Virus record (IMG/VR): IMGVR_UViG_3300042691_009013
Coordinates: 1 to 36,721 of that record
Strand: one strand, 5' to 3'
Length of the DNA stretch: 36,721 bases
DNA from: a virus
In this document: positions 1 through 36,721 of the stretch, in pieces
Numbering within the stretch: position 1 is the first letter of the stretch
Layout of the letters: each line of letters begins with the position of its first letter
The notes under the pieces: model-generated
Told to the model about the DNA's origin: nothing
The model's database searches: none
The model's input: only the letters and a program-made list of their open reading frames with translations
Position numbers and translations under genes: made by a program

Positions 1-69
1 AAATAGAGGCGTGGGGTAACGGTAAAAATAGCGCGGGTATAGACGATATTAAAGGCGGTACGTGGGCGG
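1..69. repeat. Terminal direct repeat, left copy (assembly circle overlap)
   Basis: Bases 1-69 are identical to bases 36653-36721. Joining the ends at this overlap keeps the Mu F-like head gene open in one frame: 700 bases before the joint plus 212 after it make 912 bases, or 304 codons. The repeat is therefore best read as the overlap of a circular or circularly permuted assembly. The true packaged ends cannot be told from it. Confidence 0.95.
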
Positions 70-212
70 GGCGTATAGATGGCACAGACCAAAAAACAAT
101 ATTTACCAACGTAGGCGGCTGGAATTGCCGTCATGATTTAGTACCGATACCCGCGACTAAAGTACCCGAAACCGTTAAGGCTCGCGTAAGGGCGCAGGGG
201 TTTATTGATTAG
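1..212 (+). CDS. Head morphogenesis protein, Mu gpF-like, C-terminal part
   Basis: This is the 3' end of the gene that begins at 35953. Codons start at base 3 and run to the TAG at 210-212. The piece here carries the second half of the C-terminal domain, including WNCRHDLVPIP (Cys276 and His278 of the joined protein). That matches the C-R-H-x(3)-P ending typical of Mu gpF/SPP1 gp7-type minor head proteins. These proteins sit inside the capsid next to the portal and are needed for head assembly or DNA ejection. The N-terminal 256 codons are at the other end of the window, and the joined length of 303 residues is normal for the family. Confidence 0.9.
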   Translation, partial: IEAWGNGKNSAGIDDIKGGTWAGRIDGTDQKTIFTNVGGWNCRHDLVPIPATKVPETVKARVRAQGFID

Positions 213-245
213 GGTAAAAAAAAATTAAATTATTTTTTGTTTGCG

Positions 246-276
246 TTTGCTATTTCAAAAATAGTTTCTATATTTG
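246..276 (+). promoter_or_regulatory. Bacteroidota-type promoter
   Basis: TTTG at 246-249, a 19-base spacer and TATATTTG at 269-276 match the Bacteroidota -33/-7 consensus (TTTG, TAnnTTTG). Transcription should start near 281, giving a leader of about 24 bases before the ATG at 305. Confidence 0.8.
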
Positions 277-304
277 TGCTGTTAAACTTTTAAACACTTA
301 CACT

Positions 305-511
305 ATGAACGCAACTAACTTAATAACCGAAAAAAATGTAGCACAATTTAAGTGCAAAGTATTAGGACTTGTACGCCCTGCATACGGTACATTGAACCTT
401 TTAAATGAAATTGAAATAGTAATGGGTATGTTTCAATACGAAAACGAAAACGTTGAAACAATAGTTTTTAATTACTGTTTTTCATGGCATCAAGATAAAT
501 ATTCAATATAA
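305..511 (+). CDS. Small hypothetical protein (68 aa)
   Basis: A 68-residue acidic protein that I do not recognise. It has a hydrophobic central stretch (NLLNEIEIVMGMF) but no clear membrane helix. It forms a complete one-gene unit, with a consensus promoter at 246-276 and hairpins at 511-527 and 537-561. Its leader shares 15 bases (ACTTTTAAACACTTA) with the leader of the gene at 11349, which suggests that both are expressed in the same way. It lies among head genes, but its single-gene transcription unit and early-type leader suggest an independent, possibly host-directed role. That role is inference. Confidence 0.75.
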   Translation: MNATNLITEKNVAQFKCKVLGLVRPAYGTLNLLNEIEIVMGMFQYENENVETIVFNYCFSWHQDKYSI

Positions 512-561
512 GGTTTTATAAAAACCTAACCAACAGAGCCGCCCTAACAAGCGGCTTTTTT
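511..561 (+). terminator. Hairpin pair with Rho-independent terminator
   Basis: The first hairpin is AGGTTTT (511-517), loop ATA, AAAACCT (521-527). The second is AGCCGC (537-542) pairing with GCGGCT (551-556) and followed by a run of T. The T run contains the -33 TTTG (559-562) of the next promoter. Confidence 0.8.
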
Positions 562-589
562 GTTTTGCAATATCAATTTATTAACTTTG
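559..589 (+). promoter_or_regulatory. Bacteroidota-type promoter, probably giving a leaderless mRNA
   Basis: TTTG at 559-562, a 19-base spacer and TAACTTTG at 582-589. Transcription would start about 5 bases after the box, at or next to the ATG at 595. Confidence 0.6.
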
Positions 590-594
590 CCTCG

Positions 595-882
595 ATGCGT
601 TATTTAGTATTAACCGACGGGCGAATTATACAGGCTTCCGATATGGTAGCCGAAACGTTGCTACGTCGGGGCGCTCGTGAGTTAAAATTAAAACAAATAG
701 AAACCCCAAATATTTATGGCAATGAAACCCGAGGAAGCGCTGGAGCTAGTGAAATTTCTAAACCTAGACGAAGCCGAAAACCTAGAAACGGCGAAAGAGA
801 AATTTCAACAGCATTGGATGGCGCAAAAAGAACACGACGCAACGCTGGGAAAACTAAACGGCTCGATAGCTCACGTAGTTAA
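595..882 (+). CDS. Small hypothetical protein overlapping the scaffold gene (95 aa)
   Basis: The frame opens with ATG at 595, five bases after the -7 box of a promoter, and reads MRYLVLTDGRIIQASD. Up to about residue 41 it looks like an ordinary coding sequence with the codon choices of its neighbours. From 716 onward it overlaps the scaffold gene in another frame for 167 bases, and the product there becomes very basic and low in complexity (Arg, Lys, Ser). Either this is a true overlapping gene with a disordered basic tail, or a shorter product joins the scaffold frame by a +1 shift. The promoter and the N-terminal half argue that it is translated. No function is known. Confidence 0.5.
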   Translation: MRYLVLTDGRIIQASDMVAETLLRRGARELKLKQIETPNIYGNETRGSAGASEISKPRRSRKPRNGEREISTALDGAKRTRRNAGKTKRLDSSRS

Positions 883-1540
883 AAAAGCATTTGAGCCGTT
901 TGGCGTTAGCTTAACCGAAGACGATTTTAAAGACGCTAAAAGCCTCGACGTAATACGTAACGCAGCCGAACGCGCAAAGACCGAATACGAAAAACAACGC
1001 GACGAATGGGAAAAGAAAGCAACGGGTAACGGCGCTGCGGAGCTTGTGGCAGAATGGGAAAAGAAACATAAGACCCTAGAGCGTAAATATAACGAAGTCG
1101 AGCAAGCGCGTCAAGAAGCATTAACGCAATTCGAAAGCTATAAGACCCAAGCCGCCGAAGAAAAGAAAGCTATTAAAATTACTAGCGTATTCGAGCGCGA
1201 ATTAGGGGCTTTGAAGTTAGACCCTACTGTAAACGAGTACACGATTAAAGGCTTTAAAAGCGCTATTAACGAAAAGTATTTAATCGATTTAGAAGACGAT
1301 GGAAGCGCCGTAGTTAAAGACCGTAAAACGGGCGAACGCCTAAAGTCAAAAGATAAAGCGGGGGCGTTTCTAGGCGTTAACGACGTGCTAATATCTGAAG
1401 CAACGGCGGCGGGTATAATTCAAAAGAACCCGCACGCGGGCAAACCCATTACGCGCCCCGGTCAAGCTGTTATACCTCAACTCGAACCGCAAAACGAAAA
1501 GCGCCTACGCGGCGTTAACCCTCGCTTTTTATCGAAATGA
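716..1540 (+). CDS. Capsid scaffolding protein
   Basis: A 274-residue, highly charged protein of the kind that fills the prohead and guides capsid assembly. Residues about 85-155 are dominated by Glu, Lys, Gln and Ala in a heptad-like pattern (coiled coil). The N-terminal part starts MAMKPEEALELVKFLN, and the C-terminus ends in a Pro- and Arg-rich tail (LRGVNPRFLSK). Its place between the portal/Mu F-like pair and the major capsid gene is the usual one for a scaffold (GP20-like). The call comes from composition and gene order rather than an invariant motif. The stop overlaps the next start as ATGA (1537-1540), so the genes are probably translationally coupled. Confidence 0.75.
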   Translation: MAMKPEEALELVKFLNLDEAENLETAKEKFQQHWMAQKEHDATLGKLNGSIAHVVKKAFEPFGVSLTEDDFKDAKSLDVIRNAAERAKTEYEKQRDEWEKKATGNGAAELVAEWEKKHKTLERKYNEVEQARQEALTQFESYKTQAAEEKKAIKITSVFERELGALKLDPTVNEYTIKGFKSAINEKYLIDLEDDGSAVVKDRKTGERLKSKDKAGAFLGVNDVLISEATAAGIIQKNPHAGKPITRPGQAVIPQLEPQNEKRLRGVNPRFLSK

Positions 1541-1698
1541 CACTAAAGCAAGCCTACCGTATTTTAAAGCACCACGCTGAATGGCGTAACGGGGCTGTAA
1601 GCGAAAAGGTAAACCCCGACGATTTAACAAAGGCGTTAGAGGTTATTATTACCTATTTGGATAACAAAATAAATAATTCAAGCCATGCCACTATATGA
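1537..1698 (+). CDS. Small hypothetical protein (53 aa)
   Basis: A 53-residue frame that starts in the ATGA overlap with the scaffold gene and ends by overlapping the next gene (start 1685). The product begins MTLKQAYRILKHHAEWRNG and ends in an Asn/Ser-rich tail. The middle (PDDLTKALEVIITYLD) is predicted helical. Codon use matches its neighbours, and the tight overlap on both sides supports real translation. Short helical proteins of this form are common in Bacteroidota phage head clusters, but I know of no function. Confidence 0.7.
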   Translation: MTLKQAYRILKHHAEWRNGAVSEKVNPDDLTKALEVIITYLDNKINNSSHATI

Positions 1699-1957
1699 GG
1701 GTTATAACGTTACCGCCTCGGAGCGCGAGGGTAAAAAATATAAAGCCGTAGACGACGATGGTAACGAGGTTCATTTTGGCGCTTCGGGCTATCGGATTAA
1801 ACCCGGTACGGATGCAGGTAAGTCTTACTGTGCTCGTAGTGCTGGCATCGCTTCGCCGAAAGGTAGCCCGAATTGGTGGGCGCGTCAGTTATGGAGCTGC
1901 GAGGGTAGGCGCTCGGTTAGTGAAAAACCTTTTTTTGGTAAAATAGATTTACCTTAA
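1685..1957 (+). CDS. Small conserved-type head-region protein (90 aa)
   Basis: A 90-residue protein with a recognisable pattern: HFGASGYRIKPGTDAGKSYC, then ARSAGI, then SPNWWARQLWSCEG. From memory, many tailed phages encode a short protein near the head genes with an FG..G..I..GT..G..YCARS core and a later N..AR..W.C.G segment, always without an assigned function. Cys48 and Cys70 could form a metal site or disulphide, but nothing shows this. The start at 1685 overlaps the previous gene by 14 bases. It is the last gene before the 657-base gap that holds the structured RNA. Confidence 0.75.
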   Translation: MPLYEGYNVTASEREGKKYKAVDDDGNEVHFGASGYRIKPGTDAGKSYCARSAGIASPKGSPNWWARQLWSCEGRRSVSEKPFFGKIDLP

Positions 1958-1965
1958 TATATTTG
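1934..1965 (+). promoter_or_regulatory. Promoter at the end of the scaffold operon
   Basis: TTTG at 1934-1937, a 20-base spacer and TATATTTG at 1958-1965. The -33 box lies within the last codons of the preceding gene. No gene follows before the terminator at 2007-2042, so it would drive a transcript of only about 70 bases. Confidence 0.65.
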
Positions 1966-1969
1966 TAAC

Positions 1970-2042
1970 CGAGTTCATACTTTTTTAGTTTGATATAGGG
2001 ATAAGTCAAAAGCCGCTCGGTAATCGCTGGGCGGTTTTTTTA
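1970..2042 (+). ncRNA. Possible short RNA between promoter and terminator
   Basis: The stretch between the promoter at 1934-1965 and the terminator ending at 2042 is about 70 bases and holds no open frame of note. Transcription from the promoter would yield a short RNA ending in the terminator hairpin. It may be a small regulatory RNA, or only a promoter left over from a lost gene. Confidence 0.35.
2007..2042 (+). terminator. Rho-independent terminator
   Basis: CCGCTC (2013-2018) pairs with GGGCGG (2029-2034), with one G-U pair and a 10-base loop, followed by eight or more T. It closes the scaffold operon and isolates the RNA locus downstream. Confidence 0.8.
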
Positions 2043-2051
2043 TTTATTTGT

Positions 2052-2080
2052 TTTGCTTATTCAATTATTTTATATATTTG
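2052..2080 (+). promoter_or_regulatory. Promoter of the structured RNA locus
   Basis: TATATTTG at 2073-2080 is a perfect -7 box. The best -33 TTTG is at 2052-2055 (17-base spacer), with a second at 2047-2050 (22-base spacer). Transcription should start near 2085, three bases before the first helix of the RNA. Confidence 0.65.
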
Positions 2081-2085
2081 CAAAA

Positions 2086-2491
2086 GGTAGTGAGGGCTAT
2101 CTAATTAAGCTGGATATTCAATTTCGATATATCGCCCTTAAATAGACCCCTCACTATTTAGGGGCTTTTTTATTTCCCCTAACAGGCTGATGAACCGACC
2201 CGTTCAGCCGTGAGCATAGGCGGGAAACCGCAAACAAAAGCAGTCGTTAAAGAACTTATAAACCAAGTTATGCGTAGGTGCGCTGCAAACTCGAGGGGGG
2301 CAACACCGACCAAAGTGCAAGGGGCTAAATGCTCAAGTATAACGAGGGGCTTTGTTGAAAATAGTTAAAGCGAATGAAAAGAGGCGACGAGCGTTTAACA
2401 GCCTGATATATCGAAAACAGGAACACGGGCAACAAAGTTATTAAGTACCGCTAAAGCGGTTTAACTACCTTGCACGGGAAGAACCCCCTCG
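2086..2491 (+). ncRNA. Large structured RNA upstream of the capsid gene
   Basis: About 400 bases with no credible open frame but many complementary arms in nested order. The 3' domain has CGAGGGGG (2292-2299) with CCCCCTCG (2484-2491), GTGCAAGG (2315-2322) with CCTTGCAC (2468-2475), CTTTGTTG (2350-2357) with CAACAAAG (2430-2437), GTTAAA (2364-2369) with TTTAAC (2394-2399), CCTG (2402-2405) with CAGG (2418-2421), and ACCGC (2447-2451) with GCGGT (2456-2460). The middle has GGCT/GAAC (2185-2188, 2192-2195) with GTTCAGCC (2202-2209), GCATA (2214-2218) with TATGC (2269-2273), and the GNRA hairpin GCGG-GAAA-CCGC (2220-2231). The 5' domain is TAGTGAGGG (2088-2096) with CCCTCACTA (2148-2156). A promoter lies just upstream, and the capsid promoter begins seven bases after the outermost 3' arm. 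It matches no RNA class I recognise. Confidence 0.8.
2088..2180 (+). promoter_or_regulatory. Possible terminator/antiterminator switch in the RNA 5' domain
   Basis: Three mutually exclusive pairings use the same bases. TAGTGAGGG (2088-2096) can pair with CCCTCACTA (2148-2156), and the stem continues inward through CTAT/ATAG and TTAAG/CTTAA. Alternatively CCCCT (2147-2151) can pair with AGGGG (2160-2164), making a terminator hairpin before the T run at 2166-2171. If the first stem forms, AGGGG is free to pair with CCCCT (2176-2180) and place the T run in a loop. This is the layout of an attenuator, although the ligand or trigger is unknown. Confidence 0.5.
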
Positions 2492-2497
2492 CTATGC

Positions 2498-2528
2498 TTT
2501 GAAATTAAAAAACACTTTTGTAAATTTG
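2498..2528 (+). promoter_or_regulatory. Major capsid promoter
   Basis: TTTG at 2498-2501, a 19-base spacer and TAAATTTG at 2521-2528. The mRNA would begin near 2533 with an 80-base leader containing a hairpin, AGGCG with CGCCT (about 2554-2574), followed by the AT-rich AAACATTAAAACCTTTAAA segment just before the ATG. Confidence 0.8.
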
Positions 2529-2614
2529 TAACGCTCAAAGACAAATTTTTTTTAGGCGTGAACGTTTGCCGCCTGTTTTAAGTGCAAACGCAAACATTAA
2601 AACCTTTAAAAAAA

Positions 2615-3661
2615 ATGTCAATTTCTCGCATTTTATCAGAATGCCCGAACGTGCAAATGTCGCTATCGGAGCTTTTCATCGAGGTAGGTCAGCGCGAACA
2701 GCTACCTTTTCTCGAATTTCTTAATTCACCTGAAAACGTAAAATTAATTAAACAGGAAGTAGCGCCCGGTCGCGGTAAGCTAAAGACCGTTGAAGCTCGT
2801 TGGATACAGCGCCTACCCGAAACTGAAGTAGTAGAGGGCGGTGATATTCTAACGTGTACCGCGTCGAATACTTACGGCGATAGCACTACAACCTACACAT
2901 TAGAAACTACCGACACCTACCAAGCCGAGCAATTAATTGTTGCTTCGGATATTGCGCGTCATTGCCAAGAAAACAGCCGTTACGTACTAGAAAGCGTAAT
3001 GCGTTTAATGGACGTGTTAGACCGCAAGGTAGCAAGCGCCGCAGCTACGCAAGCCGCTACCGCTATCGGTGCATGGGGTACAGAGGTAAGCGGTTACTAC
3101 ACCGTTTCGGGCGATTGCTTACAGATTGCAACGCGTCAAACAGGCGGTCAAGCGCTTAACGAGTTTGCTTTAGCAGATATTTTACAAGCTACCCGCATGG
3201 CTAATTACCCAGCCGCGCCCGTTGCTTTCGGCGGTGCTGAAATGCAGCGTTACGCAAACGCCGTTCAGGCTGGATGCTGCACGCAATACGGTATCGATTT
3301 GTTATCTATTTCGCAGCAAAACGGTTTTGGGTTTGCTTACGACGCTCGTTTGGCTTCGGCGTTAGGCTCACAGCTTAAAAACCTAGTAACGACCGCAGGC
3401 GCTATGCAATGGCTATCGTTTAACATGGCAGAATGGAACGCAGGCGTTACGCCCGTAGCTGGCAGCAATTACACTAAAACTATTGCTTTCACCCCAGCGG
3501 GCTTACCCGTAGACCTAACCATGAAAGACGATTGCGGTTCGCTTTCAATCGTAATTACTCACACGGGCAAATTAGTTACATTGCCTACCGATATTTACGA
3601 AGCAAGCGACAAATACGCAGGCGTTAATTACGTTAATTGCGTTAGTATCGTAAACCCGTAA
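2615..3661 (+). CDS. Major capsid protein
   Basis: A 348-residue protein that would form the capsid shell. It is called from gene order (portal, Mu F-like, scaffold, then this gene), suitable length, and its transcription as a single gene with a strong promoter (2498-2528) and a terminator (3679-3714), as expected for the most abundant virion protein. The N-terminus (MSISRILSECPNVQMSLSEL) precedes a region with an acidic, loop-like segment and a middle part rich in Ala, Thr and Gln. No Ig-like or decoration domain is evident. I chose ATG at 2615, directly after the A-rich leader. A GTG at 2582 in the same frame would add 11 residues but lies inside the leader element. Confidence 0.8.
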   Translation: MSISRILSECPNVQMSLSELFIEVGQREQLPFLEFLNSPENVKLIKQEVAPGRGKLKTVEARWIQRLPETEVVEGGDILTCTASNTYGDSTTTYTLETTDTYQAEQLIVASDIARHCQENSRYVLESVMRLMDVLDRKVASAAATQAATAIGAWGTEVSGYYTVSGDCLQIATRQTGGQALNEFALADILQATRMANYPAAPVAFGGAEMQRYANAVQAGCCTQYGIDLLSISQQNGFGFAYDARLASALGSQLKNLVTTAGAMQWLSFNMAEWNAGVTPVAGSNYTKTIAFTPAGLPVDLTMKDDCGSLSIVITHTGKLVTLPTDIYEASDKYAGVNYVNCVSIVNP

Positions 3662-3678
3662 GCGTTTGATTTAATGAC

Positions 3679-3714
3679 AAAAAAGAGGGGGCGTAATAGC
3701 TCCCTTTTTTATTT
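3679..3714 (+). terminator. Rho-independent terminator after the capsid gene
   Basis: AAAAGAGGGGGC pairs with GCTCCCTTTTTT around the loop GTAATA (3693-3698): twelve consecutive pairs including two G-U pairs, then a T-rich tail. The tail overlaps the -7 box of the next promoter. Confidence 0.85.
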
Positions 3715-3721
3715 ATATTTG
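3714..3721 (+). promoter_or_regulatory. -7 box of a probably leaderless promoter
   Basis: TATATTTG at 3714-3721 is followed after five bases by the ATG at 3727. No good -33 TTTG lies at the usual distance; the region is taken up by the terminator stem. Confidence 0.55.
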
Positions 3722-3726
3722 TACCT

Positions 3727-4773
3727 ATGTGTTACGAAAACTTATTAGGCTTACGCGATTGTAACGTACCCGAACCTACGACGGGGCTATACATCGACGA
3801 ACTCGGTATTAATAACACCTTTTTAGGGCAATTAATTACCGACCAATATAACAACGGCGTAGAATTATTTGAGGATAAACGCGCGTTCGCTTGGAAAAAA
3901 TTAAGCTCCGATATGCTTACGCGGTTAAGTCCGCTTATGAAGTCCGATACGATTATAGAAAGCAAGCGAATAGGTCAAGTAGTAACAGACTATAACAATA
4001 TCGAAACGGCGTTAGGCGCGGGTAACTACGGCGGTATAAGGGTTAAAATAGACCCTAACACGTTAAGCTATTTAACGCTATTTATAAGCGATATAACGCT
4101 CGCTATTGATAGCAGCAATACCAACGTACCGATTTTAGTTTTTGATATGACTACGCTTCAGCTAATAGATACCATTACTTACACGGCTGGGGGCGTTGAA
4201 TACTATTTCGGTAAAGAGTATTTCGCGAAGCGCCGTAAATTGGATTTGGCTTTTGTTTATGAAAGCACAATGAATACGGTTAAATTCATAACAAAGAAAG
4301 GCGCGTGTTATGATTGTGGCGGTAAAATACGCGAGGCGCATATTTGCCCGTTTGTAAACGCGATAGGCATAAACCTAACGACCGACGGCGTAAGCGTGTT
4401 AAGTAGCTCAACAAGTAAATATACTACGGGCATGAGCTTAAATTATAGCGTAAACTGCGACCGTCAGGGGTGGCTATGCTCGGTAGGTAATCAAATGAGT
4501 TTAGCCATTGCATACGCTACGGCGGTTGAGATTTATAACTACGCCCTAACGGTTAGCCCGAACCAACGAGTAAATACAGCCGTATTCGTAAATAAGGGTA
4601 ATAAACCTTTTGCTACGGCTGCGGCTTTTGAAGGTATAGTAGCGGCTCGCGATATTGCAGCCGAACAATATAACGCCGAACTAACCGCGCTTTTACAGGG
4701 TATAAGATTACCCGACGATAACCATTGTTTCGACTGCCGTAAAAACATTAAATACGTAACCGCGTTACCGTGA
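3727..4773 (+). CDS. Virion structural protein, neck region (348 aa, unknown family)
   Basis: A 348-residue protein directly after the major capsid gene. It begins MCYENLLGLRDCNVPEPTTG, and GLYIDELGIN follows. Several Cys residues cluster in the middle (ACYDCGG, then HICPF) and at the end (HCFDCRKN), which suggests metal sites or disulphides in a virion protein. From memory, similar proteins with an early GLYI(N/D)(D/E)L motif occur beside head genes of Bacteroidota phages without a known function. A role in head decoration or head-tail joining is inferred from position only. The start lies five bases after a -7 box, so translation probably begins on a leaderless mRNA. The stop overlaps the GTG start of the next gene. 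Confidence 0.65.
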   Translation: MCYENLLGLRDCNVPEPTTGLYIDELGINNTFLGQLITDQYNNGVELFEDKRAFAWKKLSSDMLTRLSPLMKSDTIIESKRIGQVVTDYNNIETALGAGNYGGIRVKIDPNTLSYLTLFISDITLAIDSSNTNVPILVFDMTTLQLIDTITYTAGGVEYYFGKEYFAKRRKLDLAFVYESTMNTVKFITKKGACYDCGGKIREAHICPFVNAIGINLTTDGVSVLSSSTSKYTTGMSLNYSVNCDRQGWLCSVGNQMSLAIAYATAVEIYNYALTVSPNQRVNTAVFVNKGNKPFATAAAFEGIVAARDIAAEQYNAELTALLQGIRLPDDNHCFDCRKNIKYVTALP

Positions 4774-5276
4774 CACCTGACGAATTTAAACAACGTAGCG
4801 AGGCTCTTATTTCAGAATGGCAGAGCGATTTTGTACCGCTTTATTTGGCGGTAACCGAGCTACGGCGTTTAATGTATAAAAGGATATTCGAAAAAAGCGG
4901 CGGTAACCTAAACACGGCGGGGCAACAAATACCCTTACCCGCTCGAAAAGGCGGCGATTATCAAACGCCTTACTCGCCGGGATATATGAAAATAAAAGAG
5001 CGCCGTTCTATACCGCTCGAGCTAACGGGTTTTTTACGGCGTAACTTTTTAAACGAACCATTGCAGGGCAAAGGGTTAGAATGTGCAATAGTGTTAGACG
5101 ATAAAGAGGCGGCTAAAGCGCGGGGCTTACAGTTTGGTAATTCAATTAACCCGCGCTATAAAACATTTGGCGGTTACGGGTTTATTTTCGTGCCGACCGA
5201 AGAAGAAGAAAAGGAATTTTTAGAGCAGCACACGCAGCTTATAATTAACGGAATTAACGAATATTTGGGACAATGA
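4770..5276 (+). CDS. Putative head-tail joining protein (HK97 gp10-like)
   Basis: A 168-residue protein starting with GTG at 4770, inside the stop of the previous gene (GTGA overlap). The N-terminal half is helical. A basic, Pro-rich stretch follows (LPARKGGDYQ and IKERRSIPLELTG), and then an ARGLQFGN segment that recalls the A..l.fGT/N motif of HK97 gp10-type tail-completion proteins. Proteins of this family sit at the head-tail interface. The next gene starts with what looks like a tail-terminator domain, the usual partner in this order. The assignment combines position with a weak motif and is not certain. Confidence 0.5.
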   Translation: MTPDEFKQRSEALISEWQSDFVPLYLAVTELRRLMYKRIFEKSGGNLNTAGQQIPLPARKGGDYQTPYSPGYMKIKERRSIPLELTGFLRRNFLNEPLQGKGLECAIVLDDKEAAKARGLQFGNSINPRYKTFGGYGFIFVPTEEEEKEFLEQHTQLIINGINEYLGQ

Positions 5277-7921
5277 TTTTAAAAACCATTATAGACCGCT
5301 TAAACCAACGCATAGAGGTTAGTAATATATTCGACCGTCTTTACGGCTTATGCGAGCTTACAGGCGATAACGGCTGGGTAAACTATATAGGTAACGGCGA
5401 AGCTATACCCGTAACAAACTACGATGCAAAGGTAGGTACGTTATTTTGGGCGCGTCGCGGTAAGGTTAATATTTCGAAAATAGATAGCCTACGCGTTAGC
5501 GGGTGTAAACAGATGTACTCGACTAAATTTAATTTAACCGCGTTTGCCGTAGTTAAAAAAAATCATGTACCCTGCGACGCCGAAGACGCCGCCGACTGGA
5601 TAGCCTCGCGGGTTTATAAGTTAGTAAGCGGGCGCGATTATGGGTTTAAAGAGGTTATAGACGTTGTTAGCTACGAGGTTATACCCGTAGGCTATACGGT
5701 GGGCGATAAGACCCTACCCGAAAATTTACATTATGCGACCGTTGTAATTGAATTGCTAGTAGAAATTGTAAGCGGTTCGGAAGATACGTGTTACGATATT
5801 TGCGACACGGGAGATATACCCCTACCTCCCGACTTTTTACCGTGTACGCCTTGCTTAACCGAGGTAGCCGTAGACGGTGTAACAATAGGCGGTAACGGTA
5901 CGGAAGCCGACCCGCTTTACGCGATAGGCGGCGGCGGCGGCGGTACACCCTTAACCGTTAAAGACGATGGAACTAATGTAAGCACCAATACAACTACATT
6001 AAATTTTACAGGCGCGGGTGTAACGGCTTCGCTAACTTCTCCCGGCGTTGTTGAGGTAAATATACCTAGCGGCGGCGGTGGCGGTGGCGTAACCTCGGTA
6101 ACGGGTAGCGCTCCGATAGCTTCGAGCGGTGGAGCAACGCCCGATATAAGCATAACGCAGGCTACAACGGTAAGCGACGGTTATTTAAGCGCAACCGATT
6201 TTAACACGTTCGACGGTAAGCAAGACGCGCTAACGGCGGGTACGGGTATCGACTTAACAGGTAACATAGTAACCAATACAGCCCCCGACCAAACCGTAAC
6301 GCTAACCGCTGGAACGGGTATAAGCGTAAGCGGTACGTACCCGAGCTTTACGATAGATAACAGCGCACCCGACCAAATAGTAAGCCTGACGGCGGGTACG
6401 GATATAAGTATTACGGGTAGCTATCCAAATTTTACGATAGATAGCACCGCGACGGGCGGTATGCAGGGCGGCACGGCTTCGGGTACTGACACTTACACCG
6501 TTTCAATACCGGGCGTAACGGCTTACAATACTAACGACGCCTATGCGATAGGATTTACAAACGCTAATACAGGCGCTTCAACGTTAAACATAAACGGTTT
6601 AGGCGCTGTTAACATTGCTAAAAATAACGTTGTACCGATTATAGGCGGCGATATTGCAGCTAACCAACAGTTTATAGCTATTTACGACGGTACAAATTTT
6701 CAGCTTTTGGGCGTAGCGCCTAATCAAATGTTCGCCTATGTAACCAACGCCGATAGCGTAACGATAAACCGAGGGCAGCCTGTTTACGCATTTGGGGCTA
6801 CGGGCGACCGCATGACTGTTAAACTAGCAAATAATACCTCGGAGGCTACAAGCTCCAAAACTGTTGGGCTTGTATTCAGCAGTTCGATTGGTCCTAACCA
6901 AAAGGGTTACATTATAACGCAGGGCGTAGTAGATGGCATAAATACAAATGCCTACACCGCAGGCGACACGCTTTACGTAGGTAATACCGCAGGGGCTTTA
7001 ACGAATACTATGCCTTTTGCCCCGAACCATTTAACGCGTATCGGTATTGTTGAGCGTGCAAATGCGGGTAACGGTCAAATCTATGTATTCGTTCAGAATG
7101 GGTTTCAGCTTGATGAGTTAAGCGACGTAGATATTACTACAACGCCTTTAGCTAATAATCAATTTTTAGTTTATACAACGGGGGTAAATAACCTTTGGAA
7201 AAATAGAACGTTAGGCAATGTGTTAGGCGGCACGACTTCGCAATATTTGCGCGGCGACGGCTCGCTGGCTACATTCCCTACTATACCAACGGGTACGGTT
7301 ACGAGTGTAGGTTTAACCATGCCAGCGGCGTTTAGTGTAGCTAATAGCCCTGTAACAAGCAGCGGTACATTAGCCGTAACAGCAACGGGTACAACCGCGC
7401 AATATATTCGAGGCGATGGAACATTAGCAACGTTTCCAGCTGCGAGCGCATCGACTGTTTACAAATCTGCCATAAGTTCGGCGGGTCATACAGGCACAGC
7501 CAATACGGTTAAATATACGCAGCTTATACCCGCTAATACTTTTACTGCGGGCGATGTGGTTCGTATTACTTACCGCGTTACGAAAACGGGAACGGTAGGC
7601 TCTATGACGCTACGTATATATGCTAATACTACGGCTAACCTTAGCGGCTCGCCTATCTTATTGGGTTCGCATCAAAACGCAGGCGCTCCGTCGTTTTTGG
7701 TAAACCAAATGATACGACACCTTGCAATAAAGACCGCGAATAATAATACAGAGGTATATTTAGCTGCGGGTTTAGGCGTAGCAACGGACTATGGTTTATA
7801 CGATTTAACCTCAACCGCTGCGGTAGATTGGACACAACAGCAATACATTATATTTGCGTTGCAAAACAATAATACACCCGACACCAATTTCGGTTCGTTT
7901 TACATGATTGAAAAGCCTTAA
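5273..7921 (+). CDS. Tail-terminator-like domain fused to a long fibre protein
   Basis: 882 residues in three parts. Residues 1-175 form a compact alpha/beta domain (start MILKTIIDRLNQRIEVSNIF, last strand YATVVIELLVEIVSG) like the small tail-terminator proteins that normally stand alone here. Residues 185-420 are a Gly/Thr/Ser-rich shaft with two poly-Gly runs and a repeated segment, LTAGTGISVSGTYPSFTID and LTAGTDISITGSYPNFTID. Later comes a second repeat, QYLRGDGSLATFP and QYIRGDGTLATFP, and a C-terminal beta-rich domain from about residue 725 that would be the receptor-binding tip. The ATGA overlap couples it to the gene before. If the domain reading is right, these fibres would be anchored at the neck rather than the tail tip. 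Confidence 0.65.
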   Translation: MILKTIIDRLNQRIEVSNIFDRLYGLCELTGDNGWVNYIGNGEAIPVTNYDAKVGTLFWARRGKVNISKIDSLRVSGCKQMYSTKFNLTAFAVVKKNHVPCDAEDAADWIASRVYKLVSGRDYGFKEVIDVVSYEVIPVGYTVGDKTLPENLHYATVVIELLVEIVSGSEDTCYDICDTGDIPLPPDFLPCTPCLTEVAVDGVTIGGNGTEADPLYAIGGGGGGTPLTVKDDGTNVSTNTTTLNFTGAGVTASLTSPGVVEVNIPSGGGGGGVTSVTGSAPIASSGGATPDISITQATTVSDGYLSATDFNTFDGKQDALTAGTGIDLTGNIVTNTAPDQTVTLTAGTGISVSGTYPSFTIDNSAPDQIVSLTAGTDISITGSYPNFTIDSTATGGMQGGTASGTDTYTVSIPGVTAYNTNDAYAIGFTNANTGASTLNINGLGAVNIAKNNVVPIIGGDIAANQQFIAIYDGTNFQLLGVAPNQMFAYVTNADSVTINRGQPVYAFGATGDRMTVKLANNTSEATSSKTVGLVFSSSIGPNQKGYIITQGVVDGINTNAYTAGDTLYVGNTAGALTNTMPFAPNHLTRIGIVERANAGNGQIYVFVQNGFQLDELSDVDITTTPLANNQFLVYTTGVNNLWKNRTLGNVLGGTTSQYLRGDGSLATFPTIPTGTVTSVGLTMPAAFSVANSPVTSSGTLAVTATGTTAQYIRGDGTLATFPAASASTVYKSAISSAGHTGTANTVKYTQLIPANTFTAGDVVRITYRVTKTGTVGSMTLRIYANTTANLSGSPILLGSHQNAGAPSFLVNQMIRHLAIKTANNNTEVYLAAGLGVATDYGLYDLTSTAAVDWTQQQYIIFALQNNNTPDTNFGSFYMIEKP

Positions 7922-7922
7922 T

Positions 7923-8147
7923 ATGAATAATGTAAATATTACAGCTACGAACGTTGAATTTATAAGCACAGCCAGCGCAACGGTTAGCGCTAATTTGATA
8001 GACCCAAAATGGGAGGCGGTTGACGATACTACGTTTCACGTAATAACCGAGCAAGGCGTTTATTTGTTATGGGTAACCGAAAACACTATAAACGGGCAAA
8101 CCTATATAAGCTCGGTTGAATTAATCGAGTATCTAAATAATTTGTAA
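7923..8147 (+). CDS. Small hypothetical protein after the fibre gene (74 aa)
   Basis: A 74-residue beta-rich protein starting at the ATG at 7923, two bases after the fibre stop. An in-frame TTG at 7908 lies inside the fibre gene and is less likely. The middle alternates hydrophobic and polar residues (FHVITEQGVYLLWVTEN). It could be a fibre accessory or assembly protein by position, but no family is recognised. Confidence 0.6.
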   Translation: MNNVNITATNVEFISTASATVSANLIDPKWEAVDDTTFHVITEQGVYLLWVTENTINGQTYISSVELIEYLNNL

Positions 8148-8170
8148 ATTAGCAACTAAATAAACTACTT

Positions 8171-8668
8171 ATGGCAGGCGTTAAAGTAACCGATTTAACT
8201 ACAACCTCGACGGCGGCGGTGGACGATATATTTTACATCGTTGATACAAGCTCTAACACTTCTAAACAAATCGAGGTACAAAATATATATTCAGGTATGC
8301 CGCAATTCGAAAGCGGCAGCTTTACGCCTACCGTATCGAATGAAACATATAGCGAGGTTGTAACGCCTATAGCTACATATTACAGCCGCGTTAATGACGT
8401 TGTTAATTGTACCTTTTATTTAGGGGTTGCTTTAGACGCAGCCGAAACAGAGGCGCAATTCGAATTAAGCCTACCCGTAGCTACAAACTTTACTAACGCA
8501 AAAGATTTAGTCGGTATTATAGCGCATAATGCAGATTATACCGAACTTGTAAGCTGGAATTTGTCAGCTAATACTGTAAACAATACAGCTAATATTGGTT
8601 TACAAGCGGCTACAACAGGGTACGGATACCAATATATTTACATAACCGTTCAGTATTTAGTGTTATAA
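8171..8668 (+). CDS. Tail fibre/tail structural protein (165 aa)
   Basis: A 165-residue protein whose N-terminus (MAGVKVTDLTTTSTAAVDD, then IFYIVDTSSNTSKQIEVQN) has the form often seen at the start of phage fibre and appendage proteins: a short strand, a linker, then D-x-x-x-x-V-D and a lysine before a strand. The rest is beta-rich with many Thr and Asn. It sits between the large fibre gene and the lysozyme. A role as a minor fibre or fibre-tip protein is an inference from composition and position. Confidence 0.6.
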   Translation: MAGVKVTDLTTTSTAAVDDIFYIVDTSSNTSKQIEVQNIYSGMPQFESGSFTPTVSNETYSEVVTPIATYYSRVNDVVNCTFYLGVALDAAETEAQFELSLPVATNFTNAKDLVGIIAHNADYTELVSWNLSANTVNNTANIGLQAATTGYGYQYIYITVQYLVL

Positions 8669-8670
8669 TC

Positions 8671-9129
8671 ATGCGCTCAACTTCGGCACAGGGTTTAGCA
8701 ATAATTAAAAAGCATGAGGGTTTACGTTTGAGCGCCTACCTTTGCCCTGCTTCGGTAGTTACCATAGGCTACGGCTCGACGCGTTACCCTAACGGCAAAA
8801 AAGTATTACTAGGCGAAAAGCTATCGAACGAAAGCGAGGCTACCTCGTTACTTTTAGCGACGCTAGAACCTTTTGAAGCCGCCGTAAATAAACACCTACC
8901 GAACCTTAACCAATGCCAATTCGACGCGCTAGTATCTTTTACGTATAACGTAGGTACAGGCGCGTTTATCAAAAGCACGTTGCTAAAAAAGGCAAAGGTA
9001 AACCCAGCCGACCCGAGTATATTAGACGAATTTCAAAAATGGGTACGCGGCGGCGGTAAGGTATTACCCGGTTTAGTTACGCGGCGCAAAGAGGAAGCAA
9101 AGTTATATTTTTCACTTTGTAACATTTAG
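8671..9129 (+). CDS. Endolysin, GH24 lysozyme (T4/lambdoid type)
   Basis: A 152-residue muramidase that cleaves the glycan backbone of peptidoglycan at the end of infection. The active-site region gives the GH24 spacing: Glu16 (KHEGLRLSAY), eight residues, Cys25 (LCPAS), five residues, Thr31 (VVTIGYGST). Cys replaces the usual second acid (Asp20 in T4 lysozyme), as in other family members with a Y.CPAG.-type sequence. The C-terminal lobe has FDALVSFTYNVGTGAF and WVRGGGKVLPGLVTRR, both typical of the family. There is no signal peptide or N-terminal membrane helix, so release depends on the holin downstream. Confidence 0.93.
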   Translation: MRSTSAQGLAIIKKHEGLRLSAYLCPASVVTIGYGSTRYPNGKKVLLGEKLSNESEATSLLLATLEPFEAAVNKHLPNLNQCQFDALVSFTYNVGTGAFIKSTLLKKAKVNPADPSILDEFQKWVRGGGKVLPGLVTRRKEEAKLYFSLCNI

Positions 9130-9176
9130 CCCTAAACTATTTAAACACCGCGCTACGGCTTACGTTTAACGACTAT

Positions 9177-9383
9177 ATGAAACGTAAACCTACTAAAACT
9201 CGTAAGGCTATCGATATAATCGTTAAATACTGGCGAAGCACAGTAGGCTCGTTAGTAGTGTTATTATCGGTATTCCTTTTAATTTTTAAGAAAATAGAAG
9301 CCGAAACGTTAGCGGCAATAATCGCGGCGTTAATTGCGGCGGGGTATATTCCTAAAGCTAAAGACGATGAACAAGGCAATTAA
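9177..9383 (+). CDS. Holin
   Basis: A 68-residue membrane protein with a basic N-terminus (MKRKPTKTRK), a strong membrane helix at about residues 22-38 (TVGSLVVLLSVFLLIF), a second hydrophobic segment at 43-57 (TLAAIIAALIAAGYI) and a charged tail. This is a small class II-like holin layout, and it directly follows the lysozyme. It would permeabilise the inner membrane so that the lysozyme reaches the cell wall. The next gene starts inside its last codons. Confidence 0.75.
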   Translation: MKRKPTKTRKAIDIIVKYWRSTVGSLVVLLSVFLLIFKKIEAETLAAIIAALIAAGYIPKAKDDEQGN

Positions 9384-9777
9384 AGATAGTACGATATGCA
9401 AATACCCAGGTAAATGTGCTAATCACCCGTTAAAGCATCTATCAGCGCCCGACACCGTAGCGGCTCAACTCGATACGGCTATAATAACGCAAGCGCCCGA
9501 ACCGTTAAACGTAGAAACACCGCAGCCCGTTAAAATTAAAATGCCTGTTTTTGATACTTTAAAGCCCGTTAGCGTATCTTTGTCAAACGAACCAACGTAC
9601 ACCCCCGTAATAACTCAAAGCGTAAGAAATACGCCCGAAATTGAAAAGCCTATGAATATTGATTTACTTTGCAATAGCGTTGTTTTTGGGTTTGCCCTAT
9701 TTTTAACGGCTCGCTACTTGGTAACGTGCGGCGCTGCGTGGCGTTCAATGTTTAACGAGCTGCGTAATTTGGCATAA
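9367..9777 (+). CDS. Membrane protein of the lysis region (136 aa)
   Basis: Starts at the ATG at 9367, within the end of the holin gene (17-base overlap). A TTG at 9334 in the same frame would lie deep inside the holin. Residues 1-20 hold two Cys in KYPGKCANHP. Residues 30-95 are Pro/Thr/Val-rich and probably extended. Residues 101-121 form one membrane helix (LLCNSVVFGFALFLTARYLV), followed by a short tail. The place after the holin suggests an accessory lysis or spanin-like role, but neither a signal sequence nor a lipobox is present. No family is recognised. Confidence 0.6.
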   Translation: MNKAIKDSTICKYPGKCANHPLKHLSAPDTVAAQLDTAIITQAPEPLNVETPQPVKIKMPVFDTLKPVSVSLSNEPTYTPVITQSVRNTPEIEKPMNIDLLCNSVVFGFALFLTARYLVTCGAAWRSMFNELRNLA

Positions 9778-9798
9778 AATAAACCCCTACGAATTGTT

Positions 9799-9806
9799 TA
9801 TATTTG
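9799..9806 (+). promoter_or_regulatory. -7 box of a probably leaderless promoter
   Basis: TATATTTG at 9799-9806 is followed after seven bases by ATG at 9814. The nearest clear TTTG upstream (9768-9771) is 27 bases away, so the -33 element is weak or absent. Confidence 0.5.
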
Positions 9807-9813
9807 TGGGGTA

Positions 9814-10380
9814 ATGTCGACCGTTTATATTTTAGAAAATTCGTTAGACCTCTTTTACGTCGTTACCGATAGCGACGGCGGCATAGTTTCGGCTAATGAT
9901 TTATTTAAGGCTTATAGCAGCCATATTAAGCCGAAAAACATAATAGATATAGTAAGCAACGAAAGCGAGCGCGAAACGCTTTTAAACGCCGTTAAAAAGG
10001 CTAAAGAGCGCACGCCAGAACCTATGCGGGTATATGCAGCTACGAAGCAAAAAAATAATAGCGAGCGTTTCAACGTTTGGAATATTTATAGCATAATGGG
10101 CGCTATTCATTTTATCGGGTTTCAGCTTATTGACGTTACCAGCATAACTGCGCACGAATACGAGCGGCAAAGGGTATTGTTAGAGGAATTTAGGTTTATG
10201 CTATCGCACGAATTACGCCAGCCGCTAACGTCGGTAAGTGGTTTGGTTAGGCTTTTAAACGGTAGCTCAACACATACCGACGCCGAAAAAAGCGATTTGT
10301 TGAAAATGTTAAATGATAGTGTTGTAAATTTGGATGAAGCTGTAAAGGCTTTGGTTAAAAAAGCAACGCGGCAATTATGA
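9814..10380 (+). CDS. PAS-HisKA protein without a kinase catalytic domain
   Basis: A 188-residue protein built like the front half of a sensor histidine kinase. Residues about 5-115 resemble a PAS domain: FYVVTDSDGGIVSAND at the start, a final strand GAIHFIGFQLIDVT, and a D-V-T linker. Residues about 118-188 form the two-helix dimerisation and phosphoacceptor domain, with an H-box FMLSHELRQPLTS centred on His132. The second helix is complete, but the frame then ends. No N, G1 or G2 box of an HATPase_c domain follows here or in the next gene. The protein cannot phosphorylate itself. It could dimerise with, or accept phosphate from, host kinases. It has its own -7 box, and its stop overlaps the next start as ATGA. 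Confidence 0.85.
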   Translation: MSTVYILENSLDLFYVVTDSDGGIVSANDLFKAYSSHIKPKNIIDIVSNESERETLLNAVKKAKERTPEPMRVYAATKQKNNSERFNVWNIYSIMGAIHFIGFQLIDVTSITAHEYERQRVLLEEFRFMLSHELRQPLTSVSGLVRLLNGSSTHTDAEKSDLLKMLNDSVVNLDEAVKALVKKATRQL

Positions 10381-10535
10381 CCGACGAACAAATAGATAAG
10401 CGCCTAATAAAAGTAATTAGGATATACCTAAACGAGCGCGATATGCCGCCAAAGGTAGCCCGTGAGCTAATCTATTTAAACGCCAAATGCCGCGACCGTA
10501 TAACCGAGTATTTAACCGTTCTAAAAATTGCTTAA
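10377..10535 (+). CDS. Small hypothetical protein (52 aa)
   Basis: A 52-residue basic helical protein beginning in the ATGA overlap with the PAS-HisKA gene (MTDEQIDKRLIKVIRIYL) and ending with TVLKIA. Codon use matches its neighbours. Tight coupling to the PAS-HisKA gene suggests that the two act together or are at least made in fixed ratio. It shows no receiver-domain features. The next gene starts inside its last codons, at the TTG at 10528. Confidence 0.65.
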   Translation: MTDEQIDKRLIKVIRIYLNERDMPPKVARELIYLNAKCRDRITEYLTVLKIA

Positions 10536-11220
10536 CGTACCGCCTAAATATCAATTCGACGTTAAACACGTAGGGCTTATAGTGGTTATTATGCTTATGG
10601 CGCTAACGTTAATCGAAAAATGCCGCGATAATAACGAACTGGCTAAAAATTTGGGCGTAGAAATAGGCGTTAATCGCGATTTAAGGATAAAAACGTTAGC
10701 CGATAGCGCAAAAATATACTCGCAAGCGGCTAAAATTGTAAGCTCTGAAGCGTTAGCCCGCGAGTTAGAGCGTCAATTACACGAACTTTCGATTAAAGAG
10801 CCTGAAACGGTTACTAAAATTGAAACAAAAACCGTTTATAAGACCGAAATACAGTTAGCCGAACCCGTTTATATTGATAGTTTCCCGCATTTACGCCTAC
10901 CGCAGCCGTTTTTTAAGCGTGAAAAGTGGGTAACGTTAGGCGGTACTATTAACAGGCTCGGGTTTTTGCAGCTCGATAGCCTCGTTTTGCCCGCTACTTA
11001 TACTTTTGCCGTAGGCGATACGCTGCGAGGCGGCTTATTTAACCGTTTATTTAGGCGCAAAGACACCGTTTTAAGGCTTAAAATCGATAACCCGTATGTA
11101 TTCGTTACGGGAATGGATAACTACGTAATACGCCGCCGCCCGAAATGGTACGAAACACCGCTATTTAACTTCGGCGCTGGGTTGGTTTGCGGTTTAGCGC
11201 TTCGCATAGTGCAAAAATAA
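10528..11220 (+). CDS. Membrane-anchored coiled-coil protein (230 aa, DUF6549-like)
   Basis: Starts at TTG 10528, overlapping the previous stop by eight bases. No ATG is available before the first membrane helix (residues about 14-29, HVGLIVVIMLMALTLIE). A helical, charged segment follows (residues 30-95), then a Lys/Thr/Glu linker (VTKIETKTVYKTEI). A beta-rich domain contains FFKREKWVTLGGTI and KIDNPYVFVTGM. A second membrane-like helix is near the end (TPLFNFGAGLVCGLALRIV). From memory this resembles the DUF6549-type proteins found beside lysis genes in Bacteroidota phages. The layout would suit an inner-membrane spanin-like part, but that is inference. Confidence 0.6.
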   Translation: MLNVPPKYQFDVKHVGLIVVIMLMALTLIEKCRDNNELAKNLGVEIGVNRDLRIKTLADSAKIYSQAAKIVSSEALARELERQLHELSIKEPETVTKIETKTVYKTEIQLAEPVYIDSFPHLRLPQPFFKREKWVTLGGTINRLGFLQLDSLVLPATYTFAVGDTLRGGLFNRLFRRKDTVLRLKIDNPYVFVTGMDNYVIRRRPKWYETPLFNFGAGLVCGLALRIVQK

Positions 11221-11285
11221 TACGCTGAAAAGCAGGCGATTAAATGACGAAGCAAAAAATAATTACATTTATTTTCGATTAGGTA

Positions 11286-11315
11286 TTGCAGAATTAAAAA
11301 AGGGTTGTATATTTG
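11286..11315 (+). promoter_or_regulatory. Promoter of the early region
   Basis: TTG at 11286-11288, a 19-base spacer and TATATTTG at 11308-11315. It is followed by a leader with CTTTTAAACACTTAAACATTT and the ATG at 11349. The 128-base gap from 11221 holds nothing else that I can support. Confidence 0.75.
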
Positions 11316-11348
11316 CTGCATACTTTTAAACACTTAAACATTTACACC

Positions 11349-11534
11349 ATGACAACTCTAAAAGCACAAATCAAAACCAAAAGCAACTACCAAAACCTAA
11401 ATGGTAAATTTGTAAAAATTATTCAGTTTTTGGGAGCTATTGTTTATTGCGAATATATCAACGAAAACGGCGAAGCTGTTAGATGCGATTTTAGCATTAA
11501 TGAAATAACTGAAATTAGAGAAGCAAATTCATAA
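11349..11534 (+). CDS. Small hypothetical protein (61 aa)
   Basis: A 61-residue protein (MTTLKAQIKTKSNYQNLNGK) with a short beta-rich core (KFVKIIQFLGAIVYCEYI) and an acidic end. An upstream in-frame start at 11313 lies inside the promoter box and would give a leader-encoded sequence, so ATG 11349 is chosen. It has its own promoter and is followed by a strong terminator at 11542-11569, so it forms a short transcription unit at the head of the early region. Its leader is nearly the same as that of the gene at 305. No family is recognised. Confidence 0.7.
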   Translation: MTTLKAQIKTKSNYQNLNGKFVKIIQFLGAIVYCEYINENGEAVRCDFSINEITEIREANS

Positions 11535-11541
11535 CCCCCAC

Positions 11542-11569
11542 GGGCGGCTAATAACCGCCCTTTCTTTTT
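11542..11569 (+). terminator. Rho-independent terminator
   Basis: GGGCGG (11542-11547) pairs with CCGCCC (11555-11560) around a 7-base loop, then TTTCTTTTT. The downstream genes must be reached by read-through or by a promoter I could not identify between here and 11592. Confidence 0.85.
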
Positions 11570-11591
11570 AAACCTTTAAACATTTATACAC

Positions 11592-11903
11592 ATGGAAGCA
11601 ACTACAATTTTTCGCAACTACGAAAACACCGAGTTTTATTTATACGACCATTTAAGCGGCGTAATGACTATGTTAGTCGATGATGGCTGTTTAAAAGGTA
11701 TGTATACCCGCTGCGATAGCAAAAGCGCACACCTAGCCCGTAAGTTTCACAAAGAGCAAATCGAGGGCGTGCCATACGAACACCGCCTATTCGAGCCGCT
11801 AAACCGCGAGCAATTTAACGCCCGCTTTTGCAAGGTAGTCGACGCCTTAAACCGCAACCTAGTACAAACGTTAGATTGCACCGACGATACAACCGAACTT
11901 TAA
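11592..11903 (+). CDS. Hypothetical protein (103 aa)
   Basis: A 103-residue soluble protein (MEATTIFRNYENTEFYLYDH) with Cys residues at about positions 34 and 41 and a helical C-terminal half (REQFNARFCKVVDALNRNL). It is preceded by the AT-rich leader AACCTTTAAACATTTATAC. It lies directly before the SSB-like gene. No family is recognised and the function is unknown. Confidence 0.65.
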   Translation: MEATTIFRNYENTEFYLYDHLSGVMTMLVDDGCLKGMYTRCDSKSAHLARKFHKEQIEGVPYEHRLFEPLNREQFNARFCKVVDALNRNLVQTLDCTDDTTEL

Positions 11904-11930
11904 TTTTAAACCCTTAAATACTTTTACACT

Positions 11931-12581
11931 ATGCCCAGCTTAACAGCACCCGTAGGCGGTAACACTAACCGCCAAATCGCGCCCGAAGGCGCACACGTAG
12001 GAATTTGTTACCAAATAATCGACCTCGGTACGTCCGAGCAAGGCGGTAACTATCCCGGTAAAAAACGCAAAATTCAATTTTTATTTGAGCTGCCAAACGA
12101 AAAGGCGGTATTCAGCGAAGACAAAGGCGAACAGCCGTATTATGTTCGCAGCGTTTACACGCTATCCATGAATGACAAAGCATTACTACGCCGCGACGTT
12201 AGCGCGTGGATAGGCAAAAAAATGACCGATAGCGAGGCGGCGCAATTCGATGTATTTAAACTACTCGGTAAAGCGTGTATGCTAAATATCGTACACGTTA
12301 CGAAAGGCGAAAACAGCTATGCTAATATAATGAGTATATCGCCGCTACCTAAAGGCATCGAAGCGCCTAAACCGTATAACGACTTATTAGCCTATACACC
12401 AACGCAACCTGACGCGGCGGTATTTGCGAAGCTACCCGAGTTTGTGCAGGACAAAATACGCGAGAGCGACGAATATAAGCTAATGAGTAAGCCAGCGCCG
12501 AAAATTGACCTACCGCCGCACGTAAAGCCTGAAGATGATTTTTTCGGTATTAACGCAGCAAATGATTTACCGTGGGATTAA
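11931..12581 (+). CDS. Single-stranded DNA-binding-like protein (DUF669-type)
   Basis: A 216-residue protein with an OB-like beta-rich core. GAHVGICYQIIDLGTSEQ starts the first strands, KKRKIQFLFELPNEKAVF follows, then RSVYTLSMNDKALLRRDVSA and GKACMLNIVHVTKGENSYAN. The C-terminus is acidic and ends DDFFGINAANDLPWD, very like the D-D-x-P-F tail by which SSB proteins recruit replication and repair partners. This pattern is known from DUF669-type phage proteins thought to bind single-stranded DNA. It sits with a coiled-coil recombination-type protein and an exonuclease, which supports a replication/recombination role. It has a leader but no clear promoter of its own. Confidence 0.7.
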   Translation: MPSLTAPVGGNTNRQIAPEGAHVGICYQIIDLGTSEQGGNYPGKKRKIQFLFELPNEKAVFSEDKGEQPYYVRSVYTLSMNDKALLRRDVSAWIGKKMTDSEAAQFDVFKLLGKACMLNIVHVTKGENSYANIMSISPLPKGIEAPKPYNDLLAYTPTQPDAAVFAKLPEFVQDKIRESDEYKLMSKPAPKIDLPPHVKPEDDFFGINAANDLPWD

Positions 12582-12586
12582 CAAAT

Positions 12587-12616
12587 AAAAAGGGCGGTTT
12601 AAACGCCGCCCTCTTT
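12587..12616 (+). terminator. Rho-independent terminator
   Basis: AGGGCGG (12591-12597) pairs with CCGCCCT (12606-12612) around TTTAAACG, flanked by A-rich sequence on the left and CTTT on the right. It lies between the SSB-like gene and the next gene. Confidence 0.75.
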
Positions 12617-12637
12617 AGTAACACAAACATATAAAAG

Positions 12638-13318
12638 ATGAAAAACACAACCATAAAAGTAAGTATTCCTGTTCAGATAAACAACCTATACGAACAGATA
12701 AACGCCCCTGAAACGTTAAACGCGCAAGCGATAGCGCAACGGTTAAGCGGTGGCGGCGAAGCCCTGACGATACGCAGCAAAGCCGAATACGACGAAATGA
12801 GCGAGGCGGTACGGTTAGTATCTAATGCCGTTAAGTTAATCGAAGCAACGCGTAAAGAGGTAACGCACCCAGCCGACGCGTTTAAAAAGCAATGTATCGC
12901 GCTCGAGAAAGCCGCTACGACCGAGCTAATAGATTTTATTTCAGACGCTAAAATTAAGATGCTCGACTACCATAACGAGCTGGAATTTAAAAAGCGTGAA
13001 GCCGAACAACGTTTAAGAGCTGAAGCCGAAGCCGCGTTAAAGCAGGCGCAAAGCGTTAACGATATTATGGCAGCGTTTACCGATAAGCTGTTTACCAACG
13101 CCGTAGAAACGAACCAAACCAAAAACGTGCGAACTACGATTAAGGCGCGTATAAGCGGCGAGGTGGATTGGTTAAAGGTTTTAAGCGTGCTTTTTGGCGC
13201 GGGTGAATTAGAACCCGAACGGTTAATTGAGCGCCTACCTAAAGCAATGGAATTTATGCACGTTGAAAGTATCGACGGCGTAGAATTATACGAACACAAA
13301 ACACAAGTAATACGATAA
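12638..13318 (+). CDS. Coiled-coil recombination-associated protein (DUF1351-like)
   Basis: A 226-residue protein. Residues 40-75 hold a helical segment ending LIEATRKEVTHPADAFKKQC, a pattern I associate with DUF1351-type phage proteins (E..RK.v..P...f). Residues 100-140 are a strong Lys/Glu/Ala coiled coil (KKREAEQRLRAEAEAALKQA). A small C-terminal domain follows. Proteins of this kind usually sit beside an SSB or annealing protein and a PD-(D/E)XK exonuclease, as here, and are presumed to work in recombination or replication. The exact function is not known. Confidence 0.55.
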   Translation: MKNTTIKVSIPVQINNLYEQINAPETLNAQAIAQRLSGGGEALTIRSKAEYDEMSEAVRLVSNAVKLIEATRKEVTHPADAFKKQCIALEKAATTELIDFISDAKIKMLDYHNELEFKKREAEQRLRAEAEAALKQAQSVNDIMAAFTDKLFTNAVETNQTKNVRTTIKARISGEVDWLKVLSVLFGAGELEPERLIERLPKAMEFMHVESIDGVELYEHKTQVIR

Positions 13319-13321
13319 ACT

Positions 13322-14038
13322 ATGATAACAACAAACATTTACAGCACTAACAACTATTCGTTGTTTAAATCAATCGACGGTAATAGGGTATTAAATCAAT
13401 TACACCTAAAGCGTCTAAAGCAATCAATCGAAAAAAACTACCTATTTACCGTTATAACAGTAAACGAGCATTATGAAATAATAGACGGTCAACACCGTTT
13501 CGAAGCAGTAAAAGAACTCAATAAACCTATTAATTATATTGTTTGCCCGGGCTATGGGTTAAACGAGGTACACGTATTAAACCAAAATTCTAAAACGTGG
13601 AGCGCTGAAGATTATTTAAATGGTTATTGTGATTTAGGAATTACTGACTATTTGAAATACAAACGCTTTAAAGAAAAGTATCGGTTTGGACACGCTGAAT
13701 GTATGGCTTTGCTTTGCGGGGTTATTGCAAGCGGTGGCGATATACAGCAAGCGTTTAAACGCGGTGAATTTAAAGTAACGCATTGGCAGCAAGCTAACGA
13801 GTACGCTAACCGCATTTGGAAATTAAGCAATTTATACGACGGGTTTTTACGCAAATCTTTTGTTTATGCAATGCTTGAGCTATTCGAAAATACTGAATTT
13901 GATTTCGACGAATTTTTGCATAAGGTAAAGTTATACCCAAGCGCCTTAACTAATTGCTCGGATAAGCCGCAATACATTGCACTTATCGAGGAAATTTATA
14001 ATTATAAGCGTCGAAACAAAGTTAATTTACGGTACTAA
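13322..14038 (+). CDS. ParB/Srx-fold N-terminal domain protein
   Basis: A 238-residue protein. Residues 20-72 match the ParB N-terminal (ParB/sulfiredoxin) domain: NRVLNQLHLKRLKQSIEK, then VNEHYEIIDGQHRFEAVKEL, with the core motif DGQHR at 55-59. ParB domains bind CTP or ATP and DNA, and some act as nucleases. Here the role is unknown. The rest (residues 90-238) is helical and unlike ParB. It contains LNQNSKTWSAEDYLNGYC, the N.k.WsaeDyln form seen in phage ParB-domain proteins. The stop shares its last A with the ATG of the next gene. Confidence 0.75.
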   Translation: MITTNIYSTNNYSLFKSIDGNRVLNQLHLKRLKQSIEKNYLFTVITVNEHYEIIDGQHRFEAVKELNKPINYIVCPGYGLNEVHVLNQNSKTWSAEDYLNGYCDLGITDYLKYKRFKEKYRFGHAECMALLCGVIASGGDIQQAFKRGEFKVTHWQQANEYANRIWKLSNLYDGFLRKSFVYAMLELFENTEFDFDEFLHKVKLYPSALTNCSDKPQYIALIEEIYNYKRRNKVNLRY

Positions 14039-14451
14039 TGAATATAGATAGAAACACCGCACGCTTTGCCGACGATAGCGGTAACAGCCTAATCGTTAAA
14101 CGTTCGGGCGCTACGCTGGAGCTTATATTAGTTTTGGTAAACCAACACGGCGAAAGGCATTTAGGAACGATTAATACCAACACCCGAACGCTAAACGTTA
14201 AGCGCAACCGCTCTAAACATTTAATGCAAGTAATAAACGGCTACGGCTTTAACTATATGCTGTTAGACACCGCGAAAAGTTTTGACCGGGTTCGCCTCGT
14301 AGACGAATACGCAGCGTATAGCATACCGCGTACTTTCATTTTAGAAAACGGCAAAATACTAAACTTTAAACAGCAAGGGTTCGAGGTTCAGATATTCGTG
14401 AGCCTCGAGCAAATAGAACCCTATAAACTAAACACGTTATCAAATAACTAA
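14038..14451 (+). CDS. Hypothetical protein (137 aa)
   Basis: A 137-residue basic protein. The N-terminal half is beta-rich (LIVKRSGATLELILVLVNQ). The C-terminal half contains LLDTAKSFDRVRLVDEYA, an arginine-rich strand, and a final QGFEVQIFVSLEQIEPY. From memory a protein with the same LD.AK..DRVR and QGFE.QIFVSLEQIE segments is common among Bacteroidota phages without a known role. It begins on the last base of the ParB-like gene (TAATG overlap). Confidence 0.65.
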   Translation: MNIDRNTARFADDSGNSLIVKRSGATLELILVLVNQHGERHLGTINTNTRTLNVKRNRSKHLMQVINGYGFNYMLLDTAKSFDRVRLVDEYAAYSIPRTFILENGKILNFKQQGFEVQIFVSLEQIEPYKLNTLSNN

Positions 14452-14454
14452 CAA

Positions 14455-14808
14455 ATGGAAACGACAAAAACAAATATATTGGAAATATCCGCTCAACTTG
14501 AAAACGGAACAATAGATATTGAAACCGCTAAAAACAAATTAATAAATTTATTATCAAAGCCTGTTAAAAGATTAATTGATGCTAAAAAAGGCGATTATTT
14601 AAAATGCACAAAGGTATACGCACCATCAAAAAAATATACTGTCGGCAAATTGTATAAAATAATTAATATTGAAATGATTTCAGATATAATAGGATATAAA
14701 GAGCCTTATATTGTTTTAAGAGACGACAATAATAAGTTAACAAGGATAAACCAATTAAACGGCATAAGTTTTACCTATTTTGATATTTTAAGTATTGAAA
14801 ATAAATAA
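14455..14808 (+). CDS. Hypothetical protein (117 aa, AT-rich)
   Basis: A 117-residue protein with a helical N-terminus (LEISAQLENGTIDIETAKNK) and a beta-rich second half resembling a small SH3-like fold (KKGDYLKCTKVYAPSKKYTV, then GKLYKIINIEM). The gene is markedly AT-richer than its neighbours and uses different codons (aaa, aat, att in place of the usual taa/cgc-rich mix). This marks it, together with the next gene, as a likely recent acquisition. No function is known. Confidence 0.65.
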   Translation: METTKTNILEISAQLENGTIDIETAKNKLINLLSKPVKRLIDAKKGDYLKCTKVYAPSKKYTVGKLYKIINIEMISDIIGYKEPYIVLRDDNNKLTRINQLNGISFTYFDILSIENK

Positions 14809-14843
14809 TGACAATTGCCAATAACCAATAAAACACATTGAAC

Positions 14844-15125
14844 ATGGAGCTATTTAAGTTATACCACTATTGTTTTACCGATGAGGATAAAAGAGATTTG
14901 GCAAGGTGGCTAAAAAAGGACAAAGTCAAAGCAACAAATGAATTGTTAATTCATGATTGGCTTAAAACAGTAAAGCCATCAATTCGGCTTATAAATGCGA
15001 TTAGAGCTAATTATGATAATAATATTTTCCCCTCTCAAATAACCAAAGAAATGTTTTTAAGTAATCGTAATGTAGGTATTACCACATGGGAAGAATTTAA
15101 AGAATTAAGGGGGGATAATATATGA
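14844..15125 (+). CDS. Hypothetical protein (93 aa, AT-rich)
   Basis: A 93-residue helical protein starting at ATG 14844 (MELFKLYHYCFTDEDKRDLA). The in-frame TTG at 14838 is less likely. It holds RWLKKDKVKATNELLIHDWL and then a helical stretch. Like the gene before it, it is AT-rich compared with the rest of the phage. Its stop overlaps the exonuclease start as ATGA (15122-15125). No family is recognised. Confidence 0.65.
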   Translation: MELFKLYHYCFTDEDKRDLARWLKKDKVKATNELLIHDWLKTVKPSIRLINAIRANYDNNIFPSQITKEMFLSNRNVGITTWEEFKELRGDNI

Positions 15126-15694
15126 CACGCGAACAATACATAACGCACCCAGCCATAAGCGCAAGCCGTATTAAACGTTTTTACACGGGCGATATTTCAC
15201 ACGCTCAAACGGCGCTAAATAAAGGTAAAGAGTTTCACTATGATTTACTCGAGCGCTCGTTTGACGATATGGCAAAGCAAACGCAAAACGTTTATAATGC
15301 TATTCACGAGGTACGGCTGTTAGCTGACTTTTTCGATAACGCCGAAAAGGAATACATACACCTAGCTAACGTTACGATAGGCGGCTTTACGGTCGAAGCA
15401 AAGGCGGCTATGGACTTATGCAACTTAAAAGAGGGTAGCATAGCAGACGTTAAAACGACCAGCGCCAAAAACCTACACGACTTCGGGCGCGATATGGTGG
15501 ACCATTGTAACCACGTACAAGCGGTTTGGTATTCGCTCGTAATGGGTTTCGACCCTGCGAACTTCTATTATATCGGTGTACCGCCAAAAGTTAAGAAAAC
15601 GGGTAAGTTTACCGACCTGTATTTATACCGCCATAACGCCGCCGAAATTGAGAGCGCAAAGGAATTAATCATTAACTATTTGAAGCAACTTTAA
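15122..15694 (+). CDS. PD-(D/E)XK exonuclease
   Basis: A 190-residue RecB-type nuclease. The motifs occur in order: GKEFHYDLLE with His39, VEAKAAMDLCN with Asp98, SIADVKTTSA with Asp109 and Lys111 (the D-x-K pair of the active site), and HVQAVWYSLV giving the Q-x-x-x-Y motif (Gln133, Tyr137). Such phage exonucleases chew DNA ends for recombination or replication together with an SSB or annealing protein. The SSB-like and coiled-coil genes lie 3 kb upstream. The length is short for the group but includes all the core motifs. Confidence 0.85.
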   Translation: MTREQYITHPAISASRIKRFYTGDISHAQTALNKGKEFHYDLLERSFDDMAKQTQNVYNAIHEVRLLADFFDNAEKEYIHLANVTIGGFTVEAKAAMDLCNLKEGSIADVKTTSAKNLHDFGRDMVDHCNHVQAVWYSLVMGFDPANFYYIGVPPKVKKTGKFTDLYLYRHNAAEIESAKELIINYLKQL

Positions 15695-15696
15695 AA

Positions 15697-15960
15697 ATGA
15701 GAAACACGACAAAAACAGCCGTAACGTTTGACCCCGAGCTGGGCGATTTAAACGAGTTTATCGGACACGAACTAAAAAACGTTGAGCCGTATTTTACCGC
15801 GCAAGGCTTTAAGGAGCTACCATGTGCATTTAAATACAAGCGCGTTTATAATGATTATTCAAAAAACCGCTGCATACTCGTAGACCTTTACGATAGTAAC
15901 GCGAGCCTAGAGGGTAGGGTACAATATGTTTTGCTATGTAATACCCTTTACAAGCGATGA
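15697..15960 (+). CDS. Hypothetical protein (87 aa)
   Basis: An 87-residue protein (MRNTTKTAVTFDPELGDLNE) between two nuclease genes. It starts three bases after the exonuclease stop, and its own stop overlaps the VRR-NUC start as ATGA. The middle has KELPCAFKYKRVYNDYS and the end EGRVQYVLLCNTLYKR. It could assist one of the two nucleases, but that rests only on position. Confidence 0.6.
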   Translation: MRNTTKTAVTFDPELGDLNEFIGHELKNVEPYFTAQGFKELPCAFKYKRVYNDYSKNRCILVDLYDSNASLEGRVQYVLLCNTLYKR

Positions 15961-16349
15961 AACAGCGCCCAGCCCGCGAAAGCGATATTTACACCGCGTT
16001 AGCCCGTTACCTAACACTAAAGCACCCCGAGCTATTATTTAGGTTTGACTTCAGCGCTGGAACTAAAATGACTATGGGGCAAGCGCGGATACATAAGAGC
16101 ATGAACCCGCATAGGGGCTACCCCGACTTTTTTCTAGCAGCGCCCCGCGGCGGTTACTGCGGTTTGTTTATTGAAATAAAGAAAAGCGATTTTAAGCCCT
16201 TTAAACGCGACGGAACGATAAAACAAGACGAACACCTAACCGAGCAATTTCAAATGATTATACGCCTTAAAAATGCGGGTTTCGAGGCGTTGTTTTGCTC
16301 GGGGCTAGACGAATGCATAAAAACGATTGAAGAATATTTGAAACAATAA
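15957..16349 (+). CDS. VRR-NUC domain nuclease
   Basis: A 130-residue single-domain nuclease of the VRR-NUC group (PD-(D/E)XK superfamily), related to FAN1 and Holliday-junction or flap nucleases. Visible motifs are Glu9 (ARESD), GYPDFF with Asp57, LFIEIKKSD giving Glu73 and Lys75, and EHLTEQFQMI with Gln97. The family is metal-dependent and acts on branched or single-stranded/double-stranded junction DNA. It fits a role in recombination or in resolving replication intermediates of this phage. The start overlaps the previous stop (ATGA). It is the last gene before the leader RNA at 16364-16479. Confidence 0.88.
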   Translation: MKQRPARESDIYTALARYLTLKHPELLFRFDFSAGTKMTMGQARIHKSMNPHRGYPDFFLAAPRGGYCGLFIEIKKSDFKPFKRDGTIKQDEHLTEQFQMIIRLKNAGFEALFCSGLDECIKTIEEYLKQ

Positions 16350-16355
16350 ATTTAG

Positions 16356-16363
16356 TATATTTG
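16356..16363 (+). promoter_or_regulatory. -7 box upstream of the replication-gene leader
   Basis: TATATTTG at 16356-16363. The nearest TTTG (16337-16340) gives only a 15-base spacer, so the -33 element is poor. Transcription should start near 16368 at the first leader helix. Confidence 0.55.
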
Positions 16364-16479
16364 AAGCGTTTAGACGTCGAAACCTAAACGTAACGAAATT
16401 AACTTACCGCCCTTTGGGTTTACGAGGTTAGTATTATGCTAACCGTTTCGACCGTAAATTTCAAGGGGCTTTCTTTTTT
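16364..16479 (+). promoter_or_regulatory. Structured 5' leader with terminator directly before the start codon
   Basis: A stretch of about 115 bases without a gene. CGTTTAG (16367-16373) pairs with CTAAACG (16384-16390). GGTTAG (16426-16431) pairs with CTAACC (16439-16444), enclosed by TTTAC (16419-16423) with GTAAA (16454-16458). GCCCTT (16409-16414) can pair with AAGGGGC (16463-16469, one bulged G), enclosing the last two stems and forming a terminator whose T run (TTTCTTTTTT) ends at the ATG of 16480. GAAA (16395-16398) with TTTC (16459-16462) offers a competing stem. The arrangement suggests an attenuator controlling the replication genes. Confidence 0.6.
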
Positions 16480-17070
16480 ATGACTAAACGCGATACTTGT
16501 ATATTTTACCGCTCGATGTACGAGGGTATAAAAGACCTACCAAAAGAAACGCAGGCAGAAATTTACGATGCTATTTTTAGCTATTCGCTGGACTTCGAGC
16601 AAAAGGAATTAACTGGTATAGCTAAAACTATATGGACGTTTATAGAGCCTGTATTAACTAAAGGAAATACTAATTACATAAACGGAAGCAAACCGAAAAC
16701 GAAGCGAAACGAAAGCGAAATAGAAGCGAAACCGAAGCGAATTAAAAGCCAAACCGAAGCCTATAAAGATAAGGATAAGGATAAGGATAAAGAGAAAAAT
16801 AAAGATAACGCTAACTTTAAAAAGTGGGGCAAAGCTGAATTAGTCGAAGCTATGCGACCGTATGCGGATAAATACCCTAAAACACTTTTAAACGACTTTT
16901 TTAATTATTGGAGCGAGCCGTTAGCAAACGGTAAAATACGGGTAACGGCACAAGACGCTTGGGACACCGGGCGGCGTTTAGCAACTTGGCAAAAACGCGA
17001 TTTAAACACCTCAAAACCTTTAGAAACTAAAACCTTTACCCGCGCCTCGCAGGGGGTGAAAATGGAATAG
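16480..17070 (+). CDS. Replication-associated protein, DUF6291-like
   Basis: A 196-residue protein. Residues 1-75 match the DUF6291 pattern as I remember it: TCIFYRSMYEGIKDLPKE, then IYDAIFSYSLDFEQKEL, and IEPVLTKGNTNYINGSK. Residues 75-108 are a charged linker ending in a run of Lys-Asp repeats encoded by tandem GATAAG hexamers (about 16767-16792). Residues 110-180 form a helical domain (NDFFNYWSEPLANGKIRVTA, DAWDTGRRLATWQ) like the C-terminal part of phage replication initiator or helicase-loader proteins. The DnaB-type helicase lies downstream, which supports a loader or initiator role. Expression is probably controlled by the leader before it. Confidence 0.65.
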   Translation: MTKRDTCIFYRSMYEGIKDLPKETQAEIYDAIFSYSLDFEQKELTGIAKTIWTFIEPVLTKGNTNYINGSKPKTKRNESEIEAKPKRIKSQTEAYKDKDKDKDKEKNKDNANFKKWGKAELVEAMRPYADKYPKTLLNDFFNYWSEPLANGKIRVTAQDAWDTGRRLATWQKRDLNTSKPLETKTFTRASQGVKME

Positions 17071-17103
17071 GGAAAAAATATTTTTAATTATTTTTCGAAA
17101 AAG

Positions 17104-17134
17104 TTTGCAGGTTCAAAATAAGTTTAGATATTTG
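17104..17134 (+). promoter_or_regulatory. Bacteroidota-type promoter
   Basis: TTTG at 17104-17107, a 19-base spacer and GATATTTG at 17127-17134 (one mismatch in the -7 box). The 30 bases before it are extremely AT-rich (A/T runs at 17071-17100). The leader then carries AAACATTTAAACATTTAAA ahead of ATG 17171. Confidence 0.7.
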
Positions 17135-17170
17135 CTCCATCAAACATTTAAACATTTAAAAAAAGCAATC

Positions 17171-17410
17171 ATGGAAGCATTACTAAAATTTAACAGCACA
17201 AAGGATTTAGATACAATCATTGAACTAATTTGCAATGAGAATTTAGAAATTGCATATGGGTTTACTTATGAGGTAAATTCAGGGACTAATGACATTTGCA
17301 TTCTGTTATTAGAAAAAACAGAGAAATCTGAATTAGAGGAAATCGTTCACCTTATTGAATGCCTTTGCTTCAACAATTTTCTTTCAACACCAACTTCATC
17401 AATTTTTTAA
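17171..17410 (+). CDS. Small hypothetical protein (79 aa)
   Basis: A 79-residue acidic protein (MEALLKFNSTKDLDTIIELI) with a CNENLEIAYGFTYEVNSG middle and a leucine- and glutamate-rich helix (LLEKTEKSELEEIVHLIEC). An upstream TTG at 17105 overlaps the -33 box and is rejected as a start. The gene is AT-rich and has its own promoter. No family is recognised. Confidence 0.6.
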   Translation: MEALLKFNSTKDLDTIIELICNENLEIAYGFTYEVNSGTNDICILLLEKTEKSELEEIVHLIECLCFNNFLSTPTSSIF

Positions 17411-17430
17411 ACACTCTAAACTAAATAAAT

Positions 17431-17646
17431 ATGAAAACTCAAAGCCGCACATTTGCAAAGTACAAACAAAACTTGCGTGTAATTAATTACGAAGGTGCTG
17501 ATTACGTTATGTCTTACACAACTAGGGTTGCAAAAATCAATTACGGGACATCCGAATTACAGCAACTAGGGTATTGGTCAGTAACAACTCAAAAGCACAT
17601 CAATTACGCAGCGAAGGAACTTGGGTTAACGCTTATCAAATACTAA
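17431..17646 (+). CDS. Small conserved-type protein (71 aa)
   Basis: A 71-residue basic protein with ADYVMSYTTRVAKINYGTSE followed by LGYWSVTTQKHINYAAKELG. From memory, short proteins with the pattern S-Y-x-T-x-V-A-x-I and G-x-W-S-x-T-T-x-K-H-I occur in many phages and mobile elements without a known function. The leader holds TTTTTAAACACTCTAAAC. It sits ten bases before the DnaB gene. Confidence 0.65.
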   Translation: MKTQSRTFAKYKQNLRVINYEGADYVMSYTTRVAKINYGTSELQQLGYWSVTTQKHINYAAKELGLTLIKY

Positions 17647-17655
17647 CCTTACCCT

Positions 17656-19023
17656 ATGAACTCACTACCTAAAGTCGAACAAGCCCTTATAAATCTTTGC
17701 CTTTCGCCCGACGAGCATTACAAGGAAATTATACCCCAGCTTACCGAGGTATTGTTTACCGACGATTTAGCCCTACGAGCCTATAAGCTCATTAAGTCAA
17801 TTATGAGCGATAACATTAAACCGAACCTAGTTACCCTTAATCAATACGGGCGAGCCGATAAAACGATTACAGCCGCCGAAGTAGCCAAAATTAGCGCGTG
17901 GGGGTCTGACCTATGGTATAACGAACCGATAAACGATTACATAGCGCTACTTAAAGACGAACATATTAAACGCTCTATAACCTCTATAATGGCGCAAAAC
18001 GCTTTAGGTTTATCCGAGCCACGGGGCGGCGCTACAACCGCAACTGAAATAATTAAAAAGCTAAACAGCCTACTCGAAGACGGCAGCCCAAAAGATAGTA
18101 TAATAGAAGCTATGGCGCTGGCTTCAGACGAACGCGACGCCTATTACCGCCGCAGCGCCTTACACCTTTCAGGCAAAACAAGCGGCTTAAACACGGGTTT
18201 AAAGGCATTAAACAAGTTTACAGGCGGCTTTCACCCCGAGCTTATAATTTTAGCGGGGCGTCCGTCGATGGGTAAAACAGCATTAGCGCTATACCACGCC
18301 GTCGAGTTTAACGAACCCGGTATTTACTTTAACCTAGAAATGAATAAGTCGCAGCTATGCCAGCGCTTAATACTTCAGCACGCAAACGACAAAATAAACA
18401 GCGCACGTTTACGCGACGGTAACCTAACGCAACACGAACTATACGAGTTCGAGCGTAGCATAGGGGCGGTTGAGCAACTACCGATTTTAATTTACGACAA
18501 AGCACGCTGCGGTGTTCACGAGGCGGTAAGGGTAATGCGGCGCGAGGTACGTAAAAACCGCTGCAAGTGGGCTATAATAGATTATTTGCAGCTAATGACT
18601 ATCGAGGGCTTTAAAGGCGGCTCGCGTGAATTAGAAGTAGCGGAAATAAGCCGCACCCTAAAAGCCGCGCAAAAGGAACTAAACATACCTGTTATAGCCC
18701 TAGCGCAATTAAGCCGACAAGTCGAGCAACGCGCAGATAAACGCCCTATACTATCAGACCTACGCGAAAGCGGCTCTATTGAGCAAGACGCTGACACGGT
18801 AATATTTATTTGGCGACCCGCTTATTATGGGTTAAGCGAAAACGGGATAGAATACACTAACGACGTTTTTTACCTATTCGAAAAGCACAGGCAAGGCGCG
18901 ACGGGTGAAGTACGGTTTAAACATAACGAAACGCTTACAATATTTACCGACGCAGCCAGCGAGCAAGGTAGTACGTTTTTGCCTTTAGCCCCTAATTATG
19001 AATTTAACGGTAGCCCTTTTTAA
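17656..19023 (+). CDS. dnaB: Replicative DNA helicase, DnaB-like
   Basis: A 455-residue replicative helicase of the DnaB family, which unwinds DNA ahead of the phage replication fork as a hexamer. Residues 1-110 are the helical N-terminal domain. Residues about 170-455 are the RecA-like ATPase, with Walker A GRPSMGKT (201-208), Walker B AIIDYLQLM (306-314), LAQLSRQVEQR (349-359), DLRESGSIEQDAD (368-380) and the arginine-finger region EKHRQGATGEVRF (409-421). The length is normal for the family. The DUF6291-like gene upstream may provide loading. The next gene begins one base after the stop. Confidence 0.95.
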   Translation: MNSLPKVEQALINLCLSPDEHYKEIIPQLTEVLFTDDLALRAYKLIKSIMSDNIKPNLVTLNQYGRADKTITAAEVAKISAWGSDLWYNEPINDYIALLKDEHIKRSITSIMAQNALGLSEPRGGATTATEIIKKLNSLLEDGSPKDSIIEAMALASDERDAYYRRSALHLSGKTSGLNTGLKALNKFTGGFHPELIILAGRPSMGKTALALYHAVEFNEPGIYFNLEMNKSQLCQRLILQHANDKINSARLRDGNLTQHELYEFERSIGAVEQLPILIYDKARCGVHEAVRVMRREVRKNRCKWAIIDYLQLMTIEGFKGGSRELEVAEISRTLKAAQKELNIPVIALAQLSRQVEQRADKRPILSDLRESGSIEQDADTVIFIWRPAYYGLSENGIEYTNDVFYLFEKHRQGATGEVRFKHNETLTIFTDAASEQGSTFLPLAPNYEFNGSPF

Positions 19024-19260
19024 ATGACAAACGAACAACGCATACTAGATTACATGGTTAATTACGAACCCGAGCAAACCGAGTTTAAAGAGGGCGTAAC
19101 GTACTATACTGATACTTTAAAAACGCATCGCAGCTATTCAGCGCAATTAACGACCGCACCTAAAGGCTCGATAGCTTACAGAATGTATTTAAGCCGTGCG
19201 TTTGAGTGGTTAAAGCTGTTAAAAAAACACGGGGTAAAATTGCAAAACAAAATCAATTAA
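19024..19260 (+). CDS. Small hypothetical protein (78 aa)
   Basis: A 78-residue protein (MTNEQRILDYMVNYEPEQTE) that follows the helicase without a gap. It is mixed helical, with a basic end (LKLLKKHGVKLQNKIN). The -33 box of the next promoter lies inside its 3' end. No family is recognised. Confidence 0.6.
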   Translation: MTNEQRILDYMVNYEPEQTEFKEGVTYYTDTLKTHRSYSAQLTTAPKGSIAYRMYLSRAFEWLKLLKKHGVKLQNKIN

Positions 19261-19270
19261 CGTATATTTG
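19240..19270 (+). promoter_or_regulatory. Bacteroidota-type promoter, probably giving a leaderless mRNA
   Basis: TTG at 19240-19242, a 20-base spacer and TATATTTG at 19263-19270. The GTG start of the next gene follows after five bases (CACCC). Confidence 0.7.
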
Positions 19271-19275
19271 CACCC

Positions 19276-19479
19276 GTGGAAACAATAAAAAAAGAAAACA
19301 GGGGCGGTAAACGCCCAAACGCAGGGGCGAAAAAAAAGTACGGCTCAACTACATCGACCGTATGCTTTCGAGTACCCGACACGCACCGCGAGCAAATAGT
19401 AGGTATAGTTCGCGCCTACCTCGATAAACTGAAACACGACTATAAACAGAAACAACACGAGCAACATTATGGATGCTAA
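19276..19479 (+). CDS. Small DNA-binding protein, ribbon-helix-helix-like (67 aa)
   Basis: A 67-residue basic protein starting with GTG at 19276, five bases after a -7 box. The N-terminus GGKRPNAGAKKKYGSTTSTV is the Gly/Arg/Pro-rich lead-in common in small Bacteroidota mobile-element proteins. It is followed by a strand TVCFRVPDTHREQIVGIV and a helix, as in ribbon-helix-helix DNA-binding proteins. It ends HYGC, and the codons for that end (ATGGATGCTAA) also start the next gene. As the first gene of a promoter-linked cluster it may regulate the cluster. That is inference. Confidence 0.65.
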   Translation: METIKKENRGGKRPNAGAKKKYGSTTSTVCFRVPDTHREQIVGIVRAYLDKLKHDYKQKQHEQHYGC

Positions 19480-19708
19480 CAACTTACACCCTGTCACAAA
19501 CTACCTTTACGACCAAATAGTAAACAAGCGCCAGCCGTTTACATACGACCTATATTTAGAAGCCATTAAAATTGAACGCAGCCTAATAATAGACACCTTT
19601 AACGAGGGCGCTACATACGAGGCGCTAGGCTTCAACCCAGCGCACCCACATACAAGCGCGGGCGAAGAATACTACACCGAAACCGAAGCCGAAAATTATG
19701 GATGCTAA
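19469..19708 (+). CDS. Small hypothetical protein in the overlap cluster (79 aa)
   Basis: A 79-residue protein starting in the 11-base overlap with the gene before (MDANNLHPVTNYLYDQIVNK). It has a helical middle and an acidic end (EEYYTETEAENYGC). It ends with the same 11-base overlap, ATGGATGCTAA, into the next gene. Unlike its three cluster partners it does not look like a ribbon-helix-helix protein. No function is known. Confidence 0.65.
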   Translation: MDANNLHPVTNYLYDQIVNKRQPFTYDLYLEAIKIERSLIIDTFNEGATYEALGFNPAHPHTSAGEEYYTETEAENYGC

Positions 19709-19952
19709 AAAGAAAATAGAAATAGAGATTTCGCAAAGCACATATGAATTATTAATTGAAATGGTGCAAATAAATCGAACAACCGAAAGCGATTATATCG
19801 AAAGAGCTATAAAAAGTAGAGCAAACCCATTAACAATAGACGGCGAATACAGAAAGTTTTTAACGGCGCTTAATGATGGACACGACTATGTTTTAGATGC
19901 TCAGGAAGTTGAAAAGGAATTGGAAGACGAAGCCGAAAAGTATGGATACTAA
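19698..19952 (+). CDS. Small protein, ribbon-helix-helix-like (84 aa)
   Basis: An 84-residue protein. The start MDAKKKIEIEISQSTYELLI gives a strand then a helix, followed by a turn and a second helix (RTTESDYIERAIKSR), the ribbon-helix-helix plan. The C-terminal half is acidic and helical (QEVEKELEDEAEKYGY), so it may be an antitoxin-like or oligomerising tail. The gene is AT-richer than its neighbours. Both ends carry the same overlapping junction as the other cluster genes. Confidence 0.65.
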   Translation: MDAKKKIEIEISQSTYELLIEMVQINRTTESDYIERAIKSRANPLTIDGEYRKFLTALNDGHDYVLDAQEVEKELEDEAEKYGY

Positions 19953-20118
19953 AATAACAAAACGCAAACGCGGAAACCCGCGCCCAAAAAAATTAACCAG
20001 TCGAATTTTACTTTCTTTTTCGCCAAATGATATGCAGGTATTAAAAGAACGTGCAAAATTAAAAGGGGTTAAACTTGCTGCATTTATTCGCGAAAAAGCA
20101 TTATTTAATTTACGATAA
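19942..20118 (+). CDS. Small protein, MobC/ribbon-helix-helix-like (58 aa)
   Basis: A 58-residue very basic protein starting at ATG 19942 in the overlap ATGGATACTAA. An earlier in-frame ATG at 19897 lies in the previous gene and is rejected. The lead-in KITKRKRGNPRPKKLTSR is followed by a strand RILLSFSPNDMQVLKERA and a helix GVKLAAFIREKALFNL, the plan of MobC-like ribbon-helix-helix proteins. It probably binds DNA. The final A of its stop is the first base of the next ATG. Confidence 0.65.
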   Translation: MDTKITKRKRGNPRPKKLTSRILLSFSPNDMQVLKERAKLKGVKLAAFIREKALFNLR

Positions 20119-20498
20119 TGAGCAACCTATTAACCATACCGTGCGCTATCGAAAGCGTAGCAACCCGCCGCGATAAAACGATTAAAGTAATAATCGGTAC
20201 ACAGGAACTAACGCCCTCACAAATGAGCGAGCTGTTAAACCTATGGGCAAACGGCATAGGCGTTATGGCGTTTAAGGGCGAACAGTTTAACTATAACGAC
20301 GAAGCGCTATTAAATAACCTAAAGCTCGATGCCGCAGAGCTTGGAAGCAAGACACCCAGCCAGCGCCTACGCGCCGCCCTTTACGTTTTATTCGAGCAAA
20401 GCCCCGAGGGTTATAAGGACTTTAACCTATACTACGCCGCTATGATTGAACGGTTTATCGATATGGTAAAAAAACGTATTGATAGTTATAAACTATAA
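20118..20498 (+). CDS. Hypothetical protein (126 aa)
   Basis: A 126-residue protein. A beta-rich start (LTIPCAIESVATRRDKTIKV) is followed by helices including ELTPSQMSELLNLWANGIGV and KTPSQRLRAALYVLFEQ. The end (MIERFIDMVKKRIDSYKL) is a basic helix. It lies in the same run as the ribbon-helix-helix cluster and joins it by a TAATG overlap. No family is recognised. Confidence 0.65.
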   Translation: MSNLLTIPCAIESVATRRDKTIKVIIGTQELTPSQMSELLNLWANGIGVMAFKGEQFNYNDEALLNNLKLDAAELGSKTPSQRLRAALYVLFEQSPEGYKDFNLYYAAMIERFIDMVKKRIDSYKL

Positions 20499-20503
20499 TT
20501 TTG

Positions 20504-20511
20504 TAAATTTG
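20504..20511 (+). promoter_or_regulatory. -7 box of a probably leaderless promoter
   Basis: TAAATTTG at 20504-20511 with the ATG of the next gene five bases later at 20517. A possible -33 TTG lies at 20479-20481 (22-base spacer). Confidence 0.5.
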
Positions 20512-20516
20512 TAATT

Positions 20517-20657
20517 ATGCCACTATTTCAAGGCGATAGCGACGCCGTCATACAAATGAATATTCGCAAGCTAATCGAAGAGGGTTACAACCCGTCGCAA
20601 GCGGCGGCAATAGCCTACGCCGAAGCTGAAAAGTGGCGCAAAGCACGTAAGCGATGA
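20517..20657 (+). CDS. Very small conserved-type protein (46 aa)
   Basis: A 46-residue protein: IQMNIRKLIEEGYNPSQAAA continues with IAYAEAEKWRKARKR. From memory, the pattern N-I-x-x-L-I-x-E-G-x-x-x-x-Q-A-x-A-I-A recurs in very small phage proteins and in C-terminal tails near head or replication genes. The role is unknown. It starts five bases after a -7 box, and its stop overlaps the next start as ATGA. It is too short for usual gene-length cut-offs, but it is supported by pattern, promoter and coupling. Confidence 0.7.
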   Translation: MPLFQGDSDAVIQMNIRKLIEEGYNPSQAAAIAYAEAEKWRKARKR

Positions 20658-21247
20658 ACGTAAAAACCGTTAAAATATCCGAGGTTAAACAAAACCCGAA
20701 CAACCCGCGAACGATACGCGACGATAAATTTGAGCGGCTCGTTGCATCTATTAAGGCGTTCCCCCAAATGCTTAATATTCGCCCTATCGTAGTAAATAAC
20801 GATATGGTAGTTTTGGGCGGTAATATGCGCCTGAAAGCGTGCCGCGAGGCTGGGCTTAAACAAGTACCTATAATTGTTGCAGACGAACTAACCGAAGCAC
20901 AACAGCGCGAGTTTATAATTAAAGATAACGTAAGCGGCGGCGATTGGGATTGGGCTTTACTTTCAAACGATTGGGATACCGACCAGCTTAATGAGTGGGG
21001 ATTGGATATACCAAACTTTGAAACAAAACCTGACTATTCAATATTGGATGAGGATAATTTATCTGAACAGCTTAATGAACTAAGCGATGGAGTCAAAAAA
21101 GCTATACAGATTGAATTTGATATACAAGATTATCAATATGCGTATGAGTTAGTAAAATTTTGGCGTGAACGAGGCTCTTATGTCGGTGGTATGATTTTAG
21201 AATATTTAAATAATGAAAAAAATAGAATTACAACAAAAGCCGCATAG
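20654..21247 (+). CDS. ParB/Srx-fold domain protein next to the dioxygenase
   Basis: A 197-residue protein. Residues 1-95 are a ParB-type domain: VKQNPNNPRTIRDDKFERLV, then PIVVNNDMVVLGGNMRLKA with GGNMR at 55-59, and AQQREFIIKDNVSGGDWDW. Such domains occur in phages beside DNA-modifying enzymes and terminases, where a role in base modification or DNA marking has been proposed. The base composition changes near 20990 (residue ~113): the first part is like the phage average, the rest is AT-rich and continuous in style with the next gene. The gene is therefore likely a hybrid. Its 3' end overlaps the dioxygenase start by 35 bases. Confidence 0.8.
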   Translation: MNVKTVKISEVKQNPNNPRTIRDDKFERLVASIKAFPQMLNIRPIVVNNDMVVLGGNMRLKACREAGLKQVPIIVADELTEAQQREFIIKDNVSGGDWDWALLSNDWDTDQLNEWGLDIPNFETKPDYSILDEDNLSEQLNELSDGVKKAIQIEFDIQDYQYAYELVKFWRERGSYVGGMILEYLNNEKNRITTKAA

Positions 21248-21983
21248 TATTAATATAGGCGACAAATGCAATTATAGAGAGCCAAATATTAATGAAGATT
21301 GTATATTTTATGAAAATGGCGAGGTTGTTGGGTTTTATTTAAAAAAACTACCAAATAAAGCCGCGCAACTAGCTGATATTGCAAACCATGAATTACGAAG
21401 TAAAAACGTTCCCAAAAGCGAAATGAAACGGTCAAGCGGTTTTACAAATATAAAAAATGATGTATTGCAATATAGCACAATAATAGGTAGCGTACCGCCG
21501 AAACCACATATGAAAAGACCATACGCAACTATTAGCAGCGTACATCAAGTAAAAACAGCACAAACATTTATCAAAGCCATGTTGATGCTGGCAAAGGAAA
21601 GCGAAGAATTAATACGGGAAGTTATGCCTGAACAATACGCAAAACAAATCGAATTATTTAAAGCCGTTCCCGATAAATGGAAATTTGGTAATTTATTCAC
21701 AAGCAGTATTAGTAATTTCAATATAAACGCACCTTTTCACCGCGATACAGGAAATATACCTAATACAGTTAATGTTATTATATGTAAAAGGCTTAATTCA
21801 AAGGGTGGCGATTTACACGTACCTGATTATGATGCAACTATTGGTCAGCAAGATAATTCAATACTCGTTTATCCGGCATGGCGAAACGTTCATGGGGTAA
21901 CGCCTATTATACCAACGCATGAAGGAGGGTACAGAAATTCACTTGTATTTTATCCCCTAAAAGCATTTGTAGGACTTCAATAA
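21213..21983 (+). CDS. 2-oxoglutarate/Fe(II) dioxygenase, TET/JBP-like
   Basis: A 256-residue protein whose C-terminal half has the double-stranded beta-helix signature of TET/JBP-type dioxygenases. NAPFHRDTGNIPNTVNVII gives the H-x-D pair (His176, Asp178), KGGDLHVPDYDA (from 197) the G-G-x-L strand, RNVHGVTPI the distal His227, and YRNSLVFYPL Arg241 for 2-oxoglutarate. Phage members hydroxylate the methyl group of 5-methylcytosine or thymine in DNA as the first step of hypermodification. The substrate here is unknown. The ParB-domain gene upstream and terminase genes downstream match neighbourhoods reported for this family. It is AT-rich and may be a recent acquisition. Confidence 0.8.
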   Translation: MKKIELQQKPHSINIGDKCNYREPNINEDCIFYENGEVVGFYLKKLPNKAAQLADIANHELRSKNVPKSEMKRSSGFTNIKNDVLQYSTIIGSVPPKPHMKRPYATISSVHQVKTAQTFIKAMLMLAKESEELIREVMPEQYAKQIELFKAVPDKWKFGNLFTSSISNFNINAPFHRDTGNIPNTVNVIICKRLNSKGGDLHVPDYDATIGQQDNSILVYPAWRNVHGVTPIIPTHEGGYRNSLVFYPLKAFVGLQ

Positions 21984-22000
21984 ACAACGACAAAACAGCG

Positions 22001-22315
22001 ATGCCGAAGCCTGAAAACATAATTCCGCATAAGTTTAAGAAAGGGCAAACAGGAAACCCAAACGGGCGACCACGTAAGCTGCCCGAACTCGATAAGCTAC
22101 TTGCCGATGTGCTGGGCGAGGAAAAGGACGGCATAACAGCCGGCGAAGCAATATTAAAAGCAATAAGAGCAAAAGCGGCAAAGGGCGATGTACGCGCCGC
22201 TGAATTATTGCTGGACCGCGCATACGGTAAGCCGAAACAAAGCATAGATAATAATATAACAACGACCGAGCCGCTCGTTATCGTACGAACCGAAACAAAA
22301 GAAAAGGATGCTTAA
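22001..22315 (+). CDS. Small terminase subunit-like protein (DUF5681 start)
   Basis: A 104-residue protein. It opens with HKFKKGQTGNPNGRPRKLPE, the GQ-G-N-x-x-G-R-P motif of DUF5681. The remainder is helical (ITAGEAILKAIRAKAAKGDV, RAAELLLDRAYGKPKQ), which is common in small terminase or terminase-adjacent proteins that recognise phage DNA for packaging. It lies one small gene upstream of the large terminase, the expected place. The packaging-recognition role is inferred from motif and position. Confidence 0.75.
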   Translation: MPKPENIIPHKFKKGQTGNPNGRPRKLPELDKLLADVLGEEKDGITAGEAILKAIRAKAAKGDVRAAELLLDRAYGKPKQSIDNNITTTEPLVIVRTETKEKDA

Positions 22316-22415
22316 AACAATGGCAGTAGGCTTATTAATGGCAGCGATACTATTAGGGTTCGCCTTTGCTATTTACGTAACGACTAAAGGCTTTACAGAC
22401 GACGAAAACGATTAA
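22308..22415 (+). CDS. Mini membrane protein between terminase genes (35 aa)
   Basis: A 35-residue frame, too short for usual gene-length cut-offs. It overlaps the previous gene by eight bases and shares the last A of its stop with the ATG of the large terminase (TAATG). The product is one membrane helix (MAVGLLMAAILLGFAFAIYV) with a short acidic tail (TKGFTDDEND). The tight coupling supports translation. Its role could be in membrane-associated packaging or lysis timing, but nothing shows it. Alternatively it only carries ribosomes to the terminase start. Confidence 0.6.
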   Translation: MLKTMAVGLLMAAILLGFAFAIYVTTKGFTDDEND

Positions 22416-23692
22416 TGAAGTTTACGCTAACCGAAACACAAACCACCGCCTACGATTATGCCGTTGAGGGTTCGAAGCGCGTTATTGTTTTCGGCGGGGC
22501 AATTCGAGGCGGTAAAACATATTGGCTACTATTAACCCTAACATCTTTATGTTTAACCTACCCGCGTTCTAGGTGGGCTATTATACGTAAAAGCCTACCC
22601 GACCTTAAACGAACAACGTTCCCCAGCTTCGCAAGTATTATGATGGATGGCGTAAGTAACTACGTTAAGAATTGGAATAGAGAAACCAATGTAATAACCT
22701 TTACAAATGGTTCGGAGCTTATATTTATGGCAGAGAGCTTCGACGAGGACAAAGACCTAAACCGATTTAGGGGTTTGGAGATTAACGGCGCGGGGTTAGA
22801 CGAAGTAAACGAATTACAGGAAGTAACTTTTTACAAAGTTCAGGAACGTATAGGCAGCTGGAATAAGGCACACGGCAAACCGCCTATTGTTTGCCTTGCA
22901 ACGTGCAACCCCGCGCAAAACTGGGTTAAGTCGATTATCTATAACCGCTACCGGGAAAACACCCTACCCGAACGCTGGGCGTACATACCGAGCCGTATAA
23001 CCGATAACCCGCACATAGCGCCCGAGTATCTCGAGAGCTTAAAGGAATTACCGCCTATTCAATACGCGCGGTTTGTTGAGGGCGATTGGGATGTACTCGA
23101 CGATGTAGCAAACCCTTTCCTATACGCTTGGAACGACGATAAACACATAGACGATAGCGTAACACATAACCCGCACTTACCAACGTTTATTAGCGTCGAT
23201 TTCAATATTAACCCGCTTTGTGCTTTAATAATTCAAAACGTGGGCAGCGCGGCTAGGGTAGTGGATGAAATAAAGATAGAGCGCGGCTCAATAGATGCGT
23301 TTTGCGACGCCGTCGAAGCGTTAAACATACCTACGGGCTTATTACGTATTACGGGCGATGCAATGGGTAAGGGCGGCACAATACAGGAACGCGATAACTC
23401 TAGCGCCTATATTCAGATTAAGCGCCGACTAAAGTTAGCCGATAACCAAATAATAATACCAGCTAACCCGCGCCACGTTAATAGCCGTATTGACTGCAAC
23501 GCCGCGTTACGTAAGCTCGATATTAAGGTAAATAGCAAAACGTGTAAGGGGTTTGTATTCGACGCGAAGCAAGTACAATGCAACGCCGAGGGTCAAATTA
23601 TAAAAGCAAACCGTAAAAACTTAACCGAGCGTGCTGACTATTTAGATTGTTTTCGTTACTTTGTAAACGCAATTTTAAAGCGTTATATATGA
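22415..23692 (+). CDS. terL: Terminase large subunit
   Basis: The 425-residue packaging motor that pumps DNA into the prohead and cuts it. ATPase motifs are Walker A GGAIRGGKT (27-35), Walker B GAGLDE (125-130) and the coupling segment LATCNP (161-166). The nuclease domain carries ISVDFNINP with Asp262, ITGDAMGKGG with Asp315, and a late acidic site in RADYLDCFRY. The length is normal. It begins on the last base of the 35-residue membrane gene and ends in an ATGA overlap with the next gene. Confidence 0.95.
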   Translation: MKFTLTETQTTAYDYAVEGSKRVIVFGGAIRGGKTYWLLLTLTSLCLTYPRSRWAIIRKSLPDLKRTTFPSFASIMMDGVSNYVKNWNRETNVITFTNGSELIFMAESFDEDKDLNRFRGLEINGAGLDEVNELQEVTFYKVQERIGSWNKAHGKPPIVCLATCNPAQNWVKSIIYNRYRENTLPERWAYIPSRITDNPHIAPEYLESLKELPPIQYARFVEGDWDVLDDVANPFLYAWNDDKHIDDSVTHNPHLPTFISVDFNINPLCALIIQNVGSAARVVDEIKIERGSIDAFCDAVEALNIPTGLLRITGDAMGKGGTIQERDNSSAYIQIKRRLKLADNQIIIPANPRHVNSRIDCNAALRKLDIKVNSKTCKGFVFDAKQVQCNAEGQIIKANRKNLTERADYLDCFRYFVNAILKRYI

Positions 23693-24036
23693 GCGTATGC
23701 AGCACTTGTTTCGATAGCGGGATAACCGTAGACGGTTGCGCTGGTAATATTGTTTTCGGCTATGTAACGCCCGAAACTGAATACACCGCTACCGTTACCC
23801 ATAACGCGACAAACCGCGTACAAACCTTTACGGCTACTTCAGATATTGACGGCTTGCTAACTATAAGCGGCGCAAAGATAGATAACGGGCAAGGCTATAC
23901 GATACGGCTGTTAAGCTGCGACAATTTCACAATATGCGAAAACGAATACGCCTGTATAACCTTTGCTGTCATAAACAGCGATGTAGAAGCGGGTGGCACT
24001 ATCAACCTATTAGAATGTATAGAATGCGGCGGATAA
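23689..24036 (+). CDS. Small beta-rich protein, possibly structural (115 aa)
   Basis: A 115-residue protein starting at ATG 23689 in the ATGA overlap with the terminase. An earlier TTG at 23647 lies inside the terminase and is rejected. The sequence is beta-rich with an Ig-like feel (ETEYTATVTHNATNRVQTFT, then ATSDIDGLLTISGA) and six or more Cys (SVCSTCFDSG, LSCDNFTICENEYAC, LLECIECGG). Together with the Cys-rich tail proteins of this phage, this suggests a disulphide- or metal-stabilised virion component. No family is recognised. Confidence 0.65.
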   Translation: MSVCSTCFDSGITVDGCAGNIVFGYVTPETEYTATVTHNATNRVQTFTATSDIDGLLTISGAKIDNGQGYTIRLLSCDNFTICENEYACITFAVINSDVEAGGTINLLECIECGG

Positions 24037-24233
24037 TATCAATATTCAAAGGGTTTTACTTATACCTAACAAGTAACAAAGAGGCAAATGCATTAAGCGA
24101 AACACGTTACCCCGTTTGTCAGGTATGCGAGTATAGGCATAAAGGGCTAGACACTTGTAAGCTGTGCGGCTGTTTTTTGCCAGCCAAAACTCGCGTTAAA
24201 GACGAAGAATGTCCGAACGGCTATTGGACTTAA
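24024..24233 (+). CDS. Zinc-ribbon protein, DUF6171-like (69 aa)
   Basis: A 69-residue protein with a hydrophobic start (IISIFKGFYLYLTSNKEA) and a zinc-binding region: CQVCEYRHKGLDTCKLCGCF, then LPAKTRVKDEECPNGYW. The Cys arrangement C-x2-C-x10-C-x2-C-x-C plus a late C-P is that of the small DUF6171-type proteins found between the terminase and tail genes. ATG 24015 in the same frame is an equally possible start. The role is unknown. It overlaps the previous gene by 13 bases and the next by 25. Confidence 0.75.
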   Translation: MRRIISIFKGFYLYLTSNKEANALSETRYPVCQVCEYRHKGLDTCKLCGCFLPAKTRVKDEECPNGYWT

Positions 24234-24499
24234 AGGCAATGCTAGGGTTTATCGTTTGTACGGCTAAAGCTAAACGCGGTTTAGATACGGACGACGAAAC
24301 ACTACGCGAGATAACCGAAACCGATGCAGGCGAAACTGATTTAATAATTAACGTAGCGGATATAAGCTATATATTTGAAGCTGAAGAAACGACCGTTATG
24401 CAAATGATTAGCGGCGCACAAATAGAACTAACGGACACACTAGATGCAATTATTCAAAAGATTAGGCGCGCGACTGCGATTAATGTTATGGCGCAATAG
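24209..24499 (+). CDS. Hypothetical protein (96 aa)
   Basis: A 96-residue acidic protein. The second half (DLIINVADISYIFEAEETTV, then MQMISGAQIELTDTLDAII) has the strand pattern of small FlbD-like phage proteins, where a strand with N-v-x-x-I-x-x-i is followed by a turn and a strand ending in G-x-x-I. This is a weak resemblance. It lies in the run before the tail chaperone and tape measure and overlaps both neighbours. Confidence 0.6.
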   Translation: MSERLLDLKAMLGFIVCTAKAKRGLDTDDETLREITETDAGETDLIINVADISYIFEAEETTVMQMISGAQIELTDTLDAIIQKIRRATAINVMAQ

Positions 24500-25082
24500 A
24501 AACGCCGAGCTACCTAAATACAACCTCGTACAATTATTTGAGCGCGACGGGTACACCTATTACCGCTTCCCGAAAGAAACGAGCCTACCGTTAGAGCGCT
24601 TTGCTATGAGCATGGGCTTATTAGAGCGTTTAAGCTCGGGTTTATCGGGTAGTGAAATGGAGCAGATACTTACCGAAATGGAAAAGGCTTTAGGCGCTGG
24701 GTTAAGCAACCCAAAGAACGCGGCGGTTATGGCTACCTACATACACATAATAAGGGAGCGCCAAAACACGATAGTACACCGCGACCTATTGCTAAACATA
24801 GCTGCGACGTGGGTAGTACGCTCGGACGAAAACCCATCTATTATAAACCCCGATATACATAAAAAGAAACTAGAAGTATTTGAAGCGATGGCGGGGGAGG
24901 GGTCGCATGATTTTTTTACTCGTTTGGATATCGAGCCGCTCAAACCCTTACTCAGTATTTCGCCCAACGACTTAACAGTATTATGGGAATACAACCTAAC
25001 CCAAATACAAAAGCTCAACGAGGCTCTAGCCCTGCTGACTACTCACCGGGAAGACGGGCAAAGAAATCGCAAGACGGCTTAA
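24444..25082 (+). CDS. Putative tail assembly chaperone (212 aa)
   Basis: A 212-residue mostly helical protein directly upstream of the tape measure, the position of tail assembly chaperones (lambda gpG). ATG 24444 is used. ATG 24483 would shorten the overlap with the previous gene from 56 to 17 bases and is also possible. Recognisable segments are LVQLFERDGYTYYRFPKE, MEQILTEMEKALGAG and FTRLDIEPLKPLLSISPNDL. The 3' end overlaps a second frame (24983-25216) shifted by -1, as in lambda G/GT. I did not find a convincing slippery heptamer. Function is inferred from position. Confidence 0.6.
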   Translation: MQLFKRLGARLRLMLWRNRNAELPKYNLVQLFERDGYTYYRFPKETSLPLERFAMSMGLLERLSSGLSGSEMEQILTEMEKALGAGLSNPKNAAVMATYIHIIRERQNTIVHRDLLLNIAATWVVRSDENPSIINPDIHKKKLEVFEAMAGEGSHDFFTRLDIEPLKPLLSISPNDLTVLWEYNLTQIQKLNEALALLTTHREDGQRNRKTA

Positions 25083-25216
25083 GGGAACAAGTCATGCACG
25101 TCGCGGGCAATAACGTTTTAGAGTTTAAGGAATTAATGGCTAGCGAAGTCGAGCTATTTTTGCTTAAATTTGAAATGTTTTATAAGCAGAACCGCGATGG
25201 CAGAAATACTAATTAA
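24983..25216 (+). CDS. Possible second tail chaperone frame (gpT-like)
   Basis: A 77-residue frame, shifted by -1 against the gene before and overlapping it by 100 bases, then overlapping the tape measure start by 20 bases. The part beyond 25082 (VMHVAGNNVLEFKELMASE, then VELFLLKFEMFYKQ) looks like real helical protein. The part inside the overlap is less convincing. It could be made as a frameshift fusion with the 212-residue protein, as an independent protein from ATG 24983, or from ATG 25094 (40 residues). The layout is that of lambda G/GT-type chaperones. Confidence 0.5.
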   Translation: MGIQPNPNTKAQRGSSPADYSPGRRAKKSQDGLREQVMHVAGNNVLEFKELMASEVELFLLKFEMFYKQNRDGRNTN

Positions 25217-28043
25217 ATACCGAGCCGAGGCAGGCGAATTAGAAGCCGCGGTTAATAAGATAAACGAGGCTAACGACGAAGCTGTAAAGAGCGCGTCAAA
25301 GGCTGCGGACAAAATAGCTAACGAGTTTAAAGATGCTGCCAAGGCTTCAGCGGCGGCGTTTAGTGGGGGTGAAGTATCAAAGGCATTAGGGCAAAACGCC
25401 GCTGCGATTGAAAACATTACTAAAAAGGCGCAACCCTTAACGAGGGTATTACGCGGTTTAAAAAACGAATTAAACCTTTTAGAAGAACAAGGCAAAGCCG
25501 ATACGCAGCAATTCCGTGAGCTTACTTTAGAAGCCGCACGGCTCGAAGACCAAATAGGCGATACCCGCGCACGTATTAGTAACCTCGCGAGCGATACATT
25601 AAAGTTCGATGCAGGCGTTCAGGCGGTGCAAGGTTTAGCCGCTGGGTTTGAAGTAGCGCAAGGTGCGGCGGCTTTATTTGGTAGCGAAAGCGAAGACCTA
25701 CAAAAGGCTATTTTAAAAGTTCAGGGCGCTATGGCGGTCGCTAACGGCGTTCAACAAATAAGTACATTATTGCTCGAAGAAAGTAAACTAAAAACGCAGG
25801 CTTTAACAACCGCGCAAAGAGTGTATGCTGCGGTTGTTGGCACGACGTCGGGAGCATTAAAAGGCTTACGTGTAGCTTTAGCCGCTACGGGCGTAGGGGC
25901 TTTAATCGTAGGCATTGGTTTACTTATTGCCTACTTCGACGATTTAATGGACGCTATCAAAGGAACGAGCGATACTAGCCGTTCATTAAGCAGTGCGTTA
26001 GACGAAAGTAAAACGGCTATCGCTGGGGCGGTTGAAGAAACGCAAAAGGTAGGTAACGCATTTGAGTTAGCAAGGCAAGGCGTAATAAGCAAAGAGGAAG
26101 CATTATTAACATACAACGAAACTTTAGGCGATAGCTTCGGACGAACAACCGATTTAAATAAAGCTGAAGAAAATTTTATTAAAAAGTCGGCTGCGTATGT
26201 TAAGGCGGCACAATTAAGAGCAACCGCGCAAGCACTAACAGCCGAGGGCGCTGCATTGGCAGCCGAAGCGGCTTTAGCTACTGAAAGCGACCAGCGTAGC
26301 GTATTAGAAAAATTAGAAGCATTTAGCAACCGGGCAAACGCTTTAGCCGTAGATATATTTACATTAGGGCAGCTCGATGTAACAGAAAAGGCACAAAAGA
26401 TAAATAATGAACTTGCAAAGAAAGCTCAAGATAGGGTTAAGAACGAAAAGCAAGCCGAAGCCGATAGAATATTCGCCGTCGCAAATGGCTTAACTAAACA
26501 AGCTGAATTGTTAGAAAACCAAGCAGGCATAGCATCTGAAGCTGAACAAAAGGTAAACGAAGCCCGAGACGCCAAACGTAAAGAGGGCGCAGACAAAGCA
26601 GCCGAAGCGGCGAAGAAAGCCGAAGAAGACGCGAAGAAAGCCCGCGAGCGTTTAGCGCAAATCGAAAACGAAGCATTCGTCACCCAGCTAACCGAGCAAC
26701 AAAAGCTACGCGCCGAAACAAACGAAAAGATTTTAGAGCTTGAGAAAACATTTACCGAGGCGCGTTTTAAAGCGGGAACGGTTGAAGCATTGCGAGCCGA
26801 AAAAGAAAAGAACGACGCCATAGACCAACTAATAGCCGATAGGGATAAACGAATTAAAGAGCTTGATAAAAAGGCGTTAGAAGAAAGCGTAGCTAAACAA
26901 ATCGAAGCTACTAAAGCCGCGGCTAACGCTACAACCGAAGAACAAATATTAGCCCTACAAACCCAGCGCGATATTGAGCTTGCAAACGCCGAAGCGCTCG
27001 GTAAGGATAAAGTAGAAATAACGACGCGCTATAACACGCAAATAGCCGACCTTAATAAACAGTTAGCGCAAAGCGAGTATAACACCCGCGTAGATAATTT
27101 AAAGGCTTTAGAGCTTATAGAGGGCAGCACATTAGAGCGCCGTTTGGAGCTTATCAATATTGAAGCTGAACGCCGTAAACAGGAAGCTAAAGATAGTATA
27201 GACGATGCGAATGAATTAGCAGCTAAACTAAAGCTAATCGAAGCCGAAACGCAAGCCGCGATTAGGGAAGAAAGAGCCAAAACAGCGAAGCAACAAGCCG
27301 ACGAAGTATTTACCTTTATAGATAACTTTACAGGCTTAACAAAGGGCGTTATAGATTTACAGCGTCAGCAAAGCGAAAGCGCAATAGCTAATTTAGAAGC
27401 CGAACGCGAACAAAGTTTAGAGGTTATAAATAATAGCATTGAACTAGAAGCCGAAAAAGAGCGCCAGCGTTTAGCATTAAATAAAAAGGTAAACGCCGAA
27501 ATAGCCCAACAAAAACGAAAGGCTGCAATAGCTGATAAAGCGTTAGCGATATTTGAAGCAACCATTAATACAGCCCGAGCCGTTACCGCAGCGCTAACCT
27601 CAACACCGCCTAACATACCTTTATCAATTATCGTAGGGGCTACGGGAGCATTACAGATAGCAACGATAGCGAGTAAGCCTATACCGAAGTTTGCTCGAGG
27701 CGGTTTAATCGGTGGGCGCTTACATAGCGGTGGGGGTACTTTGATTGAAGCTGAACGCGACGAATATATTATTAACCGCGCTCAAAGCATGAAGCACCGC
27801 CGCGAGCTGGACGCTATCAATACAAGTAGCGAAGCGTTTAGGCGGCTTATAGACGAACGTTACGTGCGCCCAGCTATTAGTTATTACCTAGGCAATAAGG
27901 AACGCGGGGTAACGGTTAAAGCCTCGTTAAATTCTAAAACAATGGAAAAGCATTTAAAGGCTGTGCATAAAGAGCAGCGCCGTAGCAATAGGATATTAAG
28001 CGAAACAAAGCACAATACTAATAACTGGCGCTCGCAATGGTAA
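25197..28043 (+). CDS. Tape measure protein
   Basis: A 948-residue protein that fills the tail tube and sets tail length; about 0.15 nm per residue would give a tail near 140 nm. It starts at ATG 25197 (MAEILIKYRAEAGELEAAVN); an in-frame TTG at 25170 is rejected. A hydrophobic segment at about residues 225-245 (GVGALIVGIGLLIAYF) is typical. Long coiled-coil stretches rich in Ala, Glu, Lys and Gln occupy about residues 400-800. The C-terminal FARGGLIGGRLHSGGGTL and AERDEYIINR are the usual end motif in Bacteroidota phage tape measures. No sheath gene is present, so a siphovirus tail is likely. Confidence 0.9.
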   Translation: MAEILIKYRAEAGELEAAVNKINEANDEAVKSASKAADKIANEFKDAAKASAAAFSGGEVSKALGQNAAAIENITKKAQPLTRVLRGLKNELNLLEEQGKADTQQFRELTLEAARLEDQIGDTRARISNLASDTLKFDAGVQAVQGLAAGFEVAQGAAALFGSESEDLQKAILKVQGAMAVANGVQQISTLLLEESKLKTQALTTAQRVYAAVVGTTSGALKGLRVALAATGVGALIVGIGLLIAYFDDLMDAIKGTSDTSRSLSSALDESKTAIAGAVEETQKVGNAFELARQGVISKEEALLTYNETLGDSFGRTTDLNKAEENFIKKSAAYVKAAQLRATAQALTAEGAALAAEAALATESDQRSVLEKLEAFSNRANALAVDIFTLGQLDVTEKAQKINNELAKKAQDRVKNEKQAEADRIFAVANGLTKQAELLENQAGIASEAEQKVNEARDAKRKEGADKAAEAAKKAEEDAKKARERLAQIENEAFVTQLTEQQKLRAETNEKILELEKTFTEARFKAGTVEALRAEKEKNDAIDQLIADRDKRIKELDKKALEESVAKQIEATKAAANATTEEQILALQTQRDIELANAEALGKDKVEITTRYNTQIADLNKQLAQSEYNTRVDNLKALELIEGSTLERRLELINIEAERRKQEAKDSIDDANELAAKLKLIEAETQAAIREERAKTAKQQADEVFTFIDNFTGLTKGVIDLQRQQSESAIANLEAEREQSLEVINNSIELEAEKERQRLALNKKVNAEIAQQKRKAAIADKALAIFEATINTARAVTAALTSTPPNIPLSIIVGATGALQIATIASKPIPKFARGGLIGGRLHSGGGTLIEAERDEYIINRAQSMKHRRELDAINTSSEAFRRLIDERYVRPAISYYLGNKERGVTVKASLNSKTMEKHLKAVHKEQRRSNRILSETKHNTNNWRSQW

Positions 28044-30112
28044 AAGACGATTTAGAGTTTTGGGTAGACGGTTTATTATTTCAGAACCCTAACAATGTTG
28101 AGGACTTCGGCGTTAAGATAAATTACGACCGCAGCATTAACGCCGTTTATACAACCTTTGATAACGATTTAGATTTTGGCGGTGAACTGTATAGTTACCT
28201 ATACGAAAAGCTAAAGCAAGACGGGTTCTGTGATTTAATAAAGGTAGCCGTTTATTATACTTGTAATAACGATAAACGCCTAATAGCTGAATGTTATATT
28301 AACCAAGCCGACTGCAAATTTGATTATGATAAATGCAGCGTTAAAGTTAAGTTTATCGACGATGCTTTCGCCTCACGTATAAACAATAATAAGAATATAA
28401 AATTTACGATAGGCATAGCTAATAATACAACGCCCGTAACTAAAAACGGTTTGCCGTTTACACCTTTACAGGCTGCGGTATATTATGGCAATAATTATTA
28501 TGACTTTAGAAACCCAGCTACGAATACGGTATTACCGAGCAATTTAGGTACGCGCCGCTGCATACGAATACATGAGGCTTTTGAATTTTTGGTAGCGGCT
28601 ATGAGTGATTTTGAAGTAGGGTTTAAAAGCGATTATTTCGATACGGGTTACGGCGCTCAATTCCTTTTAACAAGTGGCGCGGTAATGTTTGCCGACCAAA
28701 CTTTCGTAGGGGCTAACATTTCATTTAACGAACTTTACGACGCGTGCCGTAAGCTATTTAATTTAGGGTTAGGCTTTCAACGTATAAACGATAAACCTAC
28801 CCTTGTTATAGAAGACGCTGCGTATTTTATCAATAGCGCGTATTTGGTTAATCTATACGACCAGCCAAATATAACTATGAACCTCGACGCGCAAAATTTA
28901 TACTCTAACGTTGCTTTTGGTTCAGATGTATTTTTAGAAGAATGGCAGGGCGTCGAGGGCAAAACGAAATTAACATTTCCGCAGGTAGCGTTTAGAGGTT
29001 TTAAGCCCGGTGAATTTGGGGTAACGGGCGTATGTAATGCAGATAGCACGCTAGACCTAACCGTTAAAGATATTGTTATAGATAGCAATGTTATACAAGA
29101 CGTTATAGTAAACGGTAATCAAAACTACGTAGATAATAATTTTATACTTCAATACGACGGTAATTTAGCTTTTGGGCAAATAGTTTACGGCGACCCGTTA
29201 GGATTAGGGCAAAACATTTATAACCCTGCGTTAGTATGCGACCAAGTAGCGGCACGTTGGTTAGGGGCTGTGCCTAATTCAATATTTGAATTTTATCAGG
29301 GCTTCGACGATACGCAGCTACCGTTTAATGTTAATACAAATCAAACAAGTATTTATAATACTGTTAATTGTAATTTATTCTCTTATTTATTTGATTTAAA
29401 CCAGCCTACCGATATTGCAACAAGCCCTATTTATTTATCGGATAGGAATATAGGCGAATACGTGGCGTTTAACGTTACAACTTCAGACCCCGGCGGTAAC
29501 TTTACCCCTAACTATACCTATACAGCGCCAGCGCCTTTAACTGGTACATTTAACGCAAGCGTTAGAATAGTGCCATGTAATAGCGCACCTGTTGGGCAAG
29601 TCGTTTACATTAGAATAGTGTTTAAACGTTTTAGCGCTACGGGTGAATTAGTACAAGTTTACCCGGGCTTATACACTAATTACTTTGTAAACGGTGGTTT
29701 TAACCCGTTTGCAATTACACATAGCGCAAATATTTTTATGAATAGCGGCGATTATGTAAGGGTAGATTTACAAGCCTATAAAACTATTGCAGCATTTGGA
29801 GCGCCTATACTTATAATTGCATCAGGCAATTCATTAAATACTTCATTTAATGCAGCCCCTACGTCGATTAAAGGCGGCGAATTGCAACCCTACGACCCCG
29901 CAGATTTTAAAGCATTTGTTTATGACTTCGAGCGACCTTTAACGCAAGCGGAAATTTACGATATTATAAATAACCCTTTTAACGCTATTGCTTTCGGGCG
30001 TTACGACGATGCTGTTAATATTATTACGGGGCAAATAAGTACCGTTAATATAGCATCGATAATAAGAAAGAAAGCAGCATTTCAATTACGGTCTAACCAA
30101 CTTTTACAATGA
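28037..30112 (+). CDS. Tail-tip/baseplate structural protein (691 aa)
   Basis: A 691-residue protein overlapping the end of the tape measure by seven bases. The N-terminal part (DLEFWVDGLLFQNPNNVEDF) and a long beta-rich body with many Asn, Asp and aromatic residues fit a distal tail or tail-hub protein. A late beta domain (residues about 470-610) could bind carbohydrate (GNFTPNYTYTAPAPLTGTF). It occupies the slot of the distal-tail/tail-associated protein after the tape measure. The family is not recognised. The final segment (IRKKAAFQLRSNQLLQ) couples into the next gene by ATGA. Confidence 0.65.
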   Translation: MVKDDLEFWVDGLLFQNPNNVEDFGVKINYDRSINAVYTTFDNDLDFGGELYSYLYEKLKQDGFCDLIKVAVYYTCNNDKRLIAECYINQADCKFDYDKCSVKVKFIDDAFASRINNNKNIKFTIGIANNTTPVTKNGLPFTPLQAAVYYGNNYYDFRNPATNTVLPSNLGTRRCIRIHEAFEFLVAAMSDFEVGFKSDYFDTGYGAQFLLTSGAVMFADQTFVGANISFNELYDACRKLFNLGLGFQRINDKPTLVIEDAAYFINSAYLVNLYDQPNITMNLDAQNLYSNVAFGSDVFLEEWQGVEGKTKLTFPQVAFRGFKPGEFGVTGVCNADSTLDLTVKDIVIDSNVIQDVIVNGNQNYVDNNFILQYDGNLAFGQIVYGDPLGLGQNIYNPALVCDQVAARWLGAVPNSIFEFYQGFDDTQLPFNVNTNQTSIYNTVNCNLFSYLFDLNQPTDIATSPIYLSDRNIGEYVAFNVTTSDPGGNFTPNYTYTAPAPLTGTFNASVRIVPCNSAPVGQVVYIRIVFKRFSATGELVQVYPGLYTNYFVNGGFNPFAITHSANIFMNSGDYVRVDLQAYKTIAAFGAPILIIASGNSLNTSFNAAPTSIKGGELQPYDPADFKAFVYDFERPLTQAEIYDIINNPFNAIAFGRYDDAVNIITGQISTVNIASIIRKKAAFQLRSNQLLQ

Positions 30113-31773
30113 GCTACACCTCCATACCAAACCAACCTATACTATTTAACTCGACGTTACCAGAACCATGTGAGGGCTGTAATAACGAGTTTACGCAGTT
30201 AGCAGATTTTAACGACCAGCTATTTTTTCAGCTCGAGGCGGGCGTATGCGGTTACACGCAATTCGATAGCGTTATAAGCAATATAAATTGTACTATCGAT
30301 AGCGGCGTTATAACCTTTGCCGACCCGACGCCCCCGAGCGGCGTAGTGTTAGGGTATAAGAAATTTATAAATTGTTTAGAATACAAGGTAACCCTTACAA
30401 TAGATTACGGCTGTACGGGTAGCTTAACGGTGGGCTTTACAAACGGTACGAGCGTTGAGCTAACAACGCCCGGTACGCACGTATTTTATTTAAAAGCAAC
30501 CGATATAGCGGCTAATAATAATTCAAATATTCAAGACTTAATATTAGCCTCGGTAGCGCCTAACCCGTTTTTAGGGGTGGTAACTATTATTAGCTTTGAG
30601 CCGAACTGCAACGGGGCTTTATTCGCTGGCATAGTAGACGCCGAAACGTTAGCCGTCGTTCAGGTGTTAGACCCCGTTATTACAACAAGCGACCAATACC
30701 TAACCGCTGCCATTGCGTTAAACGATTACGAGCTAAACGCGGGCTGTTACCGTTTGGCAATAGCCGACTTTTGTACCAATACGTGCGGTCAGTATTATGT
30801 ATATAACCCTTACTTTAACGATTGGGGCGGCTGTTTAGGATGCCCGCCGTTAGGGTGGACTAGCGACCCTAGCGTAGGCGCTGACGATTGGACGATAGGC
30901 GGTGGGGCGGCTGCATTAAGCTATACCAATACGAATAACATAACATACCTAAACGGCTTAACCGAGTTATGTGAGGACGTAGAATATAGCGTTACGTTAA
31001 TTGTAGATAGCATAAACGACGGTACGCTACGGGTAACGGTAGATAACGTAAGCGAGGGTACGGCTATAACAGCGGCGGGTACATACACCTTTAACATAAC
31101 GCCCGCTGCGAGCGGTTCGATAGGCTTATTATTAATTAACGATATAGGGCAAACCGCAAGCGTAAGCGTAAGTAAGCTAACCGTTCGCGCCTTTAAAGAA
31201 CACGCGGTATATGATAAATACAGCGACGTTATAAACGTAGGTGATTATACCGACGAATGTAGGTATTTTAAAATCGAGGGCTGTAATGCTGAAAATCAAT
31301 TTAATTTAGGCTTTAACGGTACGTCGTTTTTACCGGGTATTCGTTTAGAGGGGCGTAGGTTTCAACCGCAATACGACACCGACACCGATTTATTTAGGTA
31401 TGCTTCGGGGCGCTGGGTAGCGAGCTACGTAGACCGCCGTAAAAAATTAAACTATTACTTCGGGCGTTTACCTGAATACGTGTTAGATTTTCTTTCGATA
31501 GTATTTTATTTTGATAATTGTTACGTTAACGGCGTGGCGCACATACCGAGCGAAAACGAATTCCCAAGTATTGAATATAACGACGCCGACGATTTAGGGG
31601 CGCTAACTATCGAGCTTTATAAACAGACCGACAAAGTACGTAAAACGATATGCAGCGGCACTGATGCAAACTGTTTACCGTCGATATTAGATTTAGGAAG
31701 CGAGCCGTTTATATTAGCACAGGACGGCGACCGTTTACTAACTCAAAGTAACGTTAATCTATATCAACAATAA
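30109..31773 (+). CDS. Cys-rich tail structural protein (554 aa)
   Basis: A 554-residue protein starting in the ATGA overlap with the tail-tip gene. It contains about fifteen Cys, some in pairs (EPCEGCNNEF, GGCLGCPPLG). At least two beta-sandwich segments look related: SLTVGFTNGTSVELTTPGTH and TLRVTVDNVSEGTAITAAGT each run a strand, a turn and a TPGT/TAAGT strand into V/YxFy or YTFNI, like carbohydrate-binding or Ig-like modules. The C-terminal LDLGSEPFILAQDGDRLLTQ is distinctive. It is most likely part of the tail tip that touches the cell surface, inferred from position and fold style. Confidence 0.65.
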   Translation: MSYTSIPNQPILFNSTLPEPCEGCNNEFTQLADFNDQLFFQLEAGVCGYTQFDSVISNINCTIDSGVITFADPTPPSGVVLGYKKFINCLEYKVTLTIDYGCTGSLTVGFTNGTSVELTTPGTHVFYLKATDIAANNNSNIQDLILASVAPNPFLGVVTIISFEPNCNGALFAGIVDAETLAVVQVLDPVITTSDQYLTAAIALNDYELNAGCYRLAIADFCTNTCGQYYVYNPYFNDWGGCLGCPPLGWTSDPSVGADDWTIGGGAAALSYTNTNNITYLNGLTELCEDVEYSVTLIVDSINDGTLRVTVDNVSEGTAITAAGTYTFNITPAASGSIGLLLINDIGQTASVSVSKLTVRAFKEHAVYDKYSDVINVGDYTDECRYFKIEGCNAENQFNLGFNGTSFLPGIRLEGRRFQPQYDTDTDLFRYASGRWVASYVDRRKKLNYYFGRLPEYVLDFLSIVFYFDNCYVNGVAHIPSENEFPSIEYNDADDLGALTIELYKQTDKVRKTICSGTDANCLPSILDLGSEPFILAQDGDRLLTQSNVNLYQQ

Positions 31774-31779
31774 TTTATT

Positions 31780-31787
31780 TATATTTG
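31780..31787 (+). promoter_or_regulatory. -7 box of the major tail protein promoter
   Basis: TATATTTG at 31780-31787 without a clear -33 TTTG. The roughly 77-base leader can form AGGTGT (about 31811) with ACACCT (about 31852), enclosing GGCT with AGCC, and ends with the AAACATTAAACACCTTTTAAA segment before the ATG. Confidence 0.6.
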
Positions 31788-31868
31788 CATAAGTCATTTG
31801 AGCATTTTTTAGGTGTAACGGCTAACGACCTATCGAACCGAGCCAAAACATTAAACACCTTTTAAATT

Positions 31869-32408
31869 ATGGGATGCGTAAGCTATTGCGACTCCGAGTT
31901 ATTAGCTCATAACCTTGTTGACTGTAACGAATATAAATTAGGTGGCGTTTCTGCAATTATTGTAGGGGCTTGTAATACTACGCTCGCTGACCCTAGCGAC
32001 GCGACGGAAGTACAAAACCTATTAACTGCGGGTACGGCACGTATAATCGAAGATATTCGTTTCGCTTTGCCAGCGGGTTCGCCTGTAACTGTGGATAGCC
32101 CTATTGGATGCGGTACACCTATCCGCATTAACGAAGACCGCACCGCTACATTATACGACGCGAATGTAACCGACGAAAATAACCTTTTTTGGAACGACGT
32201 AAATAACCGTCGTATCGGTTGGATTTTAGCCTATATGTGCGATAGCGGTAAAGTAATTTTTATCGACCCGCCCGTGGGTATTACTACTAGCGCTAACTTC
32301 ATTTTGCCCGAGCAAAATAACGAGCTTCAGCGTTACGAAGTAACCTTTTCATGGCGCGATAAAGATATTCCAGCTCAATACAATGCTCCAGCAGGAATAT
32401 TCAGCTAA
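31869..32408 (+). CDS. Probable major tail (tube) protein
   Basis: A 179-residue protein with its own promoter (31780-31787) and a strong terminator (32422-32460). Only the major capsid gene is isolated in the same way. That, the length, and the C-terminal segment YEVTFSWRDKDIPAQYNAPA suggest the abundant tail-tube subunit. The N-terminus is Cys-rich (MGCVSYCDSELLAHNLVDC). Its place after the tail-tip genes rather than before the tape measure is unusual for siphoviruses. The identity is inferred from expression layout and size rather than from a diagnostic motif. Confidence 0.6.
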   Translation: MGCVSYCDSELLAHNLVDCNEYKLGGVSAIIVGACNTTLADPSDATEVQNLLTAGTARIIEDIRFALPAGSPVTVDSPIGCGTPIRINEDRTATLYDANVTDENNLFWNDVNNRRIGWILAYMCDSGKVIFIDPPVGITTSANFILPEQNNELQRYEVTFSWRDKDIPAQYNAPAGIFS

Positions 32409-33351
32409 CTCGTTAAACCAACAGAAGCCCGCCCCGAGTAATTTCGGGGTGGTGCTTTTTGCGTTTGGTAAGCACCACTATTACGGCGCGGCGTATAACC
32501 TTGCTTATTCAATTAAGAGGTTTAGCCCGTCGGTTAATATTGCTTTGTTCGTTGACGATACAAGCAAGGCATACGGCTACGCTAACGGTTTAGCCGATTT
32601 AGTAGATAGCATAAACACAATTAAGCCCGAGCATTTACAAACGGGCGGTAAGCTAGACCCCGGCAAACTAAAGGTAAACCTATACGAGTATTTGCCTTTT
32701 GAAAATAACGTTTATTTAGACGTCGACGCCGTGGCGCTTAAAGATATTACCCCGATGCTTAACGAGCTTATAGGGGCTAAAAAAGATTACATAAGCCATA
32801 CAGTAGGCTATCATAATATAAAGCAAGGGCGGGCGATACCGTCTATGCAATGGGCGTGGGCTGACGATATTTGGCAGCATTTCGAATTAAAAGAAACTGA
32901 TACGCTACCCGCTATAAATAGCTCCATACAATTTATTCGAAAGGGTGAAACAGCCGAACGTTTATACGCGTCGGCTAAATACTTTTACGAAAACGAACCG
33001 CTACCCGTAAATAAGCTACGCATGAAATGGGGCGGCGGGCAGCCCGACGAACTTTACATGAATGTAGCGTTAGCTAAATTAGGTTTAGACCCTGCCATAA
33101 TTGCAGCGGGTCAAACCGATGGGGCTGAAAACGGTTACATACACTTTGCCGCCTCGCGGCGTTTATCGTTTGCCGAAGTAACCGAGCGCTTTTATTTGCA
33201 AAGCTATTACGGTGGGCAAGGCTTTACGCCGTTGTTTTATATCGATTGGCTAGACCGTTTATTAAAGCAATGGCACAGGGAAGAAAATAAAATGCACGCT
33301 CATTTTATAAACCGAATAACCTCTAACAAATATGCTGGAAACAAAAAATAA
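32383..33351 (+). CDS. Glycosyltransferase, GT-A fold with DxD
   Basis: A 322-residue enzyme likely to transfer a sugar from a nucleotide sugar. The core starts at about residue 20: NFGVVLFAFGKHHYYGAAYN, then LAYSIKRFSPSVNIALFVDD, and NNVYLDVDAVALKD with the metal-binding D-x-D at 113-115. A later INSSIQFIRKG and GQPDELYMNVAL resemble acceptor-side motifs of GT-A enzymes. The start at 32383 overlaps the tail protein by 26 bases. The first 20 residues are unlike the fold, and a GTG at 32449 is an alternative start. A terminator hairpin lies within its first codons. The substrate could be DNA, virion protein or host glycan. Confidence 0.8.
   Translation: MLQQEYSANSLNQQKPAPSNFGVVLFAFGKHHYYGAAYNLAYSIKRFSPSVNIALFVDDTSKAYGYANGLADLVDSINTIKPEHLQTGGKLDPGKLKVNLYEYLPFENNVYLDVDAVALKDITPMLNELIGAKKDYISHTVGYHNIKQGRAIPSMQWAWADDIWQHFELKETDTLPAINSSIQFIRKGETAERLYASAKYFYENEPLPVNKLRMKWGGGQPDELYMNVALAKLGLDPAIIAAGQTDGAENGYIHFAASRRLSFAEVTERFYLQSYYGGQGFTPLFYIDWLDRLLKQWHREENKMHAHFINRITSNKYAGNKK
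32422..32460 (+). terminator. Terminator inside the glycosyltransferase 5' end
   Basis: CCCCGA (32432-32437) pairs with TCGGGG (32444-32449). The stem extends outward through CC/GG and AAGC/GCTT with one bulged T, followed by TTTTT at 32456-32460. It would stop most transcripts of the tail protein and limit the downstream glycosyltransferase. Confidence 0.75.
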
Positions 33352-33982
33352 AAAGGCGGCAAAGGCAAAAGCCGAAACCCCTAAAGCGACTAAACCGAAA
33401 AAAGAAAAGGTAGTAAAAACCGAGTACGTTTACGCGCTCGAGCCGCTACCCGAAAAGGAATTAAAAACAACGGCTACCTTTAACGAGCAACCGCGCCACG
33501 GGTGGAATAGTGAGCCTGACGTTTGCGAGTTTATCGGGGCGTTGGTTAAGATGCTAGGCGCTAAAGCTGTTTTAGAGGTTGGTGTTTTTGAGGGTGAAAC
33601 GGCGGTTAAAATGATAGAGGCATTACCTAACGGCGGTTACTACGCAGGAATTGATATAAATGACCATAGAAAGCACGAATTAAAGCGCGACGGTATAGCA
33701 GTCGATTTTATTCTAAACGAAAGCCAAAACGCTTTAAAACAATTTCCCTCTAAACACTTCGATTTTATTTTTGTGGACGGTGACCATTCATGGGAAAACG
33801 TTTTACCCGAGTTTAAGGAAATTGAAAGGGTAATAACCGACGGCGGCATAATTGCCTATCACGACACGCTACACATACCCGACGTTAAACGATTAATCGA
33901 ATACGCTCAACACTATAAATACAACGCCGTTACTTTAAATACTTCGGAGGGGCGCGGCTTAACACTACTTCAAAGATTATGA
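33332..33982 (+). CDS. Class I SAM-dependent methyltransferase (Methyltransf_24-like)
   Basis: A 216-residue protein. Residues 1-40 are a Lys/Ala/Pro-rich tail (KKAAKAKAETPKATKPKK). The Rossmann core follows: VLEVGVFEGETAVKM (motif I, Glu82 to Gly88), GGYYAGIDIND with Asp108, FDFIFVDGDHSWENVLPEF with the V-D-G-D-H motif (148-152), and GGIIAYHDT (171-179). This fits the Methyltransf_24 group, which includes sugar O-methyltransferases. It overlaps the glycosyltransferase by 20 bases, so the two are probably one functional pair, for example methylating the transferred sugar. That is inference. Confidence 0.8.
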   Translation: MLETKNKKAAKAKAETPKATKPKKEKVVKTEYVYALEPLPEKELKTTATFNEQPRHGWNSEPDVCEFIGALVKMLGAKAVLEVGVFEGETAVKMIEALPNGGYYAGIDINDHRKHELKRDGIAVDFILNESQNALKQFPSKHFDFIFVDGDHSWENVLPEFKEIERVITDGGIIAYHDTLHIPDVKRLIEYAQHYKYNAVTLNTSEGRGLTLLQRL

Positions 33983-34056
33983 CACCGACCTTTTGCCGTT
34001 CAAGGAGCTGCGGCTCTAATATTATAAATAAACCAACTACTAAAGCAGTCGCATAA
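33979..34056 (+). CDS. Mini-ORF coupling methyltransferase to portal (25 aa)
   Basis: A 25-residue frame starting in the ATGA overlap with the methyltransferase and ending TAATG into the portal start. The product MTPTFCRSRSCGSNIINKPT has two Cys (CRSRSC). It may be a true micro-protein with a metal or disulphide site, or only a coupling leader for the portal gene. Without it there would be a 73-base gap. Confidence 0.45.
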   Translation: MTPTFCRSRSCGSNIINKPTTKAVA

Positions 34057-35969
34057 TGGCTTTATCGATAGAAGAAATTAACAAGGTAGTTAAACGCTTT
34101 GCCTATATGTATAAGGGCTGGAATGAGGCGCAACGCAGCGCCCCGTTAAACCCTATTACTAAACAGCGTGTAGGCGTTTCGCAATACCCTGAATATTGGG
34201 ACGGGTATAACTACGCCGCTAAAATGTATGATAGCATTTTGCCGCATACCCGCCCCGACGTTTACCCCGAACATTTGTTAAGCGTTCGCGCCCCGAACCA
34301 AACCGACCAGCAAGCGCAGTATATAAAGGCTAACTATAAGCCTACGACGTTAAGCGTGTTCGAAGATTTTAAAGCGACGGTAAGCCGTGCGTTTGCAGAC
34401 CAAAATTGGAGCATTAAATATATGCCTGAAATGGACGAACGTTTCGGCGAAGATACTTTTCAAAATTTCGTAAACGAAGAAATAGAAAAGTTCGGCAGCG
34501 TTGAGGCTTTCGTTAAAACTATGCTACCAACGTTAAAGCTCGTAGACCCGAACGGTATTATAGCGATTGAACCTGAATACGTAGAAACGGTAGAAACCGA
34601 AGAAACCGAAACCGAGGTAATAAGCAACGACCTATTAAAACCGATGCCTGAATACTATTCATGTAAAAGTATTGTAGGGCAAAAGTTCGGCGAATATTAT
34701 TTAGTAATAACCGACGATAAAACCGAAGTAAAGGCGGGTTCAAAAATGGAGCGTAGCGGTTTAGTGTTGGAGCTATACGACGACGCTAACATATGGAAGA
34801 TATACCAAACTGGTAAAAAGTCCGAAATGGAATTTAGCGAACCCGTGCTATACTTTAACCATAATTTGGGCTACGTACCCTGCCATAAATTACAGGGTAT
34901 GCCGCAGCTCATTAACGGCGAAATATGCTTCCAATCGCCTTTCATTACCGCCGTGCCGTTTTTAGACCAAGTCGTATTAGACGAAAGTTACCTACAAATT
35001 AGCAAGGCTACGAGCGCGTTCCCGTTTATGGTGGCGCTGGGTGAAGTATGCGACTTTGTGGATAGAGAAGGTAATAAATGCGTAGACGGTCAATTATTCG
35101 ACCCTATTAATGGCGGCTATCGTACTTGCCCCTCGTGTAGCGGTGGCGGCTTAAAGTCACGGTTTAGCCCTACGGGTATGTTATTAATCAAACCGAAAAC
35201 ATCGGTAAGCGAGGGCGACACGGGTATAAGCGGTGAATACTTAAAGTTTGTTTCGCCGCCAATGGACACGTTAAACTTTTTGCGCGTAGAAATTGAAGCG
35301 CAAATGAAAAAGGCGCGGGCTATATTACACCTACCGAGCAGCGATAGCACGGCGGGCGTAGGCGAAGCCGTAACCGCAACGGGTAGCCTAAATAAGATGC
35401 GTAGCCTATACGCCTTTTTAAAGCCTATTAGCGACCAGCTATTTAGCTTGTATGAGTTTATATTGGTTACTACGGGGCGTATGCGCTACGGCGATTTATT
35501 CGGCGGCGTTTCTTTAGTGTACCCTACAACCTTTGATATTAGCACGCCGTCCGATTATTTAGCGGTAATAGGCGAAGGTATAACAGCGGGCGTACCGCCG
35601 TCGGTAACGTTTAGCAACGTTTATAATTACATTAAAGCTATACACTATACGGACGAAGAAACCAGCGCTATTTACGATTTAATAATTCACGCCGACGAAT
35701 TGCTTTTAATGAGTAGCGCGGATATAGCCGCAAGGGTAGCTAATGGCACGGTTGAAAAATGGCAAGACGTGTTACACTTTAGCGCCCCGCAGTTAATTAT
35801 GGAGCTTATACGTAACTACATACCGACCGAAGACGCGCCGCAATTTACCGACCTACCATTGCAGGAGCAAGTAATACAGCTCCGTAATATCGCAGCTGGC
35901 AAAGTACGTGAGCAACTAGACCCTATACAACAGGCGCAACGCGACTTATTAAATGGCATCGCTGGATAG
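34056..35969 (+). CDS. Portal protein
   Basis: A 637-residue protein of the size of phage portals, the dodecameric ring through which DNA enters and leaves the head. Position supports the call: the Mu F-like head protein follows immediately with a 17-base overlap, then the scaffold and capsid genes. An unusual insert at residues 332-361 carries Cys332, Cys342, Cys358 and Cys361 (CDFVDREGNKC and CPSCSGGG), a likely zinc ribbon. The later part (MKKARAILHLPSSDS and ATGSLNKMRSLYAF) is helical. The C-terminal tail is Gln/Arg-rich. An acidic run (ETVETEETETEV, about 176-188) lies in the middle. Confidence 0.75.
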   Translation: MALSIEEINKVVKRFAYMYKGWNEAQRSAPLNPITKQRVGVSQYPEYWDGYNYAAKMYDSILPHTRPDVYPEHLLSVRAPNQTDQQAQYIKANYKPTTLSVFEDFKATVSRAFADQNWSIKYMPEMDERFGEDTFQNFVNEEIEKFGSVEAFVKTMLPTLKLVDPNGIIAIEPEYVETVETEETETEVISNDLLKPMPEYYSCKSIVGQKFGEYYLVITDDKTEVKAGSKMERSGLVLELYDDANIWKIYQTGKKSEMEFSEPVLYFNHNLGYVPCHKLQGMPQLINGEICFQSPFITAVPFLDQVVLDESYLQISKATSAFPFMVALGEVCDFVDREGNKCVDGQLFDPINGGYRTCPSCSGGGLKSRFSPTGMLLIKPKTSVSEGDTGISGEYLKFVSPPMDTLNFLRVEIEAQMKKARAILHLPSSDSTAGVGEAVTATGSLNKMRSLYAFLKPISDQLFSLYEFILVTTGRMRYGDLFGGVSLVYPTTFDISTPSDYLAVIGEGITAGVPPSVTFSNVYNYIKAIHYTDEETSAIYDLIIHADELLLMSSADIAARVANGTVEKWQDVLHFSAPQLIMELIRNYIPTEDAPQFTDLPLQEQVIQLRNIAAGKVREQLDPIQQAQRDLLNGIAG

Positions 35970-36721
35970 TTTAGTAAAAAAGAAAATTAGGTTATTTGAA
36001 CAAATACCTAAAGACATGGCTACGAGCGCCGAAAAGGCGCAGCTACAAGCGTGGCGTACGGTTGAGCCTTTGCTTCGTGAAATGGACGTAGATAGTAACG
36101 GTAACATTACACAAACCGACGCTAACATAAACCGCATAGGTATAATAGCCGAAGAACTAAACAAGGTATTAGCAGGCGGCGAATATAAAGAGGCGGTAAG
36201 TAAATTTTTAAGTCAGATAGGCGAGGGCGTAAAGCTATCGACCGAAATAGCGCAAACTTTTGAGGCTGGGTTTGAACCTACCGAGGCGCAACGTAGGTTA
36301 GTGCAGATAAGCCAGCAAAACGCAATTAATAGTTTTTTTGGCAGCGGCTTACGTGAGCGTGTAACGCAACCATTTTTAGAACAGCTAACGGCTAACATAG
36401 CAGCACGCGCCCCGCTGCGTGAGGCGGTCAAAGCATTAAGCGCAACTATAATAGGTAACGATAAGCTCGACGGTAATTTACTTGGGCATATTAAAACAAC
36501 GGCTTCAACCGCCCAAGCGATAGCCGACCGTAGTTATAGCGCGGCGGTAAACGAGGAAATAGGTATTAATTGGTTTGAGTATTTAGGGGGTGAAATACCT
36601 ACAACGCGGGAATTTTGCGCGCATCGTGAGGGCGAAATATTTCACCGTAAAGAAATAGAGGCGTGGGGTAACGGTAAAAATAGCGCGGGTATAGACGATA
36701 TTAAAGGCGGTACGTGGGCGG
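35953..36721 (+). CDS. Head morphogenesis protein, Mu gpF-like, N-terminal part
   Basis: Starts at ATG 35953 (MASLDSLVKKKIRLFEQIPK), 17 bases before the end of the portal gene, and runs off the right end in an open frame. Joined at the 69-base repeat it gives 303 residues ending at base 212. The N-terminal two-thirds are helical. The C-terminal domain begins near residue 200 with INWFEYLGGEIPTTREFC and AHREGEIFHRKEIE (Cys222, His224), and the second half (WNCRHDLVPIP) is at the left end. This is the layout of Mu gpF/SPP1 gp7 minor head proteins that bind the portal. Confidence 0.9.
   Translation, partial: MASLDSLVKKKIRLFEQIPKDMATSAEKAQLQAWRTVEPLLREMDVDSNGNITQTDANINRIGIIAEELNKVLAGGEYKEAVSKFLSQIGEGVKLSTEIAQTFEAGFEPTEAQRRLVQISQQNAINSFFGSGLRERVTQPFLEQLTANIAARAPLREAVKALSATIIGNDKLDGNLLGHIKTTASTAQAIADRSYSAAVNEEIGINWFEYLGGEIPTTREFCAHREGEIFHRKEIEAWGNGKNSAGIDDIKGGTWA
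36653..36721. repeat. Terminal direct repeat, right copy (assembly circle overlap)
   Basis: Identical to bases 1-69 and lying inside the Mu F-like gene. See the left copy for the frame argument that shows this is a circle overlap. Confidence 0.95.

Follow-up and report, generated by a model that had tools for sequence, protein, structure and literature searches.

A structured non-coding RNA of about 415 nt ahead of a phage capsid gene, one of three exchangeable types at its site, with a predicted two-state 5' module

What is encoded in the gene-free interval ahead of the capsid gene of a phage whose 36.7-kb virus record (36,721 nucleotides, analysed whole and called here the window) carries TAnnTTTG promoters of the Bacteroidota type and codes for a portal, a large terminase, a DnaB helicase, and a tape-measure protein? 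An earlier note had proposed a large structured non-coding RNA at 2086–2491, and the proposal is backed by folding stability, covariation, and the absence of a reading frame. As judged from its sequence, the locus is a structured non-coding RNA of ca. 415 nt (type A hereafter), encoded ahead of the capsid gene and making no protein. It comprises two modules, a terminator/kissing module (2086–2175) and a body (2176–2500), and the features of the region are the following.

2051–2080, plus strand: candidate promoter of the RNA, of the Bacteroidota type, with TTTTGC and the −7 box TATATTTG at 2073–2080 (sequence)
2086–2101, plus strand: hairpin H1, GGTAG-TGAGGG-CTATC, with loop L1 at 2091–2096 (alignment, pair counts, folds)
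2113–2133, plus strand: middle hairpin H2 (RNAalifold, pair counts)
2134–2175, plus strand: terminator hairpin H3 (GCCCTTAAATAG / CTATTTAGGGGC) with a U tract (alignment, folds)
2158–2182, plus strand: competing hairpin TTAGGGG...CCCCTAA, formed when H3 is not (minimum-energy folds)
2185–2209, plus strand: body hairpin GGCTGA...TCAGCC, invariant in 12 sequences
2212–2499, plus strand: closed multi-helix body with side hairpins (RNAalifold, pair counts)
2220–2231, plus strand: GNRA hairpin, three stem pairs of which flip in L069 with the tetraloop kept
2521–2528, plus strand: −7 box TAAATTTG of a separate predicted capsid promoter, not part of the RNA (sequence)
2615–3661, plus strand: capsid gene, named in the earlier note and without a family match in this analysis (neighbour)

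Within the closing helix of the body (2212–2219 with 2492–2499) follow, in this order, 2292–2299 with 2484–2491, 2315–2322 with 2468–2475, and the helix of 2350–2357 with 2430–2437; these three nested 8-bp arms, listed in the earlier note, are exact, and the GNRA hairpin GCGGGAAACCGC likewise stands where it had been placed. The interval 2086–2491 contains 11 Watson–Crick stems of 8 bp, compared with a mean of 1.5 in shuffled sequence, a number equalled by none of 500 dinucleotide shuffles, while nesting three deep arose in one of 500, in keeping with the view that chance would hardly give it. The region 2086–2495 (410 nt) folds more stably than its shuffled versions (z = −2.7), and z reaches −5.0 for 2086–2505 on the basis of only 40 shuffles. 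The values range from −1.6 to −3.8 in eleven type A homologues (−1.6 to −5.0 in all twelve type A sequences) and from −2.6 to +2.0 in eleven control windows along the genome; such scores alone would not decide on an RNA structure, and it is the covariation that is decisive. As to the extent of the element, the structured region is real, but its closing helix runs past 2491 to about 2499, and the element therefore spans about 2086 to 2500; similarly, the capsid promoter thought to begin right after the closing arm is indeed separate and downstream, but with its −7 box only at 2521–2528.

Type A was found in eleven other IMG/VR contigs, the same ones being retrieved by three independent patterns, and its place in all 12 sequences is ahead of the capsid gene, on the same strand. 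In their alignment (A1, with the pseudoknot written in for the pair counts) the 103 pairs are formed in 98.2% of cells, as against 34–45% once partners are slid. Both sides have changed in 17 pairs of the kept fold, compared with a mean of 5.0 in shuffles (0 of 500 as high) and 1–3 with partners slid, counts that share ancestry among homologues ca. 75–93% identical to the window and whose phylogenetic depth is limited by their belonging to one clade. Helix 16, for instance, shows a C–G/G–C swap in six of the twelve. The homologues also differ by indels of one and two bases, and stops occur in every frame, so no protein is encoded, no frame is conserved, and the protein-coding explanation is ruled out. 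Two other candidates were discarded: a 12-bp complement (2122–2133 with 2405–2416), not kept in several homologues and left unused, and a hammerhead-like CUGAUGA near 2187, which sits in the stem of the invariant hairpin and whose partner GAAA is not conserved.

The first ca. 90 nt are predicted to adopt two structures. The loop of H3 (L3, CCCTCA, 2148–2153) is complementary to L1, the complement extending in the window over 8 nt (AGTGAGGG/CCCTCACT) and in other type A members over five to six Watson–Crick pairs, up to seven with G–U. The arms of H1 and H3 are also mutually complementary, and the module can therefore form either three hairpins or one long duplex, with predicted energies of −19 to −27 kcal/mol (summed) and about −27 to −36 kcal/mol, respectively; both states are predicted, as mutually exclusive folds, in the window and its relatives. 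The duplex state of type A takes up the 5' arm of the terminator; AGGGG, thereby released, is then able to pair with the CCCCU just downstream, which gives the competing hairpin. Since the kissing three-hairpin form and the duplex both use L1–L3, which can pair within one molecule according to fold prediction, covariation is compatible with either state and does not pick out the selected one or an intermolecular contact.

The site is occupied by two further RNAs of the same layout. In L002, the nearest relative of the window by the capsid gene (protein 99% identical, DNA 93%), both flanks match and 2056–2497 is replaced by a minus-strand segment comprising a TAnnTTTG promoter, H1, H2, H3 with U7, and a structured body of ca. 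300 nt. This is type C, found also in L010, L011, L014, L019, L055, L057, L098, and L104, while type B is found in L004–L006, L008, L017, L060, and L061; L018 starts inside another module of the same kind. Types B and C lie on the strand opposite to type A, pointing away from the capsid gene, with their own predicted promoters, and some compensatory changes accompany the folds of their alignments (A2 and A3). L1 and L3 are complementary over 6–7 nt in every B and C member, in eight distinct sequence versions, and among the 40,320 possible re-pairings of these the total complementarity is reached only by the true one. Outside the 5' module, no clear sequence homology was found between the A, B, and C bodies, with E-values taken from a tiny database; the motifs GGCTAAATGC and CAAGTATAAC, which some type C sequences have in common with the window, are no more than a hint. 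The different bodies of L055 (type C) and of L060/L061 (type B) follow 5' modules of 102 nt that are identical, hence module and body recombine separately. An ORF of 30–43 aa in body B is probably not a gene, since one of its codon changes coincides with compensatory pair changes (columns 213–214 with 262–263).

The genes following the RNA differ between the types. Type B is followed by a gene for a GIY-YIG or Mom-like protein, some type C RNAs have a gene behind them, and behind type A there is only the capsid gene, which has a promoter of its own; no clear terminator is seen after the type A body. The GIY-YIG nuclease gene, with a Lys-rich N-terminus, lies on the minus strand after the RNA in L008 (5041–5418), L017 (5031–5426), and L060 (100–474); in L061 (1361–1924, minus strand) it is replaced just past the same N-terminal stretch by a Mom-like DNA-modification gene, and in L004 (minus strand) its frame, intact in L008, is broken at a run of A, through a sequencing error or in reality. 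Short basic minus-strand ORFs of 39 and 38 aa with a shared terminal KHW.S..LDK follow the type C RNA in L002 and L055, and were not seen after those of L010 and L014.

Several observations concern the surroundings of the type A element. The candidate RNA promoter, whose presence ahead of the element the earlier note had claimed, is kept in ten aligned sequences. A −7-like box, TAACTTTG, on the minus strand inside the body (2433–2440) could start an antisense transcript. The leader of the capsid mRNA (2529–2614) itself looks structured, with an GATGTAGT...ACTACAT complement in the same place in L022, L030, and L072, and such a leader is present also in phages without the RNA. A cassette at 215–561 of the window consists of a promoter and a 68-aa ORF; relatives of the ORF or of its leader occupy the RNA hot spot in L012, L017, L032, L010, and L013, hence there is traffic of small cargo genes between these sites.

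When a tree of 76 rows is built from the capsid gene, the carriers all group in a single clade of 27 (SH-aLRT support 100); 12 members have type A, seven B, seven C, and one, L025, is without the RNA, which is also absent from all 49 rows outside the clade. At least nine type switches are needed within the clade under a nearly constant capsid. A search of 28 whole records with the A, B, and C bodies gave a single copy of a single type in nine and nothing in the rest. Phages outside the clade mostly have at this site a bare junction of ca. 190 bp, comprising the operon terminator and the capsid promoter, with other cargo genes in some cases. The search beyond the clade, by exact DNA patterns and BLAST, gave no relative in isolate phages and no type A relative in plasmids, all loci being metagenomic; matches of the 5'-module pattern in L105, L107, and L109 are due to chance, as they lie in other phages and have no matching body.

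The element is best explained, with a probability of about 0.55, as an independently transcribed, trans-acting structured phage RNA behind a termination switch, one of three interchangeable at the site between the operon terminator and the capsid promoter. We infer its transcription, the control of termination, and the action in trans. In the first state the transcript would form H1, H2, and the U-tract terminator hairpin H3, with L1 complementary to L3; in the second, a single long duplex in which L1 is paired with L3 would rearrange the terminator. The 5' module would thus probably set the share of transcripts stopping near 2175 as a short RNA and the share continuing into the body, the RNA acting in trans and not as a capsid leader.

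Alternatively, the terminator may do no more than end a short RNA, which leaves the body without an explanation. Another view, in which a terminated small RNA of ca. 90 nt and a body made by rare read-through or in another transcript are two separate things, agrees with the identical 5' modules ahead of different bodies in L055 and L060/L061, but we hold it improbable: in all three types the body follows the U tract with no recognisable promoter between, and a conserved CCC farther downstream is a possible pairing partner for the GGGG after the U tract. Also unlikely, if slightly less so, is a self-assembling ornate RNA of the ROOL or GOLLD kind, copies of which would touch through L1 and L3. 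The element is phage-borne, large, and highly structured, and its covarying loops recall those of ROOL, which form quaternary kissing contacts (PMC12286853); nevertheless, L1 and L3 can also pair intramolecularly, and the element has no Rfam match to either family and 415 nt as against more than 600.

A function in head assembly, packaging, or capsid expression had been considered in the earlier note and is disfavoured, given near-identical capsids beside unrelated bodies, some on the opposite strand and pointing away, and a site usually bare outside the clade. For a long attenuated 5' leader controlling capsid expression in cis speak the position of type A directly upstream on the capsid strand, the terminator-like switch, and the lack of a clear terminator behind the body. 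It is nevertheless quite unlikely in view of the reversed orientation of B and C, the capsid's own promoter, kept even by bare-site relatives, and the exchange of types under a near-constant capsid. These points also weigh against an essential packaging RNA, one resembling that of phi29, copies of which would be joined by L1–L3 on the portal; complementary covarying loops, proximity to the capsid gene, and near-universality in one clade fit this idea, which is still very unlikely, as bodies without clear homology accompany nearly the same capsid and the RNA is absent from L025 and from sister clades with related capsids. Least probable is a DNA-level element, a replication origin or a packaging site with arms only resembling RNA. 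The locus is intergenic and rich in complementary arms, and RNA-primed origins such as that of ColE1 use structured RNAs; on the other hand, G–U pairs and the conservation of the GNRA loop are typical of RNA, relatives lack the element, and there is no clear skew change at the site.

Interchangeable RNAs at one spot thus point to an RNA-based function, not to capsid machinery, and the near-universality of the RNA in one clade argues against junk. A role in phage–phage or phage–host conflict is tentatively preferred, at less than even odds, on the ground that self-complementarity persists through the diversification of types and loops, a pattern that appears to resemble a specificity determinant under frequency-dependent selection. 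More speculatively, and with a low probability, the RNA might serve as an identity locus with the loop as a specificity code, by which a phage would recognise its own RNA among the RNAs of co-infecting relatives (superinfection discrimination) or evade an RNA-sensing host defence. Close relatives differing in RNA type, and a clade member without any, provide a natural experiment in which function is testable by swaps and deletions.

How does the RNA compare with known ones? That it is not a tRNA, tmRNA, RNase P RNA, GOLLD, or ROOL, as the earlier note maintained, agrees with the Rfam 15 search (these families and HEARO included), in which nothing in the whole window reached a gathering threshold and only weak sub-threshold matches fell at 1900–2700; nor was a tRNA or tmRNA found. 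Types A and C match no Rfam family. The type B body resembles the full 120-nt Betaproteobacteria-1 model (RF02932), with 38.3 bits (E 8e-6) in L061 and 26 bits in L008 against a gathering score of 49.4 bits; judged by sequence and model score, this is a divergent resemblance below threshold and not membership. The hosts differ, and the type B domain lies within a longer RNA behind a kissing/terminator module. True members exceed the threshold in four of 300 genomes of one bacterial order, with varied neighbours; three members or near matches in one genome, G257 (L119, L125, L126), share no neighbour gene. HOLDH and other weak matches in L008 were set aside because L061 did not reproduce them, and viral and bacterial contigs scanned with a Betaproteobacteria-1 pattern yielded nothing but coding or unrelated stretches.

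GOLLD and ROOL, large phage and prophage non-coding RNAs that to our knowledge have no known function, are likewise phage-encoded, large, and highly structured, with covarying loop–loop contacts, but they measure 600–800 nt and lie near tRNAs, whereas the present RNA, of a new and shorter family, has 415 nt, adjoins a capsid gene, and differs by lacking a covariance-model match, by its three exchangeable types, and by its 5' terminator module. The phi29 pRNA also has two complementary loops that covary, as found here; unlike it, the present bodies are interchangeable and unrelated, absent from relatives with related capsids, and without an Rfam match. Attenuators (of the plasmid pT181 type, riboswitches) differ in that a regulated gene follows them, in place of which type A and most type C have a structured RNA, and in that no ligand, leader peptide, or antisense RNA is known here. 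What they share with it is two mutually exclusive structures around a U-tract terminator, conserved here as predicted folds, with an L1–L3 covariation that fits either state, and such a two-state module with covarying loops would be a specific mechanism testable in vitro.
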